Virus record (IMG/VR): IMGVR_UViG_3300036791_001038
Coordinates: 1-64,000 of that record
Reading direction: 5' to 3' (one strand)
Origin: a virus
Length of the DNA stretch: 64,000 bases
Made by a program: the position numbers and the translations under genes. Position 1 is the first letter of the stretch. Each line of letters begins with the position of its first letter. Shown here one piece after another: positions 1 to 64,000 of the stretch. The notes under the pieces were generated by a model. That model was not told where the DNA came from. It did not search any database and was given only the letters and a program-made list of their open reading frames with translations.

Positions 1-1
1 C

Positions 2-136
2 TGGACCGACCTCGTATCCGAGAGCGGCAAGCCATTTGAGTCACGGCGCATCAACCTGAAGGGCCTCAAGCCCCCCACCCCAGCCCGCTGGGCCAGCTTC
101 GGCTGGATGGTGGAGATCAACGGGGTGCTGGCATGA
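2..136 (+). CDS. C-terminal end of a truncated small gene, function unknown
   Basis: The reading frame enters from the left edge and ends at TGA 134-136, giving 44 residues rich in Trp, Pro and basic residues and ending NGVLA. The stop overlaps the next start in an ATGA junction, so the two genes are probably co-translated. Too little remains to assign a function. The frame is believed because codon use is typical of the window and the overlap style matches the operon further right. Confidence 0.55.
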   Translation, partial: WTDLVSESGKPFESRRINLKGLKPPTPARWASFGWMVEINGVLA

Positions 137-348
137 GCCACACCCAGACCCGCACCTGGACCAAGGTTCGAGCCGGGGTCTATGCCTCGGGTGGCTACAC
201 CGTCGAGAAGCGCTACGACCGGGCCTCGGGTGGCTGGCAGTGGCGGCTCCGCAACCAGGAGCGCCCCGAGCGCCGCTACTACGAATGGTTCCCCACGCTG
301 GCCGACGCCAAGGACTTCGTGGCCCTCTGGGACGGCGAGGCGGATTGA
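133..348 (+). CDS. Small hypothetical protein (71 aa)
   Basis: It starts at the ATG in the ATGA overlap with the preceding gene. The product is basic and aromatic, with a pattern GGYTVEKRY...WQWRLRN...YYEWFPTLADAKDFV that looks like a small beta-strand/helix domain. The C-terminal WFPTLADAK resembles AWPTLADAM in the 7104-7430 product, so both may belong to one loose family of small phage proteins. It is the last gene before the 546-584 terminator. Function unknown. Confidence 0.7.
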   Translation: MSHTQTRTWTKVRAGVYASGGYTVEKRYDRASGGWQWRLRNQERPERRYYEWFPTLADAKDFVALWDGEAD

Positions 349-374
349 TTTCCTCTAGCCCAACCTGTTAAGCT
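345..374 (+). promoter_or_regulatory. Predicted SigA-like promoter
   Basis: TTGATT at 345-350, an 18-nt spacer and TAAGCT at 369-374, with an extended TG two bases before the -10. It resembles the promoters proposed at 2450-2478 and 4935-4963 (TG-N-TAA core). No protein gene follows on this strand before the 546-584 terminator, so it may drive the structured RNA described next. A start near 381 would, however, remove the first strand of that RNA's helix P1. Confidence 0.4.
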
Positions 375-534
375 GACCACCTTGACAGCCGATTTTTCAG
401 ATCCTCCGAGGCCGGGCGTAGTGGACCACCCGCCGGTCCCGGCAGAGGCGAGGTCCGCCCCTCCGCCCTGCCCCCCGGCCTCGGGGGAACCTCCGCTCCA
501 ACGGTGCTTTGTACTGTGGTGGTCATAGCGCCGT
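374..534 (+). ncRNA. Candidate structured RNA with a possible H-type pseudoknot
   Basis: No plausible protein is encoded here, but several long helices are visible. P1 pairs 374-381 with 518-525. P2 pairs 403-416 with 474-487 (14 bp, one wobble). Inside P2 are hairpins 423-427/435-439 and 441-453/460-472. A further helix pairs 501-508 with 527-534. P1 and this last helix interlock as an H-type pseudoknot with directly adjacent 3' strands. A terminator hairpin follows at 546-584. This is inferred by hand pairing, and GC-rich sequence folds easily, so comparative covariation would be needed. No known RNA family was recognised. Confidence 0.4.
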
Positions 535-545
535 TCGGGGCCGCC

Positions 546-584
546 AAACATCGCCGCCATCCTTCAAGGGGTGGCGGCGATGTT
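546..584. terminator. Bidirectional terminator between convergent transcription units
   Basis: A near-perfect stem of about 17 bp (AAACATCGCCGCCA against TGGCGGCGATGTTT, plus further pairs with one G-T wobble) closes a short loop at about 563-567. It is followed by TATATTT on the plus strand and lies 5 bp beyond the stop of the leftward gene 590-1084. It can serve both the rightward unit ending at 348 and the leftward pair. Confidence 0.75.
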
Positions 585-589
585 TATAT

Positions 590-1084
590 TTACGGCCCGG
601 TTTTGACGGGGCCAGACACGGCGTTGGCCAGCAGGCTCTGAGCCAGCTTGAACGAGTTCGACATCTGCTGGGCGGCGTGGGTCATGACCAGCTTGATCTG
701 GGCGTCAGCAGCCGGGTTGTGACCCCGCAGGGCCGGGTCGATCTCACAGCCGATGTCACGCATGAAGCGAGCGAAGGTGTCGGAGGTCAGCCATACCGCG
801 TGAGCGGCGTGGTTCTTCTCGATCACGGTCGGATGGGTGCCCGGCTTGGCCAGGATCTTCCAACGGGCCTTGGGGCCATAGCTCTCGCAGGCCACCACGT
901 ACCGGGTCCGTTTGCTGCCCTGCAGGCGGCGGTAGTCCTGCAGCCAGGTACTCATGTCCTCCACCGAGACGTTGACCATCTTGGCCAGGGTGGTGGCCCG
1001 GAACCCGGAGGGGTCGATGCCCCGGCGGCCGCGCATCGAGGTGATGTAGATGTCCAGCGCCCGGTCCACGATGTGGGGGGTCAC
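590..1084 (-). CDS. Hypothetical protein, possible DNA-binding partner of the upstream regulator (164 aa)
   Basis: It starts at GTG 1084, overlapping the stop of the upstream leftward gene as GTGA, which implies translational coupling. The longer frame to 1237 lies wholly within the neighbour's coding region and was not used. Residues about 20-70 (FRATTLAKMVNVS...WLQDYRRLQ...RYVVACESYGPKARWKI) read like a winged-helix or similar nucleic-acid-binding domain. The C-terminal half is helical and Ala/Gln rich. The pair is transcribed away from the small-gene operon. A regulatory role is inference. Confidence 0.65.
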   Translation of the reverse strand: MTPHIVDRALDIYITSMRGRRGIDPSGFRATTLAKMVNVSVEDMSTWLQDYRRLQGSKRTRYVVACESYGPKARWKILAKPGTHPTVIEKNHAAHAVWLTSDTFARFMRDIGCEIDPALRGHNPAADAQIKLVMTHAAQQMSNSFKLAQSLLANAVSGPVKTGP

Positions 1085-1926
1085 TGCCCGATCCCCATGG
1101 CCGCCAGCCACTCTCGATCGGCGCTGGAGAGTTCGCCGTGGGTCTTGAACATGGCGATGTAATGCTCCAGCCGCTCCAGTTCGGCGGCCACCTCGGCGCG
1201 CTCCTCGGGGGAGTCCATCCCGAACTCCTCCTGGCACAGGATGGCCTCGGCCATGGCGGAGGTGGCGTTGCGGATGGCCCCGGCGATCAGGCTGGTCCGC
1301 ATGGTCTGGGCGGTGCGGGAGGCGTGACGACGAGTCTCTCGGCGGGCCTCATCCTCGTCGTAGGGCTCGGCCTCCACGCGGGCCTCGATGGCGGCCTCCT
1401 CGACCATCTCGATGGCCACCGGGTTCGAGGCGATGGCGTGCGCCACGGCCTGAGTGACGCTCTGGGCCACCATCTCGGGATGGTCCTCGGCTAGGCGGGA
1501 GATGACGATCTCGGCCGTGCGCTGGTCCAGGTTCTGGGCCATCACCTCGGCGTCGAGGTCCTGGCGCTCCAGGCTGCGGGCCACGGCCTTCTCGTCGCGG
1601 CGGACGTAGCGGGTGGGATCCCGATCGGCCACCTCGACCCAGGCGGCGTCGGGGAGGTCCACCTGGTCGCCTGGTGCCACCGGCTTGGATAGCCCGGCGT
1701 CGATGGAGTTCTGCCAGGAGTTGCGGTACCGGCGGATGGTCTCGGTGCCGCGCAGCCCGGTGATGCCCTGGTCCGCGAAGGCCTTGAGGGCGGGGCCAGA
1801 GCCGTCACCGGAGAAGGCGTACACGATGGCCGCCTTCTCCCATTCCTTGGCGATCAGCAGCCCCTCGATCCCTTCGAGGGCCGCAACGGCCTCACGAAGA
1901 GTTTGAGGAAGTTTAATGGTTGTCAG
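1081..1926 (-). CDS. Helix-turn-helix-like regulator with an apparent CTG start (281 aa)
   Basis: The frame is open well upstream of the first GTG (1824). The residues there (KLPQTLREAVAALEGIEGLL) are clearly coding-like. The only well-placed initiation site is CTG 1926-1924, six bases after an AAGGAG Shine-Dalgarno; no in-frame ATG, GTG or TTG lies between it and the stop at 1942-1944. Residues about 45-75 (LKAFADQGITGLRGTETIRRYRNSW) look like a helix-turn-helix. The C-terminal half is acidic and alpha-helical, probably coiled coil. Its promoter (1996-2024) overlaps one of the direct repeats in the divergent region, suggesting autoregulation. No specific family is claimed. Confidence 0.65.
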   Translation of the reverse strand: MTTIKLPQTLREAVAALEGIEGLLIAKEWEKAAIVYAFSGDGSGPALKAFADQGITGLRGTETIRRYRNSWQNSIDAGLSKPVAPGDQVDLPDAAWVEVADRDPTRYVRRDEKAVARSLERQDLDAEVMAQNLDQRTAEIVISRLAEDHPEMVAQSVTQAVAHAIASNPVAIEMVEEAAIEARVEAEPYDEDEARRETRRHASRTAQTMRTSLIAGAIRNATSAMAEAILCQEEFGMDSPEERAEVAAELERLEHYIAMFKTHGELSSADREWLAAMGIGQ

Positions 1927-1995
1927 CGTACTCTCCTTGTCTTAGGCCACCCTGCCCCTTTGGAAAGCACATCCATGCATAGCGGTGGTTTGGCA

Positions 1996-2024
1996 AGCCT
2001 ACCTATGAACTTCGACCACCTCAA
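1996..2024 (-). promoter_or_regulatory. Predicted leftward promoter of the regulator pair
   Basis: Read on the minus strand: TTGAGG (2024-2019), exactly 17 nt, then TAGGCT (2001-1996), matching actinobacterial TTGNNN/TANNNT. It lies 70 bp upstream of the CTG start at 1926. Its -35 overlaps the first copy of the AAGTGTTGAATGGT repeat, so repressor binding there would block it. Confidence 0.5.
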
Positions 2025-2152
2025 GTGTTGAATGGTTGGCCGCATCTGTCAAAAAGGTATCGATTCGGCTCAGTTTGACTCATTAGATGTCGGGAAGTGT
2101 TGGATGGTGTCGGGCGGTGTTGGGCGGTACGGGGGGAAGTGACCAAAGTCAC
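2023..2152. promoter_or_regulatory. Divergent operator-like region with three imperfect 14-bp direct repeats
   Basis: AAGTGTTGAATGGT (2023-2036), AAGTGTTGGATGGT (2095-2108) and CGGTGTTGGGCGGT (2115-2128) are related copies. A small palindrome GTGAC-CAAA-GTCAC lies at 2139-2152. The region separates the leftward regulator pair from the rightward genes starting at 2184. The first repeat overlaps the leftward -35 box. A clear rightward promoter was not identified, although TTGACT at 2075-2080 is a possible -35. Confidence 0.4.
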
Positions 2153-2183
2153 ATCATCAGAGCAGGCTTTGCGAGGCGAGATC

Positions 2184-2453
2184 ATGGCCCAGGCCCTGGC
2201 CGCCCGGTTCTTCGATGACGAGCTTTGGGAGTGGAACCAGGTGGCCGACTGGCTGCTGGAGACCTACTTGCCCACCGAGGCCCGCCTGGGCCGTCTGAGA
2301 GCCCTCCTGGGCCTCCAGGGGGCCACCTACGTGACCTGGGAGGGTCCCGAGCCCGACGAGACCACCCAGATCATCCTGGACGGCCTGGGCATGCGTCTGG
2401 GCGTGCGTCGAAGCCATAGGCGCAACGAACGCGTGCTGCTCCTGGCGACTTGA
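2184..2453 (+). CDS. Hypothetical protein (89 aa)
   Basis: ATG 2184 is chosen because GCGAGGCGAG lies just before it; the earlier in-frame start at 2097 would translate the repeat-containing regulatory region. The product (FFDDELWEWNQVADWLLETY...GRLRALLGLQGATYVTW) is amphipathic with a Trp-rich first half and a basic C-terminus. It is the first rightward gene after the divergent region. Function unknown. Confidence 0.6.
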   Translation: MAQALAARFFDDELWEWNQVADWLLETYLPTEARLGRLRALLGLQGATYVTWEGPEPDETTQIILDGLGMRLGVRRSHRRNERVLLLAT

Positions 2454-2478
2454 CCGCTCTAAGGAAACCTGCTAACTT
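2450..2478 (+). promoter_or_regulatory. Predicted promoter for the DUF6011-like gene
   Basis: TTGACC (2450-2455), 17-nt spacer, TAACTT (2473-2478) with an extended TGC immediately upstream. It starts inside the last codons of the preceding gene. The predicted start near 2485 leaves a leader of about 35 nt before the preferred ATG at 2520. Confidence 0.55.
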
Positions 2479-2519
2479 GGGTGGTGATGCACAACGACCA
2501 CCACAGCGAGGTATCCCAG

Positions 2520-3236
2520 ATGAATCGCAGCCAGCTTCTCGAAGCCATGAACGCCAACAAGCCTGCTCCCCGCCCCCTGACCACCACCGAGCAGTCCGCC
2601 GCCGCGGGCTCCAAGTACGCCCGCCCCGACGTGGCCCGCCAGGCTGCCGCGGTGGCCCCTCAGCCCTCGGCCGTGACCGAGAAGCAGTCCAACTTCCTGC
2701 GGAAGCTCCTGACCGAGCGGGTGGGGATCACCGAGGCCGAGGACATCCGCAACGCCCTCAACCAGGCCCGCAGCGCCAAGACCCTGGACAAGGGCATGGC
2801 CTCCGAGTTCATCACCCGGCTGCTGGCCATCAAGCCCAACTCGGTGGTCCGCCAGGCCCCCATCTCCTCGGGCCTCCCCGGCCAGGACGGCACCCCGCCG
2901 CTGGCCAAGTCCGATGACGCCTGGAAGCGCCCGGACTGCGTGCCCGACGGCCAGTACGCATTGCGGGGCGAGGACGGGATCATCCGCTTCTACAGCGTCA
3001 ACACCAACGACGGGATCTGCTGGGTGGCCGTCCACGCCTCTGACGAGCGCCACAACATCAAGGGCCGCAGCCGCCACCAGATCCTCGACGCCATCGCCGC
3101 CGATCCCCGCTCCGCCGCCATCCTGTTCGGTCATGAGACCAACCACTGCGGGCGCTGCGGTCGGGAGCTTACCGACGAGGTCAGCCGGGCCAACGGGATC
3201 GGCCCCGTGTGTGCCAGGAAGGTTGGGTGGGCATGA
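2520..3236 (+). CDS. DUF6011-like zinc-ribbon protein (238 aa)
   Basis: The start at ATG 2520 has GCGAGG 8 nt upstream and lies downstream of the predicted promoter; the frame remains open to 2481 but that would lie upstream of the likely transcript start. The N-terminal third is Ala/Pro-rich. A middle helical region (EKQSNFLRKLLTERVGI...) is followed by a strand-rich part and a C-terminal ribbon HCGRCGRELTDEVS...GIGPVCARKVGW. That ribbon is the hallmark of DUF6011 proteins, which are common in actinophages and often attached to nucleic-acid proteins. It overlaps the next gene by ATGA. Biochemical role unknown. Confidence 0.75.
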   Translation: MNRSQLLEAMNANKPAPRPLTTTEQSAAAGSKYARPDVARQAAAVAPQPSAVTEKQSNFLRKLLTERVGITEAEDIRNALNQARSAKTLDKGMASEFITRLLAIKPNSVVRQAPISSGLPGQDGTPPLAKSDDAWKRPDCVPDGQYALRGEDGIIRFYSVNTNDGICWVAVHASDERHNIKGRSRHQILDAIAADPRSAAILFGHETNHCGRCGRELTDEVSRANGIGPVCARKVGWA

Positions 3237-3451
3237 ACCCTGAGCAGTCCGAGATCGAAGAGGGGGCTTCGGCCCCCTCTTCTGTCGTTGAGCCCGACGG
3301 TTACTTCATCGCTCATCACCGCATGACCGATACCCAGTACTTCGGGCCGTTCAAGACGGTGGCCGAGGCCAACGCCTGGTGTTACGATCATCCTGGCGTT
3401 CGAGGTAACATCATTCCCATGTGGCTCACCGTGGATTGGAACCGGCGCTAG
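3233..3451 (+). CDS. Small hypothetical protein with YFGPF motif (72 aa)
   Basis: It starts in the ATGA overlap with the DUF6011-like gene. The core YFIAHHRMTD...YFGPFKTVAEANAW...GNIIPMW looks like a small alpha/beta fold seen in phage accessory proteins. The first 20 codons contain a perfect 11-bp UUCG hairpin (3257-3282). Either the hairpin acts inside the gene, or translation starts later, for example at ATG 3324, which would lose conserved-looking residues. Function unknown. Confidence 0.6.
   Translation: MNPEQSEIEEGASAPSSVVEPDGYFIAHHRMTDTQYFGPFKTVAEANAWCYDHPGVRGNIIPMWLTVDWNRR
3257..3282 (+). terminator. Perfect UUCG hairpin inside the 5' end of a gene
   Basis: GAAGAGGGGGC pairs perfectly with GCCCCCTCTTC around a TTCG tetraloop. 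This is the form of a strong intrinsic terminator, but the downstream sequence (TGTCGTTG) is not a U-run. Its position at codons 9-17 of the 3233 gene suggests attenuation of downstream transcription, or an mRNA end after the DUF6011-like gene. Confidence 0.45.
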
Positions 3452-3508
3452 TTCATCTGAAGAATGGTGCAAGGTGTCGATTGCGTTGCGCTGGGCTAGG
3501 TATTACTC

Positions 3509-3537
3509 TCGAATCTTCGAATCTTCGATGACATCGA
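3509..3537. repeat. 8-bp tandem repeat and small palindrome upstream of 3559
   Basis: TCGAATCT occurs twice head to tail (3509-3524), followed by TCGATG-A-CATCGA (3525-3537). The whole 3452-3558 gap is AT-richer than its surroundings and holds no gene. It is a plausible operator or promoter region for the 3559 gene, but no convincing -35/-10 pair was seen. Confidence 0.35.
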
Positions 3538-3558
3538 TGAAAGGACGCGCAATCGTCT

Positions 3559-4068
3559 ATGCCTGCTGCCGCCAGTAAAAAGCCCCGTCGGGACCGCTAC
3601 GTCGGCCCCATCAAGCTCGAAGACACCAAGATGGAGACGATAGAGCGTAAAACGAACGTGCCCAAGGTAGACCTGCGTGACTACATCGAGGGGCTGAAGG
3701 CCTCCAAGACCTCCGGTCAGTCTGTCGGTCACACCATCGTGGAGGCCAGCGTCAACATCCTCAAGAGCCGCTACCGCCAGGCCGCCGGACAGCTTGGCTA
3801 CGGGGTCAGCTTCACCCTCATCCCGGCCGGGTCCGAACTGGCCACCGAGCGGGGCTACGAGCTTGCCGACGGCGATGCCCGCCTACTGGTCACCGCCGGG
3901 GAGAAGCAGGTCCGGGCACCCAAGCCCGCCGAGGGAGCCAGCGGGGCTCCTGCGGGCGCTGAGGGGTCCCAGGACGCCTCCCAGGACGGTGCCGCTGAGG
4001 AGGCCCCCAAGAGCCCCGAGGAACTGGCCGAGATGGCCGAGGTGGTCGGGGCGCAACCCGCAGGCTGA
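3559..4068 (+). CDS. Hypothetical protein with basic N-terminus and acidic Ala-rich tail (169 aa)
   Basis: ATG 3559 follows an AAAGGA site about 14 nt upstream. The N-terminus is basic (SKKPRRDRYV). The middle (KVDLRDYIEGLKASK...VNILKSRYRQAAGQLGYGV) is a helical, possibly DNA-associated domain. The last 50 residues are Ala/Glu/Pro-rich and probably disordered. Function unknown; it appears to be monocistronic or first in the small-gene operon. Confidence 0.7.
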   Translation: MPAAASKKPRRDRYVGPIKLEDTKMETIERKTNVPKVDLRDYIEGLKASKTSGQSVGHTIVEASVNILKSRYRQAAGQLGYGVSFTLIPAGSELATERGYELADGDARLLVTAGEKQVRAPKPAEGASGAPAGAEGSQDASQDGAAEEAPKSPEELAEMAEVVGAQPAG

Positions 4069-4094
4069 CCGTATCCCCCTACGATCGAGGACCG

Positions 4095-4427
4095 ATGCCC
4101 TCGAAGTTCTACCGTCCACCCACCGAGGTCCCCATCCAGGAGATTGACACGGCCGAGAGCGTTCGCCGTGTCAATCTCCTTAACATCATCCAGACCATGA
4201 TCACCAACGGCATGTGCGTGTCAGCCGCCACTCTGGCTCGGGACCATCAGGTGCAGTTCAAGCCGGAGACCTTGCGCGCCTGGACGCGTGATCCCCATCA
4301 GGGTCCTTACTACGACCATCGCAAGGTCTATGCCTGGGTGGTCCGCCAAGATGAGCCCAAGACCCTGACGTTATCCACCCGCCGTCACATGCGCCGGTTC
4401 GTGAGGAGTTCATCGAAGGTAGCTTGA
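4095..4427 (+). CDS. Small helical protein, possibly DNA-binding (110 aa)
   Basis: ATG 4095 has GAGG four bases upstream. The product contains a helical segment RRVNLLNIIQTMI, then SAATLARDHQVQFKPETLRAWTRD, which reads like a helix-turn-helix, and ends in a basic tail (RRHMRRFVRSSSK). A perfect 16-bp inverted repeat (4138-4180) lies over codons 15-29. The stop overlaps the next start as TTGA. The DNA-binding role is inference only. Confidence 0.6.
   Translation: MPSKFYRPPTEVPIQEIDTAESVRRVNLLNIIQTMITNGMCVSAATLARDHQVQFKPETLRAWTRDPHQGPYYDHRKVYAWVVRQDEPKTLTLSTRRHMRRFVRSSSKVA
4138..4180. repeat. Perfect 16-bp inverted repeat within the 4095 gene
   Basis: AGGAGATTGACACGGC (4138-4153) and its exact reverse complement (4165-4180) flank an 11-nt loop. 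Both coding constraints and the hairpin must be satisfied, so it is unlikely to be fortuitous. It could be an operator, an attenuator or an mRNA stability element. The downstream TTAACATC is not a typical terminator tail. Confidence 0.6.
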
Positions 4428-4918
4428 TATTTCGCCTGACATCTTCGAGGGGAACGTTCCTTGTAAGAGGTGTGAGAGCGAAAGACATCAAGCGAGGGGA
4501 CCTGGTGGTAGTGGCCGGTCCCGACCGCCGCAACATCGTCATGGTGACCAGGGTGTGGCCGCGCATCTTCAACGGGGTGCTGATCCACACCTGCCCGGAG
4601 ATGGCCACCGACGCCGACGTGGTCCTGCCGAAGGGCGCGGTGGCCCCCTACCCGGTCATCCTCCAGTTCGACCTGTACGGGGCCTTCTACCGGTCCCAGG
4701 TGGTCAAGACCACCGGCCATGTGCCCATCGATGACATGAGCCGCGCCCCGGTGGGCCATGACCCCTACGAGGTCACCCGCCGGGTGGCCACCCACCTCAA
4801 CGCCGGGCGGGGCCTGCCCTGCTGGCGGGGCACCGGGCGCTGGCGCTTCAAGGAGGAGCAGTTGATCGAGGAGCTACGGCCCCTGACCTCTGCCCTCCTC
4901 AGCCGCACCTTCAGGTAG
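4424..4918 (+). CDS. Possible PemK/MazF-fold protein (164 aa)
   Basis: TTG 4424 overlaps the previous stop as TTGA, with GAAGG just upstream; GTG 4472 is an alternative. Residues 20-110 (KRGDLVVVAGPDRRNIVMVTRVWP, ATDADVVLP, QFDLYGAFYRSQVVK) have the strand order and GDLV...VMV signature of small MazF/PemK-like barrels that occur in actinophages. No antitoxin-like partner is evident next to it, so a toxin role is doubtful. The C-terminus (CWRGTGRWRFKEEQLIEELR) is a separate small helical part. Confidence 0.6.
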   Translation: MIFRLTSSRGTFLVRGVRAKDIKRGDLVVVAGPDRRNIVMVTRVWPRIFNGVLIHTCPEMATDADVVLPKGAVAPYPVILQFDLYGAFYRSQVVKTTGHVPIDDMSRAPVGHDPYEVTRRVATHLNAGRGLPCWRGTGRWRFKEEQLIEELRPLTSALLSRTFR

Positions 4919-4934
4919 TCTTCTCTAAGATGAC

Positions 4935-4963
4935 TTGCTAATCGGCGGAGCCTGTAGTAGGGT
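4935..4963 (+). promoter_or_regulatory. Predicted promoter at the head of the 4971 operon
   Basis: TTGCTA (4935-4940), 17-nt spacer, TAGGGT (4958-4963). An alternative -10 (TGC-TAATCG, 4937-4944) matches the TG-N-TAA core of the promoters at 345-374 and 2450-2478. It lies in the only non-overlapping gap between 4918 and 4971 and would drive the long overlapping-gene operon to 9823. Confidence 0.4.
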
Positions 4964-4970
4964 GCTTGCC

Positions 4971-5504
4971 GTGACCACCACCCATGTCCTTTATCCCGAT
5001 CGGGTCGTCCTGCGCTCCGGTCGCCTGGCCGATGTCGATGAGCGCGGCCGGGCCGAACTGGTGACCTGCCCCTGGCTGGTCCAGGTGCCCTCCGGCCATC
5101 CCGAGCCCGACTCCGAGGCCGACTGCTGGCTGACCATCCCCTGCGGGGCTCCGGCCTTCGCCATCGACGGTGACGCCGACGCCGGTTGGCGCTGCTCGAA
5201 CGGCCACCACCACTTCACCTACGGCTCCGCCCGCCAGCGGGCCGAGGAGCAGGCCGAGGCGGCCGTGGAGTATGCCGCCTCCTACGACCCCAATATCGCC
5301 CGCCGCCTGGACGACGGGGAGTCCTGGCAGGCCATCGCCGGGTATACCGACTCCGAGTTCGAGCGTGAGTTCGAGGCCGACGCCGAAGAGGAGCGCGAGG
5401 CCACCGAGGAGTACTACGAGCGCCAGGCCGAGGCCCGCCAGGAGGCCCGCCTGGACGCCCGCGACGAGGCCCGCGAGTGGGGCGGAGAGGACATCCCCTC
5501 ATGA
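4971..5504 (+). CDS. Acidic helical protein with Cys/His cluster (177 aa)
   Basis: GTG 4971 is preferred over the upstream TTG 4935, which falls within the predicted promoter. The N-terminal half has Cys and His residues at spacings suggesting a metal site (ELVTCPW, ADCWLTIPCG, WRCSNGHHH). The C-terminal half is a long charged helix (DSEFEREFEADAEEEREATE). It begins a run of ATGA-coupled genes. Function unknown. Confidence 0.65.
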   Translation: MTTTHVLYPDRVVLRSGRLADVDERGRAELVTCPWLVQVPSGHPEPDSEADCWLTIPCGAPAFAIDGDADAGWRCSNGHHHFTYGSARQRAEEQAEAAVEYAASYDPNIARRLDDGESWQAIAGYTDSEFEREFEADAEEEREATEEYYERQAEARQEARLDARDEAREWGGEDIPS

Positions 5505-5935
5505 GCAAGCTCTCCGCCGCTGACACCGCCCGGCTGACCCGCATCGAGGAGAAGCTGCGAGCGCAGCTACGCCGGGACCGGGCCAAGCCCTCCCGCCGGG
5601 TGGGGGTCGAGCCCGACGGCACCATCATCGTCAACCCCTCGGGCATCGCCTGCGGGCTGGCCATCGCCATCGAACACCTCACCGGAGAGGACTCCGACAC
5701 CATCCTGAAGCGGGTGGGTGACTCCCTCGAACCGGTACCCGCACCCGCACCCGAGCCCGCCGAGACGGCCATCGTCATCAGCGTGCCCGACACCGACGGC
5801 ATCCAGGTGCTGGTACGCCTGCCCGGCCACATCGCCAAGGATGACGTGGCCGTGGACTTCCGCCCCGATCGCCACGCTTCTTGGACCCCGGCCGAGTGCT
5901 TCGGGGAACTCCGGGTGGCGGTGCGCCACCAATGA
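5501..5935 (+). CDS. Hypothetical protein (144 aa)
   Basis: It begins at ATG 5501 in an ATGA overlap. The product has a basic helical N-terminus (RLTRIEEKLRAQLRRDRAK), a central VEPDGTIIVNPSG segment and a Pro/Ala-rich linker before a strand-rich C-terminus. No family was recognised. The tight coupling indicates co-expression with 4971 and 5932. Confidence 0.65.
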   Translation: MSKLSAADTARLTRIEEKLRAQLRRDRAKPSRRVGVEPDGTIIVNPSGIACGLAIAIEHLTGEDSDTILKRVGDSLEPVPAPAPEPAETAIVISVPDTDGIQVLVRLPGHIAKDDVAVDFRPDRHASWTPAECFGELRVAVRHQ

Positions 5936-6084
5936 CCATCCGCTACCGGGCTCAGGTCCAGGGCGTCAACGGCTGGGTCGATGGCGGCCTGTTCGTCAAG
6001 CGCGAGGACGCCGTCACCGATGGCGTGCGCCTGGCCGCCCTCTATCAGGCCCCTACCCGCGTCATCGAGGAGACCACCCCATGA
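5932..6084 (+). CDS. Small hypothetical protein (50 aa)
   Basis: It starts at ATG 5932 in an ATGA overlap; the longer in-frame ORF to 5881 lies within the preceding gene. The pattern RYRAQVQGVNGWVDGGLFVKREDAV reads as a short strand-strand-helix fold, common among tiny phage accessory proteins. Function unknown. Confidence 0.6.
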   Translation: MTIRYRAQVQGVNGWVDGGLFVKREDAVTDGVRLAALYQAPTRVIEETTP

Positions 6085-6581
6085 TCACTACCGCCACCCG
6101 CCCCGAACGTGACGGCTGGGGCAACCGCCCCGACGGTTTCCGGCCCTTCTTCTGCAACGGCCGCCCGGACGGCTCCAACTACACCCTGACCATGCTCGAC
6201 GCCATGATCCACGCCTGCCAGTTCGCCCTGGGCGTGGACTACGACGGCCAGGATCCCGAGTGGCAGCAACTCTACGACTGGGCCGGACTGTGGCTGCCCA
6301 AGCTGCAGGCGGCCAAGGCGGCTCCGCCCTGCGACGAGAAGCTGGTGCCCGAGGCGCCCTGGATCCCCGCCGACAAGACGGCCCGCATGGGCCTCTACCA
6401 GGTGTGCGAGGACTTCGTGGAGTACGAGCATCAGCAGGCTGTTGTCGTCCGCAACGATTGGGGCCATCCCACCGGAGCCTACGAGTACGACGACAACGAA
6501 ACCTATTGGCTTGTTACCCTCTTAGAGGGCTCTTCCATCGTCCTAGATCCCGACCAGTTCAAGGAGCTAACCACCACATGA
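6081..6581 (+). CDS. Hypothetical acidic protein (166 aa)
   Basis: It starts at ATG 6081 in an ATGA overlap; the longer frame to 5718 is shadow. The product is acidic and aromatic (GVDYDGQDPEWQQLYDWAGLW) and ends with EYDDNETYWLVTLLEGS, a strand-rich segment. The codons near the 3' end are less GC-rich than the neighbours. No recognised family. Confidence 0.65.
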   Translation: MITTATRPERDGWGNRPDGFRPFFCNGRPDGSNYTLTMLDAMIHACQFALGVDYDGQDPEWQQLYDWAGLWLPKLQAAKAAPPCDEKLVPEAPWIPADKTARMGLYQVCEDFVEYEHQQAVVVRNDWGHPTGAYEYDDNETYWLVTLLEGSSIVLDPDQFKELTTT

Positions 6582-6823
6582 CCACCACCGAATCCACCAC
6601 CCCCAAAGAGCGTCATGCCTTCGGCCTTGACGTGGCCCGCAACGACCTGCAGGCCGGTGTCATCGCCCGGCCCACCGAGCGGTCCATGTCCGGCAACATC
6701 ATCCTCGAAGCCGGGCAGTCTCTGGCCTCGGGCGGCTGGCACAAGACCCTGCACATCGTGCTGACCCCCGACGAGGCGGCCGAGTTCCACGCCGCCCTGG
6801 GCCAGCTACTGGAGCAGTCATGA
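6578..6823 (+). CDS. Small hypothetical protein (81 aa)
   Basis: ATG 6578 overlaps the previous stop. It has a Thr-rich start, a short charged segment and an amphipathic C-terminus (KTLHIVLTPDEAAEFHAALG) resembling a strand followed by a helix. Coupled by ATGA to the gene at 6820. Function unknown. Confidence 0.6.
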   Translation: MTTTESTTPKERHAFGLDVARNDLQAGVIARPTERSMSGNIILEAGQSLASGGWHKTLHIVLTPDEAAEFHAALGQLLEQS

Positions 6824-7107
6824 CCACTGCCAACGCCCCCCTGCCCCAGATCCCCAAGACCTACCACCGCTACGCCATGGAGCCCACCGAGCGCATCAAC
6901 AGCTTTGCGGACCAGGCCCAAGCCATCCTGGAGAACCTGGACGAGCAGCAGCGCCGGGCGGCAGCGGGTGTTGAGGGCGAGGAGGAGCATCCCGTCGCCA
7001 TCATCGCCATCGCCTTGGCCGCCGCTTATGTGGAGGGAGCCCAGGATGGTCGCGGCCATGGTTACGCCGATGGTTTTCTGCGTGGGAAGGGCGGTCCCAC
7101 GCCATGA
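6820..7107 (+). CDS. Small hypothetical protein with hydrophobic helix (95 aa)
   Basis: ATG 6820 overlaps the previous stop as ATGA. An amphipathic helix (ERINSFADQAQAILENLDEQ) is followed by VAIIAIALAAAYVEG, a short Ala-rich hydrophobic stretch that may be a buried helix rather than a membrane span. The Gly-rich end (GRGHGYADGFLRGKGG) is typical of compact phage proteins. Function unknown. Confidence 0.6.
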   Translation: MTTANAPLPQIPKTYHRYAMEPTERINSFADQAQAILENLDEQQRRAAAGVEGEEEHPVAIIAIALAAAYVEGAQDGRGHGYADGFLRGKGGPTP

Positions 7108-7430
7108 GAATCGAAGGCCCCATCATCAACAAGACCGTCGAGGTCCCGGCCCACACCATCGAGGTCCTCGACATCGACGCCTACTGGAACCTGGACTACC
7201 AGGGCAACCTGGCCGACGAGGGCGACCAGCCCATGTGCCTCTACGCCAAGGTGGCCTGGCCCACCCTGGCCGACGCCATGCGTCAGTTCCAGACCGAGCG
7301 CCTGGCCCGCGAAGCCGAGGGCCAGAAGGCCCGCAAGGGCACCCAGGAGGCCCGTAGAGCAGCCCTCAGGGCTCGCAAGGTGCAAGGCCGGGCCTATGCG
7401 GCCCAGCGCGCTCAGGAGGCTCAGGCATGA
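7104..7430 (+). CDS. Small hypothetical protein with basic helical tail (108 aa)
   Basis: ATG 7104 lies in an ATGA overlap. The first half (EVPAHTIEVLDIDAYWNLDY) looks strand-rich, and AWPTLADAMRQF echoes the end of the 133-348 product. The C-terminal 40 residues are a strongly basic Ala/Arg/Lys/Gln helix that could bind nucleic acid. Function unknown. Confidence 0.6.
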   Translation: MRIEGPIINKTVEVPAHTIEVLDIDAYWNLDYQGNLADEGDQPMCLYAKVAWPTLADAMRQFQTERLAREAEGQKARKGTQEARRAALRARKVQGRAYAAQRAQEAQA

Positions 7431-7810
7431 CCCTGCCGGGTAGCAAGCGCCTCGGGGATCCCATCACCACCGGGCAGGCCACCTGGGCCATCCTGAGGGA
7501 GATCAAGACGCCGATCGTAGGTGATCTGACCCTGTATAGCTCGGTGGGATACGCCTTGCAGCACTGTTGCAAAGAGGAGGTGTACGCCTGCCTGTCCGGT
7601 GGTGAGAAGCGCCTCGTCAACATCGCCATGGGCGTGCATGGCGGCGACGAGGACTACGTCGGCTCAGGGGTGGCGGCCCTGGGTGGGCTCGACCGCACCC
7701 TGCGCCGCAAGATATGGATCATCCTCGGGTACCTGTACTTGGGCCATGATCTGGCCTGGAACTCGGAGAATGAGGACCTGATCGACTGGAGCGTGCTGCG
7801 TGAACGGTGA
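7427..7810 (+). CDS. Hypothetical protein (127 aa)
   Basis: ATG 7427 lies in an ATGA overlap. Segments include GYALQHCCKEEVYACLSGGEK and RRKIWIILGYLYLGHDLAWN, mixed alpha/beta with a hydrophobic C-terminal helix. Three Cys residues occur close together, without a clear metal-site pattern. No family recognised. Confidence 0.6.
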   Translation: MTLPGSKRLGDPITTGQATWAILREIKTPIVGDLTLYSSVGYALQHCCKEEVYACLSGGEKRLVNIAMGVHGGDEDYVGSGVAALGGLDRTLRRKIWIILGYLYLGHDLAWNSENEDLIDWSVLRER

Positions 7811-7816
7811 GGCCCG

Positions 7817-8017
7817 GTGATCGGAGACCAGAAGGAGATCCCCGCCATCGAGATCGAGATCGGGGATCTCCTGTGGCTGGCCGACTCCTGGGCCAAGGTC
7901 ACCGGCTGGTACCTGGGGGCCAAGGGCAAGGTCCGCATCGAGGTCAACGACCGCTGGATCGAGAGGTCCAAGTCCCAGCGGGTCTGGGTGCAGCGACAAG
8001 GAGAGAACGATGCCTGA
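7817..8017 (+). CDS. Small SH3-like or barrel-like hypothetical protein (66 aa)
   Basis: GTG 7817 is preferred, six bases after the previous stop. The product (IEIEIGDLLWLADSWAKVTGWYLG...KVRIEVNDRWIERS) has the alternating pattern of a small beta barrel. A perfect 12-bp inverted repeat occupies codons 6-19. The stop overlaps the next gene by 8 nt. Function unknown. Confidence 0.6.
   Translation: MIGDQKEIPAIEIEIGDLLWLADSWAKVTGWYLGAKGKVRIEVNDRWIERSKSQRVWVQRQGENDA
7833..7872. repeat. Perfect 12-bp inverted repeat in the 5' end of the 7817 gene
   Basis: AGGAGATCCCCG (7833-7844) is matched by CGGGGATCTCCT (7861-7872) around a 16-nt loop containing the tandem ATCGAG. It is the third long perfect hairpin located in the first 90 nt of a small gene in this region. 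Confidence 0.55.
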
Positions 8018-8273
8018 CGCAGATGGTTGGATAACCGAGGCCGAGACCGAACTGATGGGCCTTTCGCCGGAGCAGGGTGGGGTGTGTGGCTGGTGCGCGG
8101 CGCCCCTGGCCGGTGACCCCGACGCCGAGGACCAGGGTCAACCCGCGGGTCGCCCCCTTACTGAACGCCAGCCTGATGGCACCTATCTGGTGGTCGGATA
8201 CGCGTCTACTCCTACCCATGACTGGCGTTGCGGCAAGTGCGTTCGGGGCGAGAGCGAAGGTCTGATGCGGTGA
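8010..8273 (+). CDS. Small zinc-ribbon-like protein (87 aa)
   Basis: ATG 8010 has AAGGAGAG directly upstream. Two Cys pairs, VCGWCAAPL and RCGKCVRG, are separated by about 50 residues and can form a zinc ribbon. The intervening TYLVVGYASTPTHDW is strand-like. The stop overlaps a GTGA start of a 24-codon ORF. Such proteins are frequent in actinophage accessory operons; the function is not known. Confidence 0.65.
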   Translation: MPDADGWITEAETELMGLSPEQGGVCGWCAAPLAGDPDAEDQGQPAGRPLTERQPDGTYLVVGYASTPTHDWRCGKCVRGESEGLMR

Positions 8274-8344
8274 CGCGCTGGCGCTACCGCTGGCGTTGCG
8301 AGATGGCCATCGCTCCCCGGCGGTGGAGATGCCGACGCCGATGA
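8270..8344 (+). CDS. Possible micro-ORF: basic Trp/Arg peptide (24 aa)
   Basis: GTG 8270 overlaps the upstream stop (GTGA), and the TGA at 8342-8344 overlaps the ATG of the next gene (ATGA). The encoded peptide (TRWRYRWRCEMAIAPRRWRC...) is extremely rich in Arg and Trp. The perfect fit into the chain of coupled genes supports translation, at least as a ribosome-transit peptide. No function can be assigned. Confidence 0.45.
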   Translation: MTRWRYRWRCEMAIAPRRWRCRRR

Positions 8345-8538
8345 GTTGCCCGGTCTGTGATCAGCCGCCGCTCACCGAGTGGCGCTGCTGGTCCTGGTAC
8401 ACCCTGCTCGGGGTCCGCCACGCCTGCCGCCTGCGGGTCAACCATCCCAGGTCCCACCACGGCGACGGGCTGCGCTGGTGGACTTACGGCAACCAGCGCA
8501 CCGCCAAGGTGCGCTGTGCCCAGGCCCTGCCCCGATGA
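8341..8538 (+). CDS. Small Cys-pair protein (65 aa)
   Basis: ATG 8341 in the ATGA overlap is preferred; the longer frame to 8296 lies over the micro-ORF. It opens with CPVCDQ and contains WRCWSWYTLLGVRHACRLRVNH, giving a possible metal site, then a Trp-rich basic part. It ends in another ATGA junction. Function unknown. Confidence 0.6.
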   Translation: MSCPVCDQPPLTEWRCWSWYTLLGVRHACRLRVNHPRSHHGDGLRWWTYGNQRTAKVRCAQALPR

Positions 8539-8561
8539 ACCGGCTATGGTGGCGGGATTAG
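8535..8561 (+). CDS. Possible 8-residue leader peptide MNRLWWRD
   Basis: ATG 8535 lies in an ATGA overlap with the upstream stop and ends at TAG 8559-8561. The next real gene starts 30 nt later with its own strong AAGGAGG site. The tandem Trp codons are reminiscent of leader peptides, but the overlap could also be chance. Listed because the junction matches the style of the operon. Confidence 0.25.
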   Translation: MNRLWWRD

Positions 8562-8590
8562 CAGTTGTTCTTGACAAGGAGGCAATCCTG

Positions 8591-8767
8591 ATGGAACCGC
8601 TTGAATGGCACCGGTACAAGCACATGCGACGCGGCAACGCCCGGATGGCGGCTGTCTCCATGGATAACGCCCTGCTACGCCGCTACGGCACCGAATGGAC
8701 CGGCCGGGTGCCCTGGGTCTGCACCCAGGAGTTCGTCCGCGAATGCCATCATCGGGGGCTGATCTAA
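8591..8767 (+). CDS. Small basic hypothetical protein (58 aa)
   Basis: ATG 8591 has a strong AAGGAGG (8576-8582) 8 nt upstream, one of the best ribosome-binding sites in the operon. The product (LEWHRYKHMRRGNARMAAVSMDNALLRRYG) is basic and helical, ending in WVCTQEFVRECHHRGLI. No family recognised. Confidence 0.65.
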   Translation: MEPLEWHRYKHMRRGNARMAAVSMDNALLRRYGTEWTGRVPWVCTQEFVRECHHRGLI

Positions 8768-8770
8768 GCC

Positions 8771-8977
8771 ATGCCCTGGTCCGAAGCTGATCGCCGTCGC
8801 AACACCGAGGCCTGCATCCGCAGCACCATCGAGACCAAGCACGATCGCTACGGCTTGCGCCCCCATGAGATCGACCGGGCCGTCAAGCTCGGAGCCGATC
8901 TGGCCGACAAGGACCGCAGCCTCAACTGGGGTCAGATCGCCACCGCCGCCTCCACCGCCATCACCAGCGGTGCGTGA
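8771..8977 (+). CDS. Small helical hypothetical protein (68 aa)
   Basis: ATG 8771 follows the previous stop by 3 nt. The product is wholly helical (SEADRRRNTEACIRSTIETK, HEIDRAVKLGADLADKDRS). The stop overlaps the start of the next gene. Function unknown. Confidence 0.6.
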   Translation: MPWSEADRRRNTEACIRSTIETKHDRYGLRPHEIDRAVKLGADLADKDRSLNWGQIATAASTAITSGA

Positions 8978-9137
8978 GCCTCAGGGCCGGGCGCGACGGG
9001 ACAAACGGCGACTCACGGCTGACATCGCCATCGCCGCCAAGAAGGCCGAGACCAGGGATTGCCCGACGTGTGGAGCAGCCGCAGGTGAGCCTTGTACCTC
9101 GCTGGATGGCTCTCCGCATGTAGCGCGAGGAGCCTGA
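8970..9137 (+). CDS. Small zinc-finger-like protein (55 aa)
   Basis: GTG 8970 overlaps the previous gene by 8 nt. After a basic helix (RARRDKRRLTADIAIAAKKA) comes CPTCGAAAGEPCTSLDGSPH, a compact CxxC...C...H motif found in many actinobacterial and actinophage small proteins, sometimes at the ends of nucleases or helicases. A short nucleic-acid-binding role is plausible but not shown. Confidence 0.65.
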   Translation: MREPQGRARRDKRRLTADIAIAAKKAETRDCPTCGAAAGEPCTSLDGSPHVARGA

Positions 9138-9139
9138 GC

Positions 9140-9283
9140 TTGGACCTGCATGTCTCGATCCGGGTGGCCGACGCCGAGGTGCTGCTGTACATGGCCGAGG
9201 ACGGCGAGGATCCCGAGACCATCGAGGCCGTGGCCAGGGTGCGAGCCGCCATCGCCAACCTCCGGCCGGACGAAGGTGACTAA
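9140..9283 (+). CDS. Small acidic hypothetical protein (47 aa)
   Basis: TTG 9140 has GAGGAG 7 nt upstream; the longer in-frame ORF would overlap the preceding gene heavily. The product is LHVSIRVADAEVLLYMAEDG... with a strand followed by an acidic helix. It overlaps the next gene by 8 nt. Function unknown. Confidence 0.55.
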   Translation: MDLHVSIRVADAEVLLYMAEDGEDPETIEAVARVRAAIANLRPDEGD

Positions 9284-9476
9284 AGGACCGCTGGGCTACG
9301 GCCGGTACAACGACGACCCCGCCTACATCGGCTGTCCCCGAGCCCAGAGCGACATGACCCCCTGCGTGGCCCGAGACGGGCACCTGGCCGTGGCCGACAG
9401 CGGGGTGTGCGTGGCGTGTGGATCCAACCCCGCCGATCTGCTGGCCGAACTGGTCAGAGCCGTCACCGAACCTTGA
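9276..9476 (+). CDS. Small Cys-rich hypothetical protein (66 aa)
   Basis: GTG 9276 overlaps the end of the previous gene. Cysteines in IGCPRAQ, MTPCVARDGH and GVCVACGS can form one zinc site: a CxxC pair plus an earlier Cys and a His. The C-terminus is a short helix. It is joined to the DUF6283-like gene by a TTGA overlap. Confidence 0.6.
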   Translation: MTKGPLGYGRYNDDPAYIGCPRAQSDMTPCVARDGHLAVADSGVCVACGSNPADLLAELVRAVTEP

Positions 9477-9823
9477 GCGCTACTCCCTGCCCTACCTGTC
9501 CCTGGCGCAAGTCCTCGACCGAGGGTGGCTACGACATACCAGGCTTCTCCCTGGAACTGATGAGGGGCCTCTCCAACACCGTCCCTGGCCCTGGGGAGCC
9601 CAAGGACTGGTTCCGGCCCATCATGGCCTGCCACGGCTCTGTGGAGGGCTCAGAGGGCGTCTGCCGGGGCTACGCCTACGTGGAGGGCTGGACCAACCTG
9701 TCCTTCCGGGTCATGGCCATGCGGGGCGAGATCGACCTGGACGAGCTTGACCGGGCCTGCGAGCGCCTCGACCTGTGGCCCAGCTTCGCAGCGATGCTGG
9801 AGGCCTACGAGGAGGCCCGGTAA
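9473..9823 (+). CDS. DUF6283-like protein (116 aa)
   Basis: TTG 9473 lies in a TTGA overlap. The sequence matches the DUF6283 pattern closely: N-terminal CPTCPWRKS, IPGFSLELMRGLSNT, FRPIMACHGS and VCRGYAYVEGWTNLSFRVMAMRG. Four Cys and one His are positioned like a metal or redox site. This family is widespread in actinophages and actinobacteria but has no established activity. It is the last gene of the rightward operon; terminator-like hairpins follow. Confidence 0.8.
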   Translation: MSATPCPTCPWRKSSTEGGYDIPGFSLELMRGLSNTVPGPGEPKDWFRPIMACHGSVEGSEGVCRGYAYVEGWTNLSFRVMAMRGEIDLDELDRACERLDLWPSFAAMLEAYEEAR

Positions 9824-9825
9824 GC

Positions 9826-9859
9826 AGACCGGCCGCCCCCGATCTGAGGGCGGCCGTCT
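9826..9859 (+). terminator. Terminator of the small-gene operon
   Basis: AGAC-GGCCGCCC pairs with GGGCGGCC-GTCT across 9826-9859 with one bulged C and a 9-nt loop, 3 nt beyond the last stop. Two more hairpins lie in the convergent gap: CCAACC-CTCG-GGTTGG (9871-9886) and GCCCCT-TAG-AGGGGC (9907-9921). The latter may end the leftward lysis unit. Confidence 0.6.
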
Positions 9860-9944
9860 TCGGGTGGACTCCAACCCTCGGGTTGGAAGGACGTTCACCT
9901 CCTCTCGCCCCTTAGAGGGGCTCGGGAGGGCGGCAACAGGGGGA

Positions 9945-10709
9945 TCAGGTGACCGGGGCGGTCCAGGTGGTGGCCCAGGTCTGAGGTCCCACCTTTCCAT
10001 CCACTGTCAGGTGTTTTTCTGTCTGGAACTGCCTACAGATGCTTTCTGAGTCATTTCCGTATATCTGATCCACGGCGATGTTCCAGCCCCTACTCCGCAT
10101 CTTGTTCTGCCAGGTCCGCACATCGGCGTGGGTGTGGTTGTGGCCGAAGGCCGGGCCGAAGTAGTCCACATGCAGCGGTGGCACCACCGAGGGCTTGTTG
10201 GGGACGGGCGGAGGCGGAGCCGGAGGCGCGCCGCCGATGGAGTTCAGGATGGTCTGGCGGCGGTTCTTCCGCAGGTCGCCGGGGCAACTGGTGTGGCCAC
10301 CCCACCCTGAGCCGCCCATGCCGTGCCAGCCAAAGCCGGGCTGGCCGGGAGCCTCACTGAGGACCTTGGCCCACTTGTAGGTGCCGATACCCCACTGGTA
10401 CAGGCGGGCCAGCATGGCCTCCTGAGCGGCCGTGAGGGGCTCGCTGGGTATCCCCTCGGTCTCGACCGAGTTGTAGGTACTGTTCCCACCCGACTGCGCC
10501 CAGGCGCAAAGGTTGGAATCCACGTACTGCTCCAGCACCCCGGTCTTGGACACCCACCAGGTGGAGGAGGCATCCGCGGTGGGGTTGTTGAACCAGCCCG
10601 ACAGGCCGCCGTTGCCGACTTGGACGTGCAGGACCAGGCCCAGATGCGAGCCCATAGCTCCACCGTGATTGCGGACGGGCTTCCATACCGCGAAGGGACA
10701 GACGGTCAT
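9945..10709 (-). CDS. Endolysin: N-acetylmuramoyl-L-alanine amidase with peptidoglycan-binding domain (254 aa)
   Basis: Residues 14-155 form an Amidase_2-type catalytic domain with likely zinc ligands H28 (LHV), H129 (WHGMGG) and C142 (SCPGDLR), and an acidic residue near VETEG (83-85). A Pro-rich linker (160-178) leads to a C-terminal peptidoglycan-binding domain (WQNKMRSRGWNI...VDGKVGPQTWATTW). The enzyme would cut the amide bond between N-acetylmuramic acid and L-alanine during host lysis. The ATG overlaps the stop of a tiny acidic gene. The amidase domain is strikingly similar to the C-terminal domain of the baseplate protein at 55133-56329. It has no signal peptide, so a holin or other export route is needed. 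Confidence 0.9.
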   Translation of the reverse strand: MTVCPFAVWKPVRNHGGAMGSHLGLVLHVQVGNGGLSGWFNNPTADASSTWWVSKTGVLEQYVDSNLCAWAQSGGNSTYNSVETEGIPSEPLTAAQEAMLARLYQWGIGTYKWAKVLSEAPGQPGFGWHGMGGSGWGGHTSCPGDLRKNRRQTILNSIGGAPPAPPPPVPNKPSVVPPLHVDYFGPAFGHNHTHADVRTWQNKMRSRGWNIAVDQIYGNDSESICRQFQTEKHLTVDGKVGPQTWATTWTAPVT

Positions 10710-10828
10710 GCTTCCTCCACCGGGGGCTGGTCGGGATGGGTCTCTTCGGGCACCTCGGGCTCGTCGGGATGCTCACCGGCAGGCTCATCGCCGCCGTGAT
10801 CGTCCTGGGATGGGGCGGTGTCGGTCAT
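10706..10828 (-). CDS. Tiny acidic Pro-rich protein of the lysis unit (40 aa)
   Basis: ATG 10828 overlaps the upstream stop (ATGA) and its stop overlaps the endolysin start (ATGA). The product begins MTDTAPSQDDHGG and is almost entirely Asp, Glu, Pro and Gly with no hydrophobic segment. It shares the MTDT start and composition with the gene just upstream. It is not a holin by sequence. Function unknown; it may only couple translation to the endolysin. Confidence 0.55.
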   Translation of the reverse strand: MTDTAPSQDDHGGDEPAGEHPDEPEVPEETHPDQPPVEEA

Positions 10829-11064
10829 GCCTCTCCTTCGGGTGCAGGCTCGGTTACTGGGGCTGGCTCGGGTCCTGCCGGGGTGGGCTCGGCTGTCTCC
10901 TCGGCTCCGGCGTCGATCCCGTACACCGGTTCGGCGGTGGCCGCAGGGCCGGGGTTCTCCACCGGTCGGGCTCCGGGGGGCTGCGTCGAGGGATCTATGG
11001 GCGGGGCTTCGGTCTCCGCTACGTCGCTGGGATCGTCTGGGGGTGCTGGATCGGTATCAGTCAT
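10825..11064 (-). CDS. Small acidic Pro/Ala-rich protein (79 aa)
   Basis: ATG 11064 is chosen; the frame continues to 11160, but that would run through the divergent gene at 11099. The product (MTDTDPAPPDDPSDVAETEA...) is disordered-looking, acidic and lacks membrane segments. It heads the leftward unit of three overlapping genes ending with the endolysin. Only 34 bp separate it from the divergent gene, so its promoter must overlap that gene. Confidence 0.55.
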   Translation of the reverse strand: MTDTDPAPPDDPSDVAETEAPPIDPSTQPPGARPVENPGPAATAEPVYGIDAGAEETAEPTPAGPEPAPVTEPAPEGEA

Positions 11065-11098
11065 GGGGTTATCTTGGTGCTTTGGCTGGAGGTTCGCA

Positions 11099-11287
11099 AT
11101 GACCAAATGGCTTATTCGCGATGAAGGCACCGGCACTGTGGATGTGCTGAAGGATCGCAAGAGCTTTGCTTATGACCTTGATGATGTGGATGAGGCTGTC
11201 GCTCATATCAAGCATCATCGATACTATGACAAGGAGGATAAGATCGAGGTGGTCGAGCCCGACGGCTATCGCCATCGCCTGTCCTGA
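11099..11287 (+). CDS. Small hypothetical protein (62 aa)
   Basis: ATG 11099 has GGAGG about 7 nt upstream. The product (KWLIRDEGTGTVDVLKDRKS...DEAVAHIKHHRYYDKEDKI) is a compact strand-helix-strand protein. GC content is lower than in surrounding genes. It is divergent from the lysis unit and directly upstream of the head module. Function unknown. Confidence 0.65.
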   Translation: MTKWLIRDEGTGTVDVLKDRKSFAYDLDDVDEAVAHIKHHRYYDKEDKIEVVEPDGYRHRLS

Positions 11288-11314
11288 ACCGAGCCAGAGC
11301 CTCGAAGGGGTGAG
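11283..11314 (+). promoter_or_regulatory. Virion-gene leader element, copy 1
   Basis: CCTGAA...CCAGAGC (11294-11300)-CTC-GAAGGGGTGAG (11304-11314) lies directly upstream of the GTG of the polyprotein gene. Six further copies precede other virion genes. The 3' part resembles an extended Shine-Dalgarno sequence; the 5' parts do not. Confidence 0.55.
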
Positions 11315-11322
11315 GTGACCCC

Positions 11323-11973
11323 GTGATCAAGTACGCCAGCCTGGAGATCCTCTCCTCCGAGTACGGCGGCGACGGCCCCATCCGCCGTCAGGCCCATCGC
11401 GCCGACTTCGCCTACGACCCCCGACCCGGCTTTCTCTACGTCCGGTCGCGGGCCATCTCCTCGCGAGTCAACGACAACTACGACGGGTTCCCTGCCGAGG
11501 AGATCGAGAAGGGTTACAAGTCCTTCATCGGCAAGCCTGTGTTCGTAAATCACGTCAATGACGACCACCGCCGGGCCAGGGGAGTGGTCATCGCGGCGGC
11601 TCTGCACCACGATGTCAATCCTAATGGTACGCCTGATACCTGGTGTGAAGTACTGATGGAAGTCGATGCTCATCGCTTCCCTAAGCTGGCTCAAGCTATT
11701 GTCCAGGGTCATATTGACAAGACATCGATGGGTGTAGACGTTGAGTATTCCATATGTTCAGCCTGTGGTAATAAGGCTACATCTCCTGCTGAATACTGTC
11801 GTCATATCCCACAACTCAAGGGCAGCAAGATTGTCAGGAGGAATGCAAAGACCGGTAGACCAGAGGAGACTTTGATCTATGAGACGTGCTATGGATTGAG
11901 TTTCTTCGAGAATAGTCTGCTCGTAGAAGATCCCGCCGATCCGACAGCATTTTTCCTTGGAGTTGACAAGCGT
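11323..11973 (+). other. Domain: prohead (capsid maturation) protease-like
   Basis: Residues 1-217. The signature SFIGKPVFVNHVNDDHRRARG, followed by LMEVDAHRFPKLAQAIVQGHIDKTSMGVDVEYSICSACGN and EYCRHI, resembles the head-maturation protease or core proteins of large myoviruses. The likely catalytic His and Ser are in FVNHVND and DKTSMG. Its place just upstream of scaffold and capsid genes agrees. The fusion to about 3,000 further residues is exceptional. Confidence 0.65.
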
Positions 11974-14900
11974 GGATTAGATATGAGTCCACACCACGCC
12001 TCGAAGGATCTGGTCGATCAAGCTCCAGGAGACGCCATAGTACATGGCCAGTTCAGCCCTGGTCAAAGAACTGGTTCGAATCTCGCGAACTTCGTCCTCG
12101 GTGAGCTTGGCGCGCCCATGCCAGATACCTCTGGATTGGCGGTCACGGGCGATCTTGTCGGCCATGTTGTCGATGTGGGTACCGACCACCCAGTGGGCGG
12201 GATTCTGGCAAGGCGGGTTGTCGCAGGTATGGCGGACGAACAGCCCATCTGGGATCGGGCCGACCAACTGTTCGTAACCGAAGCGATGGGCATAGGTCGA
12301 GCGACCGTTGACTCGGAGAGCGCCATATCCCTTGTTGGTGCAGCCCCAGGTCCAGGGCCAGCAGGCGTCAGGACCGCCGGAGCGATCAATCCTGGAGAGG
12401 TACCGCTCCATGTCGCCCACGATGACCAGCTTAAACGGTCTGGCCTGGGAGCCTTCGTGGCCAGTTCAGATGAAGAAGGCCCCCGCACCGGCCAGTTCGG
12501 GGACGATCATGCCCTGGTCAATGTCCACCAGGTCAAGTCGCGGCCCAACACCTACTACCTGCACAACCTGTGGGTGAACCCTGATCACCGCGATAAGGGC
12601 ATCGGCTCTCGTCTGATGAAGAGCATCACCGACGAGCATGATGCCAACGGCTCCACGCTGGCCTTGCACACTGATCAGCCTCGATTACAGGAATGGTACA
12701 AAGGCATGGGATTCGAGCCCAAGGAGCGTGATGTCTTCGGCCAGGTGATGGAGCGTCCACCGAGGACGGCTGGACTCAGAGCCTTCGTGGCCGCCAGTTC
12801 AGATGAAGACGACGACCTGTCCACCAAAAGCCCGGCCGAGATCGACGCCCGCCTGGGCGATCACCATACGAAGCTGTATGGCCACCAGGGTCGCCAGGCG
12901 TCGGCCCTGGAGCAGATGCACCACGCCGTGGGGGATCGCCAACAGGGCCGGGGCCAGGGCAAGTTCTGGCAGAAGTCCCACCAGGAGGTCCTCAACCACG
13001 ATCCCTCCACCCTCACCAACCCTCGCCTGGCCCGCGACTACGCCCGCAACCGGACGGCCTATGACTCGGCCGGGGAGGACGCCAAGACCGAGCAGGGCCA
13101 CATCAGCCGCTATGACAACGAGTTCCACAAGCGGGGTGGCTGGTCGAGGTTTTTTCTGGTCCCCGATGGACATATCCACTCCTCGATGCAATGCCACTCC
13201 TGTCGGCCCACCACTCCCTTTAGCTGGTTGCCCAACCTGTCCGGCAAGTCTGAGGGCGAGGCCGTTGAGCAGCACGGCCCGCACCTCTGCACCCATTGCT
13301 TCAAGTCCGCTCCCACCGAGTGGAAGCGGGATCCGGCCGAGACGCGCGCCGAGGAGAAGAAGAAGTCGGGTGAGTATTGCGAGGGCGGCAAGGCCAGCAG
13401 CTACCCCGACGCCGAGGAGCGCGCCCGGCGCAAGGCCACCCATCCGCAAGGCAAGGTCAAGCTAGAGCCCGGCGAGGCCATGTACACCGGCCAGCGGGGT
13501 GGCTACCAGGGCCGTTGCCCCACCTGCAAGACCATCCAAAAGGTCAAGAACTCCGGCGAGTTCTACCAGCACAAGCCGCCCGAGGTACCCAAGGAGGAGA
13601 AGCCCAAGGTCGAGCGGCCGGTGCTACCTGATCCTGGTAAGGGGCTCAAGACCCATCTGCGGCAGAAGCATCAGATGAATACCCATGATTTCGACTCGTA
13701 CCAGCAGTATCAACCGGATAAATCGCTGGATCAGATCCATAGTGATCTGCATGAGAAATACGATAACAATCAGCATGCACCGAACAATCACACCCATGGT
13801 GGGTCTGCGCCGCCTGCCACCACGGTCATGACCCCGCCCAGGGAAGGCTCCAGGAGGGGCCTAAGAGCCTTTGTAGGGGCTGATGCCTCGGGGATAACGG
13901 TGGCCGGTCTCGCGGTGGTGGCCCGCGACACCGGCCGGGTGCTGATGCTGCAGCGCCTGCTCGATGGTAAGGATCCGGCCGGGGGTACCTGGGAATGGCC
14001 AGGCGGTCATATCGGTCAGGACGAATCACCTATCGAGGGAGCCATCCGCGAGTGGAAGGAAGAAGTCGGTCAGCATCTCCCTGAGGGCCATGTAGGGGGC
14101 TCCTGGGACTCCAAGGGGATGTATCAGGGATTCGTGTACGTCATCCCCTCTGAGGACGACATCGAGGTCTACAGCGGCAAGCGACCGGTCACCAATCCCG
14201 ATGATCCCAAGGGCGACAATCCCGAAGCCGTGGCCTGGTGGGATCCCAAGGACCTGCCCGACATGCCCGCTCTGCGCCCTGAGTGCAAGACCACCGACTG
14301 GTCGCTGTTCAAGCCCGCTGCTATTGCGAAGGTGGCCGTCGAGGAGAAGCCCTCAGAGCCCTGGTATCACAGCGCCGACGACTATGAGGGCGCAGTAGGT
14401 GACCGTACTCATATCACCCGTAATGTGCAGATGGATCTACCCACCCATCTGGTCGCTCATATGCCCGGTGTGATGGATGAGCGTCCTGGCGAACACCGTA
14501 ACATGCAAGGTGATAAGTGGGAGGACTTCAAGAATGACATCTCTGCCAACGGCATCAAAAACCCGCTCTTTATCACGGTGGATCACGGCCAGCGACCCAG
14601 GCTGTCTGAGGGCAACCACCGCAGAGACGCGGCGATTGAGCTAGGCCTCAAGCACGTCCCGGCCCAGGTGCGCTACTACGGTCACGCCGAGCGGGACAGC
14701 GACCTGGAGGACCAGGCCCGCAAGTGGTGGACCCACAATCCCCAGCATCTGCCCAGAACCTCGGCTAGAGCGTCCAGGATCAAATGGGATCAGGTCGAAC
14801 AGGATTACGAACATTCAGGACCGAGTGATTACGGAGGTGCTTACTGGATAACCCCCTCCGGTAAGAACTTGAATGTCGGTGAATACCATTCCAATCTCTT

Positions 14901-17900
14901 CAAACATCCGGCCGTTGGTTACAATCCGAATGCTAAGCCGGAGTATGCCGATGAGGATTCCCGTCATGTGCTGGCTCAGGGTGGGGTGCGGATCATGCAT
15001 CTGCCCAACTCCGCCTATGGCAATCGCATAGCCGTCGAGCATCACCATCCTCTCACCGAGGGCCAACAGAAGACCCTGATCAGCTTCGTGCATCGCTCCC
15101 ATCCTGATTCCCTGGACTATGACGGCCCGAATGGCTATCGGCAGTTCGACTTTCCCACTGGGGCCGATGTCCGTAAGCATCTGTCCAAAGAGGCCGCCTA
15201 CGACCTCCTCGGTCCAGGCAAAGGCCACTACTTCGAGCCGGTGGAGGAGGGCAGCGACTGGTGCGCCGTCTGCGGTCACGATCGCCGGGTGACCAAGCAT
15301 CCCCTGCCCAAGCAAGCGGCCGCCGAGCGTCAATATCTCTATCACACTTCTCCCGTTCATAATCGAGCGAGTATTACCGAGAAGGGTCTGCTTCCTAATC
15401 AACCAGGTCATGAAGACGAACCTGAGCTTCCTAAGGGAGTCTATCTTGACTCTGATGAAAAGATGGCTCTCGATACCGGTAATGATTATGGAGAAGATGT
15501 ATGGAAGGTGGATGTCACTGGATTAAAACATCATGTTGATCCTTATTGGGAGGGAGTTGCTCATCGACCTAATACCAGTCATTACGTCAAAGGAGCCATC
15601 CCACCTCATCGTGTGACTCTACACCGGCCTGCATCATGGCATGAATGCTCTGATAAGTCTTGTCACCTTGCAAGGATCGGGCTGCGGGCCTTTGTGGCGC
15701 TGGTGGTCCCCAAGACCTTCTTTCATGGCACCACTGAAGAACTGCAGCCTGGAGATGTCCTGCATCCCGGCAATGAGATGGGGCTGAAGACACACCCTCA
15801 ACTGCACAAGTGGCGGGGGGATCATGTCTGGGCCACCCCCGAGGAGGCCGGGGCCTGGGGCTACTCCGAGCAGGCCGAAACCAGCCGGGGCACCCACCAC
15901 GTTTATGGACCAACGGTCGGTGATCGCCCCCGGCCTCGGGTCTATGAGGTCGAGCCCATGGGACCGGTGCAGAAGCGCCGTCGTCTGAGTCCCTTCGACC
16001 CCGAAGAATACACCATGCCCTCGGCCAGGGTCCTGCGCTCCATCGACATCCCCCACCCCGAGGTGCCGTTACCCACTCAGGGCAAGCCCTCCGGTGGGGG
16101 TATGCAGGGTCGTCTCCCCGGCGAGAAGAGTTGGGAGAACTGGAAGACCCTGGAGCCCGACGCGGCCGATCTCTCCGAGCATTGGGAACTGTCCCGGCGT
16201 CGTCATCCAGAGGCCTGGGCGGCGGGTGATAAGGAAGAGCCAGCCCCAGAGACCGATGAGCATCAGCAGAAGCTCTTCGCGGCTCGAATGGCCGCGCTCC
16301 GGGCCTTCATAGCCGTCAACAGTTCAGATGAAGTACCGCCACCCATGGGGGAGTCGCCCATCCCCGAGGGCCATGTGCGGCTGTTCCACCAGACCTCGGT
16401 GAAGCAGGCCGAGTCGGTGCGCCAGCACGGGCTGACCATGGAGCATGCTCGCGATGTCAGCGGGCCACGCGGCGTCTGGGCCAGTCATGGCACCCGTTTC
16501 TACGGCGAAGGCGATGAGCATGCCACCGTGGAGTTCCACGTCCCTTACGACGAGCTACGCGACACGGCCGGAGGTCAGTCCCCGCATCGGCATCAGCCTC
16601 AGGAGGACTGGGAGAAGAGTACTCACCACACCCTGATTATCCCCCGCTCTATCAAGCCGCATGAGATCTCCGCTATCCATCTGCCCTGGCACAATCGTTA
16701 TCACTACTTCCATGACAACGGCATGACTGATGATGTGAAGAAGGGTGAGTACGACAACCTGTCCGACATGAAGGACTACGGCCCGGCCATCGACAAGATC
16801 AAGCACGAAGCTCTGCGTCATTTGGCCATGCAAGCCGAGGACGAGGTACCGCCCCGGCTCGGGACCGCGCCCATCCCCGAGGACCACGTCCGGCTCTACC
16901 ACCACACCTGGTCAAGGAACGTTCCCGGCATCCGGGAGCATGGCCTGCTGGCCGAGATGGGCCAGGGCGACAGCGGCAAGGGCTACGGCAACGAGGCATC
17001 AGCGGGGGTATGGGCCGCCAGTCAGCATCCCGAGCCTGATCCCCAGAGTGACCGGCATGTGATCGAGTTCCACGCCCATCCAAGAGAGATCGATGTCAAC
17101 GGCCCCTCTCCTGGCCAGGACATCCATAAATGGCAGCAGGGCGATCACAACGTCCTGATGCGGGGCAGTGTGCCGAAAGAGAACATCCTGGCTATTCACG
17201 CCCCTTGGCATACCGCTTATCATCAGATCTCCGAGGATGCCCGCGACCGGGAGGATGTGAAAGGCGGCAAGCTGGACTGGGTCCACAACGATCCCAGCAT
17301 GAAGGAGATCAGCAAGGCCGTCCACAAGATCCAGTCCGAAGCCAAGAAGACCCGCAACACCGAGAAGCCTCAGCAATGCAACTGGTGCAAGCAGCCCGCC
17401 ACCAAGTCCATGCTGTGGGCCGAGGGTATGGGGTACATCCCCACCTGTGACAAGCATGAGGCAAAGACCCGTGACCACATCGAGAACACCAATGATGACG
17501 AGGTCGTTGCCATCCACCAGATCAAGCAGGGAGCCAAGCAGCCCTATATCGGCAAGGGCTGGTGGCTGACGCCCGAGGGCAAGAAGATCGGGGTCTACGA
17601 CCACTACGAGACCACTCCGGGGATGGCCCGGCAGATGATTCGTCCTCACATGGCCGAGAGTGGTCAGGTCCGGGTCCGTAGCTTCAACAATCAACTCAAC
17701 GTGCAAACGTCGCGGCCGTTCACCGATGCTCAGCGCCAGAGCTTGCTGCTGGATGCCGATAAGCATTCCCGCATGTTCGTGGACGTGCTACACCCCGACA
17801 CCGAGGAGTCCATCCACTCCGAGTCCGGTGGCCCCGAGGACGCCGATCGCATGCTGGCCCGAGCCCACCGGGCCGCCATACCCCACACGGCCGCCCTGAC

Positions 17901-20900
17901 TCTCCTGGCCGATCAGCCCTACGCCGGAGGTCACACCTTCCAGTTCATCAAGGCCACCCCCAAGGTGATGGGTGGTAGCTCCCTGCACGAACTGCGGGCC
18001 TATCCCGAGGGCGAGTCCAAGCGCTACTCCGGGTCGCTGCGATGGTCATACAAGTCTGGTGAGATTGCCGGTATCGACGTGGACAAGGACCAGCAGCGTC
18101 AGGGCCTGGCCACCGAGCTACTGGGCCGGGCACGCGATATCGCCGCCACCACCCGAGGGGTGATCGCTCCCAAGCACTCCGATCAACGCACCAACGAGGG
18201 AGAGGCTTGGGCGCGCTCGACCGGCGATCGGCTGCCCCGGCGGCTCACCGGACTGGGGGTGTTCGTGGCCGCTTTTGGACAACCACAGCTATTCGATCCC
18301 GGTAGTGGTGGCCATGAGCATCTACCCAATCCTCGGGGTGGGCTGGACTGGCATCACGGCACTCCGCATCACTTCGAGAGCTTCGAGGAGGAGCGCCCGG
18401 AAGAAGACGATCCCTATGGCGGGTATGACTTCGAGACCGGCGAGAAGTTCAAGCAGCCCCATTGGAACACCCACCTGGGCCAGCACTGGACCTCCCTGCC
18501 GGGCGTGGCCGAGCATTTCGCCAAGGGCCAGTACGGTCAGTATGGGGAAGGCAAGGGTCATGTCATCACCGCTAACCTGGGCGTAAAGCACCCCAAGGAC
18601 TACAAGCTCGAATCCCACATGGACAAGGAGGCCTTCGAGCATGCCTGGGACGGGCATGATCCCCACGATTACCACGATGAGTTCTGCCATAACCCGGAGC
18701 ATCGAGACGACCCCGACGAGGAGCATTTCGATGACGAGCCCTACCACTACAACGACCAGCATGAGCGCGGCGACGAGGTGGACCGCCAGGTCCAGGCCCG
18801 CTACCGGGACCGGGAGCAGCAGGGCGAGTGGCTGAGCCAGCATCCCGACTCGGGCTCCCTGGCCGAGAGCTTCAAGGACAAGGTCCGCCAGGAGGGTCAT
18901 GACGGCATCACCTACGGCAACGAGCTAGAGGGGCCGCACGGCCACCAGTGCGCCATCACCTTCGATGAGCATCAGATCCACAACCCCCGCCGCCGGGCTC
19001 TGGGCAAGCTGGCGGTCGAGGACTACGACACCCTGTACCACATCACCGATCAGCACCACTTCGCCCTGGACCCTGAGCATGCCCCCCAGGACAACGCCTT
19101 CGCCATCCAGGACCGCTCCCACTACAAGGGCCTATACGCGACCAAAGACCCTGACACCTGGCGGGCGCAGGGCTACCACCGGCCTTACGTGGCCGAACTG
19201 CACGTCCCCCATGGGCTGGCCCAGCAGGAGCGCTGGCACGGGGAGAGCTTCATTCCGGCCGAGCATTTCGACAAGGTCAAGGTCAACCGGGTCATCCCCT
19301 TCGATGCTCATCAGCGTGAGAAGTGGGGTGAGCCCGGCACCATCGAGAGCTACCACGGCACCCACTACCAGACCAACCAGCCGCTCAAGAAGAAGCCGGG
19401 CTGGGAGTCATCGGACTACTACGAGGCGGATGAGAACGAGCCTGCAACCAAGGACGTGCGCGACTTCACCCCGAAGGAACACACCCGTCATCTCAAGCGG
19501 CTGCGCGAGTACCTGCACCACGTCCAGGGTTGGGGCTGGAACGAGTTCAACCAGAAGCATGAGCATGTCGGCATAGGCGAGGACGAACAAGACGAAGAGG
19601 GCATGCCCATCCGGCGGGACCAGAAGGGCCAGCCCATGACCCGAGATCGCTATGCAGCCAAGACCGGGCCGATCTACTACCACGGCCATGGCCGGGGAGG
19701 AGCCCGAGCCGCGACCGGCGATCCCGAGTGGGACGACAACCTCTTCGTCAGCCACGATCCCGAGGTGGCCAAGCTGTACGGCCCCAAGCTGGATCGCATC
19801 CAGATGGCCCCCGACACCAAGGTGGCCCGCCATGAACACTGGCTGGGCGCGCAGAGGCCTGACATTGCCCTCAATCTCCTGCGTAAGGCCAAGGCTAAGA
19901 ACGCCGATGTGATCGAGTTCCACAAGCCTCATGACTTCGTCGGTCACATCATCCTGAACAAGGACAAGATCGTCAGCCGGGAGCCCTATGATCCCGGTCA
20001 TACCGCCATGGCCGATCGAGGCGACTACGGCATGGAGCATTCCCCCCACCTGGAGGGACCGGCCTTGCACGAACTGGGGCACAGCTATCCCGACATCTAC
20101 GACCATCCCGAGTACTACGGCTCCATGCATGAACGGCCCGGCCGGGAGTCAGCCCGCGCCCTGAAGAGGGCCAAGGGCATCGGCCCCGACGACCAGGTCA
20201 GCATCTACCGGGCCGCTCCGCACGGGGTCACCACCTTCAACCACGGCGACTGGGTCACCCTCTCCCCCAGCTACGCCCAGCAGCACAGCCGCCACCCCAC
20301 CGACGAGAGCCGGGACATGCCCATCTACAAGGCCCAGGTGGCGGCCAAGCACGTCCACTGGGACGAGAACGACATCAACGAGTTCGGCTACTCCGGCCCC
20401 GAGGTACCCGCCACCAAGCACCTACCGGGTGGTCCTGACGCGCCGCGCCTGGCTGCCTTCGTGGCCGCCCTGGACCCCGGCCAGGTCTCCGAGGCATCCC
20501 CGGAGGAGTTCCATCGCCGCTTCTCCGAGGCTATGGAGGGCAGCCCCTTCGTCCACCATGTGACCAACCACACTCCCGAGGAGATCCGCTCGGGCGGCAT
20601 GCGCCCGCTCACCACCAACGGTGGCGACACCGGGGTGCTGGTGCATGACCACGGCGACGGCCGTATCGAGGCCACCGGCCTGTACAACCGCTCCAAGGTC
20701 AAGGGCGCGGGGGTCGATCTGCTCAAGCATACCATGGAGCATCATGGCGTGAACTACGTCGAAGCGTATGGACCTAGACTTCCCCAGTTGTACCGACGAG
20801 CAGGCTTCCAGACCACCGAGAAATATCGCTTCGATCGTGAGCAGGCTAACCCTGGCTGGGATTTTCGCCAGTTCGATTCGCCTAGCTATCACATCATGCA

Positions 20901-21045
20901 CCCACGTAACACTCAGAAGTCTGGTAAGGTGATCTCATGGCCTTCGACCGCCAGCGTTCCATTCCTGTTCCCATCAACGAGCCTGAGCCCTCCGAGGGGG
21001 CTATCAGCCTTTGGGATGTTGACTGGGACGACCCCGAGCAGGTAG
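11323..21045 (+). CDS. Giant head-module polyprotein: prohead-protease-like N-terminus plus many enzyme-like modules (3,240 aa)
   Basis: GTG 11323 follows GAAGGGGTGAGGTG. In order, the chain holds: a protease-like domain (1-217), translated antisense of an HNH gene (about 219-363), GNAT (390-480), a zinc region (610-760), Nudix (855-996), ParB-like (1023-1133), a WITP module (1154-1286), ADP-ribosyltransferase(ART)-like (1336-1450), Arr-like (1461-1580), two related ART-like units (1667-1822, 1842-2000), a zinc knuckle and second WITP module (2018-2183), GNAT-like (2195-2305), ART-like units (2323-2556, 2568-2700, 2782-2893, 2905-3033) and a GNAT-like end (3053-3196). The motif LRAFVA recurs at 375, 485, 847, 1454, 1659, 2311 and 3043. 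I infer a packaged or processed effector chain. The last 36 codons overlap the next gene in another frame and may carry no selected sequence. Individual domain calls vary in certainty. Confidence 0.85.
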   Translation: MIKYASLEILSSEYGGDGPIRRQAHRADFAYDPRPGFLYVRSRAISSRVNDNYDGFPAEEIEKGYKSFIGKPVFVNHVNDDHRRARGVVIAAALHHDVNPNGTPDTWCEVLMEVDAHRFPKLAQAIVQGHIDKTSMGVDVEYSICSACGNKATSPAEYCRHIPQLKGSKIVRRNAKTGRPEETLIYETCYGLSFFENSLLVEDPADPTAFFLGVDKRGLDMSPHHASKDLVDQAPGDAIVHGQFSPGQRTGSNLANFVLGELGAPMPDTSGLAVTGDLVGHVVDVGTDHPVGGILARRVVAGMADEQPIWDRADQLFVTEAMGIGRATVDSESAISLVGAAPGPGPAGVRTAGAINPGEVPLHVAHDDQLKRSGLGAFVASSDEEGPRTGQFGDDHALVNVHQVKSRPNTYYLHNLWVNPDHRDKGIGSRLMKSITDEHDANGSTLALHTDQPRLQEWYKGMGFEPKERDVFGQVMERPPRTAGLRAFVAASSDEDDDLSTKSPAEIDARLGDHHTKLYGHQGRQASALEQMHHAVGDRQQGRGQGKFWQKSHQEVLNHDPSTLTNPRLARDYARNRTAYDSAGEDAKTEQGHISRYDNEFHKRGGWSRFFLVPDGHIHSSMQCHSCRPTTPFSWLPNLSGKSEGEAVEQHGPHLCTHCFKSAPTEWKRDPAETRAEEKKKSGEYCEGGKASSYPDAEERARRKATHPQGKVKLEPGEAMYTGQRGGYQGRCPTCKTIQKVKNSGEFYQHKPPEVPKEEKPKVERPVLPDPGKGLKTHLRQKHQMNTHDFDSYQQYQPDKSLDQIHSDLHEKYDNNQHAPNNHTHGGSAPPATTVMTPPREGSRRGLRAFVGADASGITVAGLAVVARDTGRVLMLQRLLDGKDPAGGTWEWPGGHIGQDESPIEGAIREWKEEVGQHLPEGHVGGSWDSKGMYQGFVYVIPSEDDIEVYSGKRPVTNPDDPKGDNPEAVAWWDPKDLPDMPALRPECKTTDWSLFKPAAIAKVAVEEKPSEPWYHSADDYEGAVGDRTHITRNVQMDLPTHLVAHMPGVMDERPGEHRNMQGDKWEDFKNDISANGIKNPLFITVDHGQRPRLSEGNHRRDAAIELGLKHVPAQVRYYGHAERDSDLEDQARKWWTHNPQHLPRTSARASRIKWDQVEQDYEHSGPSDYGGAYWITPSGKNLNVGEYHSNLFKHPAVGYNPNAKPEYADEDSRHVLAQGGVRIMHLPNSAYGNRIAVEHHHPLTEGQQKTLISFVHRSHPDSLDYDGPNGYRQFDFPTGADVRKHLSKEAAYDLLGPGKGHYFEPVEEGSDWCAVCGHDRRVTKHPLPKQAAAERQYLYHTSPVHNRASITEKGLLPNQPGHEDEPELPKGVYLDSDEKMALDTGNDYGEDVWKVDVTGLKHHVDPYWEGVAHRPNTSHYVKGAIPPHRVTLHRPASWHECSDKSCHLARIGLRAFVALVVPKTFFHGTTEELQPGDVLHPGNEMGLKTHPQLHKWRGDHVWATPEEAGAWGYSEQAETSRGTHHVYGPTVGDRPRPRVYEVEPMGPVQKRRRLSPFDPEEYTMPSARVLRSIDIPHPEVPLPTQGKPSGGGMQGRLPGEKSWENWKTLEPDAADLSEHWELSRRRHPEAWAAGDKEEPAPETDEHQQKLFAARMAALRAFIAVNSSDEVPPPMGESPIPEGHVRLFHQTSVKQAESVRQHGLTMEHARDVSGPRGVWASHGTRFYGEGDEHATVEFHVPYDELRDTAGGQSPHRHQPQEDWEKSTHHTLIIPRSIKPHEISAIHLPWHNRYHYFHDNGMTDDVKKGEYDNLSDMKDYGPAIDKIKHEALRHLAMQAEDEVPPRLGTAPIPEDHVRLYHHTWSRNVPGIREHGLLAEMGQGDSGKGYGNEASAGVWAASQHPEPDPQSDRHVIEFHAHPREIDVNGPSPGQDIHKWQQGDHNVLMRGSVPKENILAIHAPWHTAYHQISEDARDREDVKGGKLDWVHNDPSMKEISKAVHKIQSEAKKTRNTEKPQQCNWCKQPATKSMLWAEGMGYIPTCDKHEAKTRDHIENTNDDEVVAIHQIKQGAKQPYIGKGWWLTPEGKKIGVYDHYETTPGMARQMIRPHMAESGQVRVRSFNNQLNVQTSRPFTDAQRQSLLLDADKHSRMFVDVLHPDTEESIHSESGGPEDADRMLARAHRAAIPHTAALTLLADQPYAGGHTFQFIKATPKVMGGSSLHELRAYPEGESKRYSGSLRWSYKSGEIAGIDVDKDQQRQGLATELLGRARDIAATTRGVIAPKHSDQRTNEGEAWARSTGDRLPRRLTGLGVFVAAFGQPQLFDPGSGGHEHLPNPRGGLDWHHGTPHHFESFEEERPEEDDPYGGYDFETGEKFKQPHWNTHLGQHWTSLPGVAEHFAKGQYGQYGEGKGHVITANLGVKHPKDYKLESHMDKEAFEHAWDGHDPHDYHDEFCHNPEHRDDPDEEHFDDEPYHYNDQHERGDEVDRQVQARYRDREQQGEWLSQHPDSGSLAESFKDKVRQEGHDGITYGNELEGPHGHQCAITFDEHQIHNPRRRALGKLAVEDYDTLYHITDQHHFALDPEHAPQDNAFAIQDRSHYKGLYATKDPDTWRAQGYHRPYVAELHVPHGLAQQERWHGESFIPAEHFDKVKVNRVIPFDAHQREKWGEPGTIESYHGTHYQTNQPLKKKPGWESSDYYEADENEPATKDVRDFTPKEHTRHLKRLREYLHHVQGWGWNEFNQKHEHVGIGEDEQDEEGMPIRRDQKGQPMTRDRYAAKTGPIYYHGHGRGGARAATGDPEWDDNLFVSHDPEVAKLYGPKLDRIQMAPDTKVARHEHWLGAQRPDIALNLLRKAKAKNADVIEFHKPHDFVGHIILNKDKIVSREPYDPGHTAMADRGDYGMEHSPHLEGPALHELGHSYPDIYDHPEYYGSMHERPGRESARALKRAKGIGPDDQVSIYRAAPHGVTTFNHGDWVTLSPSYAQQHSRHPTDESRDMPIYKAQVAAKHVHWDENDINEFGYSGPEVPATKHLPGGPDAPRLAAFVAALDPGQVSEASPEEFHRRFSEAMEGSPFVHHVTNHTPEEIRSGGMRPLTTNGGDTGVLVHDHGDGRIEATGLYNRSKVKGAGVDLLKHTMEHHGVNYVEAYGPRLPQLYRRAGFQTTEKYRFDREQANPGWDFRQFDSPSYHIMHPRNTQKSGKVISWPSTASVPFLFPSTSLSPPRGLSAFGMLTGTTPSR
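11977..12411 (-). CDS. HNH homing endonuclease, antisense within the polyprotein gene (144 aa)
   Basis: ATG 12411 is preferred (GTG 12420 is possible). The HNH_3-type core is clear: YGALRVNGRSTYAHRFGYE, then FVRHTCDNPPCQNPAHWVVGTH and DNMADKIARDRQ. A C-terminal DNA-binding segment follows (LTEDEVREIRTSSLTRAELA, GVSWSLIDQILRGVVW). Family members nick or cut a target to promote their own spread. The gene sits precisely between the protease domain and the first LGAFVA motif. Its complement keeps the host frame open for about 147 codons. No good Shine-Dalgarno was seen upstream. Confidence 0.8.
   Translation of the reverse strand: MERYLSRIDRSGGPDACWPWTWGCTNKGYGALRVNGRSTYAHRFGYEQLVGPIPDGLFVRHTCDNPPCQNPAHWVVGTHIDNMADKIARDRQSRGIWHGRAKLTEDEVREIRTSSLTRAELAMYYGVSWSLIDQILRGVVWTHI
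12490..12765 (+). other. Domain: GNAT acetyltransferase-like
   Basis: Residues about 390-481. The order LHNLWVNPDHRDKGIGSRLM (acetyl-CoA binding motif RxxGIG), a following helix, then LALHTDQPRLQEWYKGMGF matches GNAT motifs A and B. The substrate is unknown. It is flanked by LGAFVA (12445) and LRAFVA (12775). Confidence 0.7.
13885..14310 (+). other. Domain: Nudix hydrolase
   Basis: Residues about 855-996. The Nudix box Gx5Ex7REUxEExGU is complete: G895 H I G Q D E901 ... R909 E910 W K E913 E914 V G916. The preceding strand VAGLAVVARDTGRVLMLQR and the following EDDIEVYSGKRPV...AVAWWDPKDLPDMPAL also fit. It would hydrolyse a nucleoside-diphosphate-linked substrate such as ADP-ribose or NADH. 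This is notable beside several ADP-ribosyltransferase-like modules. Confidence 0.85.
14389..14721 (+). other. Domain: ParB/sulfiredoxin-like
   Basis: Residues about 1023-1133. NISANGIKNPLFITVDHGQ...RLSEGNHRRDAAIELGLKHV follows the ParB N-terminal pattern (nGI..Pl.I....l..GnHR..Aa..lG...vp). These folds bind or hydrolyse nucleotides (CTP in ParB), and phage versions are common. Function in this context is unknown. Confidence 0.6.
15328..15660 (+). other. Domain: ADP-ribosyltransferase-like (YHTS type)
   Basis: Residues about 1336-1446. YLYHTSPVHNRASITEKGLL, then LPKGVYLDSDEKMALD and VWKVDVTGLKHHVDP fit the H-Y/S-strand pattern of small ART-fold enzymes (RNA 2'-phosphotransferase/PARP-like). 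GC content is lower than in the flanking modules. The activity is not proven by sequence. Confidence 0.45.
15703..16062 (+). other. Domain: rifampin ADP-ribosyltransferase (Arr)-like
   Basis: Residues about 1461-1580. FFHGTTEELQPGDVLHPGN (H1468-G-T), a long variable loop, WATPEEAGAWGYSE and RVYEVEPMGPVQ...PSARVLRSIDIP align with the Arr pattern (FYHGT..L.pGd.l.pG ... vYeVePtGp). Arr enzymes transfer ADP-ribose from NAD to rifampin; relatives may modify other targets. It is directly preceded by an LRAFVA motif. Confidence 0.65.
16321..17320 (+). other. Two tandem related ART-like domains
   Basis: Residues about 1667-1822 and 1842-2000. Both open with SPIPEGHVRLFHQTS / APIPEDHVRLYHHTW and continue with a GL helix, GVWASHG / GVWAASQ, VEFHVP / IEFHAH, and a closing IHLPWHNRYHY / IHAPWHTAYHQ. 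They clearly arose by duplication. The HxT-type start and strand order resemble ADP-ribosyltransferase folds, but no catalytic Glu is certain. Confidence 0.5.
17905..18240 (+). other. Domain: GNAT-like
   Basis: Residues about 2195-2306. SGSLRWSYKSGEIAGIDVDK followed by QQRQGLATELLGRARDIA is the motif-A pattern of GNAT acetyltransferases (QxxGLA). A short C-terminal strand follows before the next LGVFVA motif (18253). Confidence 0.6.
18289..20424 (+). other. Run of four ART-like modules
   Basis: Residues about 2323-2556 (WHHGTPHHF ... HDGITYGNELEG ... CAITFDEHQI), 2568-2700 (TLYHITDQHHF ... GLYATKDPDTW ... YVAELHVP), 2782-2893 (IYYHGHGRGG ... NLFVSHDPEVAKLYG) and 2905-3033 (VSIYRAAPHGV ... 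GDWVTLSPSYAQQH ... DINEFGYSG). The last matches a phage ART-type pattern (YRA, GDWVTLS, DINEFGY). Certainty differs: the fourth is strongest, the third weakest. Confidence 0.5.
20480..20910 (+). other. Domain: C-terminal GNAT-like
   Basis: Residues about 3053-3196. A strand pair around GVLVHDHGDGRIEATGLYN, an amphipathic helix VKGAGVDLLKHTMEHHGV and NYVEAYGPRLPQLYRRAGFQ fit the second half of a GNAT fold. The canonical acetyl-CoA loop is weak. Confidence 0.4.
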
Positions 21046-21176
21046 CCGCGCTCAAGGCCCAGACCGAAGCCGAGCTTGAGGCCGAGAACCCCGAGGATTG
21101 GGCCGCCATGACGCCCGAGCAGAGGGAGAACTCCTGGAAGGCGGCCCTCGCTCAACTCGGCGTACACGGCGTCTGA
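20937..21176 (+). CDS. Small acidic helical protein (79 aa)
   Basis: ATG 20937 has AAGGTGA upstream and overlaps the last 109 nt of the polyprotein ORF in another frame. The product (AISLWDVDWDDPEQVAALKAQTEAELEAENPEDW) is acidic and helical. It sits between the protease and scaffold genes and might be a small core or scaffold accessory. The role is unknown. Confidence 0.65.
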   Translation: MAFDRQRSIPVPINEPEPSEGAISLWDVDWDDPEQVAALKAQTEAELEAENPEDWAAMTPEQRENSWKAALAQLGVHGV

Positions 21177-21177
21177 G

Positions 21178-21214
21178 CCTGTCGGGCGCTCCCTGAGCGC
21201 GCCGAAGTGGTGAG
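21178..21214 (+). promoter_or_regulatory. Virion-gene leader element, copy 2
   Basis: CCTGTC (21178), CCTGAGC (21192-21198) and GAAGTGGTGAG (21204-21214), ending at the base before the ATG of the scaffold-like gene. This copy has the loosest spacing: 12 rather than 10 nt between the middle and 3' boxes. Confidence 0.45.
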
Positions 21215-23449
21215 ATGTCTCTGGTCGCCACCGCCAAAGAGCAGACCACGGTGCCGCCCGAGGTGGACACCATGCGGGAGGAGATCTGCCCGGTCTGCGG
21301 CTCGGACGACTCCTACGTGGGTGACAAATGCTCGGTGTGCGGCTTCGAGAAGCCCCCGTCGCTGTTCATGGACCCCGACACCTCCCTGGCCCAGAACGTC
21401 AACCTGCGCCAGCAGGACCAGGAGGACGCCAACGACGACGGGGCCGGGGATCTGCAGTGCCCCGAGTGCGGGGAGACCTTCTCCTCGGCCGAGGCCCTGA
21501 ACCAGGCCGGGGACCCCCACCTGGCCCCGGCCGCCCAGACCATCCCGGCCGAGCAGGACCTGGTCGCTCCCGAGGAGGGCTCAGAAGAGCCGGAGGGGCC
21601 GCTGGAAGCCCCCGAGGACGAGGATGAGAACCAGATGGCCCCAGGCCCGCCTGAGGACGCCATGGGCGTTCCTGGGCAGCCTGAGCCCCCCGAGGAGGAC
21701 CAGGAGGAGGAGCTACCACCGGGTCAGCCCGAGGACCAGGACGAGGTAGCTCCCGGCCAGGAGGGACCAGAGCCGCCCGAGGGGGAGCTTGACGGCGAGG
21801 AGATCCCCGAGGGGGCCGAGGAGGAAGAGGAGCCTGAGCAGGCCGAGCAGGAACAGGTCGATCCCGAGGCCATGGCCGAGCAGCAGTATGCCGCCGATCA
21901 GCAGGGCATGGCCGACACCGGCTACGAGGAGGGCGACATCTGCCCCAACTGCGGTCAAGGCATCCTGCAGGAAGTCGGCCCGGAAGGCCCCATCGTCCCG
22001 CCCGAGACCAGCAGCCCGCGCACCGCCCCTGACTCCGGTGACCAGGGCCAGTCACCCTTCCCGGTCAGCGACGAGGACGAAGAGGATGAGGGTGACCAGG
22101 AAGAGGCACCCGGCGCAGACGAGGCCGAGGAGTCCGGCGGTCAGTCCGACATAGCCCCCGAAGACCAAGACGACGGGGATGAGGACCAGGAGCCAGACGA
22201 TGAGGACGGGGACGAGGATGAGGACGAGGATGGCATCCCTCCCTGGGTGAAGAAGAAGACAAGTTCACATGAACTACCAGCCATAGGAAGGAGCCCCAGT
22301 ACCATGGCCAACCGCACCCGCACCAACGGTCGCGTCACGCCCCGACAGCCCCAAACCACCACCCGCACCGCCAACACCGCTCAGCCCGAGCCCACGCCCC
22401 GGACCTCGGTGCGGACGGCCCTGCACGCCTCGCTCAACCAGCAGGCCCATGTGCTGCGCCAGATGACCGCGGCCTGCCAGCAGGAGCGCATCCTGCGCCT
22501 GGCGGCCGAGGCCCGCATCACCACCTTGGAGCGCCAGATGCTGCGCTTCGCCCAACTGGCCGGGGCCGATCACGATGCCGAGCTTCGCTCCCTCAACGAG
22601 GAGGGCTACCGGACCCACACCGCCCTCATGGCCCGTGCCGCCTCCCTGCATGACACCACTCGGCACATTGCCGACCAGCGCGACCCCGGTCAGCCCGTGC
22701 CCGAGCCCGCCCCGGCTCCTCCGGTGGTGACCGAGCAGGAGGCGGCCCAGCCCGCCGGGCGGGACGACGTGACCCAGCTTGGGGCCACTCCGGTGGCCGA
22801 CGTGTCCGCCGACGCCACCCTGGCCGTGGACGAGCCCTACGGCACGGCTGCCTTCGAGCCCCTCAACCTCAACCAGGTGGACGTGACCGCCCCGGTCCAG
22901 AACACCCAGGGCCATCTGCCCCCCGAGCAGACCATCATCCCCGTCGAGGTGCGCGTCGGTGACCCCGACGATCCCCAGCCCAGCTTCGGTTGGACCATCG
23001 ACGGTGGCAACCCCTCCGGTCAGACCGGGGGCTCGGTGGGCTCAGGGGCTCCCACGGGAGCCGGGCGCGGCGCACCAGGGGTCCAGCCCGGCACCACCGC
23101 GGCCCGCAACGACGGCCAGGTCTCCCTGGGAGCCCTGCGGCTGGCTCGGCTCCGCATGCAAGCTGGTATTGCCCCGGCCAACCAGGACGACCTGTCCATC
23201 GCCGCGGCCATCCAGGACAACCCGGCCCTGACCGTCGAGGCCATCAACACCGAGATCCGCACCCTGACCCAGGTGTTGTCGGCCCAGCCTCAGGCCCAAC
23301 AGCGCACCGCCGCCGCCAGCCGTCGCCTGGTCCCCCGTGCCGCGCCGGGGGCCGAGCCCATGCCCTCTCTGGCCCCGAGCGGGGAAGGCCCCATTCGATC
23401 CCACGCTTCTACCGGGCAAGTTACGGCAGATGAGATGCTCTTCGAATAG
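21215..23449 (+). CDS. Scaffold-like acidic head protein with zinc ribbons (744 aa)
   Basis: ATG 21215 follows the leader element directly. Residues 20-50 carry CPVCGSDDSYVGDKCSVCGF, residue about 89 starts CPECGE, and residue about 248 starts CPNCGQG: three Cys-pair modules. Residues 110-350 are extremely acidic and Pro/Glu/Gly-rich. The C-terminal half is helical (NQQAHVLRQMTAACQQERIL, AEARITTLERQMLRFAQL) then Pro/Gly-rich. Position between the protease-like gene and the capsid genes, together with charge and coiled-coil content, indicates a scaffold or core protein. That assignment rests on context. Confidence 0.65.
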   Translation: MSLVATAKEQTTVPPEVDTMREEICPVCGSDDSYVGDKCSVCGFEKPPSLFMDPDTSLAQNVNLRQQDQEDANDDGAGDLQCPECGETFSSAEALNQAGDPHLAPAAQTIPAEQDLVAPEEGSEEPEGPLEAPEDEDENQMAPGPPEDAMGVPGQPEPPEEDQEEELPPGQPEDQDEVAPGQEGPEPPEGELDGEEIPEGAEEEEEPEQAEQEQVDPEAMAEQQYAADQQGMADTGYEEGDICPNCGQGILQEVGPEGPIVPPETSSPRTAPDSGDQGQSPFPVSDEDEEDEGDQEEAPGADEAEESGGQSDIAPEDQDDGDEDQEPDDEDGDEDEDEDGIPPWVKKKTSSHELPAIGRSPSTMANRTRTNGRVTPRQPQTTTRTANTAQPEPTPRTSVRTALHASLNQQAHVLRQMTAACQQERILRLAAEARITTLERQMLRFAQLAGADHDAELRSLNEEGYRTHTALMARAASLHDTTRHIADQRDPGQPVPEPAPAPPVVTEQEAAQPAGRDDVTQLGATPVADVSADATLAVDEPYGTAAFEPLNLNQVDVTAPVQNTQGHLPPEQTIIPVEVRVGDPDDPQPSFGWTIDGGNPSGQTGGSVGSGAPTGAGRGAPGVQPGTTAARNDGQVSLGALRLARLRMQAGIAPANQDDLSIAAAIQDNPALTVEAINTEIRTLTQVLSAQPQAQQRTAAASRRLVPRAAPGAEPMPSLAPSGEGPIRSHASTGQVTADEMLFE

Positions 23450-23635
23450 CTATGGGGTCTCGTCCACCAACTGATTTTCGTCCACGAACTGAACCTGTAG
23501 ATAATCGACAGTTTCAGGCAGCATCAACAGGAACATGCGTAGTTCGCTTCGGCGTATACGCACGGTAATAAGTGCCGGTTGATCAGGATTCGGTAGCTCA
23601 GGATCAGGACCAGTAATAGGCGGCAGCGCAGTCAT
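23450..23635 (-). CDS. Possible small antisense-oriented gene (61 aa)
   Basis: On the minus strand, ATG 23635 opens a 61-residue frame (MTALPPITGPDPELPNPDQP, then ALITVRIRRSELRMFLLMLP and VDYLQVQFVDENQLV) that looks like a compact strand-helix protein. The surrounding 318 nt hold no plus-strand gene, so it is not a shadow. TACAAT lies 11 nt upstream as a possible -10. There is no clear Shine-Dalgarno. Function unknown. Confidence 0.45.
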   Translation of the reverse strand: MTALPPITGPDPELPNPDQPALITVRIRRSELRMFLLMLPETVDYLQVQFVDENQLVDETP

Positions 23636-23653
23636 GCTGCGATTGTATTTACC

Positions 23654-23685
23654 CACGAACTCCGGTCCTCCGATCGGGGTTCGTG
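23654..23685. terminator. Hairpin between scaffold-like and capsid genes
   Basis: CACGAACTCCG pairs with CGGGGTTCGTG (11 bp, one G-T) around a 10-nt loop. It may terminate scaffold transcription, or act in the leader of the small minus-strand gene. No U-run follows. Confidence 0.4.
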
Positions 23686-23703
23686 GTCGTTCAGGGATGA
23701 GAG

Positions 23704-23740
23704 CCTGTCTATTTGCGGTCCAGACCGACGAAGTGGTGAA
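23704..23740 (+). promoter_or_regulatory. Virion-gene leader element, copy 3
   Basis: CCTGTC (23704), CCAGACC (23720-23726) and GAAGTGGTGAA (23730-23740), with the standard 16- and 10-nt offsets. A separate AGGAGG (23752-23757) serves the GTG at 23768. In this copy the 3' box is therefore not the ribosome-binding site, which argues for another role. Confidence 0.55.
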
Positions 23741-23767
23741 AGCCACTCAATAGGAGGCTGAGCGCCC

Positions 23768-24403
23768 GTGATTCGTGTCCCCATCTCTCGGTCGTACATC
23801 AAGCGGACGATCCGGGTCAACTACGGCTGGACCCAGGCCACCCCCAAGAGTGGCTACCTCGATCCCGCTTGGAACCGCTCGGTGCCCATCTGGCCTGGCA
23901 TGGCCTTCATGAGGACCTCCGGCGCGTCTGGCTACACCAGCCCGTACCAGAGCTTCGGAGCCACCTCGGGTGGTCCCAACTACACCCTGCTCAACGCCAC
24001 CGGGGTACCGGCCGGGTTCGTGGGCAACTACATCGGCGGCGAGGGCATCGATGAGCTTCTCGACACCGGCCTGTCCGCCCTGGCCGTGTGGGTCCTCGAC
24101 CCCGACGCCGAGTTCGAGATCCTGGCCCCGGCCTTCGACGCCAACCTGGTCTGGACCGACCCCGGCAACGGCACCGACGCCCTGGTCTATGCCCGCACCT
24201 CCAATCTGGCGGGGGCGGTGGGCCTCAACGGTCTGGGTGGGGCCATCGCGGCAGGCTCCTACACCGGCACCTACGGCCTGCAGGGCCAACTGGTGACCAC
24301 GGCCGACGCCAACAAGTCCACCCAGCCGGTGGCCCGCCTGGTGGCCGTCAACTCCAACCTGTCCATCACCATCGGTGGCCTGGCCGTCCGCTCGGGCTTC
24401 TGA
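23768..24403 (+). CDS. Probable head decoration/stabilisation protein (211 aa)
   Basis: GTG 23768 has AGGAGG 10 nt upstream. The product is strand-rich, Gly/Thr/Ala-rich and Cys-free (TLLNATGVPAGFVGNYIGGE, NLAGAVGLNGLGGAIAAGSY). It directly precedes the major capsid gene, the usual place of a decoration or capsid-cement protein. The N-terminus VPISRSYIKRTIRVNY is basic. The assignment rests on position and composition. Confidence 0.6.
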   Translation: MIRVPISRSYIKRTIRVNYGWTQATPKSGYLDPAWNRSVPIWPGMAFMRTSGASGYTSPYQSFGATSGGPNYTLLNATGVPAGFVGNYIGGEGIDELLDTGLSALAVWVLDPDAEFEILAPAFDANLVWTDPGNGTDALVYARTSNLAGAVGLNGLGGAIAAGSYTGTYGLQGQLVTTADANKSTQPVARLVAVNSNLSITIGGLAVRSGF

Positions 24404-24446
24404 TCCCGCTTCGCCTTAGTCCTCGTCTTACAAGGAGCAAATCGAT

Positions 24447-25439
24447 ATGACTCTGGTTGCCAACGTTGCGGGGCTAGCTCCAAAGCGGGCCAAGAAGTCC
24501 GACGACTACGTCGCTGAGATCCTCAAGCGGCGCGGCGGGGATGGCAACGTCCCGTCGCTGACCCATGAGGCCAAGGTCCGCAAGCTCTCCCTGATCCTCC
24601 AGGACGAGGTCAACGGCATCCGCCGTCTGGGCGTGGGCATGGTCGGACCCATCCAGTTGAAGCTGCGCTACCAGGGCATCACCCGCAACGTGCTGATCGA
24701 GGACCCAGTCACCCCCGGCACCCCGGTCGAGTACGACGTGTGGGACGACCTGGGCCAGGCCTACCTCATGAGTGGCACCGAAGGCGAGGTCCGGGTCACC
24801 CCCTTCGAAGGCAAGCGCCTGCCCATCCGGTTCTGGCGTATCGCCTCCCGTCCGGCCATCCGCAAGGAGGACCTGTTCTACCTCCGCATCAACGCGGTGG
24901 AGCAGGCCCAGGACGAGACCAAGCAGGCCATCATGAAGCAGGAGGACTCCCGCCTCCTGGTCATCATCCAGGCCGCCCTCACCGACTACGCCTCCAGGCC
25001 CGACCATGTCGTCACCCCCAACCACACCGTCTACGAGGCCAGCGGCTACTTCACCCCGCAGTCCATGTACACCGCGGTGGCCCAGTCCGACATGCACGAA
25101 CTGCCAGCCGGGCGCATGCTGGTCAACCCCTTCGACTACCGGGACTTCTTCCGCTGGGACATCAACACCACCGGCTGGGCCTTCAAGGACCGCATTGTGG
25201 CCGGGGAGCAGATCCAGACCTTCGGGGAGTTCAACTTCCAGCGCTCCATCATGGTCCCCCAGGGCCAGATGTACCTGCTGCCCAACCCGGACTTCCTGGG
25301 CGTGTTCCCGGTGCTGTACTCGCTCGACGTGGAGGAGAACCACAACGTCGAGGCCTTCTGGAAGGGCTGGGTTTTCGATGAGATGGTCTCCATGGCCATC
25401 CTCAACCCCAGGGGCATCACCACCGTCCTCAAGGGCTAG
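24447..25439 (+). CDS. Major capsid protein, HK97-fold type (330 aa)
   Basis: ATG 24447 has AAGGAGCAA upstream. After a basic N-terminus (LAPKRAKKSDDYVAEILKRR) come a long spine-helix region (EQAQDETKQAIMKQEDSRLL) and P-domain features, with LVNPFDYRDFFRWDINT and MYLLPNPDFLGVFPVLYSLDV typical of myovirus capsid proteins. Length is usual for the family. No obvious scaffold-domain extension is fused. It forms the icosahedral shell; the upstream protease-like domain may mature it. Confidence 0.85.
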   Translation: MTLVANVAGLAPKRAKKSDDYVAEILKRRGGDGNVPSLTHEAKVRKLSLILQDEVNGIRRLGVGMVGPIQLKLRYQGITRNVLIEDPVTPGTPVEYDVWDDLGQAYLMSGTEGEVRVTPFEGKRLPIRFWRIASRPAIRKEDLFYLRINAVEQAQDETKQAIMKQEDSRLLVIIQAALTDYASRPDHVVTPNHTVYEASGYFTPQSMYTAVAQSDMHELPAGRMLVNPFDYRDFFRWDINTTGWAFKDRIVAGEQIQTFGEFNFQRSIMVPQGQMYLLPNPDFLGVFPVLYSLDVEENHNVEAFWKGWVFDEMVSMAILNPRGITTVLKG

Positions 25440-25466
25440 ACGCCAGGCCCCGGAGGGGGTGCTGAC

Positions 25467-25721
25467 GTGGTGACCACCGACAAGGCCGCCCAGGTGGCCG
25501 CAGAGCCTGAGGAACCGCTCGAACCCTCCTGGTATCGCACCGGCTTCCCCATTATCCGGCGCGTGGTCATCTTCCTACTGGGGATGGCCATCATGATCGA
25601 CGCCCTGTGGGATCGCCAGTACGTGGTCCCGGAGTTGATCATCGGCATGATCATGGTCGGTGTACTTCCGCTCGATGAAGTCCTAAAGTCCCTGACGAGC
25701 AAACGCCGTAAGGGTGGCTGA
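25467..25721 (+). CDS. Small membrane protein, candidate holin (84 aa)
   Basis: GTG 25467 (or the adjacent GTG 25470) follows GGAGGGGGTG. Two hydrophobic segments are visible: about residues 29-46 (IIRRVVIFLLGMAIMIDALW) and 52-70 (VVPELIIGMIMVGVLPL), followed by a basic tail SKRRKGG. Size and topology fit a small two-span holin, which the lysis unit at 9.9-11 kb lacks. The position amid head genes is unusual, so a virion-membrane role is also possible. Confidence 0.6.
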   Translation: MVTTDKAAQVAAEPEEPLEPSWYRTGFPIIRRVVIFLLGMAIMIDALWDRQYVVPELIIGMIMVGVLPLDEVLKSLTSKRRKGG

Positions 25722-25956
25722 AGGGACCGCGATCGCCGCCGTACTCACCGGCACCGCTGCGGTCTTAACGGCTTGGGCGGCTGTCAAGCGAGCCAAATCC
25801 AAGGGGAACGAGGAGTGTGAGGAGAATCTGTCCTTAGCTCGAAAGGAAGCTGAGGCTAATGCCGCCGAGGTCCATCGGCTGAGAATGGCGCATCCAGAGG
25901 ACTATGAGGAGCCTGATCACAAAGAAGAAGTAGAAGATGAGAACAAGGACAAATAG
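25714..25956 (+). CDS. Small N-terminally anchored coiled-coil protein (80 aa)
   Basis: GTG 25714 overlaps the preceding stop. An N-terminal Ala-rich hydrophobic segment (AIAAVLTGTAAVLTAWAAV) is followed by a Lys/Glu-rich helix. The topology resembles some holin-like or inner-membrane spanin-like proteins of actinophages. It overlaps the collagen-like gene. Function is uncertain. Confidence 0.55.
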   Translation: MAEGTAIAAVLTGTAAVLTAWAAVKRAKSKGNEECEENLSLARKEAEANAAEVHRLRMAHPEDYEEPDHKEEVEDENKDK

Positions 25957-26575
25957 AGGAGCTATTACCTCGAATATGCTCTTGGGTTTGTCGGTCATCT
26001 TCATCGTCCTAGCGGTGGTATTCGGCTTGTTGACCGGGAGTGGGGCGTCAACAAAGAACGGACCACCGGGATCGACCGGGCCACCTGGATCGACCGGACC
26101 AGCAGGACCACCAGGCAGTCCCGGCAAGCAGGGACCTCAGGGGCCATCGGGGGCAACGGCCACCACCCTGATCACCGAGGGCGGGCGAGTGGTAACCGCC
26201 ACCGTCCCTGGCGCGACGGGATCTACTGGAGCAGCCGGATCAGCAGGTACGTCAGGAGGGACAGGAGCGACAGGAGCAACAGGAGCGACAGGATCGGGTG
26301 GAGCAACAGGTACAGCAGGAAATACTGGAGCCACCGGGGCACCAGGTGCCCAAGGCCTACCAGGCCCAGCGGGAGAGCGAGGGGCCACGGGCGCTCAGGG
26401 CTCACCTGGTCCATCCGGGTCTCATGGCGCGACAGGAGCTACCGGGCCGCCAGGGCCGCGAGGACCGCCCGGAGTGGCCGGTACGTTCGAGTGTCCGAGC
26501 GGCTCAAGGCTGGAGAAGATCACCTTAAATGGCAAAGGTGGGCAGACCACCCTCTGGGCTTGTGTGATCGGATGA
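25937..26575 (+). CDS. Membrane-anchored collagen-like repeat protein (212 aa)
   Basis: ATG 25937 overlaps the previous gene by 20 nt. Residues 14-34 form a hydrophobic segment (MLLGLSVIFIVLAVVFGLL). Two collagen-type Gly-X-Y tracts follow (about 42-70 and 90-178), interrupted by a short TATTLITEGGRVVTATV segment. The C-terminus (FECPSGSRLEKITL...TTLWACVIG) has two Cys and looks like a folding or trimerisation head. Phage collagen-like proteins are usually fibre or decoration components; a membrane anchor at the start is unusual. Confidence 0.8.
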   Translation: MRTRTNRGAITSNMLLGLSVIFIVLAVVFGLLTGSGASTKNGPPGSTGPPGSTGPAGPPGSPGKQGPQGPSGATATTLITEGGRVVTATVPGATGSTGAAGSAGTSGGTGATGATGATGSGGATGTAGNTGATGAPGAQGLPGPAGERGATGAQGSPGPSGSHGATGATGPPGPRGPPGVAGTFECPSGSRLEKITLNGKGGQTTLWACVIG

Positions 26576-26588
26576 TCTACACTCAATC

Positions 26589-26900
26589 ATGGCTATCGTA
26601 ACCGGAACTATCGCCATGTCCACCACGGCCGGGCTCACGGTGGTGGGCACCAGAAGCCACATGACCTACAGCGGCGGCCAGGTCACCCAAATCGGGGTTG
26701 ATGGCACCACTGGTTTGCAACATCCAGTCGGTACCTGTGTGTGGTGTGGGCAAACCAACGTCATACTGTCTTCTCACATGGATAGAGGCGGCGGTGGTCG
26801 TTATCTCTGCCTGTCCCCCACACTGGGTCCTTTCATCGATCCCAACCAGTCTGCCTTGCCCGCCAATCAAAAGGGCGCGGCGGGCTATCTGCATCGATGA
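26589..26900 (+). CDS. Small Cys-pair protein of the virion region (103 aa)
   Basis: ATG 26589 lies 14 nt after the collagen-like gene. It is Gly/Thr-rich with CVWCGQTN in the middle and a later Cys (RYLCLSPTLG), resembling a small zinc ribbon. The next product has the same layout (CINCGQY ... FCLPPYLP), so the two may be diverged tandem copies. It ends in an ATGA overlap. Confidence 0.6.
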   Translation: MAIVTGTIAMSTTAGLTVVGTRSHMTYSGGQVTQIGVDGTTGLQHPVGTCVWCGQTNVILSSHMDRGGGGRYLCLSPTLGPFIDPNQSALPANQKGAAGYLHR

Positions 26901-27148
26901 CCACCTCGGTCACCTACTCGGAGAAGAACGGGATCATGGTCCAGGACGGCCTTGATCCGCTGGCCGGAATCAAGGATCCTGGTCCCGGTGTTTGCATCAA
27001 CTGCGGCCAGTACATCCCCAAGTTGAATCACCATTACTCGCAGTATTTCGGCTATTTCTGTCTGCCGCCCTATTTGCCCAATGGCACCGATCCTCGACCT
27101 ATTCTGGCCGTTGAAGCCACGGTCTCTATGACTGGTACCACGACTTAA
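26897..27148 (+). CDS. Small Cys-pair protein, likely paralogue of the preceding one (83 aa)
   Basis: ATG 26897 lies in the ATGA overlap. CINCGQYIPKLNHHYSQYFG and YFCLPPYLPNG parallel CVWCG and YLCLSPTLG in the 26589 product. A third or fourth zinc ligand may come from the His residues. Function unknown; it is part of the late gene run. Confidence 0.6.
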   Translation: MTTSVTYSEKNGIMVQDGLDPLAGIKDPGPGVCINCGQYIPKLNHHYSQYFGYFCLPPYLPNGTDPRPILAVEATVSMTGTTT

Positions 27149-27157
27149 GGAGATCTG

Positions 27158-27478
27158 ATGGCAACTGGTAATGCTAAGCGGGCCTATCACAGCGCTCTGG
27201 TCGCCAGTGCTGTGGATACCATCACCTTGAACCAGGGTTTTGAGTTCGTGGAGATCATAAACAGAACGGGTGCAGCCGAGATCTATTACACCCTGGATGG
27301 CACCACCGCTCCCACCGTCGGAGGAGCCGACTGTTACGTCATACCTGCGGCCATAACCTCTCGCATTCGAGCCAATCCCCTGGGTAGTCGTAACACCACG
27401 GTGGTCAAGGTCACCTCCTCCGGCACCCCCAACTACACGGTGCAGGGAGCGGACAACACCATGGTGCCGTCCGGCTGA
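27158..27478 (+). CDS. Small beta-rich virion-region protein (106 aa)
   Basis: ATG 27158 has AAGGAGAT upstream. The sequence (DTITLNQGFEFVEIINRTGA, IYYTLDGTTAPTVGGADCYV, TTVVKVTSSGTPNYTVQG) alternates strands like a small beta-sandwich found in phage neck or fibre proteins. GC is slightly lower than average. The assignment is structural inference only. Confidence 0.65.
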   Translation: MATGNAKRAYHSALVASAVDTITLNQGFEFVEIINRTGAAEIYYTLDGTTAPTVGGADCYVIPAAITSRIRANPLGSRNTTVVKVTSSGTPNYTVQGADNTMVPSG

Positions 27479-27479
27479 G

Positions 27480-27516
27480 CCTGTCACCCTAGAAGCCAGA
27501 GCGACGAAGGGGTGGA
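27480..27516 (+). promoter_or_regulatory. Virion-gene leader element, copy 4
   Basis: CCTGTC (27480-27485), CCAGAGC (27496-27502) and GAAGGGGTGG (27506-27515), with standard spacing. The gene start is 29 nt further on, with its own GGAGG, so the 3' box is again not the ribosome-binding site. Confidence 0.55.
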
Positions 27517-27544
27517 GGCCCCCGCGTCGAGGGAGGAATGCCCT

Positions 27545-27706
27545 ATGCCCCATCAAGTCACCACCACCAGGCCCAACACCACGCTGCCCAATGGGTTCAC
27601 CTATCCGGTGGGGTCGGTGGTCATCCTGTCCAACGAGCAGTTCGCCAAGCTCCAGGCGGGCATCTTCACCAGGGGCAACCTGACCGACGGCGGGAACGTC
27701 CCGTAA
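27545..27706 (+). CDS. Small virion-region protein, first of a tandem pair (53 aa)
   Basis: ATG 27545 has GGGAGG 8 nt upstream. The product (TTLPNGFTYPVGSVVILSNE ... TRGNLTDGGNVP) is about half identical by eye to the next product. It is probably a small beta-rich protein; function unknown. Confidence 0.65.
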   Translation: MPHQVTTTRPNTTLPNGFTYPVGSVVILSNEQFAKLQAGIFTRGNLTDGGNVP

Positions 27707-27708
27707 CC

Positions 27709-27882
27709 ATGGCTCGTCAGGTCACCATCGTCAAAGCCAACACCACTCTGCCCAACGGGATCGCCTATCCAGTGGGGGCGGTGGTCGTCCTCACCGACCA
27801 GCAGTGGAACATGGTCAACCCCGGCATGGTCACCCGAGGCAACCTGACCGACGGCGGCAATATCCCCACTACGTCTCAGTAG
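27709..27882 (+). CDS. Small virion-region protein, second of the tandem pair (57 aa)
   Basis: ATG 27709 follows the previous stop by 2 nt. TTLPNGIAYPVGAVVVLTDQ ... TRGNLTDGGNIP matches the preceding protein at both ends with divergence in the middle, showing gene duplication. Function unknown. Confidence 0.65.
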   Translation: MARQVTIVKANTTLPNGIAYPVGAVVVLTDQQWNMVNPGMVTRGNLTDGGNIPTTSQ

Positions 27883-27906
27883 TCCCTGGTCCCAGGCTGA
27901 ATCGGA

Positions 27907-27927
27907 GGTCACCCCTCGGGGGTGGCC
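27907..27927 (+). terminator. Terminator-like hairpin after the tandem pair
   Basis: GGTCACCC pairs with GGGTGGCC around CTCGG, followed by TTCGTCG. It lies between the tandem-pair stop (27882) and leader element copy 5, suggesting a transcription boundary. Confidence 0.5.
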
Positions 27928-27937
27928 TTCGTCGCGT

Positions 27938-27975
27938 CCTGTCACTCCTCCGACCAGAGCTATGAAGGGATGAAG
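27938..27975 (+). promoter_or_regulatory. Virion-gene leader element, copy 5
   Basis: CCTGTC (27938-27943), CCAGAGC (27954-27960) and GAAGGGATGAAG (27964-27975), with exact 16- and 10-nt offsets. It precedes the gene at 28009, which has its own GGAGG. Confidence 0.55.
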
Positions 27976-28008
27976 ACCGTTCAAACTCATCTCATGGAGG
28001 ATCTCATC

Positions 28009-28551
28009 ATGTCTGGTTCGGGTGTTCTCATCGTTCGCAATATGCACGGCGGACCAACCACGTTTACTCACGAACACGATGGGATGAAGACACCCTACGA
28101 GTGGTTCGGGGCGGGCGATGTCGATGAGCGTGACATCCTCGAAGTGCCCGAGTCCATGGCCATGAGCCCCCACTTTCGCAAGGCCGTGGCACGGGGCATC
28201 TTCAAGATCGAGGAGGGCGACGAGGATGTCCTGGCCTCTATCAATCGGGCCGGGCAGCGCTGGCAGGAGCGCCAGACCGCTCGCCGGGTCGAGATCGAGG
28301 CCCAGATGGACCGCCAGGAAGACAAGTCCATGATCGTGGTGGCCTGCGTGGGTCCGGGGCCGCGGGGCTCGACGTGTGGGGCCAGCGTGTTCGAGCGGGC
28401 CAAGACCCAAGGCGGCAAGCCCCCGCTGTGCCCCAACCATGAGCATCTCTCCACCAACTTCGTGCAGGTGGAGTCCAACGAGATCCGCGATGGCAAGGCC
28501 GTCATGACCTGGGTCCAGGCCTCCAAGACGGCCGCCAACGCCATCGACTGA
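28009..28551 (+). CDS. Hypothetical virion-region protein (180 aa)
   Basis: ATG 28009 is preferred because GGAGG lies 8 nt upstream; starts back to 27922 would translate the leader element. N-terminal strands (GVLIVRNMHGGPTTFTHEHD) are followed by a helical part (INRAGQRWQERQTARRVEIE) and a late Cys-containing segment (VACVGPGPRGSTCGASVFER, PPLCPNHEHL) that may bind zinc. Function unknown. Confidence 0.6.
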   Translation: MSGSGVLIVRNMHGGPTTFTHEHDGMKTPYEWFGAGDVDERDILEVPESMAMSPHFRKAVARGIFKIEEGDEDVLASINRAGQRWQERQTARRVEIEAQMDRQEDKSMIVVACVGPGPRGSTCGASVFERAKTQGGKPPLCPNHEHLSTNFVQVESNEIRDGKAVMTWVQASKTAANAID

Positions 28552-28560
28552 AAGCGCCCC

Positions 28561-28683
28561 ATGTCCGACCAATCCGACCCGATCGAGTACGACACCACCG
28601 ACACCCCCGATCCTTATCCCGTCGAGGATCCGGCCACCCAGGTGCTGGCCGCCGATTCCATCCTGTACCCCGGTACCACCTAA
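28561..28683 (+). CDS. Tiny acidic protein (40 aa)
   Basis: ATG 28561 to TAA 28683. The product (MSDQSDPIEYDTTDTPDPYP...) is acidic, Pro/Asp/Thr-rich and ends LAADSILYPGTT. It fits neatly between the neighbouring genes and has typical codon use. Possibly a small head-associated peptide. Confidence 0.5.
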   Translation: MSDQSDPIEYDTTDTPDPYPVEDPATQVLAADSILYPGTT

Positions 28684-28691
28684 GGAGCCCC

Positions 28692-29333
28692 ATGTCTGAG
28701 CAAACCGACCAGTCCACGGCGGAGACCGAGGAGGCCCCGCCCGAGGACACCGAAGCCGAGCCCACCCAGGAAGACACCGGCCCTGACCCCGCCCTGGCCG
28801 ACAAGTTCCGGCGTGCCCGTGAGATGGGCATCACCGGGGATCCCGACGCCCCTCCCGGCTACGTGGTCGATGAGAACTTCCGGCCCAATCCCCTGGACGT
28901 AGGCACCCTCAACACCACCGAGGTCCACGGCATCTCCGCCTACGACCTGCCTCGTCACGCCGGGGTCTTCGACCCCACGGCCGTCCCCGAGAACCCCAAC
29001 CCGACCGAGGTCGAGCCGGTCCCCCAGGCGGTCGCCACCGACTACGACCCCTCGGCGCGGGCTGGGGTCCTGGCCGAGGTCACCCCTCAGGAGGACCCGT
29101 CCGCGGCCATCACCCGCCAGACTGAAGGAGTCGCGGCCGGGACGGTCGAGGATACCGGGGTCGAGGCCCAGGCCCAGACCCAGGCCCAGCCTGAGGTGGC
29201 AGAGCCCGCTCAGCCCGTTGCCAAGGCCACCAAGGCCACCAAGGCGACCAAGGCCCCATCCCCCGCCGGAACCAAGGACAGCGCCCTGGAGCCCACTCCA
29301 GAGGGCTCTGAGGGCGGACCTCGCATCCCCTGA
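28692..29333 (+). CDS. Acidic disordered-looking virion-region protein (213 aa)
   Basis: ATG 28692 follows TAAGGAGCCCC. The product is Glu/Pro/Thr/Ala-rich with a central more ordered part (FRRAREMGITGDPDAPPGYV, VHGISAYDLPRHAGVFDPTA). A late KATKATKATKA repeat gives a basic patch. It may be a head or neck accessory protein. No family recognised. Confidence 0.6.
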   Translation: MSEQTDQSTAETEEAPPEDTEAEPTQEDTGPDPALADKFRRAREMGITGDPDAPPGYVVDENFRPNPLDVGTLNTTEVHGISAYDLPRHAGVFDPTAVPENPNPTEVEPVPQAVATDYDPSARAGVLAEVTPQEDPSAAITRQTEGVAAGTVEDTGVEAQAQTQAQPEVAEPAQPVAKATKATKATKAPSPAGTKDSALEPTPEGSEGGPRIP

Positions 29334-29336
29334 CCT

Positions 29337-29993
29337 ATGCCCACCCCGTCCCCCAAGCTCGGGCTGAACATCTTCGCCCTGGCTGACACCTTCTCGACCG
29401 CCCAGTACAACGCCAACTGGAACGCGCTCGATAACTACCCCGGTCTGTTCGTCTGCACCTCGACCAGCAGACCGGCCTGGGGGGCCAACCAGAACGGCAT
29501 GCGGATCTCCGAGACCGACACCGGGCTGTTGTGGACCTGGAATGGGACGGCCTTCGTGCGGACCCATGGGATCGGCAACCTGGGCCGGGTCACTCGCACC
29601 TCCAACGTCGGCACCACCTCGACCTGGACGCCGCCCTCGACCGGCTCACCCACCTCGGCCCTGACCCAGACGGTGCATCCTCCCAATGGCGGTCGTTTGC
29701 TCATGATCGTGGCCGAGGTGCCCGAGGTGCAGAACCCCAACGGGCTCAGCTACCTGATCATCCAGCGCGACGCCACCATCTTGAACTCCTACCCGGTGTG
29801 GACCTCCCAGGAGACCGGCTCGGGTAACTCCGGCAACGCCGGGAACAAGGGCGACTTCACCACCTTCGACATCCCCAACGAGGCGTCGGCGGTGTACTCC
29901 CTGTTCTTCGCGGCGGCCACCGTCACCGGGGGCACCACCACCCTGGTGGCGGCAGCCTCCCGGCCCATCGCTTTAACCGTGATCGAGACGTAG
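29337..29993 (+). CDS. Probable minor tail/fibre-type protein (218 aa)
   Basis: ATG 29337 follows the previous stop directly. LGLNIFALADTFSTAQYNANWNALDNYPG, then TDTGLLWTWNGTAFVR is a pattern seen at the start of actinophage fibre or minor tail proteins. The C-terminal part (RLLMIVAEVPEVQNPNGLSY ... TTLVAAASRPIALTVIET) is a beta-rich head. It lies just before the large fibre gene. Confidence 0.65.
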   Translation: MPTPSPKLGLNIFALADTFSTAQYNANWNALDNYPGLFVCTSTSRPAWGANQNGMRISETDTGLLWTWNGTAFVRTHGIGNLGRVTRTSNVGTTSTWTPPSTGSPTSALTQTVHPPNGGRLLMIVAEVPEVQNPNGLSYLIIQRDATILNSYPVWTSQETGSGNSGNAGNKGDFTTFDIPNEASAVYSLFFAAATVTGGTTTLVAAASRPIALTVIET

Positions 29994-30004
29994 AAAGGAT
30001 CCCT

Positions 30005-30373
30005 ATGAGTGACACCTCCGGCTCGGATCGGGTCAGTCGGGTTTGTGATGTCTGTGGGGTGGAGGACGCTCAGAGCCATCACGTCCAGCACGTCGCCTTC
30101 CTGCACCCGGTGACGAATGAGCCAACTGATCTATCGGTGTCCCGACACATCCAGTGCTGCGCCGACACCGGCTGCGAGATCTGCAGTGTCGATGTAGCCC
30201 ATGCCCAGGAGGCCGGGATCGACACCAGTGGCCCCTCCGACGAGTTCACCCAGGCCATGCAGCAAAAGGGCGATGTGCTGCTGGCCGCCTTGGCCACGGT
30301 GGGAGTGGCCAACCCGGTGGACGAGACCGCCTTTGCCGGAGAGCCCACCCCGTCCGCCGAGTCAGGAGCGTAA
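30005..30373 (+). CDS. Small Cys-rich protein (122 aa)
   Basis: ATG 30005 has AAAGGAT upstream. The N-terminal 60 residues contain CDVCGVEDAQSHHVQHVAF and HIQCCADTGCEIC, a likely zinc-binding unit. The C-terminus is helical and acidic. Its role among virion genes is unknown. Confidence 0.6.
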   Translation: MSDTSGSDRVSRVCDVCGVEDAQSHHVQHVAFLHPVTNEPTDLSVSRHIQCCADTGCEICSVDVAHAQEAGIDTSGPSDEFTQAMQQKGDVLLAALATVGVANPVDETAFAGEPTPSAESGA

Positions 30374-30376
30374 CCC

Positions 30377-30760
30377 ATGGCCAACCTGGTCCAAGTAGAA
30401 GCCAATGCCATCCTGGCCGCCAGTTCCGGCCAGGCCACCTACCTCAACGTCACCGCCCCTATCAAGGTGGCCCTGGTGACCGCCACCGGCTCGGCTCTGG
30501 CCGCCGGTACCGAGGTGACCGGCGGCAGCTATGTCCGCCAGACCATCACCTTCGCCGCCCCCTCGGGGGGTGCCATCGCCTCCAACATCGCCTTGAACTG
30601 GACTTCGATGCCCGCCTGCACCGTGACCGGTGTGGACGAGTACGACAGCACCGCCACGCCGGTTCGCAGGTGGTTCGGTAATCTAAGTGCATCAAAAACG
30701 GTGAATGCCGGTGACACGTTCTCGATTGCATCAGGAAGCTATACAAAGACGTTAAGCTAG
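30377..30760 (+). CDS. Small virion protein of the TYLNV/beta-sandwich type (127 aa)
   Basis: ATG 30377. The pattern NAILAASSGQATYLNVTAPIKVAL, then GTEVTGGSYVRQTITFAAP and NWTSMPACTVTGVDEYD is shared with a family of small phage structural proteins. Similar layouts occur in the products at 44587, 44982 and 45436 in this window, so these four may be paralogous. It immediately precedes the fibre gene. Confidence 0.65.
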   Translation: MANLVQVEANAILAASSGQATYLNVTAPIKVALVTATGSALAAGTEVTGGSYVRQTITFAAPSGGAIASNIALNWTSMPACTVTGVDEYDSTATPVRRWFGNLSASKTVNAGDTFSIASGSYTKTLS

Positions 30761-30769
30761 GACACCACC

Positions 30770-33700
30770 ATGTCGGTTGACCTGTTCACTGACTACTACC
30801 GGTGGACGGTCTCCTCGGGTGGTACTACCGCGCCGGTCGCGGGCACCTCCGAGACCTGGACCGTCGCCTCCTCCACGGGTGCGCCCACGGTCACCGCCGG
30901 GGTGTCACAGTTCCGCATCGTGGACGCCGCCGATCCCGGCGCGCCCCCGGAGATCATCATCGTCACCAACATCTCCGGCACCACCTGGACGGTGACCAGA
31001 GGCGGGGAGGGAGCGGCTCCCTGGGCGCATGTGGCGGGCTGGACGGCCATCCCGGTCCTCACCGCTGACGCCCTCAACACCCTGGCCAAGTTCCCGCTCG
31101 TTGACACCACCCAGACCACGGCGGCTGCCATCGAGTATGCCACCAGGGTTTCCGGTGATGCTTATCCCCGTTTCGAGATCGAGACCAGCGGGAAGTTGGT
31201 CTGGGGCACCGGTACTTATGATCCAGTAGCCAGTCCAGGTGGTGATCTGAGCTATACCACCACTGTCATGGGCGGATCGTTATCGGGTCTTGTCACCACC
31301 GCAAATCCCTGGTTGTCCACGGCCTGGGCTGGTTTTGGTTACGCCGATACTCGTACTAATGCCTGGACTGATCAGACTCAGGCCAGTACCGCTTTCTTTT
31401 CCGGTCATAATCTCGACAACGGTAACTATCGCTTCCAGATAAACAGCGACGGCGGGTTTATGTGGGGGTCCTACGACACCGCTGGCACCGTCGAAGGCAA
31501 TCCTGATGTACTCATGACCCATCGCCAGTCCGCGGCGGGTACCTATGGCAATCAGGGCCTAAATATCATGGCTGGTGACTGGCAACCTGCTGTGCCTGTC
31601 CTCTCCGTTGTGGCTCGCGGCTCAGTCATCAATAACAGCACTACTTGGCAGACCAGTTTCGGACGCCAAACCGGTGACCTGCTGCGTATACAGGATGGTT
31701 CGACCGGCAATATCTGGGCCAAGTTCGACGCCGAGGGACGCCTCAGCCTCACCCCAAACAACCCGGCTTACATCCCCTTCACTATCCAGGCGGCAGCCAG
31801 TCAGACCGGCGATCTCCTCGACATCAAGAGCAACGGTGGCGCTCTTCTATCGAGGATCGATTTGGCCGGGACCATCACCACTGGCGCTGTCGGCCTCAGA
31901 ATCCCACGCACCGATTCGGCTCCGGGTGCCCTCACCGGCCTGATCTCCTACGGTACAACCTGGGCGTTCAACTTCATTGGGGGTGCTTCGGGCACTGCCT
32001 TGACGAGTATCGCCACTTCCGACGTGGGTGGTGGGGCTGGTCTCGATCGTATCTACTTCCCCCAATACGGTCAGGTGTCAGTCGCTAACATCCTCAGTGT
32101 TGGCACGACAGGCGTCAACAGCATGGCGCAGTTTAACGTGCTATCTAGCGCTACCACCAGCGTCGGTATCGCCATCAAGCTCTTTGCCAGTCAGAGCGCT
32201 GACGCTCTCCAGATTCAAAACAGTGCCGGTACTATTCTGTCTCGGTTTGACAGCGTTGGGATGTTTAATACTCCGGGTTGGCGGCTTGCTCAGAATGCTG
32301 GGACCGCCTACTTGTTCATCCAGGACATGGTCAACTCGCGGTCACAGATTGGCTTGACTCCGGGTTCAACCACTGCTGGTGCTTTGACCGAGTTCTATTC
32401 AACTGTGGCGGTGGATGGCAACTTCAGTTTAGGTGGTATCGGCTCCTGGGGTGGTGGCTCAGGACCAATGCTATTCATGGCCAATGACACGGCTGATCCC
32501 ACCGGTAATCCCACGGGCGGGATCATCTTGTTCTACTCGTCTGGCACGCTGAAGGCCCGAGATCCAAACGGCGTTGTCACCCAAATCACTCCGGGACTCA
32601 CGCTGGGACCGGCCACGGCGGTATTAGGGCCTGACGCCTTCGGCGCAGGCTCGGTGGTGGGTTCGAGCAGCCTGTTCGCCCGGCAGGATCACCGACATGG
32701 GTTACCGGTGGCACCCACGGCCACAGGCGCGGCCTCGGGAGATCTGTCCGGCACCTATCCCGGTCCCACCGTGGCCAAGGTCAACGGCACCAGCGTCCCG
32801 GCCCTGCCCACCGCTGGTCAGGTCCTCACCGCCATCTCGGGGACCTCGGCCGCCTGGCAGGTCCCTGCGGCACCGGGGGTGAGCTTCCCGCTCACCAATG
32901 TTGCGTCGGGCAGCACCGTCGCCCAGTACCAGACGAGAGTCACTGGTGACACTCAGTATCGCTTCGTAATGTGGGCTGACGGCACCTTGTTGTGGGGACC
33001 GGGTGGCAGCGCCGGGATCGACACCTCTATCGCGCGTAGCGGTCCTGGAGCGCTGGATCTAAATCCTGGCGCGCTGGCCATCCACGGCACCGCCGTGGGC
33101 ACAAGCGCACTCAACATCGTGGCTCCAAGCGCCAGTCAGACCGCGGCTCTCTTGGCGATCTACGGCGTGTCCGGCATGTCGGCCAACCTCATTCAGACCC
33201 AGGGCACGGGTGGCGGCTTCAGCGTCTTTCCTACTGGCCAGATCTCTGGTCTCTCCGCCCAGGGACATCAGTTCTCCACCACCGCCGGATATGCCAGCAA
33301 CTTCAACGCCATCATCGCCCAGCCCGCTGCGGCCACCGACATAGCCCTGATATTGACCATGGCGGCCTCGCAGAGCGCCGACGCCCTGCGGATCCGTAAT
33401 AGCGCCTTCACCGTCCTGGCGGGCTTCAACGCCTCCGGCCAGTTCTACCTGGGGGCGGCTCCCACCTATGGGGGAGGCACCGGCCCCATGGTCTACCTGG
33501 GCAACGACACCGCCGATCCCAGTGCCAATCCCACGGGCGGAACCATCATCTACTCGGCGGCCGGAGTGCTGAAGGCTCGTACTCCTGATGGCACCGTCAC
33601 TCAGATCGCGCCCGCCGTTGGCGGTGTGTCCTTCCCGCTGTCAAACTCGGCTGCCGCGGCCACCACCGTCGAGTACCAGACCAACGTCACCGGCATTGAC

Positions 33701-36700
33701 ACCCAGTACCGCTTCAGCATCAACGCCCGAGGAGACCACTTCTGGGGGACCGGCAGCGCCGTCACCGACACCCAGCTTGGTCGCACCGGCAATGGCATTC
33801 TCAGCCTGACTGCAAGCGCTCGGGCGGTCCTCAGCGTGCAGGGTGGGATTGGCATCACCGAGCAGTCCGCCTCCGCCACCCCGCTGAACATCCAGGCCGC
33901 CGTCAGCCAGACCGGCCCACTCACGTCCTGGGCCAACTCCTCTGGCCAGGTCATCACCTGGATCGACTCCGCTGGCAACTTCAATACCTGGGTGGCGGCC
34001 GACACCGTGGCCCGCTTCAACCTCAACGCCAACGGGTCCATGTCCTGGGGTGTGGGCAACGCCGGGCGCGACACCGGCCTCTTTCGCTCGGCCGCGGGCG
34101 CGCTGGCGGTGGGCGGTAGTGCTAACGGTGTTCAGGGCTGGGACATCGGCAATCTCGGGCTCAGCGGTTCCCTGGCCGGGATCGTGGCCCACGGCTACAG
34201 CGGCACCACCGCCTTCTCCTTGGCCGGGGATGGCTCCCAGACCATCCTCAATGCCACCAATGCCGTCTATTGCCGTATCGGCGGCTCTACCAGCCTCTGG
34301 AGCGGATCCTCTGGCGGCACCAGCTTCAACAGCCCCACGGCCTGGGCCACCGCTACCCTCTCCTCCACCGTTCTGGCCGGTATCGGCATCAACTCCAGCG
34401 CCACCATCGGACTGCAAATCACCGCCAACTCCACCCAGAACGCCGACCTCATGCAGTGGCGCAACAGCACCCCGGCGGTGCTGGGTGGCATCAACAGCGC
34501 GGGACAGATGTACTTCGGAGCCAGCCCCAGCTTCGCGGGTGGCACCGGCCCCATGGTCTACCTGGGTACCGACACCGCTGACCCGTCCAGCAATCCCACG
34601 GCCGGGATCCTCCTGTTCTACTCGGCTGGGGTGCTGAAGACGCGTGATCCCAACGGTGTCGTCACCCAGATCGCCCCGGCCCTGACGACTGGGCCAGCTA
34701 CGGGGGTCATAGGACCGGATGCCTTCGGGGCAGGCTCCAGCGTGGGTAATAGCACGCTGTTCGCTCGGGGAGATCACGATCACGGTTTGCCCCCCGCACC
34801 GGTAGTCCCCACCGCTTCAACCACTGTTGCCGGTCCTCCTGCCTTCGGGGCGGCCTCAGCAGCAGGGAGCAGCCTCAACTGGTCGCGGGGCGATCACGTT
34901 CACGGGCTGCCAGCGGCACCGGCCGCGAGCTTCCCGCTCACCAATACGGCGGCCACAGGATCCACCGTTCAATATCAGACCAACGTCTCAGGTGATACCA
35001 ACTACCGCTTCCAGATCAACGCGTTTGGCTCCATGTACTGGGGACCGGGCAATGCTGCCACCGACACCCAACTGCTGCGAACGGCGGTCGGAACACTGGC
35101 GCTTTACAACGCCCTTTCGATTCAAGGCAGCGCCGCCATCGTCCCGCTACTCATCCAGGGGGCATCAGGTCAGACCGCCAATCTGTTCACCATCAGTGCC
35201 AGCAGCGGGACTCCGCTCAGTGTCAGTTCCATCGGAGCGGTCACCCTTACCGCTCAAGCCGCCGCTTCAGTCCCGCTGATCATCAAAGGGGCTGCCAGCC
35301 AGTCCGGGTCACTGATGCAGCTTCAGAACAGCACTGGCGCGCTCCTAGCCCAGTTCAGCCAGGTGGGCAACCTGGCCATCACCTCCTCGCCGTCATCCAC
35401 CGTCAGCTTGACTCCGGCCGGTGGTGGCCAGGTCGTCCTCGACCTCAACAACGGCACCAACGAGTTCTACCTGTACGCCAACGTCAGCGACGCGAATCTG
35501 TACCTGCGGGACATGAAGAATGCCAGAATGCATGTCACCTTTAGTCCTGCGGCGACCGCGGCGACGGCTCAGACCATTGTTAGCTCACAGCTTGTGGTCC
35601 AGAGCAATGTCAGCGTCAACCCTGCGGCTAGTACTGATGCGAATATCGTCATCAACAATCCTGGATATAATGGGGACAACTGGTTTACTCTCAACCGGGG
35701 TGGCGCTGGCAACGAGCGGCTAAGGATCCTGGCTGCCGGTGGTGGTAGCACCGGCCTCAACAACGTCTATACCGTAGATCGGATCAATACCGCTACCGGT
35801 CTCTTACGCGATCTGTCGTTCAGGACATCCCAGGACAATGGATCTACTTATGCCATGCAGTTCAACCTGACTGGAGGGGGTGACATAGGTATCGGTGGCA
35901 CCGGCAAGATCACCACTGCTCTCACCGAACTGATCCTGGAGGAGACCGGCGACGCGGGTGGTGCCAGTCGTCTGCATATACAGAACCGTGGAGGTCTGGC
36001 TGGCGCGCTAATCGAAAGCACCGGCAATCCCATCACCGATCTGGGCTTCAAAGCTGTCGGTGTCAACCAGGCGATCGTTCGTTTGGAGGGGCGTGCCGCG
36101 TACATCGGTGACGTAGGCAACGGCACCACCAATGGTGACCTCCAGTTGCAGCCCAACCAACAGCAGGCAGCTTGGTTCGGGATGGTTGGTTCTGGTGTCA
36201 CAGGCCGGTTCAGCCTGGGCGTCAACCCTCAAGCGGCCACCTGGGGTGGTGGCTCGGGCGGGATGCTGTACATCGGCAACAACACGGGTGATCCAAACGG
36301 CAGCGTTACTGGCGGAACCCTCCTTTTCTCCTCAGCGGGCGTACTCAAGGCCAAGACCCCGAATGGCACCGTGACGCCCCTGGCCCCTGGAGGGGCCTAC
36401 GCTCCGGTCAGCGCTGGTACGGCCCCCAACGCCAGCAATCCGGGTGCTGTGCCGCCCATGGGCCTGCTCTGGGTGGACACCAGCGTCACGGGTGCATCGT
36501 TCGTCGGCCCACCGGGGTCACCGGACATGGGGGTGAGCGCGGCTGCGGTCGATCTGAACACCTACCAGACCACCGGGGTGTACGGCCTGACCGGCACTCT
36601 CACCAACGCCCCGACCAACGTGGTCAGCCCGATCATCCTGCAAGTCACCACGGTGGGCAGCGGTACGTACATCCTGCAACAACTATCCTCGATCACCAAC

Positions 36701-37153
36701 CCGCAATGGGTCTTCACACGGGCATATGCATCGGGAGCATGGGCGGCCTGGCGATCCCCCATGGGTCCACCCGCCACCTATCTCACTGTTTTTGGTGGAT
36801 CTTTTACGACCAGCGGCACCGTTGTAACCACCCTGGGCTCTATCACCATTCCGGCTCAACCCTATGCCCAACGAGTTCGACTCTCGCTCATTCTTTCTGC
36901 TAGCCAGACGGTGGCTGCGGATGGGTTCCAGACAAATCTGGGTATCACCAGCGGTCTCTCCTCGGGCTCCATCGCTCGTTATTCGGGTGCCTTCTGGACC
37001 TCTCACTCGACTCTCGCCTACACCTTGCCCGCCAACACGGCTGATGCCACATCAGCGTTGATAAGCCGATCGGCAGGCACCGGGACCGCCACGACAGTCA
37101 ACGATGCTCGGTACAACCATGTGGATGTCGAACTCTGGCCGGTGGGGGTCTGA
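30770..37153 (+). CDS. Giant modular tail fibre (2,127 aa)
   Basis: ATG 30770. Three module types recur: a YQT-V-GDTxYRF...WG-G unit (starting near nt 31130, 32915, 33660, 34965), a SQSADALxIxNSAGxxLSxF unit, and a GGGTGPMxYLGNDTADPxxNPTGG...VLKAR-PNGxVTQI unit near 32450, 33470, 34540 and 36250. HxH-type motifs (RQDHRHGLP, RGDHDHGLP, RGDHVHGLP) resemble the metal-binding histidines of long tail fibres. Near the C-terminus DLNTYQTTGVYGL looks like a pyocin-knob domain, followed by a strand-rich tip. It probably binds the host surface as a trimer. A lower-GC stretch runs from about 31.1 to 32.6 kb. Confidence 0.85.
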   Translation: MSVDLFTDYYRWTVSSGGTTAPVAGTSETWTVASSTGAPTVTAGVSQFRIVDAADPGAPPEIIIVTNISGTTWTVTRGGEGAAPWAHVAGWTAIPVLTADALNTLAKFPLVDTTQTTAAAIEYATRVSGDAYPRFEIETSGKLVWGTGTYDPVASPGGDLSYTTTVMGGSLSGLVTTANPWLSTAWAGFGYADTRTNAWTDQTQASTAFFSGHNLDNGNYRFQINSDGGFMWGSYDTAGTVEGNPDVLMTHRQSAAGTYGNQGLNIMAGDWQPAVPVLSVVARGSVINNSTTWQTSFGRQTGDLLRIQDGSTGNIWAKFDAEGRLSLTPNNPAYIPFTIQAAASQTGDLLDIKSNGGALLSRIDLAGTITTGAVGLRIPRTDSAPGALTGLISYGTTWAFNFIGGASGTALTSIATSDVGGGAGLDRIYFPQYGQVSVANILSVGTTGVNSMAQFNVLSSATTSVGIAIKLFASQSADALQIQNSAGTILSRFDSVGMFNTPGWRLAQNAGTAYLFIQDMVNSRSQIGLTPGSTTAGALTEFYSTVAVDGNFSLGGIGSWGGGSGPMLFMANDTADPTGNPTGGIILFYSSGTLKARDPNGVVTQITPGLTLGPATAVLGPDAFGAGSVVGSSSLFARQDHRHGLPVAPTATGAASGDLSGTYPGPTVAKVNGTSVPALPTAGQVLTAISGTSAAWQVPAAPGVSFPLTNVASGSTVAQYQTRVTGDTQYRFVMWADGTLLWGPGGSAGIDTSIARSGPGALDLNPGALAIHGTAVGTSALNIVAPSASQTAALLAIYGVSGMSANLIQTQGTGGGFSVFPTGQISGLSAQGHQFSTTAGYASNFNAIIAQPAAATDIALILTMAASQSADALRIRNSAFTVLAGFNASGQFYLGAAPTYGGGTGPMVYLGNDTADPSANPTGGTIIYSAAGVLKARTPDGTVTQIAPAVGGVSFPLSNSAAAATTVEYQTNVTGIDTQYRFSINARGDHFWGTGSAVTDTQLGRTGNGILSLTASARAVLSVQGGIGITEQSASATPLNIQAAVSQTGPLTSWANSSGQVITWIDSAGNFNTWVAADTVARFNLNANGSMSWGVGNAGRDTGLFRSAAGALAVGGSANGVQGWDIGNLGLSGSLAGIVAHGYSGTTAFSLAGDGSQTILNATNAVYCRIGGSTSLWSGSSGGTSFNSPTAWATATLSSTVLAGIGINSSATIGLQITANSTQNADLMQWRNSTPAVLGGINSAGQMYFGASPSFAGGTGPMVYLGTDTADPSSNPTAGILLFYSAGVLKTRDPNGVVTQIAPALTTGPATGVIGPDAFGAGSSVGNSTLFARGDHDHGLPPAPVVPTASTTVAGPPAFGAASAAGSSLNWSRGDHVHGLPAAPAASFPLTNTAATGSTVQYQTNVSGDTNYRFQINAFGSMYWGPGNAATDTQLLRTAVGTLALYNALSIQGSAAIVPLLIQGASGQTANLFTISASSGTPLSVSSIGAVTLTAQAAASVPLIIKGAASQSGSLMQLQNSTGALLAQFSQVGNLAITSSPSSTVSLTPAGGGQVVLDLNNGTNEFYLYANVSDANLYLRDMKNARMHVTFSPAATAATAQTIVSSQLVVQSNVSVNPAASTDANIVINNPGYNGDNWFTLNRGGAGNERLRILAAGGGSTGLNNVYTVDRINTATGLLRDLSFRTSQDNGSTYAMQFNLTGGGDIGIGGTGKITTALTELILEETGDAGGASRLHIQNRGGLAGALIESTGNPITDLGFKAVGVNQAIVRLEGRAAYIGDVGNGTTNGDLQLQPNQQQAAWFGMVGSGVTGRFSLGVNPQAATWGGGSGGMLYIGNNTGDPNGSVTGGTLLFSSAGVLKAKTPNGTVTPLAPGGAYAPVSAGTAPNASNPGAVPPMGLLWVDTSVTGASFVGPPGSPDMGVSAAAVDLNTYQTTGVYGLTGTLTNAPTNVVSPIILQVTTVGSGTYILQQLSSITNPQWVFTRAYASGAWAAWRSPMGPPATYLTVFGGSFTTSGTVVTTLGSITIPAQPYAQRVRLSLILSASQTVAADGFQTNLGITSGLSSGSIARYSGAFWTSHSTLAYTLPANTADATSALISRSAGTGTATTVNDARYNHVDVELWPVGV

Positions 37154-38052
37154 TGCCCGCCCTCAAGTACTGGGATGCCGGAAGCAATCAGTACGTATTG
37201 CTCATGCCGGGGACACCGACCACCTTCCCGCTAATCTACACCCAGACCTTGAGCGCTCCCACGGTGGTGTCGTCGCCCTATCAGGTCAACCACAATCTCG
37301 GTACCACCACGCCGTTGGTGCAGGCATATGACGCCGTGACCGGCCAGCTTGTCATGGTGGCCATCACGGTGGCCAACAGCAACTCCATCCAGGTCAGCGT
37401 GTCGGCCAACATGCCGAATAACATCAACGTGGTCGTGGTTGGCACCGCTCAGGCGACAGTACCAGTACAGCCCGCGGACGTGGCCAATAAGTCCTATGTT
37501 GACGCTCGCACCCCCAACTTGCCTGCGCCGGTTACCAGCGGCTCAGGTGTCCAGAGCTTCACAGATGCTCTCGGGGATGTGTGGGTGGCAGTCAATGGTG
37601 TGTACTCAGGCAACTGGCGACGTGCTAAGGATGTAATCCGTGCCAGGGTCTACCGGGTGGCCGCCTTCACGGCTGGGGCAGCCGGGTACACCATCGTTCC
37701 TTACGACACGGTTTCGGATGACGCCTTTGGTGGGTGGACGTTGGGTGCCAATGCCCTCTACACCTGTCCAATAGCCGGTAGGTACTCTGCCTCTGCCCGT
37801 GGTGGTTGGGCTGTCACCGGGGCAACACGGGGCTTTATCAGCATCTACAGGCAGGGTGGCGAAGCGTATCGTGGCACTGATATTTCCACCACCACTGCCT
37901 CTATCCCACTGAGTGTTGTTGTGACAAGTTCTCTTCTTGTGAATGCTAACGACCAACTACAAGCAAGACTCTACTGCTCTGTTGCCTCCTTAGTCATGGA
38001 GGTCGCTCAGATCTTGGCATACATGGATGTGCAATACATAGGGCCGGTTTGA
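37153..38052 (+). CDS. Fibre-head protein, paralogue 1 of 4 (299 aa)
   Basis: TGATG overlap with the fibre gene. The N-terminal part (IYTQTLSAPTVVSSPYQVNH ... VPVQPADVANKSYVDARTP) resembles fibre-attachment segments. The C-terminal half (SGSGVQSFTDALGDVWVAVN ... NWRRAKDVIRARVYRVAAF ... CPIAGRYSASARGGW) is a C1q/TNF-like jelly-roll repeated in the next three genes. A receptor-binding role is likely. Confidence 0.75.
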   Translation: MPALKYWDAGSNQYVLLMPGTPTTFPLIYTQTLSAPTVVSSPYQVNHNLGTTTPLVQAYDAVTGQLVMVAITVANSNSIQVSVSANMPNNINVVVVGTAQATVPVQPADVANKSYVDARTPNLPAPVTSGSGVQSFTDALGDVWVAVNGVYSGNWRRAKDVIRARVYRVAAFTAGAAGYTIVPYDTVSDDAFGGWTLGANALYTCPIAGRYSASARGGWAVTGATRGFISIYRQGGEAYRGTDISTTTASIPLSVVVTSSLLVNANDQLQARLYCSVASLVMEVAQILAYMDVQYIGPV

Positions 38053-39218
38053 TGGCCAAACTTAGCTCGTTGATGAACGCCTTTGTTAGTGGTCTTAGCA
38101 ATCCTCCTTGGGCCAGTGCAAATGCGGCCGGAGGCTCATTTTCGGCTGTTGGACAACTGGTTTTGAATGTCCCGGTGAACACGGTTAGCTCCGCTGCATC
38201 ACTAGTCACTTACAGTGGGGGCTACATCTACTGGGATATCACCGAGAGTTACATCGTCGTTCAGGTGGTGAATGCTGGGACTCAAAATGCCACTCTTGAA
38301 CTGTGGTGCCCGCAGTTGGTTGATACCTCTGGTAACTGGTTTGGCTGGCACATCATCAACGGCCAGATCCAGGCCGACTACGAGGGCACCATCGTAGCCT
38401 CGGCCACTTACTCAGCCATCACCCACGCCTGGCTGAGGATACGTGAGACCGCCAGTACGACCTATTTCGATTTCTCATCTGACGGTGTGAACTGGACGAA
38501 TCTCACCTCTTACGCTGACTCAGCCCACACCTATGTGGCCACCGCCGTTTACCCCAACTTCTACCTGGGCAGCAACAGCAGCGGCACCAATCCCGCGTCC
38601 TCAGCGACCCTCGACAACCTTAACCTGCCGCCCGTTCCTGTTCAGATACCCAACTATGCCGTCACCGACAACCTGCCTGCTCCTCTGACCTCGGGCACCA
38701 CCATCCAGAGCTTCACTGATGTCGGAGGTGAGATCTGGGTGGCTAAGAACGGCGTCAATGGTGGCACCTGGAACCGGGCGCGTGACGTGTTGAAGGGCAT
38801 AATCACCCGGAATGCGGCCTACAACATGCCTACCGCTACCACGGGCGGCGGAGGCATCATCGCCTTCGATGCCGTTGCCAAGGACGTGTACGGCATGTAC
38901 ACGGGTGCTAGTAACTACGGCTATACGGCCTTCATCGGCGGCTGGTACCAAGCCTTTGTCATCATTCAGGTCGTCTGCACGGTGGCCAATGCTTTCGTCC
39001 AGGGTTCCATCAAGGTCAACAACACCACCCTGTGGTCGAGTGACAACGAGTTCAGTGCCCTGGCGTCTGGAGGTGGCTTGCTCTGGCGCAGTAGCGCCCT
39101 GTTGTTCTTGAACGCCGGGGACATCGTCAACACGGTCGCTTATAATGCCCAAGGGTTCGCAGTGTCTGCGGGTGCTTCTGTCACTCACATGGACTTTGAG
39201 TATGTGGGGTCAGGATGA
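38052..39218 (+). CDS. Fibre-head protein, paralogue 2 of 4, with lectin-like domain (388 aa)
   Basis: ATG 38052 in a TGATG overlap. The N-terminal about 200 residues form a beta-sandwich of the LamG/concanavalin kind (YIYWDITESYIVVQVVNAGT ... RIRETASTTYFDFSSDGVNW ... FYLGSNSSGT). The C-terminal domain (SGTTIQSFTDVGGEIWVAKN ... NRARDVLKGIITRNAAYN) matches the paralogue family. GC is lower at the 5' end, suggesting later acquisition of the lectin-like part. Confidence 0.7.
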   Translation: MAKLSSLMNAFVSGLSNPPWASANAAGGSFSAVGQLVLNVPVNTVSSAASLVTYSGGYIYWDITESYIVVQVVNAGTQNATLELWCPQLVDTSGNWFGWHIINGQIQADYEGTIVASATYSAITHAWLRIRETASTTYFDFSSDGVNWTNLTSYADSAHTYVATAVYPNFYLGSNSSGTNPASSATLDNLNLPPVPVQIPNYAVTDNLPAPLTSGTTIQSFTDVGGEIWVAKNGVNGGTWNRARDVLKGIITRNAAYNMPTATTGGGGIIAFDAVAKDVYGMYTGASNYGYTAFIGGWYQAFVIIQVVCTVANAFVQGSIKVNNTTLWSSDNEFSALASGGGLLWRSSALLFLNAGDIVNTVAYNAQGFAVSAGASVTHMDFEYVGSG

Positions 39219-39790
39219 GTATTCAATCCACTTACGCGCCAGCTAACAATCTCCCCAATCCTATTGTCTCGGGATCGGGCATCCAGGGTTACACCGATGT
39301 CAACGGTGAAGTATGGGTCGCTGCCAATGGAGTGAACGGAGGAAACTGGAGCAAGGCTCGGGAGGCATTACATGCCGTCGTCGGTCGAGCGGCAGCCTTT
39401 ACCTGTCCTACCGGTGTCACCACGTTTGGCTGGGACACCATCGTTCATGATACCTACGGGATGTTTTCCGGTGGTCCCAACTACGGTTTCAACATCCCGG
39501 TAGCTGGTAGCTATCGACTGTTCGCTCAGTATGCGGCAGGTTGTCAGTCCGCTCAGTACTGTGGCATCCGTCATTATTACAACGATGGACATGGTGGTAG
39601 CGCCCTGCTGACCAACGAGAACAAGATAATGAATCAATCATCGGGGAACGTTGTGATCTACTCCCTGGCGATCAGCTTCAACGCCCAGCCGGGATGGTGG
39701 TATTACGTCATGTATTGGCAGCCCAATGGAGGGGCTGGTGTTCCCGGTGTTCAATGTCGCTACTCGATCAGCTACATAGGTGCGCCATGA
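39215..39790 (+). CDS. Fibre-head protein, paralogue 3 of 4 (191 aa)
   Basis: ATGA overlap. It consists almost only of the repeated domain: NLPNPIVSGSGIQGYTDVNG, EVWVAANGVNGGNWSKAREA, HDTYGMFSGGPNYGFNIPVAG. It retains the strand pattern but has a diverged, Tyr/Trp-rich tip (PGWWYYVMYWQPNGG), consistent with receptor-binding diversification. Confidence 0.7.
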   Translation: MSIQSTYAPANNLPNPIVSGSGIQGYTDVNGEVWVAANGVNGGNWSKAREALHAVVGRAAAFTCPTGVTTFGWDTIVHDTYGMFSGGPNYGFNIPVAGSYRLFAQYAAGCQSAQYCGIRHYYNDGHGGSALLTNENKIMNQSSGNVVIYSLAISFNAQPGWWYYVMYWQPNGGAGVPGVQCRYSISYIGAP

Positions 39791-40347
39791 GCATTGCTAC
39801 CTATACTCCTGTTAATGATCTGATCGCCCCGGTTACCACTGGTGGCATCCAGAGTTTCATCGACGTGTACGGGGATGTCTGGGTAGCCAAGCCGGGAGTC
39901 AATGGCGGAGCGTGGCGCAAAGCCCGTGACGTATTGCATGCTGTTATCTACCGCAATGCCGCCTGGTCAACCGGGAACACCATTGTGGTGGCCTTCGACA
40001 CGGTGGTGCGTGACACCTATGGCATGTTCTCCAGCAACGGGTATCTCATCCCGGTGGCAGGTTGGTATCGGATCCAGGGAACCTGCAACGGCAACGTGAC
40101 GGCTTTGGGCCAATACATGATCGCTTACATCTACGGTGGTAGTCCCACGGCAGGCACCCAGCTTTCCTCGACCAACGTCACCGATCCGCTAACCGGTGGC
40201 GGGTGTGCCTGCCGCACCTGGACCGACACCTACTGTAACGCTGGCGATCTGATCCAACTGAGGATGTATCAGGCTGGCTTCCCCATCAATGCCCAGGTGG
40301 GGCAGGCCAACACTCGCCTGGAGATCTCGTTCACAGGGACTGGCTAA
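39787..40347 (+). CDS. Fibre-head protein, paralogue 4 of 4 (186 aa)
   Basis: ATG 39787 in an ATGA overlap. DLIAPVTTGGIQSFIDVYGD, VWVAKPGVNGGAWRKARDVL, RDTYGMFSSNGYLIPVAGWY match the preceding three. The tip region differs again (GGSPTAGTQLSSTNVTDPLT). The coupled tandem order suggests a shared baseplate- or fibre-tip complex. Confidence 0.7.
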   Translation: MSIATYTPVNDLIAPVTTGGIQSFIDVYGDVWVAKPGVNGGAWRKARDVLHAVIYRNAAWSTGNTIVVAFDTVVRDTYGMFSSNGYLIPVAGWYRIQGTCNGNVTALGQYMIAYIYGGSPTAGTQLSSTNVTDPLTGGGCACRTWTDTYCNAGDLIQLRMYQAGFPINAQVGQANTRLEISFTGTG

Positions 40348-40356
40348 GGAGAATCG

Positions 40357-40962
40357 ATGAGCTACCTGACCTATGCATTCCTCACCGAGGACGTGAACTT
40401 CGGACGACGATCCCGTGCCTGCATCAACGAGACCGCCAACTCGCTCAATCAGTCTGACAATCCTGCCATCGCGGCATTGGCTACTGATCTGTTGAAGCAA
40501 GAGGCTTTGCAGACCACGGTCATGCTCAACTCCATCTGTGCTGGTCCGAACTTCAGCATCATTGTGGACAATGGCGATGGCACCATCGATTCGACCAAGA
40601 TCTCCGACGAGGACATCAAGGCCCATACCCAGGCCATGTTCACTGAGGTGGCCTGGGTCTTCTACCCTGATTTGACAGCACCACCTGACATACCTCCTGA
40701 TGAGGTGCCTCCTGATGAGGTCACGGTGACCGACATCTCGCCTATTAGCGGAGATAAGAACGGCGGTACCACCGTGACCATCACCGGCACTGGCTTGACC
40801 GGGACCACCGACGTGACCATCAGCAACCCCTGCACCAACGTCACCGTGGTCTCCGACACCACCGTCACCGCCATCACCCCAACCGCCGCCAAAGCCACGT
40901 TCCCCGTGATCGTGACGGTGGACGGCGTTGAGGTCACTGGCCCGAACTACCAGTACATCTAG
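40357..40962 (+). CDS. Virion protein with C-terminal IPT/TIG Ig-like domain (201 aa)
   Basis: ATG 40357 has AAGGAGAATCG upstream. Residues 1-105 (YAFLTEDVNFGRRSRACINE ... VDNGDGTIDSTKISDEDIKA) match the whole of the next gene product. A short Pro/Asp/Glu linker leads to an IPT/TIG-type domain (VTDISPISGDKNGGTTVTIT ... VTAITPTAAKATFPVIVTVD). Phage Ig-like domains are often surface-exposed adhesive decorations. Confidence 0.75.
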   Translation: MSYLTYAFLTEDVNFGRRSRACINETANSLNQSDNPAIAALATDLLKQEALQTTVMLNSICAGPNFSIIVDNGDGTIDSTKISDEDIKAHTQAMFTEVAWVFYPDLTAPPDIPPDEVPPDEVTVTDISPISGDKNGGTTVTITGTGLTGTTDVTISNPCTNVTVVSDTTVTAITPTAAKATFPVIVTVDGVEVTGPNYQYI

Positions 40963-40998
40963 ATTCGATATCCATCCACCTAATCACCCGGAGGTGCT

Positions 40999-41334
40999 AT
41001 GAGCTACAGCAGCGTCCATCTCTTGAACCAAGAGCCCACCTACGCCGGGCGGGTTCGGGCTTGTGTCACCGAGCAGGCCGCCTTGCTGACCGGTGACGCC
41101 GATCCGGCCATCGCGGCCTGCGCCAATGCCGGGCTGCGAGGTGACCCGGTGATCATGGACACCTTCGTGCGGACCACCTCCAGCGCCCCCGGCCTGGGCG
41201 ACAAGGCCGACGTGGGAGACGGCACCATCGACCACACCCTGATCGTGGACGACGACATCCTGACCGCCATCCAGACCAACTTCCCGAAGGTGGCGGTGTT
41301 GTTCTTCAACGCCGAAGGCGTCAGGATCGCCTGA
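40999..41334 (+). CDS. Small virion protein, paralogue without Ig domain (111 aa)
   Basis: ATG 40999 has GGAGGTGCT upstream. HLLNQEPTYAGRVRACVTEQ ... VGDGTIDHTLIVDDDILTAI parallels the N-terminal domain of the 40357 product. It lacks the Ig-like extension. It may be the core version of a small neck or head-tail protein. TGATG overlap with the next gene. Confidence 0.7.
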   Translation: MSYSSVHLLNQEPTYAGRVRACVTEQAALLTGDADPAIAACANAGLRGDPVIMDTFVRTTSSAPGLGDKADVGDGTIDHTLIVDDDILTAIQTNFPKVAVLFFNAEGVRIA

Positions 41335-41561
41335 TGAGCCCGACCAAGAAGGACACCAACAAGCGCATGCGGGTGGTGGGCTGGAACATCCAGCCTGTCA
41401 TCATGGCCGACGACGGCGAGAACCTGACCCCGGTCCAGGTCCAGGCCACCATGATCTCGGCCGCCAACTGGGACGAGTTCAAGGAGGGCGGCGACAAGCT
41501 GGCCCTCGAAGACCTGCGGACCCAGATCGAGAACGGGAAGGTCGAAACCCCCAACACCTGA
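41334..41561 (+). CDS. Small hypothetical virion-region protein (75 aa)
   Basis: ATG 41334 in a TGATG overlap. The product (KRMRVVGWNIQPVIMADDGE, VQVQATMISAANWDEFKEGG) is a compact mixed alpha/beta protein with an acidic C-terminal helix. Function unknown. Confidence 0.65.
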   Translation: MSPTKKDTNKRMRVVGWNIQPVIMADDGENLTPVQVQATMISAANWDEFKEGGDKLALEDLRTQIENGKVETPNT

Positions 41562-41577
41562 CCGTACCTGAGGTGAT

Positions 41578-43185
41578 GTGACCCCTACCCCTGAGCCACT
41601 CGCTGGACCGTCGGTCGCTCGGACCGCGGGGGTGCTGGGCGCGCCGGTCGGGTCCTTCGTGTTGAGCAAGCCGTTGGTGGCCGCCGAGGCCGCCTCTATC
41701 GGCATGTCCGCCAGCACCGGCCTGACCGTCCAAGGTCAGGTCACCCAGGTGGCCCAGGTGGCCCAGTCGGCCACCTCTGGGATGGTCCTGGCCGGAGTGG
41801 TCACCCGCCCGGCCGCGGTGTCCCTGTCGGCTACGGCCGGGATGACCATCGCTCCTCTGGTCACCGAGGTGGCCACGGTAGCTCTGTCCGCTTCGACCAG
41901 CTTGACCCTTGCTGCGACTCGCACGGTATTCGGCACCGTACCTTTGAGCGCCACTACCGGGCTGACCGTTACCACCCTCCAGACGGTCCTGGCCACGGTG
42001 CCGCTCTCGGCTGTCTCCGGGCTGAACATCGCCGGGCTGATCACTCAGCAGGCCGGGGTGGCTTTGACCGCCACCGGAGGACTGACCATCTCGCCCCTGG
42101 TCACCGAGATGGGCGCGCTGACCATGACCGGGGTGGCCTCCCTGTCGGCCACCCTCACCGGCCTGTACGCCGGGACGGTCGCCATGACGGCGGCCACCTC
42201 CCTGACCCTGGTGTACACCGTCTTCGCCGGGACCTCGATCTTCATGGCCGCCACTACCACCCTGGTCGTAGCCGCCTGGGTCACCGAGTTGGCCGCGGTG
42301 TCGATGAGCGCCAGCGCGGGCCTGGTCGTAGCCGGGGTGGTGACCCGCTCCGGGGCCGTGACCATGAGCGCCACCGCCGGGTTGGCCTTCACCGTCCTGG
42401 TCACCGAGGTGGCCGTGGTGGCCATGAGCGCCAACGCCGTCCTCACCATCGTGGCTGGGGTGACCGAGATGGCGGTGGTGGCCCTGTCGGCACGGGCCAG
42501 CCTGACGGTGGCGGCCCTGGTGACCGAAGAGGGCTCGTTGGCCCTGAGCGGGTCCACCACCTTGACCGTGGCGGCCGGGGTGATTGAGCTTGCCAGTGTC
42601 GATCTGACCGGGCTGGCGTCCTTGACCACGGCGGCTCTGGTGATCGAGCAGGGCACGGTGGCCATGACGGCGGTGGCCTCGCTGACCACGATCGGGGTGG
42701 TGGTCCGGTACGGCTCGGTGAACATGACGGCGGTGGCCTCGCTGACGGTGACCGGGTTGATCACCGAGTTCGCCATCGAGGCCTTCATGGGGGCCACGGC
42801 CGAAGTGCTGATCGGTCACCTGTTCATACCGGCCTCGGTTCCCCTCAATGCCAGGTCCACGCTGCTGATCTTGGCTCGGGTGACCGAACTGGCCACGGTG
42901 CAGTTGAAGGCCAAGGCGGCCATGAAGGTGATCGGCACCGTTATCGCCATCACCATCCTGGGCAAGGTCCGACCGGGGGCCACCCTATACCCTTGGCCCG
43001 AGTCCGAGGCTCTGGTGGAGATCACCGAGGACCTCACGGGCCTGGTCAGGATGGCCGGTACGCTCTTCCCCTGGCCGGTGGCGGGCGGCCCGGAGGAGGA
43101 GACCGAGAACATCCTGGGGGTCGTCCGCGTCGGAGGACCCCTCTTCCCGTTTCCCACTACGGATCCCACCATGGAGAACCAATGA
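41578..43185 (+). CDS. Beta-solenoid-like repeat protein (535 aa)
   Basis: GTG 41578 follows GAGGTGAT. Residues 41-460 are 21 consecutive 20-residue repeats of the form V-A-L-S-A-T-A-G-L-T-V-A-x-L-V-T-E-x-A-x without any insertion. The C-terminal 75 residues carry three further related units (ATLYPWP, GTLFPWP, GPLFPFP). The regular hydrophobic/Thr pattern fits a beta-solenoid shaft or spike. It ends in an ATGA overlap with a connector-like gene, so it is probably a virion fibre or whisker. Confidence 0.75.
   Translation: MTPTPEPLAGPSVARTAGVLGAPVGSFVLSKPLVAAEAASIGMSASTGLTVQGQVTQVAQVAQSATSGMVLAGVVTRPAAVSLSATAGMTIAPLVTEVATVALSASTSLTLAATRTVFGTVPLSATTGLTVTTLQTVLATVPLSAVSGLNIAGLITQQAGVALTATGGLTISPLVTEMGALTMTGVASLSATLTGLYAGTVAMTAATSLTLVYTVFAGTSIFMAATTTLVVAAWVTELAAVSMSASAGLVVAGVVTRSGAVTMSATAGLAFTVLVTEVAVVAMSANAVLTIVAGVTEMAVVALSARASLTVAALVTEEGSLALSGSTTLTVAAGVIELASVDLTGLASLTTAALVIEQGTVAMTAVASLTTIGVVVRYGSVNMTAVASLTVTGLITEFAIEAFMGATAEVLIGHLFIPASVPLNARSTLLILARVTELATVQLKAKAAMKVIGTVIAITILGKVRPGATLYPWPESEALVEITEDLTGLVRMAGTLFPWPVAGGPEEETENILGVVRVGGPLFPFPTTDPTMENQ
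41698..42957 (+). repeat. 21 tandem 60-bp coding repeats
   Basis: Each 60-bp unit encodes one 20-residue turn. Typical units are VSLSATAGMTIAPLVTEVAT, VTMSATAGLAFTVLVTEVAV and VALSARASLTVAALVTEEGS. Length is perfectly conserved while sequence varies, implying selection on periodicity rather than recent expansion. Confidence 0.8.
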
Positions 43186-44117
43186 CCGCACTGCCCTCTC
43201 CTGTCCCCGGTAATCCTCCGGCCAATCTGGAGGACTATCTCTACGTCTCGCAACAGGCCAACGATCAGGTTGGCATCATCATCAACATCGGCGGAGTGCC
43301 CACCGATCCTGACGGTCTAGTGGTGCTGGTGGCCATGATGCCGGACCTGGCCGGAGTGCCCGCCGTTTTCACCGGGCGTAACGCCGTGCGGGACTACACC
43401 GGGGCCTATTCGTACACCTTCCTGTCCACCGACACCGCCATCACCGGCAAGTACCACCTGGCCTGGACCTACCAGCTATCCGGGGTGCCGGACACCTACA
43501 TGACCCCGATCGAGGTGGGCTCCTACAGCCCGGCCTATGACGCTCTGGCCCCGGACATGCGGGCTGTCATCGACCTGGTGTGGGCCAAGTTCGAGGACAT
43601 CTACGACAGCCAGTTCGGTGGTCCCAACCTGCTGTCCTATTTCCAGAGTCACTTCGGGCGCGGTCGCATGGCCCAGCTACTGCAGATCGCCATCATGAAC
43701 ATCAACCTGTCCATGCAGCCGGTCAACAACTACTCCTGGGCCGCCCCACCCACCGATGCCAACGCCCCACCGGCCACCGGCCCCACCTTCCCGGTCCAGC
43801 AGTGGGGTGGCCTGCTGGTCCAGGGCCTGACCATCGAGACCATCAAGCACCTGATGCGCTCCTACGTGGAGGAGCCCCTGGCCGAGAACGCCAACGTGGC
43901 CCGCCTGACCCGCCGGGACTACCTGCAGCGCTGGGGCGAGATCCTCTCCACCGAGCAGGCCGCCTACCAGCAGGAACTGGAGGTGTTCAAGATCCGCCAG
44001 ATGTTCACCCTGCAGCCCAGGGTGCTGGTCTCGGGCGGCGTCTACGGGAACTTCGGTCCCACCCGGCTGGCCGGGAATGCCGCGGCCAGACCTCGCTACT
44101 GGACGCGTTGGTACTAA
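43182..44117 (+). CDS. Connector/neck-like structural protein (311 aa)
   Basis: ATG 43182 in an ATGA overlap. An N-terminal Ig-like or beta-barrel part (QVGIIINIGGVPTDPDGLVV ... SYTFLSTDTAITGKYHLAW) is followed by a helical domain (MRAVIDLVWAKFEDIYDSQF ... LLVQGLTIETIKHLMRSYVE, RRDYLQRWGEILSTEQAAYQ). The layout resembles myovirus neck or head-tail joining proteins. The specific position in the connector is not determined. Confidence 0.65.
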   Translation: MTALPSPVPGNPPANLEDYLYVSQQANDQVGIIINIGGVPTDPDGLVVLVAMMPDLAGVPAVFTGRNAVRDYTGAYSYTFLSTDTAITGKYHLAWTYQLSGVPDTYMTPIEVGSYSPAYDALAPDMRAVIDLVWAKFEDIYDSQFGGPNLLSYFQSHFGRGRMAQLLQIAIMNINLSMQPVNNYSWAAPPTDANAPPATGPTFPVQQWGGLLVQGLTIETIKHLMRSYVEEPLAENANVARLTRRDYLQRWGEILSTEQAAYQQELEVFKIRQMFTLQPRVLVSGGVYGNFGPTRLAGNAAARPRYWTRWY

Positions 44118-44122
44118 GCCAA

Positions 44123-44320
44123 ATGGAATACCTCACCACAAGCTCCAGCAACTCCGCGGTGTCCTGGACCACGGCCAACACCAGCACTACCTCGTTGTCA
44201 TGGACCATCTACCAGTCCCCCAGTGACCCCTCAGCGCCTCCCTGTGGCGTCCGGGAGCCCCGCAGGCCCCTGCTCCCCTCCGGCTCGGCCAGCCAGGCCC
44301 TGGCGCTGCCTGAGGGCTGA
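44123..44320 (+). CDS. Possible small Ser/Thr-rich protein (65 aa)
   Basis: ATG 44123 lies 5 nt after the previous stop without a Shine-Dalgarno. The first 35 residues (TTSSSNSAVSWTTANTSTTS...) look coding. The second half falls in a strongly structured segment (44228-44316) and has less typical composition. It may be a real small gene whose end doubles as leader structure, or not translated. Confidence 0.35.
   Translation: MEYLTTSSSNSAVSWTTANTSTTSLSWTIYQSPSDPSAPPCGVREPRRPLLPSGSASQALALPEG
44228..44316 (+). other. Structured leader segment upstream of leader element copy 6
   Basis: CCCTCA-GCGCC (44228-44238) pairs with GGCGC-(TGCC)-TGAGGG (44302-44316), enclosing GGGAGC (44253-44258) with GCTCCC (44272-44277). 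The outer stem ends next to the CCAGAGC box. It could be a terminator or a regulatory RNA; GC-rich sequence weakens the argument. Confidence 0.35.
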
Positions 44321-44341
44321 CCAGAGCAACGAAGGGGTGAG
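44309..44341 (+). promoter_or_regulatory. Virion-gene leader element, copy 6
   Basis: CCTGAG (44309), CCAGAGC (44321-44327) and GAAGGGGTGAG (44331-44341), ending at the base before ATG 44342. The middle-to-3' offset is the standard 10 nt; the 5' box is 4 nt closer than usual. Confidence 0.55.
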
Positions 44342-44587
44342 ATGGCGAACGAGTCCGGCACGTCCAAGTATGAGGTACGCCTGGCCAAGTGGTCCGAGGA
44401 GCAGACCACGGCCGCGGCCGAGCGACACGGGGTGGCCCCCGAGGATTTGACCAACGATCACTTCACGGGCCTGGCCCCGGCCGAGGAGATCCGCATCGAT
44501 CATGTCACCGGCAGGGTCATCCACATCGACTCTCGCGGCAACCGGCGGGTCCTGACCATCGAAGAGTGGAACGAGGAGAAGCACTGA
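44342..44587 (+). CDS. Small hypothetical virion-region protein (81 aa)
   Basis: ATG 44342 directly follows leader element 6, whose GAAGGGGTGAG probably serves as ribosome-binding site. A charged helix (KWSEEQTTAAAERHGVAPED) is followed by a strand pair (EIRIDHVTGRVIHIDSRGNR). Function unknown. Confidence 0.65.
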   Translation: MANESGTSKYEVRLAKWSEEQTTAAAERHGVAPEDLTNDHFTGLAPAEEIRIDHVTGRVIHIDSRGNRRVLTIEEWNEEKH

Positions 44588-44979
44588 TGGTCGAGACCAA
44601 CACCGGCATCGGCATCATGGAGCAGCTTCTGACCGGCACCGCTCAGCCCACCCCCTTCGACGCCGGTCATGCCCGCATCGGGGTGGGTGATGGCAACGGC
44701 AGCGTGCCCGTTGCCCACGCCACCGACACCGCCCTGGCCGCCACCACCAACAAGGTCTTCGTGGGCATGAACGCCGGGTTCCCCCAACAGTCCGGCAACG
44801 TCATGACCTGGCAGGCCACCTTCCCGGCCGGGACCGGCACCTTCTTCTGGCGGGAGTGGGGCATCGACAACGGCAATGGTGGCGGCCCGCAGCAGCTTTT
44901 CAACCACATCGGGGTGTCCCTGGGCAACAAGACGGCCGGAACCACCTGGACCTTCCAGGTCAGCGTGACCCAGACCTAG
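44587..44979 (+). CDS. Small beta-rich virion protein (130 aa)
   Basis: TGATG overlap. TGIGIMEQLLTGTAQPTPFD, ARIGVGDGNGSVPVAHATDT and WREWGIDNGNGG form a pattern found in phage tail-fibre-associated or neck proteins. It is followed at once by two products of similar size and layout, suggesting a gene family. Confidence 0.65.
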   Translation: MVETNTGIGIMEQLLTGTAQPTPFDAGHARIGVGDGNGSVPVAHATDTALAATTNKVFVGMNAGFPQQSGNVMTWQATFPAGTGTFFWREWGIDNGNGGGPQQLFNHIGVSLGNKTAGTTWTFQVSVTQT

Positions 44980-44981
44980 CC

Positions 44982-45425
44982 ATGCCCTTCACCAACTACC
45001 TCGATCAGAAGCTGGCCGGGCTATTCCTAGGCAACACCGCCTATGCCATCCCGGCCAACCTGTACCTGGGCCTGTCCTCCACCGGTCCCACCCAGGCCCA
45101 GGCAGGCACCCCGCCCTGGAACTTCACCGAGCCCTCCGGCAACGCCTATGCGCGGGTGATGGTGCCCAACAACTCGACCAACTTCGGGCCGATCACCACC
45201 GAGCCCCCGGCCGGTTACACCATCCAGAACAAGCTGGTGATCACCTTCCTGCAGGCCAGTGGACCCTGGTTGGCCGGAGCCCCCTTGTCCTGGTTCGGGC
45301 TCTTCGATGTGGTCACCGGAGGCAACCTGTGCCTGTATGGGACCTGCTCCCCGGCCCAGACGGTGGGATCTGGGAACATCACGCTTAGCTTCACTGCCGG
45401 TGCCTTGAATATCACGCTGAACTGA
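44982..45425 (+). CDS. Small beta-rich virion protein (147 aa)
   Basis: ATG 44982, 2 nt after the previous stop. NYLDQKLAGLFLGNTAYAIP, LYLGLSSTGPTQAQAG and NAYARVMVPNNSTNFGPITT match a phage protein type with the pattern NxLxxxxLxGtxy..P..lylgL. It appears related to the 30377 and 45436 products. Confidence 0.65.
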   Translation: MPFTNYLDQKLAGLFLGNTAYAIPANLYLGLSSTGPTQAQAGTPPWNFTEPSGNAYARVMVPNNSTNFGPITTEPPAGYTIQNKLVITFLQASGPWLAGAPLSWFGLFDVVTGGNLCLYGTCSPAQTVGSGNITLSFTAGALNITLN

Positions 45426-45435
45426 GGAGCAAACA

Positions 45436-45834
45436 ATGCCCGTAGGAGTTGCCACTCCGGTCGCCAACAGCATTCTGGCATTGATGCTCAACGGCACCGC
45501 GTGGGCCGGTTATAGCACCTTGTACGCCCAGTTGCACACTGGTCAACCAGGACCATTAGGCACCGCTAATGTCGCCGGTGAAGCTCTGCGCGTTACCTGT
45601 GGGACAGTACCGGAGTTCGGAACCCCGACCAACGGGGCTTGCAGCAACAACAATCCCATAACCTGGTCTGCAGTAACCACCAGTGAAACCTACACCTTTG
45701 TCACGCTTTGGACGGCGCTTACCGGTGGGAACTTCGTAGCGTCAGGATCCATCTCTGCACAGCCGGTAGTCGTCGGGAACAACTTCTCAATCCCGGCTGG
45801 AGGCCTGTCTGTTTCGCTGCCTGTAGCGAGCTAA
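45436..45834 (+). CDS. Small beta-rich virion protein (132 aa)
   Basis: ATG 45436 has GAGGAGCAAAC upstream. ANSILALMLNGTAWAGYSTL, YAQLHTGQPGPLGTANVAGE and NPITWSAVTTSETYTFVTLW follow the same plan as the 30377 and 44982 products. GC is lower than the neighbours. Function unknown; it is probably structural. Confidence 0.65.
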   Translation: MPVGVATPVANSILALMLNGTAWAGYSTLYAQLHTGQPGPLGTANVAGEALRVTCGTVPEFGTPTNGACSNNNPITWSAVTTSETYTFVTLWTALTGGNFVASGSISAQPVVVGNNFSIPAGGLSVSLPVAS

Positions 45835-45838
45835 GCCT

Positions 45839-48190
45839 ATGGCGACTTACCGCCTGTTCCCCTCCACCAACGGGCCAGCTACCGCTACTGCTCGTACCGG
45901 GAGCTTCATCTCCGGGGTGACCTTCACCGTCACCCAGGGAGGCATGTGGTTCACCGGCTACTGGTGGTGGGTGTGCGCCTCGGGCCAGACCATCACCCCG
46001 GTCAAGTGCGCTCTGTGGTCCCTCCTCAATGGCACCAGCGGACGGGTCATCCCCGGCAGCGTGGTCACCTCCGGGACGCTGACGGTCGGGGCCTGGAACT
46101 ACATTCCGCTGCCCATCCCCGTCCAGATCGCCATCGGTGACACCCTGGTGGCCGCCATCGGGGTCAACGGGGCCTACCCCGACACCCCCAACTCCTTCGG
46201 GGCCGGTCAGACCTACGCGGCGGGCATCACCCAGGGACCATTGCGGGCCTTCTCCGCCCCCAGTGGCACCTATCCCAGCGGCTGGGGCAACCCCCAGGGC
46301 TGCATGTCCACCGGGGGCAACGACCCCTCCACCACCATCCCGTTGACCGCCTCGGGCACCGACAACCTGTGGGTCGGAGTGCAGGTCTCTGACACCGCGG
46401 CCCCCAACTACACCGGCACCTGGCGACTGTGGCCCAACATGGCCTCGGCCACCTCCTATACCCAGCCCAACACCACCGACAATCTCATCGTCGGCACCGA
46501 GATCGATATCACAGCCCGAGCCACCGTCAACAACATCTGGTTCTACAGCCCGGCTGGAACGGCTCAGCTACCCACCGAGGTCACCATCTGGACCACCCAT
46601 CAGGGCGGGCTCACCGGCACCGCCCTGGTCGATGTCACCGCTCCGGTCTGGTCGGGCGTGGCCGGGAGCGGCTGGATCTCGACCCCGGTGCCCGGCAACG
46701 TGGTGTTGCCCATCGGCAAGTACCGGGTGTCGGTCTACAACGAGACCGTCACCCCGGACCAGTGGTCCGCCTTCTACACCGGCTACTGGGGGATCTACTC
46801 CGGCCAGGCCGCTCGGGCGGTGGGCCAGAACGGCATCGTGGCCGGTCCCATGACCGCGCCCCCCTCGGCCACAGCCCTGAACGCCTTCAGTGCCAACGGC
46901 GCAGGAGCCACCGAGCCGGGCCAGTCGGTCTACATCCTGGGTCCTCCGAACGCCTTCCCCAACATCTACGTCGGGGTCAACTCCCCTGGTGGGGCGCTCT
47001 TCCAGAACTACTGGGTGGACCTGGAGGTCACCACCGTCATCATCACCGTCACCGGTACTGCCTCCATCATCGCAGGACCGTTGAGCGTTAGAGCTAACGG
47101 CGTCGTTTCGATAATAGGAAAAGCCAGTATTACGGTTGGTCCGGTCCTTATTGTCGCCACGGTTATCACCGTAATAGGCAATGTCAGCATCGTCGTTGGC
47201 GGCGTGGATGTCGTTGCCACCGGGCAGACCTCTGTCACTGGCACAGGCCGGGTGGCCCTGGGCGTGCTGGACCTCCGGGCTACCGGGATCACCACGGTGG
47301 TGGGCCACGCCAGCATCGTCGTCGGGCCGATCCTGGTGGTGGCGGCCCGCGTCAACAAGGTCTACACGCGAGGCGAGTCGGTCACCCAGTCCTCGGTCGC
47401 GGCCACCCTGCACAAGGCCATCGTCATCACCACCACCGGCCCGGTCACGGCCCTGTCCTCGGCCAGCGCCGTCCTGACCCAGAACCTGGCTATCCCGCCC
47501 GGTGTCGAGACCGGGGTCGGGACCGAGTCCATCGACTCCCTGACCATCCAGGCCGCCCTGCTCAACCACTTCTTCGACACCTACGTGGTCCCCGACGCCA
47601 AGAACTGGGAGGTCGAGAACGAGCGCGCCCGCCACGATCAGGCCCTGTACCGCTTGGGCGAGTACGGCATCTTTGTGCTGATGTGGCAGATGCAGGACTT
47701 CACCCTGGGCCTGGTGGGGCGCTGTACCACCTGCATGATCCCCCAGGGAGCCCTGGCTGACACCTGGGCGCAGCCCGCCTACTTCAAGTGCCCGGACTGC
47801 TACGGCACTGGCTTCGAGGGCGGCTACAAGGCCGTCCTGGTGCGGCCCTCGCTGTGGACCTGGGACGAGCCGGTGCAGCAGCAGGTGGCCCGTGGCGTGA
47901 TCAACACCAACGTGGCCCAGGTCCAGACCACCGCCGACTTCCGCATGCAGCCCAAGGACTACCTGATCCGGGGGGACGGGTCGCGCTGGCAGATCCAGAG
48001 CGTCGAGGGGGAGCATCTCGACACCGGCTTCGGGACCCAGGCCGGGCCGTGGAACGCCGTCGGCTTCAGCTATGCCAACGTGACCAGAGAGGACGAGTCC
48101 TCGCCCATCTACCTGCTGCCGCTGGCCGAGAGCTACATCCAGGAGAACATCACCCAGTACTACTCCCGAGCCCCGGTTACGGAGTTCTGA
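45839..48190 (+). CDS. Adhesin-connector fusion protein (783 aa)
   Basis: ATG 45839. Residues about 1-190 and 195-400 are two beta-sandwich domains resembling DUF4082-type modules (YRLFPSTNG ... SGVTFTVTQGGMWFTGYWWW; WRLWPNMASA ... NIWFYSPAGT). Next come five 21-residue repeats (ITVTGTASIIAGPLSVRANG ...; about 402-506). The last 250 residues are a different domain with a CTTCMI...CPDCYG zinc site and QPKDYLIRGDGSRWQIQSVE, typical of a neck or head-closure-type protein. It thus joins decorative domains to a core virion part. TGATG overlap with the next gene. Confidence 0.7.
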   Translation: MATYRLFPSTNGPATATARTGSFISGVTFTVTQGGMWFTGYWWWVCASGQTITPVKCALWSLLNGTSGRVIPGSVVTSGTLTVGAWNYIPLPIPVQIAIGDTLVAAIGVNGAYPDTPNSFGAGQTYAAGITQGPLRAFSAPSGTYPSGWGNPQGCMSTGGNDPSTTIPLTASGTDNLWVGVQVSDTAAPNYTGTWRLWPNMASATSYTQPNTTDNLIVGTEIDITARATVNNIWFYSPAGTAQLPTEVTIWTTHQGGLTGTALVDVTAPVWSGVAGSGWISTPVPGNVVLPIGKYRVSVYNETVTPDQWSAFYTGYWGIYSGQAARAVGQNGIVAGPMTAPPSATALNAFSANGAGATEPGQSVYILGPPNAFPNIYVGVNSPGGALFQNYWVDLEVTTVIITVTGTASIIAGPLSVRANGVVSIIGKASITVGPVLIVATVITVIGNVSIVVGGVDVVATGQTSVTGTGRVALGVLDLRATGITTVVGHASIVVGPILVVAARVNKVYTRGESVTQSSVAATLHKAIVITTTGPVTALSSASAVLTQNLAIPPGVETGVGTESIDSLTIQAALLNHFFDTYVVPDAKNWEVENERARHDQALYRLGEYGIFVLMWQMQDFTLGLVGRCTTCMIPQGALADTWAQPAYFKCPDCYGTGFEGGYKAVLVRPSLWTWDEPVQQQVARGVINTNVAQVQTTADFRMQPKDYLIRGDGSRWQIQSVEGEHLDTGFGTQAGPWNAVGFSYANVTREDESSPIYLLPLAESYIQENITQYYSRAPVTEF

Positions 48191-48951
48191 TGCCCATCGG
48201 CACTCGGGCACCTGATCGGGCCATCATGGTCATCGACGGGCTCAGCCTGCACGATGCCAAGTGGCTGGCCAACGTCGCCGTCATCTTCGCCCGCGCCCAC
48301 GCCCCCAAGCTGACCGGGGTCTCGGCGTCGAGGATCGAGCCGCTCTACGGCAAGGAGCATTTCGGGCTGCGCTGGGCCGATGATCGGGTGTGGTTCCAGA
48401 ACGCCGGGGTGAACCCCTTCGTCATGCGCGCCCTGGCCGGGAAGACCATCCCCATGTGGATCGATGACCCCTCCGGCACCGAGCGCCAGAAGAACCCCAA
48501 AGCCAAGGTGCGCGTCACCGAGAGCGGCCGGACCCAGGTGCTGATCTTCCGCAAGGCCGCTCAGCTAGGGGCGCGCAAGACCGTCGCTCGACGCCGAGGT
48601 GGCGTCACCACTCAGGTGACGGTGCCCCAGAGCTATCCCGGCGCGCCCGGTCGCATCACCATCCGGGAGGCCGGAGCCCCCTACACCTCGCCGGGCCGTC
48701 AGCCCGGTCGCATCGCTCGGGGCAACGTGGGCCTGCGCTGGTACTTCCCTGGGCTGAGCCCCCGCAACTTCATCCAGAACGGATTGGTGCAGGCCTGCAA
48801 CGCCGCGGGGATCACCCCCGGCCCTATCCATACCGGCTACAACTTCTACTCGGCCCGAGCCTCGCTCGGTGACAAGATCCCTGCTTATCCCCAGCAACCC
48901 ATGGCCGAGCGGATGAGCAAACTGGCGAAAAGAGGTGTGAAATCTACCTAG
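48190..48951 (+). CDS. Neck/tail-completion-like protein (253 aa)
   Basis: ATG 48190 in a TGATG overlap. An N-terminal helical part (SLHDAKWLANVAVIFARAHA ... RIEPLYGKEHFGLRW) and a basic C-terminal segment (QLGARKTVARRRGGVTTQVT ... NFIQNGLVQACNAAG) are in keeping with head-tail joining proteins of the HK97-gp10 kind. The precise role is inferred from position, two genes before the sheath. Confidence 0.6.
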   Translation: MPIGTRAPDRAIMVIDGLSLHDAKWLANVAVIFARAHAPKLTGVSASRIEPLYGKEHFGLRWADDRVWFQNAGVNPFVMRALAGKTIPMWIDDPSGTERQKNPKAKVRVTESGRTQVLIFRKAAQLGARKTVARRRGGVTTQVTVPQSYPGAPGRITIREAGAPYTSPGRQPGRIARGNVGLRWYFPGLSPRNFIQNGLVQACNAAGITPGPIHTGYNFYSARASLGDKIPAYPQQPMAERMSKLAKRGVKST

Positions 48952-48959
48952 TTCAGTTG

Positions 48960-49622
48960 ATGCATGTCATCACCTCAGGCTTGCAAAGCGTCTTCCATGG
49001 CGATTATGTCTCCATGGATGATCAGCCGGACTTCGCCGGTCTGCATGTCTCTATCGAATACCCGTTGAACCCCCAGGACTACCCTGGTATCTGGGTGGAC
49101 TTCGAGCCCGAGGGAGAGCTTTCCCGAGGTGGCATCGATGACATCAACAGCTTCCTGCCGAACGGGGACTCCTCCCTGACCCCGTTGTACCTGTGGCGGG
49201 CTCAGGGCTGGGCCACCTACACCCTGGCCGCCCTGACCTCCCTGCAACGGGCGCGCCTGCACGATGAGATCGTCCGGGTGTTCGCCTTCGGCAGCGACCC
49301 GACGGTGGCGGCCTTCCGGGGCTCCATCGAGTCCAACGACTACCTGGCCATGAACATGGACTTCGATCGCATCGCGGAACGGGGAGCCTCGGCCACCGCG
49401 GGCACGCCCTGGGGAACCGAAGAGATCATCTACGAAGTGACATTGGCCATGCAATGCGTGATCGAGTTCTACTCGACAGCCAACAAGGACAAGCTCTATC
49501 CGTTGTCCCAGATTCAGATTTACTCCACGCCACAAGGATTGGATACTTGGACAGAAACCACAGTCAATGCTAATGGCCTGTCCATCGCGCCAGGCACACC
49601 ACCATCAGATGGTTGGCAGTAG
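48960..49622 (+). CDS. Tail-completion or tail-terminator-like protein (220 aa)
   Basis: ATG 48960 (an adjacent TTG at 48957 is also possible). Features: GLHVSIEYPLNPQDYPGIWV, TLAALTSLQRARLHDEIVRV and EIIYEVTLAMQCVIEFYSTA, a mixed fold like tail terminator proteins. It lies immediately before the sheath gene, the usual place for such a protein. Confidence 0.6.
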   Translation: MHVITSGLQSVFHGDYVSMDDQPDFAGLHVSIEYPLNPQDYPGIWVDFEPEGELSRGGIDDINSFLPNGDSSLTPLYLWRAQGWATYTLAALTSLQRARLHDEIVRVFAFGSDPTVAAFRGSIESNDYLAMNMDFDRIAERGASATAGTPWGTEEIIYEVTLAMQCVIEFYSTANKDKLYPLSQIQIYSTPQGLDTWTETTVNANGLSIAPGTPPSDGWQ

Positions 49623-49623
49623 G

Positions 49624-49678
49624 GGTCGGGGCCTGTCTCTAGCTGGATCAGAGCGCCGAAGGAGTGAGAAGCCCGACC
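49624..49678 (+). promoter_or_regulatory. Virion-gene leader element, copy 7, enclosed in a stem
   Basis: CCTGTC (49632-49637), TCAGAGC (49648-49654) and GAAGGAGTGAG (49658-49668), with standard offsets. Here the element lies in the loop of a 7-bp stem, GGTCGGG (49624-49630) with CCCGACC (49672-49678). The sheath start is 77 nt further on. Confidence 0.55.
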
Positions 49679-49754
49679 AGGGAGACGCGGTTCTGTGTCA
49701 TCAGCCCAAATGCATGACGCAATCCTAACCTTTGATAAGGGGGCGTGATACGTC

Positions 49755-51230
49755 GTGTCCATCATTGATTTCACGCAGTACCAGCCTCCCGATGTATATA
49801 TCGAGGCTTTAGCTGCCCCCCTTGTTGGGGTCACTGGCATCGCTCCTGATGTCATCGGGATTGTTGGTCCAGCCCTCGGTTACAAAACCACCACCGAGAG
49901 CTATGTTCTGACCGATACCATTCCGGTCATACTGAATCAGTTTGGAGCCAATCCAGCCAGCGTAAGCGTTACCGATGTATCCGGGAATGCATTCCTTCTG
50001 ACCGACTATGTCACCACTGTGATCAATGGGCACACCCCGGCTCAGAACCAGGTCACGGTGGCCCGGTCCCCGACCTCGAACATCCTCAGCGGCCAGGTGG
50101 TCTACATCACCTACCAGTACACCGACGGGGACTACTACCTCCCGGCCACCTACACCGACTACCCCTCGGTGAAGAAGGACTGGGGCATCCCCCTCGACCT
50201 GACCACCAACGCCATCCTGTCCCCGCTGTCCCTGGCCGCCCAGTTGGCCTTCGTCAACGGGGCCAACACCATCATCATCTGCCCCACCCAGGATACCGGG
50301 GGCATTGCCACCCGCACCGGCCTGGCCGAGGCCTACAACACCATGGCCTCGATCGTCCCGCTGGACATCATCGTCCCGCTACCGGTGGGCATCAGCGGTA
50401 CTCCCGCCCTGCCGGGAGACACCATCAACGTCGGCCTGGACCTGGCTTCCTTCCTGAACGGTCAAGCCCAAGTGGGCATCTTCGGGGTGGGCCTGGTGGG
50501 CTACGACGCGGTCAACTCGGTCGGTCCCGACACCATCGCCCAGGGCATCTCCAGCTACCGCATCCAGGAACACTGGCCAAATCAGATGAACTACTTCAAC
50601 GGCACCAACAACGCCTCGTTCATCATCTCGGGCTACTACCTGGCCGCGGCCTGGGCCGGAGTACTGGCCTCTCTGCAACGCCAGATCCCGCTGACCAAGA
50701 AGAACGTCTCGGGCCTGTCGGGGATCCCGAACTCGGTCTTCACCACCATGACCATGGCCTACAAGAACCAGCTATCGGCGTCCGGGGTGGCCGTCACCGA
50801 GCAGGTGACCGGCGGGGGCCTGCAGATGCGCCACAGCGTCACCACCTCCACGGTGGCCATCACTAGCCGGGAGCTATCCATCATCCGGGCTGGCGACGGC
50901 ATGATCGAGATGATCGAGAACACCCTGCAGAACTCGGGCCTGATCGGCTCGGCCTTCACCCCTACCACCTTGGCCAACGTCAAGAGCATGGTCCAGGGAG
51001 CCCTGGAGGCCTTGCTCAGCCAGGGGCTCATCGTGGGCTACACCGCCCTCGGGGTGCAGCAGCAGATCACCAATCCGTTGGTGGTCCTGGTCCAGTTCCA
51101 GTACCAGCCTGCCTATCCCCTCAACTACATCGTCGTCCAGTACTCCATCGACACCACCACCGGGTCGGTCTCGACCGTCACCACGGCTCCCGATCCCACG
51201 GGTGGCTCCACGGGCAACGCCACCGGCTAG
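49755..51230 (+). CDS. Contractile tail sheath protein (491 aa)
   Basis: GTG 49755 follows AAGGGGGCG. The N-terminus (QYQPPDVYIEALAAPLVGVT ... DVIGIVGPALG) and the C-terminal region (SSYRIQEHWPNQMNYFNGTN ... FIISGYYLAAAWAGVLAS, SIIRAGDGMIEMIENTLQN ... SMVQGALEALLSQGLI) fit phage sheath proteins. Length is typical. It polymerises around the tail tube and contracts on infection. It establishes that this phage is a myovirus. Confidence 0.9.
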   Translation: MSIIDFTQYQPPDVYIEALAAPLVGVTGIAPDVIGIVGPALGYKTTTESYVLTDTIPVILNQFGANPASVSVTDVSGNAFLLTDYVTTVINGHTPAQNQVTVARSPTSNILSGQVVYITYQYTDGDYYLPATYTDYPSVKKDWGIPLDLTTNAILSPLSLAAQLAFVNGANTIIICPTQDTGGIATRTGLAEAYNTMASIVPLDIIVPLPVGISGTPALPGDTINVGLDLASFLNGQAQVGIFGVGLVGYDAVNSVGPDTIAQGISSYRIQEHWPNQMNYFNGTNNASFIISGYYLAAAWAGVLASLQRQIPLTKKNVSGLSGIPNSVFTTMTMAYKNQLSASGVAVTEQVTGGGLQMRHSVTTSTVAITSRELSIIRAGDGMIEMIENTLQNSGLIGSAFTPTTLANVKSMVQGALEALLSQGLIVGYTALGVQQQITNPLVVLVQFQYQPAYPLNYIVVQYSIDTTTGSVSTVTTAPDPTGGSTGNATG

Positions 51231-51242
51231 TAAAGGATCGTC

Positions 51243-51728
51243 ATGCAGACCCAGACCAGGCTCGTCGGCTCGGGCTTCACCACCTTCACCTACCAGTCCA
51301 GGGCCATCGCCTTCCTGGACGAGGTCCATGACTCGGGCCAGCAGCCCATCCGCCAGTACGAGGCCGTCACCCCGCTCGATGCCCAGTACCCGGTGGAGTT
51401 CGCCCTGCCCCGTGTGCGGGCCGAGGGCACCCTGCAGCTAGTGGTGCGGGAACTGTGGAACCAGCCCGTCTGGTGGGCGCTGAGCGGCCTCACCGGGTCC
51501 TGGAACATCGTGGACGTGTACAACATGATGGCCAATCAGAAGACCCCCATCATCGCCACCACCACCATCAAGTCCCCCACCTCGTCCACCTGGCGGGGCT
51601 GGACCTACCACAACTGCGTGGTCACCGCCATCGATGACCGGGAGGCGGTGCAGATCGGCACCCTGACCTTCCCGCGCAACCTCTCACTCATCTACGCCTA
51701 TAAGACAGGGCTGCAAGGACAAACTTAA
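51243..51728 (+). CDS. Tail tube protein (161 aa)
   Basis: ATG 51243 with TAAAGGATCGTC upstream. The size, the position directly after the sheath and the strand-rich sequence (FTTFTYQSRAIAFLDEVHDS ... DREAVQIGTLTFPRNLSLIY) match tail tube proteins of contractile tails. It forms the inner tube through which DNA passes. Confidence 0.8.
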   Translation: MQTQTRLVGSGFTTFTYQSRAIAFLDEVHDSGQQPIRQYEAVTPLDAQYPVEFALPRVRAEGTLQLVVRELWNQPVWWALSGLTGSWNIVDVYNMMANQKTPIIATTTIKSPTSSTWRGWTYHNCVVTAIDDREAVQIGTLTFPRNLSLIYAYKTGLQGQT

Positions 51729-51739
51729 GGAGATCACCC

Positions 51740-52351
51740 ATGAATGGTGAAGGAGAGTCCATCGACCCTCCTGTTTCAGATATCCCCATGGACTTTGGCA
51801 CCACATCTACCGGATCAGGCTCGTTCTGGACCAGCGACTCAGAGCAAGAGAGCATCTCCGAGCCACCCCACGATCCACGCCCGGTGACTGAAGGAACGTT
51901 GAGTGAGGGACCTGGAATAGAGGAAGAGGAACTCCCCGCATTTGATGATCAATACAGACAGGATTTCATAGGACTCAACTTCGTCGGCAAGCTCAGTGAT
52001 GACTTTGAGTGGATGGGCCATCGCTTCAAGATCAGAACGTTGATGACAGACGAACTGATCCAAATAGGGATGGTGCATGCGAAGTACCAGAATACCCTGT
52101 CGGATGTCAAGGCTTATCAGACCCTGGTCGTAGGAGCATGCCTGGAGCATGTGGACGGCAAGCAACTACCGGTGCCCATCGCCATGGATGTGGATCTGGT
52201 GGAAGAGCGGTTCAACTACATCAGGACCCACTGGTACCCCTGGACCATCGATGCGATCTACGAGCGTTACCTCCTCCTCGAAATCCGGGTACAGAAGGTC
52301 ATCGAAGCAATGGGAAAAGTGTCGGGATCAGTGGAGTTGATCCCTGGCTAG
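51740..52351 (+). CDS. Tail assembly chaperone, short form (203 aa)
   Basis: ATG 51740 has TTAAGGAGATC upstream. An acidic disordered N-terminus precedes a folded region (FEWMGHRFKIRTLMTDELIQ ... QTLVVGACLEHVDGKQLPVP). The gene sits between tube and tape measure. Near its end is a -1 slippery site (52312-52318), which yields the longer form. Analogous to lambda gpG. Confidence 0.8.
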   Translation: MNGEGESIDPPVSDIPMDFGTTSTGSGSFWTSDSEQESISEPPHDPRPVTEGTLSEGPGIEEEELPAFDDQYRQDFIGLNFVGKLSDDFEWMGHRFKIRTLMTDELIQIGMVHAKYQNTLSDVKAYQTLVVGACLEHVDGKQLPVPIAMDVDLVEERFNYIRTHWYPWTIDAIYERYLLLEIRVQKVIEAMGKVSGSVELIPG

Positions 52352-52710
52352 CTGCCCAGTGCCGACTGGCTGAACGACAGGGCCTCCTGCACGGTGGCCA
52401 TATCTCGATGGTGCAGAAGACCGCCCTCGAAGTCGTCATAGCCATGGAGGACCAGGACAGGGTGCGCCAGGAGATCCAGGCCCTGAAGTTGGCGCTGATC
52501 TCTGCTGATCCCGTTATTTACGTTCCCCGGTTCTATCCCGAAATCGCCCCACCTCCGTTGCTCAGCAACGTCGATTCCCTCATCGACACCCTCACCGAGG
52601 AGGAGACCCCCATGATCGACTTCGAACTCACCCCACCCTCCACCGCCGAGGCCGCCCAGATCATCGAGTCGCTCCTGGCCAACAAGAAAGTGACGCTCAA
52701 CGGATCATGA
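51740..52710 (+). CDS. Tail assembly chaperone, -1 frameshift product (about 323 aa)
   Basis: Ribosomes slip on G GGA AAA (52312-52318) and continue in the -1 frame from 52318, reading SVGISGVDPWLAAQCRLAER and then SMVQKTALEVVIAMEDQDRV ... IDFELTPPSTAEAAQIIESL to TGA 52710. The downstream frame has no good independent start with a Shine-Dalgarno before its coding part, so expression by frameshift is expected. Analogous to lambda gpGT, which recruits the tape measure. Confidence 0.75.
52312..52318 (+). other. Programmed -1 frameshift site G GGA AAA
   Basis: The heptamer is in the correct phase (codons GGA AAA of the short form) 33 nt before its stop. Slippage gives a -1 product running to 52710. 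Confidence 0.8.
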
Positions 52711-55133
52711 GTTGGACCACCGCCTCAGGCTTTGAAGGCCCCGAATCCAATATCAGAGGCGATCAAGCTCGGACCAATCCTCCTCCCGGCGGAGGTCTCG
52801 GCTCGGATCTGCCCAGTTCCATCGCCGCCGGTATAGCCGCCGGGCTCCGGGGCCTGGAAGGCATCATCTCGAACCTGAACACCCAACAGCAGCAGACCAA
52901 CCTCTTCCTGTCCCAGATGACCGGCAAGGCCACCCAGGGCGGCACCATGTTCGGGGGCGTGTGGGGACCCATGGGCGTGGGTGGCACCACCCACACCACC
53001 GGCAAAGGCACGGTGCCCACCGTCACGGCCAGGTTCGACATGCCCGGAGGCGGGTTCACCGAGGTAACGGACCCGTCCAGCCAGCGGGGTCAACCCGGCG
53101 CTCTGCCCACCAGGGCCATGACCATGGGCAGCCTGCGTACTCGGGCGGCTCGGGCCATCTCCACCACCGGATCGGGGATCTTCGGTCCTCGCCTGGAGAG
53201 CTACTACAACGAGAACACCAAGAAGATGGAGACCCACCAACTCATCCGCGACGCCGACGGCAACGTCAGATCCGAGAAGGTGGACGAAGGACAGGTGCCC
53301 AAGCTGCAGCGCGCCGAACGTGTCGGTAGCGCCTTTCAGGGGGCAGTGGGTCGAGCCGTGGCCGGAGAGGGGCTGGGTGGCGTCGGCCAGATAGCCACGG
53401 CCTTGCTCCCAGAGGGAGCCATGCTCGGGCTGGGGGCCGCCGGGGCGGTGGGTGCCGTCGGCTACGAGGGCGTCAAGATGATCCAGAACCAGCGGGCGCA
53501 GAACGCCCAGTACCAGGCCATCCTGGGCGGCTCTAACTTCTCCCAGTTCGGTCAGCGCATCTCCAGCGCCGCCTTCGGGATCCGCAATATGTTCAGCTTC
53601 GGCTCCGGGCAAGCCCAGGAGGCCTTCATGGGGGCCACCCAGTTAGGCATGCGGGGCCAGGAGCGCAACAGCGCCCTGAACATGATGGTGTCGAGCTTCA
53701 ACTCCATGGGCATGAGCGTGGCCCAGTCCCTGGCCGCCATCACCGTCCAGGCCCAGAGCGGCTACGAGAACTTCAACGACCTGGAGAAGTCCCTCAAGGG
53801 GGTGTCGGCCGCGGCCAAGGACACCGCCCAGAACGCCGAGGCGGTGCGCCAGGGCTTTATCCAGACCTACCAGGGGGTGACCCAAAACGTGGGGGGCGGA
53901 GCCGGGACCCTGGGGGTGTCCACGGCTATCAGTAAGTTCCAAGCCAACCTGGGTCGTCAGTTCCAGGGCATGAACTTCAGCGGAGTAACCGGCAATACCC
54001 AGCTATACGAGATCGCCTCCGAACAAGGGATGAACTTTAACCAGGTGGTCCAGAAGATGGCCACCAATCCCACTTGGGGTGTTCAAGCAGTCAATAAGAA
54101 CATCGATACATTCCTGAGTCAAGCTGGTGGTGGACAGGCTATAGCTAGCTTACGACAGCAGATGAAATCCGGTAAGTTCCAGGTCGGTGCAAATGGTCAG
54201 GTTGATCCGGCTCAACTGACAGGATTAGCCACCAATCTCCTGACCCAGCTTCCCAATGTTCAGGGCATCTCATCGATCTTGTCAGCGGCCGGGATCGACA
54301 CCAGCCAGATGAACCCCATGCAGGTGGCTCAGGCCTTCATCGGCTACTACGCCCAGAATGGCCTCCAGGCTCCGGCCGCGGCTGGACCGCAGACTGTCGG
54401 CGCGGCCCAGCGACAGGCCTTGGCCGCCACCAGTGCCAACCCGGCGGCGGCGGCCGGTTCACCTGGTGGGGCAGGCAGTTCCACGGCGGCCCTGGGAGCG
54501 GCGGCCAAGGGCACCGGCCTCAAGGGTGGTGTCCAGATCGACGTGGGCACCATCACCGGGTCCAGTGGGGCCGAGAAGCTGCGTCGGCAGTACCTGGCCC
54601 AGATCGGCAAGACCGGACAGAACTCCACCATCATCGACCAGATGCTCAAGAGCAGCGCGGCCCAGAAGATGCTCTACCGGGTGAACACCTCGGACGGCTC
54701 CAAGGTGGTCAACTTCCAGGACCTGATCACTAACTACTCCGACCAGGCGGCCTCGGGTGGAGTGGAGATCGCCCAGGGCACCATGAACGGTCAGAACGTG
54801 GCCGGGCTGTCGGCGTCCTCCCAGTTCGGTGGCACCCAGGGCGATCCCGCTGCCTACGCGGCCGCCAATGCTGCGGCCTCCTCCAACCAGAAGCTCAAGG
54901 GCAAGGACCTCTCCGGCAAGCTCAAGACCGGGGAGGCGGCCACCGGCAAGGCGGCCACGCAGCTTCAGATCTCGGCCACCCCGCAACTCCAGCAGCTTCT
55001 GAGCTTTGCCGTCAACGGTCAGAGCGTGTCGGCCTCCAGCGCCACCAGCCTGGTGGCCCCACTCGGGCCGGTCAACCCCGACAGCATGGCCGGTAGCTCT
55101 CCGGCCAACTACAGCGGCTACACCGGGCAATAG
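52707..55133 (+). CDS. Tape measure protein (808 aa)
   Basis: ATG 52707 overlaps the chaperone stop as ATGA. It is long, Ala/Gly/Gln-rich and largely helical, with a central Gly/Ala hydrophobic segment (LPEGAMLGLGAAGAVGAVGY) and repeated helix-forming stretches (GSGQAQEAFMGATQLGMRGQ, LSAAGIDTSQMNPMQVAQAF). Position after the chaperone and before baseplate hub genes is diagnostic. Length sets tail length. No peptidoglycan hydrolase domain was seen in it; such domains are in the following proteins. Confidence 0.85.
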   Translation: MSWTTASGFEGPESNIRGDQARTNPPPGGGLGSDLPSSIAAGIAAGLRGLEGIISNLNTQQQQTNLFLSQMTGKATQGGTMFGGVWGPMGVGGTTHTTGKGTVPTVTARFDMPGGGFTEVTDPSSQRGQPGALPTRAMTMGSLRTRAARAISTTGSGIFGPRLESYYNENTKKMETHQLIRDADGNVRSEKVDEGQVPKLQRAERVGSAFQGAVGRAVAGEGLGGVGQIATALLPEGAMLGLGAAGAVGAVGYEGVKMIQNQRAQNAQYQAILGGSNFSQFGQRISSAAFGIRNMFSFGSGQAQEAFMGATQLGMRGQERNSALNMMVSSFNSMGMSVAQSLAAITVQAQSGYENFNDLEKSLKGVSAAAKDTAQNAEAVRQGFIQTYQGVTQNVGGGAGTLGVSTAISKFQANLGRQFQGMNFSGVTGNTQLYEIASEQGMNFNQVVQKMATNPTWGVQAVNKNIDTFLSQAGGGQAIASLRQQMKSGKFQVGANGQVDPAQLTGLATNLLTQLPNVQGISSILSAAGIDTSQMNPMQVAQAFIGYYAQNGLQAPAAAGPQTVGAAQRQALAATSANPAAAAGSPGGAGSSTAALGAAAKGTGLKGGVQIDVGTITGSSGAEKLRRQYLAQIGKTGQNSTIIDQMLKSSAAQKMLYRVNTSDGSKVVNFQDLITNYSDQAASGGVEIAQGTMNGQNVAGLSASSQFGGTQGDPAAYAAANAAASSNQKLKGKDLSGKLKTGEAATGKAATQLQISATPQLQQLLSFAVNGQSVSASSATSLVAPLGPVNPDSMAGSSPANYSGYTGQ

Positions 55134-56329
55134 TGCCGTCGTCTTACGCCCGCGAGAGCTTCCTCAACAGGAGTCTGTCCGGCGTTATGAATGCCTCTCT
55201 CAATGGCATTCCCATGAGGCTGAATCCCCTCACCCTGGAGCTTGACTATGTGGTGAAGACCTCGGAGATCCCCACTCTTGGCGGCATGGTGGTGCAGATC
55301 TTCGGGGTGGAGATGAGTGATCTGGTCGTCACCGGCACTTTCGGAGTGGGCGGTTACGTCGAGCAACTAACGTTCCTGAACCGGATGCTGGCTCTGGCCG
55401 GGTACCAGGCCAACCAGAGCTTCTCCACCGCCGGGGGACCGGTACGTTTCGTCTATCCCAATCGCAACTTCGATTTCATGGTCTATCTCAAGGACTACAC
55501 CTCATCTGCCGGGATGGCCATCGACTACGAGAACACCAATATCGCCCCTGATTGGCAGCTAACGTTCTTCGTTGACGTTGATAATACCGGTGGGTCTTTG
55601 ACCAGAGTGGCAGCCGATGCTTACATCCAGCGTCTCTCCCATGGGTTGGGGTACGATAGCGTCAATAAGTACAACGGCAATCTCAGCGTTGCTGATGTCG
55701 AGAAGTTCCTGGCCGCCCAGGGCTACGCCAACAACCTCGGGGGGTATCTGCAAGCGGGCTTCGGCAATCCCGTCCAGGTCCCGCCCAGCACCACCTCCAG
55801 CGACGGGACCACCGCGCCCGGCACCCCGGCCACCGGAGGCACCGGCCAGGGTCAGTACTCGGGGGCCAAGTGGATGCCGGTGGTCAACCACGGTGGGGCC
55901 ATGTCCGCCCATGTCGGTCTGGTCCTGCACGTCTGCCAGGGCGACAACAGCCAGTACAACCACTTCAACACCCCCGGCGCGGGAGCGGTCTCGGCCCACT
56001 TCTGGGTGGCCAAGACCGGGGCTGTCGAGCAGTACGTGGACGGTGCCAACCAGGCCTGGCACGCCGTGGCCGCCAACGATTCCTACCTGGGGGTCGAGAC
56101 CGAGGGCATGAACACCGACCCCCTCACCAACGCCCAGGTCAAGGCGGTGGCCGGGATCTACCAGTGGGCCGTGACCTCCTATGGGATCCCCAAGCGGCTG
56201 TCGGCCAAGCCGGGTGACGGTGGGTTCGCCTGGCACGGTGAGGGAGGCTCCGACTGGGGCGGTCACATCTACTGCCCAGGGGACCTTCGCAAGGCCCAGA
56301 TGCCCGACATCTTGAAGCTGGTGAAGTGA
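55133..56329 (+). CDS. Baseplate protein with C-terminal N-acetylmuramoyl-L-alanine amidase (398 aa)
   Basis: GTG 55133 overlaps the previous stop (TAGTG). Residues 1-217 (SYARESFLNRSLSGVMNASL ... TLGGMVVQIFGVEMSDLVVT ... RFVYPNRNFDFMVYLKDYTS) form the structural part, duplicated in the next gene. A Thr/Gly/Pro linker leads to an Amidase_2-type domain (about 247-398: LGLVLHV/GLVLHV-type His, GVETEGM, FAWHGEGGSDWGGHIYCPGD) closely similar to the endolysin at 9945. It would open the cell wall during tail penetration. Confidence 0.85.
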   Translation: MPSSYARESFLNRSLSGVMNASLNGIPMRLNPLTLELDYVVKTSEIPTLGGMVVQIFGVEMSDLVVTGTFGVGGYVEQLTFLNRMLALAGYQANQSFSTAGGPVRFVYPNRNFDFMVYLKDYTSSAGMAIDYENTNIAPDWQLTFFVDVDNTGGSLTRVAADAYIQRLSHGLGYDSVNKYNGNLSVADVEKFLAAQGYANNLGGYLQAGFGNPVQVPPSTTSSDGTTAPGTPATGGTGQGQYSGAKWMPVVNHGGAMSAHVGLVLHVCQGDNSQYNHFNTPGAGAVSAHFWVAKTGAVEQYVDGANQAWHAVAANDSYLGVETEGMNTDPLTNAQVKAVAGIYQWAVTSYGIPKRLSAKPGDGGFAWHGEGGSDWGGHIYCPGDLRKAQMPDILKLVK

Positions 56330-57552
56330 TGTCGTCCTACGCCCGTGAGAGCTTCCTGAACCGGTCCCTGTCGGGAGTGATGAACGCCTCCCTCAACGGG
56401 GTGCCCATGCGACTGAACCCGACCAGCGTGTCGCTCTCCTACACCGTCAAGACCTCGGAGATCCCCACCCTCGGGGGCATGGTGGTGCAGATCTTCGGGG
56501 TCGAGATGAGCGACCTGATGGTGACCGGGACCTTTGGCAAAGGCGGCTACATCGAGCAGCAGCAGTTCCTCAACCGCATGCTGGCCATCGCCAACATGCA
56601 AGCCGATCAGGGCCGGGCCGTCGCCTCTACCCCGTCCACCTCGTCTCATCCGGTGCGCTTTGTCTACCCCAATCGTGGCTTCGATTTCATGGTCTATCTC
56701 AAGGACTACACCTCAGCCGCGGGTATGGCCGTTGACTACGAGAACATCAACATCGCTCCCGACTGGCAACTCACCCTCTTTGTGGACTCCGATCTCACGG
56801 GTGGGGCGTTGACCAGGGTGGCTACCGACGCCTACATCCAACGCCTTTCCAACGGGCTGGGCTATGACGGCATGAACAAGTACAACGGCAACCTGCAGAC
56901 CTCCGACGTGGAGCAGTTCCTGGCCCAGCAGGGCTTCGCTGACAACCTGGGCGGCTATCTGAACTCTGCCTTCGGCGGAGCCCAGCAGCAGCCCGCACAG
57001 AGCAACACAGGGGGCTCTGGGACCCCTCCAGCGGGTGGTGGAGACCCGGCCAAGGCGGCCGATCCCAACATGACCATCCTGGGACCGAACACGGCCACGG
57101 CCAAGCAGATCCTGAACTTCTGGGGCAGCCGGGGTCAGCCGTCCAAGCTCAAGGACACCATCCAGAACGTGATCGGCTGGTACCTCTCCGAGGGCAAGGC
57201 CCAGAACGTGCGCGGCGACGTGGCCTTCGCCCAGGCCATCTGGGAGACCGGCTACTTCACCAACGACGACACCAGCCTCAACAACTACGCCGGGATCGGC
57301 CATCCGGTGAGCGCCCCCTCGGGCCTGGACTTCTCCAGTCCTCAGAACGGGGTGCGCGCCCAGATCCAGCTTCTCTACCGGGTGGTCCAGGGCAACTCCG
57401 CTCCGCTGGCCGAACCGGTGGTGGCTCCTACCTGGGGCGGCAAGAACGTCCCCACCTGGGCCGGGCTGGGTGGCAACTGGGCGGCCGACACCACCTACCC
57501 CAAGGACATCATGAGCGTCTACGGACAGATCCTGGCAGCGAGTACAACATGA
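56329..57552 (+). CDS. Baseplate protein with C-terminal glucosaminidase-like domain (407 aa)
   Basis: ATG 56329 (or GTG 56326). The N-terminal half closely repeats the preceding protein (SYARESFLNRSLSGVMNASL, EIPTLGGMVVQIFGVEMSDL). After a Gln/Gly/Pro linker, the C-terminal domain (FAQAIWETGYFTNDDTSLNN YAGIG split here; likely catalytic Glu in WETGYF) matches endo-beta-N-acetylglucosaminidase/lysozyme-like enzymes that cut the glycan strand. Together with the amidase gene it shows duplication followed by hydrolase swapping. Confidence 0.8.
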   Translation: MSSYARESFLNRSLSGVMNASLNGVPMRLNPTSVSLSYTVKTSEIPTLGGMVVQIFGVEMSDLMVTGTFGKGGYIEQQQFLNRMLAIANMQADQGRAVASTPSTSSHPVRFVYPNRGFDFMVYLKDYTSAAGMAVDYENINIAPDWQLTLFVDSDLTGGALTRVATDAYIQRLSNGLGYDGMNKYNGNLQTSDVEQFLAQQGFADNLGGYLNSAFGGAQQQPAQSNTGGSGTPPAGGGDPAKAADPNMTILGPNTATAKQILNFWGSRGQPSKLKDTIQNVIGWYLSEGKAQNVRGDVAFAQAIWETGYFTNDDTSLNNYAGIGHPVSAPSGLDFSSPQNGVRAQIQLLYRVVQGNSAPLAEPVVAPTWGGKNVPTWAGLGGNWAADTTYPKDIMSVYGQILAASTT

Positions 57553-57761
57553 CTGCCAGCGCCAGCAATGCCAGCAACTATTGGATCGCAGACACGCCCA
57601 TCTCCATGCCTGCTCCACCGACTACACAACGACCTGTCGTCCATGAGTTCAAGGACACTGGCTTCGGGCTTACCACTTATGGATTGACGGTGGTTATGAC
57701 CGAGGCTGACCGAGACGAGATGCTGTCGGGATTCCTGGGACCATCGGGGGGAGTGCCCTGA
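57549..57761 (+). CDS. Small baseplate-region protein (70 aa)
   Basis: ATG 57549 in an ATGA overlap. SNYWIADTPISMPAPPTTQR ... HEFKDTGFGLTTYGLTVVMT suggests a short extended N-terminus and a beta-hairpin. It is joined by overlap to the 57761 gene. Probably a small baseplate component. Confidence 0.65.
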   Translation: MTASASNASNYWIADTPISMPAPPTTQRPVVHEFKDTGFGLTTYGLTVVMTEADRDEMLSGFLGPSGGVP

Positions 57762-58432
57762 TGGCGGGCGAGAACATGACCCTATCGTGGGGCTCTGGTA
57801 GCACGGCTACTTCTTACGCCGTCAAATGCAACCGAATCCTCTTCGGTCCCAACATCATCTCCACTCAGGACTCCGGCCAGGGAGGACCCCGCTACGGTGG
57901 CTTCGGGGCCAAGGCTATCTACGTGCGTCAGTACTTCATGAGTACGGTGGGCATCACCATTGTTCAGACCACCTGGGAAGATCGGGAGAGATTCGTCAAC
58001 TGGTGTATCAACTACGCCAAGTACATTTCTAGTGGAGCCAACTATCCTATGCGGATGAGAGGACCCAGGGGATTCGACTTCTATGGGTTTCTTACTGAGG
58101 GATTTGATCGTACTAATACTGTTCAAGATCTGGCCTATACCATGAATCTTACCTTCCGGGGATGTCAACCGACCATCAGAGGAGTCATAGGGTTCGCGGC
58201 GGGATCAATAGCCTCCAAGCCGAAGAGCATCGGAGGGGCCAACTCGCAGTTCTATCCCTTCGAGAGCCTGCAGGGAGGTCCGGCGGTGTCGATCGAGGCC
58301 AAGCTCTACGACAACATCACCGATGACTCCAAGGGCCTTCCCATCTCGTTGCCCACCGACGTGACCGGTGGTCCCCCTCCCTCCCCGGTCAGCACCTCGA
58401 TTCCTGGTCATCCTGGCAAGGGAGAGGCCTGA
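57761..58432 (+). CDS. Baseplate structural protein (223 aa)
   Basis: TGATG overlap. MTLSWGSGSTATSYAVKCNR ... FMSTVGITIVQTTWEDRERF, then MRMRGPRGFDFYGFLTEGFD ... AYTMNLTFRGCQPTIRG has the flavour of the duplicated hub proteins (FDF-Y/F-L motif). The C-terminal 50 residues are Pro/Gly-rich. The role is inferred from location between hub genes. Confidence 0.65.
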   Translation: MAGENMTLSWGSGSTATSYAVKCNRILFGPNIISTQDSGQGGPRYGGFGAKAIYVRQYFMSTVGITIVQTTWEDRERFVNWCINYAKYISSGANYPMRMRGPRGFDFYGFLTEGFDRTNTVQDLAYTMNLTFRGCQPTIRGVIGFAAGSIASKPKSIGGANSQFYPFESLQGGPAVSIEAKLYDNITDDSKGLPISLPTDVTGGPPPSPVSTSIPGHPGKGEA

Positions 58433-60852
58433 TGGGGGTCTTCGCCTACTCACCCAGCATCAGATGTGAGATCGCCACGGCCTCGGGCACTGTCGATGTC
58501 TCCGAGGACATCACCCAGGGCACGGTGCAGCTTCGCGAGAACGGCCTGCACACCATGAGCCTGGGCCTGCTCAACAAGCGGCGCAAGTACGACCGGGCCT
58601 TCTCCCCCAACGACCGCTTCGTGATCTACATGAAGCGGGTGCGCGAGATGCTGGTCATGACCGGCTACCTCAACGTGGTGCCCTTCGTGACGGCCTGGCA
58701 GCGGACCATCATCATCACCGGGTCCTGCGCCAACAAGCGGCTCCTGTACCACTACTGGGATCCCGGCACCATCGCGGCCATGGACCTCTTGATGCACAAC
58801 GGAGCCATGGGGGATCCCGCCAACGGAGCCGATGGTGGCATCTCTCAAAAGATGGAGGCAATCCTCACCCAGGTGTGTGGACTGAAGAACTCCGAGATCC
58901 ACATCGGGCAGATACCACCAGCTTGGATGAACAAGATCGCCGCCTTGTACAACGCCGTCGAAGGCCAGTTCGGCAGCTATTACGACGCTCTGGGCGGCAA
59001 TAACACTCAGGGATCCACCACTGCCGCCAATGGTGTCACCACCAACTCCACCAATCCCATCAAGACCTTAGGGAAAGCCCGGAACGACGTGCCCAAGGGG
59101 GTCGAGCTTCCTACCACCCTGGGTCCGGTGACCAGCGCGGCTCCATTGACCACCGGCATCCAGCCCGAGAAGGGCCACTTTTGGATCGCCATGCAGTGGG
59201 GCTTCCGGTTGCCCCCGGACGGCACCAAGAACACCCCCGGCATCGACAAGGTCAAGGTCACGGCCTGGCTGGCCAAGCGCAAGATGATCGTGGCCAACCC
59301 CAACTCCAACGCCGCCGCCATCGTCTACACCGTGGGCTGGGGACCCAAGCAGGTCAGCAAGCCCCCTCAGCCCTTGGTGTGCATGGACTCGTACCTGATG
59401 TCGTCACTGGGGCTCACTGAGGGCGACTACGTCTCGATCGCCTGGGTCGATCCCGCCCAGGAGGCGGCCCAGAAGTTCGGGATGATCTCCGGCACGGCGG
59501 CCACTACCGGAGCCGGATCGGCAACCGGTGGCGACAATGCTTACACCGGGTCGAGTACGGGACAGATCGCAGTCGTTTCCGTAGCCGGTCTCAACGCCGC
59601 TAACTACGCCACTGGCCTTTGCAATCACACGCCTCCCATCCCTTATGTCAGTGGTGGTGTCGGTCCTAACGGCTATGACTGCTCCGGTTTGACCTCACAA
59701 GCGTGGCTACATGGTGGAAAGATCGAGATCCCTCGTACCTCTGAACAACAATACACCGCTCTGCATGTCCCCAATATGACGGTGGCTCAGCTTGAGCCCG
59801 GTGATCTGATCTTTTACGAGATGCGCTCGGATGGTCCCGGTCATGTCACCATGTGGGTCGGTAACAATCAGATGGCCGAGGCTCCCCAGACCGGCCAAAA
59901 CCTCCATATCACCGATTATCGCACCGACTCAGTAGGGTTTGGACGGCCCTCGGATGCGGCGGCCAAGGCTGGTACTACCACGGTTCCTGTCGGTAGCACG
60001 GCGGCCGGAGCCACCGGGGGCACTGGCACTGCAGCCACGCAGCAGCTAATCACCGAGTGGGATTGGTTCGGTCAAGGCTATGATCCGCTCTCCGGGATAT
60101 TGGCCGGGGTACGCTCTCTGATGAACGACTCTCCCATCCTGCCTTTCATCGACATGATGGCCAAGGCCTCGATGCGATCCTGGTGCGCGGCTCCCAACGG
60201 TGATTTCATCAGTTGGTTCCCGGACTATTTCGGGGTGTATCAGACGGCCGGGATCATGGATGTCACCAATGTTGAGCTACAGGACTTCACCATCGTTTGG
60301 TCCGACGAGAGCTTGTTCACCCACCAGTTCACGGCCGGAACCTACGCCCCCAGCGTCTTCGGCTCTGCTCCGGGTGGCCCGATAGCTATCGGCAACATGG
60401 TCCAGACCATGGGCATAGCCACCGTGCAGACGCCGGATGTCCTCAAGGCCCTCCTCAATCTGAGCGAGGCCGATCTGGCCCCCAATGGATCCGGCTCGGT
60501 ACTGATCAAGCAGATCCTGGACCGCTTTGGGGTACGACCCAACTTCACCCCCATGCAGACCATCGTCGGCCACCTGGCTGAGTTCTGGTATGCCCTCTAC
60601 CTATTTCAGTTGAACTGGGCCAGCCAGTTCAACACGGTCATCCCCATCACCTTCATGCCTGAGCTTTACCCCGGCATGCTGTTGCGCCTCAAGCAGTTCG
60701 GCTTCCAGTGCTACGTCACCGGGGTGACCCACTCCTTCAACCTAACCCAGGGCGGTGGGTTCAAGACCGATGTCAACGTGATCGCCCCGTCCGCCACCGA
60801 CAACTCCGGGCTCTACGGAATGGCCAAGGGAGGGTTGACCGCACTCGTATGA
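58432..60852 (+). CDS. Baseplate hub protein with internal NlpC/P60 endopeptidase (806 aa)
   Basis: TGATG overlap. The N-terminal region (SEDITQGTVQLRENGLHTMS ... RAFSPNDRFVIYMKRVREML) and C-terminal region (ELYPGMLLRLKQFGFQCYVT GV-HSFNLTQGG split here) resemble gpD/gp27-like hub proteins. Between them, about residues 385-510, lies an NlpC/P60 domain with C417 (YDCSGLT) and H471 (GPGHVTMWVG). It would cleave stem-peptide bonds. It is the third hydrolase type in this baseplate. Confidence 0.85.
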   Translation: MGVFAYSPSIRCEIATASGTVDVSEDITQGTVQLRENGLHTMSLGLLNKRRKYDRAFSPNDRFVIYMKRVREMLVMTGYLNVVPFVTAWQRTIIITGSCANKRLLYHYWDPGTIAAMDLLMHNGAMGDPANGADGGISQKMEAILTQVCGLKNSEIHIGQIPPAWMNKIAALYNAVEGQFGSYYDALGGNNTQGSTTAANGVTTNSTNPIKTLGKARNDVPKGVELPTTLGPVTSAAPLTTGIQPEKGHFWIAMQWGFRLPPDGTKNTPGIDKVKVTAWLAKRKMIVANPNSNAAAIVYTVGWGPKQVSKPPQPLVCMDSYLMSSLGLTEGDYVSIAWVDPAQEAAQKFGMISGTAATTGAGSATGGDNAYTGSSTGQIAVVSVAGLNAANYATGLCNHTPPIPYVSGGVGPNGYDCSGLTSQAWLHGGKIEIPRTSEQQYTALHVPNMTVAQLEPGDLIFYEMRSDGPGHVTMWVGNNQMAEAPQTGQNLHITDYRTDSVGFGRPSDAAAKAGTTTVPVGSTAAGATGGTGTAATQQLITEWDWFGQGYDPLSGILAGVRSLMNDSPILPFIDMMAKASMRSWCAAPNGDFISWFPDYFGVYQTAGIMDVTNVELQDFTIVWSDESLFTHQFTAGTYAPSVFGSAPGGPIAIGNMVQTMGIATVQTPDVLKALLNLSEADLAPNGSGSVLIKQILDRFGVRPNFTPMQTIVGHLAEFWYALYLFQLNWASQFNTVIPITFMPELYPGMLLRLKQFGFQCYVTGVTHSFNLTQGGGFKTDVNVIAPSATDNSGLYGMAKGGLTALV

Positions 60853-61685
60853 CCTCTCCCCACTCCCGTAACCCTCAGGCCGTCGCTGTGGCCAACAGCG
60901 CCGCCCAGATCACCCGCTACTCGGTGGTCGTCACCGCCATCGATCATTCCAGGGTCGGTCAGAACCAGACCGATCCCATGGGCATCGCCACCACCATCGA
61001 CAGCTTCGGCAAGTACCGCCAGATCGGCGTGTCCACCATGGTGGGCTCGGGGGCCTACCCGCAGGTGGGCGAGCAATGGATCGTGGACCAGTCCCTGGGG
61101 GCCTGGACCTTTCTGTCGCGCCAGAACCCGGTGTTGCCGGTCCTCCTGATGGGTCCGACCATCGTGCTACCCCGCAGCCCTTCGACCCCGGCTACTCCGC
61201 CCGACGGCGGCATCCTCTACGTGGAACACGGGGATCTCTACTTCCTCGATCCCAACGGGGTCCCGAACCCTCTGACCTCCCCACCACCGAACTTCGAGTT
61301 CACGGTGCCGGGGCCGATCACTCTGGCCGCGTCGGCGGCCTGGGTGCCCTTGCCTGCGCCGGGGCTCACCGGCTCGTTCACTCTCAATCATAACTGGCTG
61401 TGTCAGATTTGTGTCTCGGCCTACATCGACACCGTTGTCAACAACAATCAGATCAACCTGGACTTCCAGATATCGGGAGCCAACAGCATCGCACCAGGGT
61501 CACCTCCACAGAATGTGTTGCGCGTCGGTGGTAAGAGCGAGACGGCTACGACTGCTTCTCTGACCACTTTCTATTCGTTTCTAAAGGGAACTTCGACTAT
61601 TACCGCCTATTACACGGCCCAGGCCGCCGGTGGTTTGGCCAGTTATTACACGATTGATGTGGTCGGTGTCGGGTTGCTGCGTTGA
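60849..61685 (+). CDS. Baseplate spike-like protein (278 aa)
   Basis: ATG 60849 in an ATGA overlap. An N-terminal OB-fold-like part (TRYSVVVTAIDHSRVGQNQT ... YPQVGEQWIVDQSLGAWTFL) is followed by a linker with ILYVEHGDLYFLDPNG and a beta-sandwich tip (FTVPGPITLAASAAWVPLPA ... FYSFLKGTSTITAYYTAQAA). Layout and position are those of tail spike or gpV-like proteins. Confidence 0.7.
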   Translation: MTSPHSRNPQAVAVANSAAQITRYSVVVTAIDHSRVGQNQTDPMGIATTIDSFGKYRQIGVSTMVGSGAYPQVGEQWIVDQSLGAWTFLSRQNPVLPVLLMGPTIVLPRSPSTPATPPDGGILYVEHGDLYFLDPNGVPNPLTSPPPNFEFTVPGPITLAASAAWVPLPAPGLTGSFTLNHNWLCQICVSAYIDTVVNNNQINLDFQISGANSIAPGSPPQNVLRVGGKSETATTASLTTFYSFLKGTSTITAYYTAQAAGGLASYYTIDVVGVGLLR

Positions 61686-61697
61686 GAAAGGGATGGG

Positions 61698-62129
61698 ATG
61701 TTCACCTTACAGGTTCAAAACGGTGATCTGCAGATCGGTGCGAATGGGTTTGCTTCGCTCAATGGTCCCTCGAAGGTCTACCAGGACTTGTCCCTGGCTA
61801 CCCTGGAGCCCTACGGATGTGATCGATTCCATCCGAGATGGGGCTCATTGCTGGGCAACTATATCGGTGACGCCATCACCTTGGTCGATGAGAACCTGAT
61901 CATGGCCGAAGTGGCCCGACTGGTGAACAACTACATGATGGTGCAGCAGGACAACATCTCCACCGAGGTATCCAGGGGCCTGCAAAGCCAGTACGCCAGC
62001 AATGAGGTGGTGGGCTCCATCGAAGCCATCAATGTGACCCAGCAGGCGGACAGGCTGATGGTCTCGGTGCAGATCCTGACGGTGTCAGGACAGCAGGTGA
62101 CCCTCCAGAACGAAGTGAGCCAAACCTGA
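61698..62129 (+). CDS. Baseplate wedge protein, gp25-like (143 aa)
   Basis: ATG 61698 has GAGAAAGGGATGGG upstream. GDLQIGANGFASLNGPSKVY, QDLSLATLEPYGCDRFHPRW and GSLLGNYIG match the T4 gp25/P2 W family, which joins wedges to the sheath. The stop overlaps the HNH gene start (TGATG). Length is typical. Confidence 0.85.
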   Translation: MFTLQVQNGDLQIGANGFASLNGPSKVYQDLSLATLEPYGCDRFHPRWGSLLGNYIGDAITLVDENLIMAEVARLVNNYMMVQQDNISTEVSRGLQSQYASNEVVGSIEAINVTQQADRLMVSVQILTVSGQQVTLQNEVSQT

Positions 62130-62581
62130 TGCCCCTTAACACCCTTGTGTTCGTCAACGGAGTGCGCCGCCCGGAATACCGCGCCTGGCAGAGCATGAAG
62201 TATCGATGCTTGGATCCGAACGCTCGTCAGTTCCGTAACTACGGAGCTAGAGGTATCCAAATCTGTGATCAGTGGATGGTCTTCGCCAACTTCTTTGCTG
62301 ACATGGGTGAACGTCCTGGGCCAGCGTACAGCATCGACCGGTTCCCTGATCTCCATGGGGACTATGAGCCCGGTAACTGTCGATGGGCCACAATCATCGA
62401 GCAAAACAGGAACAAACGTACCAACGTTATCCTGACTTTGCATGGTGAATCGCATCCCATGTCTGAATGGGCGGAGATCACTGGAATCCATGTGGATACC
62501 ATCAGGAGAAGAATCGTAGTTTACGATTGGTCTGAAGAGGAAGCTCTGACCATTCCTGCTCGACTCGGACAGAGGAGGTAG
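62129..62581 (+). CDS. HNH homing endonuclease between baseplate genes (150 aa)
   Basis: ATG 62129 in a TGATG overlap with the gp25-like gene. YRAWQSMKYRCLDPNARQFR, NYGARGIQICDQWMVFANFF, ADMGERPGPAYSIDRFPDLH and GDYEPGNCRWATIIEQNRNK are the hallmark of the phage/plasmid HNH family. The C-terminus (HPMSEWAEITGIHVDTIRRR) is a helix-turn-helix. GC is lower than neighbouring baseplate genes, consistent with mobility. Its end carries the Shine-Dalgarno of the baseplate J-like gene. Confidence 0.85.
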   Translation: MPLNTLVFVNGVRRPEYRAWQSMKYRCLDPNARQFRNYGARGIQICDQWMVFANFFADMGERPGPAYSIDRFPDLHGDYEPGNCRWATIIEQNRNKRTNVILTLHGESHPMSEWAEITGIHVDTIRRRIVVYDWSEEEALTIPARLGQRR

Positions 62582-62585
62582 GGCC

Positions 62586-64000
62586 ATTCCTACGCAGACC
62601 GATGTCGCCAGCCAGATCGTATCCGCCCTGGGGGTGACCATCCCCGACCTCGACACCTCGATCGGCACCCCCACCCGCAAGATCATCGACGCCGTGTCCG
62701 AGGTGATCGCAGAGGCGTATGTCGATCAGTTCTTCCTGGGCTACAACTACGACATCGCCAGCCTGACCGGGGCTTCGCTGGACGACTTCGTGAACCTGTT
62801 CGGCATGACCCGTTTCGCGGCCCGGCGCGCCACCGGAGTGGCCACCTTCGCCGTTCCCCAGGCCGCCGTGCAATCCACCTCGGTGCCCTCGGGGACGGCC
62901 ATCGCCACCAACGACAGTCCGGCCGTCATCTTCACCACCCTCATCACCGCGGTGCTACCCATCGGCGCAGTCTCCATCGACGTGCCCATCATCGCCCAGG
63001 TAGGGGGATCGGCGGGCAACGTGCCCCCCAATGCCATCGTCAACTTCGGCACGCCCCTGAGTGGCTTCTCCAACGTGGCCAACACCAACGCCACCTTCGG
63101 GGGATCCGACGCCGAATCCGACGACGCCCTGCGGAACCGCTTCGAGAACACCGTCTTCCGCAACATGGCCGGGACCGAGCAGATGTTCCTGGGGGTGGCC
63201 CAGGAGAACCCCGCCACCGTCCGGGCCAACGTCATCGGGGCGGCCAAGACCCATCTGGAGCAGGTCCAGATCGTCAACACCAAGGGCCAATCCACCATCC
63301 AGGCGGCCCAGTACGTCTACCCCATCAACTACGTCTTCGGGCCGGACATCGACAACCAGAACATCCTGAACCCCGGCATCAACTACACCTTCGACCCCAC
63401 CACCTTCGCCATGACGGCCCCAACCTTCGCGGTCGCCAACCTGGCCCTGGTGGCCTCGGGTGGCACCTTCGCCAGCGGGGTGGCCCGGTTCTACCGCATC
63501 GCCTGGGGCAACGACTGGGGCACCACTCCGGCTTCGGCTGAGGCCACCATCACCACCAACGCCGTCAACCAGGGCATCCGGCTGACCATCCCGACCCCAC
63601 CATTGATCGCGGAATGGGTCTACATCTACGGCTCTTCCACCACCAATACCGAGGTCCTGCTGGCCATCATCCCGGTCAGTCAGACCACCTGGACCGACAA
63701 TGCCTCCTACACCGGCACCCAGGCTTATCCCACCGTGAACACGGCCGGATACTCACCTACCATCACGTCCATCGATCCGGTCAACTGCCCGGATGGCATC
63801 TACGATTTTCAGTTCTCATACGTGCCGCAGGCGTCGCGCAACAACCCCGCCAATGGCATCACCAACAAGATCGACATCTATGTCCAGGGCGACGACGAGC
63901 AGCAGGCCAATGACACCGTCATCTGGTCCGGGGCCGTCACCTTCAACTCGGTGGCCAACGACCCCATGAACTTCACCAAGTACATTCACCCTGATCTCAC
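62586..64000 (+). CDS. Baseplate J-like protein, 3' end beyond window
   Basis: The frame runs off the right edge (about 471 codons seen). The best initiation site is ATT 62586, 7 nt after AGGAGG (62573-62578); no in-frame ATG, GTG or TTG precedes GTG 62632, which lacks a ribosome site. TPTRKIIDAVSEVIAEAYVD, GASLDDFVNLFGMTRFAARR, ATGVATFAVPQAAVQSTSVP and GGSDAESDDALRNRFENTVF are typical baseplate J/gp6-like sequence. It forms the baseplate wedge. Confidence 0.85.
   Translation, partial: MPTQTDVASQIVSALGVTIPDLDTSIGTPTRKIIDAVSEVIAEAYVDQFFLGYNYDIASLTGASLDDFVNLFGMTRFAARRATGVATFAVPQAAVQSTSVPSGTAIATNDSPAVIFTTLITAVLPIGAVSIDVPIIAQVGGSAGNVPPNAIVNFGTPLSGFSNVANTNATFGGSDAESDDALRNRFENTVFRNMAGTEQMFLGVAQENPATVRANVIGAAKTHLEQVQIVNTKGQSTIQAAQYVYPINYVFGPDIDNQNILNPGINYTFDPTTFAMTAPTFAVANLALVASGGTFASGVARFYRIAWGNDWGTTPASAEATITTNAVNQGIRLTIPTPPLIAEWVYIYGSSTTNTEVLLAIIPVSQTTWTDNASYTGTQAYPTVNTAGYSPTITSIDPVNCPDGIYDFQFSYVPQASRNNPANGITNKIDIYVQGDDEQQANDTVIWSGAVTFNSVANDPMNFTKYIHPDL

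Follow-up and report, generated by a model that had tools for sequence, protein, structure and literature searches.

A candidate small RNA of a large actinophage, with a hairpin loop complementary to an element at the starts of many non-structural phage genes

We describe a candidate small-RNA gene in what appears to be a large phage of Actinobacteria. It lies at positions 381-592 of the window, by which we mean the first 64 kb of an IMG/VR virus record of 77,232 bases (the contig), and judged from its sequence this stretch is best read as a small-RNA gene with a predicted transcript of ~210 nt. We consider it rather probable that this transcript is a trans-acting antisense RNA directed against a start-associated element that is common to many non-structural phage messages. 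A phage regulatory small RNA had already been suggested in the first-pass annotation of this DNA, and the suggestion gains weight from a promoter, a terminator, the lack of a protein, a compensated hairpin and conserved complementarity to phage leaders. The major capsid protein of the phage (24447-25439) shows 55-57% identity to large Mycobacterium and Gordonia phages, for example Myrna.

A structured, non-coding stretch with its own promoter and terminator

Positions 345-592 of the window are non-coding and contain a promoter, a strong hairpin and an intrinsic terminator (Table 1); the neighbours are a short plus-strand gene (133-348) and two minus-strand genes (590-1084 and 1081-1824). The earlier statement that the stretch holds no credible protein is borne out by codon usage: the open reading frames inside the RNA region score between -0.1 and -0.4 per codon, whereas the median gene of the phage scores +0.30, and third-position G+C is ~0.66, as compared with 0.89-0.90 in the flanking genes. 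A small protein on either strand, including the frame MTTTVQ... that runs on the minus strand from 526, is rejected on the codon scores.

The helices drawn by hand in the first-pass annotation are present in the sequence, as is the strong terminator that it placed behind them. The plus strand folds with a z score of -7.8 relative to shuffles when the terminator is included and of -4.65 without it, the corresponding value for the minus strand without the terminator being -2.15. H1, H2, H3 and the terminator each fold better than shuffled sequences, and the top structured windows of the whole contig are the three that start at 441, 481 and 521, the terminator being included. No Rfam family reaches its gathering threshold anywhere in the window; the best sub-threshold match is Scr1601, at 17.7 bits versus the 100 needed.

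Table 1. Features of the candidate small-RNA gene and its predicted targets, in window coordinates
Feature	Positions	Strand	Remarks
Promoter P1	345..374	+	TTGATT - 18 nt - TAAGCT, extended -10 (ACCTGTTAAGCT); recurrent class
Small RNA gene (predicted transcript)	381..592	+	start 379-385, end near 590; non-coding, structured
H1 inverted repeat	365..388 (365-372/381-388)	+	overlaps -10; beats shuffles; absent from G040
H2 branched hairpin	402..488 (stem 402-416/474-488)	+	z -4.25; phage-specific, absent from G040
H3 hairpin	495..541 (495-508/527-541)	+	z -3.8; in G040 loop identical, stem compensated
Putative antisense loop of H3	510..526	+	510-524 (UGUACUGUGGUGGUC) same in G040; 514-526 predicted to pair with targets
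Intrinsic terminator	546..592	+	18-bp stem 546-563/568-585, then UAUAUUUA; z -8.2 (546-585)
Promoter P2 of gene D operon	2450..2478	+	P1 class
Main predicted target GACCACCACAG	2496..2506	+	gene D leader, adjoins Shine-Dalgarno GCGAGG; kept in G040
Gene D	2520..3236	+	DUF6011 / phrog_636 family; first gene behind P2; 71% identical in G040
Predicted secondary target	4971..4981	+	start GTGACCACCAC, 10 nt complementary
Predicted target	6578..6588	+	start ATGACCACCAC, 11 nt complementary

What had been noted as a promoter-like sequence at the 5' end turns out to match a recurrent promoter of the phage. In P1 the -10 hexamer (369-374) is preceded by TG, and the 77 kb contain three exact copies of the 12-mer ACCTGYTAASYT, each of them with TTGA at promoter distance. 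A slightly wider pattern yields a fourth member of the class at 74864, the -10 of which ends 6 nt 5' of the helicase start codon at 74899. The consensus of the class is TTGnnn, 17 nt, CTGCTAAnnT, from which P1 departs in its spacer of 18 and in a leader that is without the element described below. The class is also found in relatives of the phage, and the copy at 73689 (P3) is conserved in the relative G001 despite the divergence of the surrounding DNA. A search with the pattern of promoter plus inverted repeat gave no match.

A homologue with an unchanged loop and a compensated stem

The only long relative found, the 157-kb G040, was reached via another conserved RNA of the contig, at 73.2 kb. 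In G040 the RNA lies after the gene whose end occupies window 2-135 and before gene D, and both of these flanking genes are 71% identical over their aligned parts. The G040 RNA has a promoter-like sequence (TTGATT-16-TAGGAT), a hairpin that reads CCTCAGCGG-AA-TGTACTGTGGTGGTC-TGA-CCGCTGAGG (fold z -5.0) and a strong terminator that ends in ACATTTTTT.

The 15-nt loop is unchanged between the two phages, and the stem that carries it has diverged with its pairing intact: four of nine pairs differ in both nucleotides and one in a single nucleotide, all 17 cells pair, and controls in which the alignment was slid give at most one double change. In the two sequences that are certain members of the family, the seed is thus conserved and the stem compensated.

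Other searches for homologues were less productive. The three neighbouring proteins gave no usable match in IMG/VR or the phage collection, one weak match in Rhodococcus phage Finch being non-syntenic, and DNA similarity of the RNA region to phages and related IMG/VR records was confined to short chance matches. A covariance model of 393-542 found no match in ~2.6 Mb of related phages, a result explained by the dominance of the unconserved H2 in the model and by the position of G040 outside the searched set. Perfect matches to 17-mers and 20-mers from around the loop fell in unrelated DNA or antisense to the starts of other genes, and were rejected. A candidate third member, L005:5507-5590, lies directly 3' of the major capsid gene (93% protein identity) and shows CUGUGGUGGUCC in a hairpin loop within a terminator-like stem; its contig is too short for a check of targets.

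A hairpin loop complementary to initiation regions

Perfect 11-nt complements of the H3 loop sequence UUGUACUGUGGUGGUCAU are present at only three other sites of the contig, all of which are initiation regions on the sense strand: the leader of gene D and the starts of the genes at 6578 and 74899, the latter being the helicase gene. The gene D site adjoins the Shine-Dalgarno sequence in both phages, and its complementarity is the longest of all in G040 (12 nt) and the joint longest here (11 nt). Both this site and that of the gene at 6578 are mostly unpaired in their own messages. An antisense match of this kind was reached by none of 5,000 shuffled loops and by 1-2 of the 8,000 segments drawn from the genome. 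The tested region had, however, been extended further upstream once one site was known, and we therefore also quote the stricter, earlier window, in which the chance is 0.1-0.4%. The energy of the loop-target duplexes on the contig is not extreme relative to shuffled loops. The sequence TGACCACCAC occurs six times on the contig (five without the RNA's own complement) versus 0.9 expected, and is commoner than in related phages. The complementarity of this presumably exposed seed to initiation regions encoded elsewhere goes beyond chance.

The leader of P3 on this contig has no match to the loop within 45 nt of the -10, and for the single-stranded 5' part of the RNA (384-401) there is no similar group of targets. 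Loop and targets were not found to co-vary between the two phages, swapped loops giving equal totals, so the evidence consists in the conservation of loop and targets, not in their co-change.

A leader element shared by one promoter class

The same complementarity extends over most of a promoter class in G040. Its 14 members there are followed, in 13 cases, by ACCACCA or CCACCAC within 40 nt (the ACCACCAC element), which random 40-mers hold in ~2% of cases; on this contig the element follows two of the four class promoters. Most of the G040 sites have the appearance of leaderless starts, for example ATGACCACCAC or ATGCAGACCACCAC. At least 8 nt of perfect complement to the G040 loop are found in 12 of the 14 leaders, a number that no control attained among 3,000 shuffled loops and 3,000 genomic 20-mers. 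Single controls did reach 11 of the 14, the element being simple in sequence.

The element in gene D reads Asp-His-His, not Thr-Thr, and behind some class promoters a very short frame, or none at all, begins at the element by inspection; it therefore seems to be the nucleotides, and not the amino acids, that are conserved. The element may also serve a separate function in the translation of leaderless messages. As the capsid and tail genes (~11 to 73 kb of the contig) are without a promoter of this class, the genes behind class promoters are non-structural, and from phage biology they would be expected to be early.

Proposed mode of action

As a small antisense RNA, the predicted transcript would be initiated at P1 and end at its own terminator. 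The H3 loop CUGUGGUGGUC, presenting GUGGUGGUC, would pair in trans with GACCACCAC, which messages from class promoters share in their leader or their first codons. Depending on the message, pairing would cover the start codon, the opening codons (where the message appears to be leaderless) or, in gene D, the Shine-Dalgarno region; with the initiation region covered, ribosome entry would most likely be blocked and translation repressed, and the non-structural gene set would be lowered together. We infer the production of the RNA, its pairing in the cell, the early character of the promoters and the sign of the effect, for which the position of the pairing makes repression the most likely; protection of the 5' end of the message is an alternative effect that the same pairing might have.

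A broader form of this proposal, which we put forward tentatively and hold to be possible rather than probable, is a phage-wide RNA regulon, in which one small RNA and an element on nearly every class message would make up a switch over a (probably early) gene programme. Transcripts that read through from upstream would also carry a copy of the target (374-381) able to mask the loop, and the activity of the RNA would then depend on the promoter from which it was made.

Alternative explanations

Several other readings of the same stretch have to be weighed. The RNA could be a structural or protein-binding one, perhaps a decoy for a protein of the phage or of its host, with the loop as the protein site and the match to the leaders either incidental or due to the same protein. 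Such a role would account for the fact that the 15 identical loop nucleotides exceed the part that pairs with most targets, and for the strong structure of H2. However, the orientation is antisense, the leaders hold the complement of the loop and not the loop sequence itself, and the complementarity to the gene D leader is kept in both phages, all of which makes a protein site unlikely.

It is also conceivable that there is no separate RNA, and that tandem hairpins and a terminator form the structured 3' end of the upstream message. The upstream gene ends at 348, and only a weak terminator-like hairpin precedes the strong one. Nevertheless, the RNA has its own promoter, of a recurrent class, and in G040 the upstream gene is a different one (gene A is missing), yet the promoter-like sequence, the hairpin and the terminator are all kept; we regard this explanation as quite improbable.

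The first-pass annotation described interlocking helices, by which a compact pseudoknotted RNA would form through the pairing of 374-381 with 518-525 while 501-508 pairs with 527-534. The strands 374-381 (TGACCACC) and 518-525 (GGTGGTCA) are perfect complements, the helix 501-508/527-534 pairs with one G-U, and the interlocking helix amounts to a contact of the H1 loop, which supplies the 5' strand, with the H3 loop. A contact of 7 pairs between loops 373-380 and 509-526 arose in only 71 of 20,000 shuffles (~0.4%), and if the RNA is an antisense RNA, then H1 and the match of its loop to H3 would have to be put down to coincidence. H1 folds well, is weakly terminator-like for read-through from the upstream gene, and might allow a pseudoknot in transcripts that enter from there.

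The location of the 5' strand tells against this structure, since it overlaps the end of the -10 and the discriminator, before or at the predicted transcription start. At the usual spacing from a -10, transcription from P1 starts at ~379-385, which would leave 374-381 absent, or nearly so, from the RNA, and H1 probably lies mostly outside it. Moreover, an 8-bp Watson-Crick helix somewhere in the RNA region is expected in 35% of shuffles, and the syntenic G040 RNA lacks H1, H2 and the kissing partner, so that the two interlocking helices are not both conserved. Compensatory change had been proposed as the check on these helices: in the relative, 374-381/518-525 is lost without compensation, whereas 501-508/527-534 is kept with it. 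A pseudoknot is not supported and strikes us as very improbable; on sequence grounds, 518-525 is better explained as part of an exposed antisense loop.

That GACCACCAC is instead a DNA element (an operator or transcription signal) behind the promoters, with the loop as a copy in inverse orientation, is barely credible, for although the element stands behind nearly every class promoter and GACCACC lies immediately 3' of the P1 -10, its offset from the -10 ranges from 6 to 33 nt, and a DNA site needs no compensated RNA stem.

Other features of the phage and its relatives

The second, larger non-coding RNA (contig 73217-73579, L003:15218-15580, ~340-365 nt) lies outside the window. It has homologues at L121:7459-7797 (-) and, by pattern, at L204:644-692 and L206:783-831 (-), shows strong structure in two phages (z scores of -4.5 and -3.4) at ~67% DNA likeness, ends in a terminator-like hairpin and has no Rfam match. 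Also outside the window, at contig 73689-73830 (L003:15690-15824), P3 is followed by a leader that forms one long hairpin (GGAGAGCCCUG...CAGGGCUCUCC, z -3.3); P3 itself is kept in G040 as well as in G001, and the leader hairpin is absent from G001. L131 (-), from the further relative G022, has at ~9732 of the reverse complement a promoter-like sequence, then ~170 nt of non-coding, structured DNA, a terminator-like hairpin and a stretch that resembles, by eye, a tRNA gene; this could be a small RNA of G022 with no relation to the present one.

Within the window, a frame of 3,240 codons 5' of the capsid gene (11323-21045) has enzyme-like segments between repeated motifs of the LRAFVA/LGAFVA type, and its product resembles a polyprotein that is cleaved at these motifs. 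At 2030-2135, where two genes diverge, short direct repeats of the TGTTGGATGGTGTCGGGCGGTGTTGGGCGG type form a possible operator or iteron-like array. The tRNA-Leu (gag) that ARAGORN reports at 50028-50123 (-) is antisense within a well-scoring gene (49755-51230), and is probably a false positive.

Relation to known phage RNAs and start-associated sequences

The candidate RNA bears some likeness to the c4 antisense RNA of bacteriophages P1 and P7, which blocks translation by pairing around the ribosome binding site and whose complementary sequences are thought to lie in loops (PMC12197685). In both cases a phage RNA would carry the complementary sequence in a loop, and here too pairing around the ribosome binding site is predicted. 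However, c4 has one target (the ant mRNA) and belongs to temperate enterobacterial phages, whereas the loop described here matches an element of many leaders. The c4 target is an antirepressor message that lies further along its own operon; the foremost candidate target here is gene D, which encodes a DUF6011 protein and stands behind its own promoter. Rfam gives no match.

Cluster K mycobacteriophages have Start-Associated Sequences, for which the authors left it open whether the partner is an RNA or a protein (PMC3203893). These sequences are similar to the present element in being short repeats at gene starts, in their restriction to non-structural genes and in their conservation at the nucleotide level. 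The Cluster K sequence is GGGATAGGAGCCC and lies 5' of the start codon, whereas ACCACCAC, the element seen behind the class promoters here, follows the -10 and is mostly at or after the start codon. Unlike the Cluster K sequences, the element of this phage is accompanied by a complementary candidate RNA.

Abundant, unexplained non-coding RNAs of Cluster A (L5-like) mycobacteriophages and of Rhodococcus phage WC1 have been measured by RNA-seq, and in L5 also by Northern blot; the sections of these reports considered here propose no antisense targets for them (PMC5712189, PMC10986025). They share with the present RNA their origin in actinophages, although ours is predicted only and comes from a different kind of phage. 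In the part of the literature covered, no phage RNA antisense to an element common to a promoter class is described.

Small RNAs of actinophages are thus known without functions, and repeated start-associated sequences without a binding partner. In this phage and its relative, a candidate RNA matches a repeated start element by complementarity, and both are conserved, which provides a testable model in which one RNA would control many phage genes.
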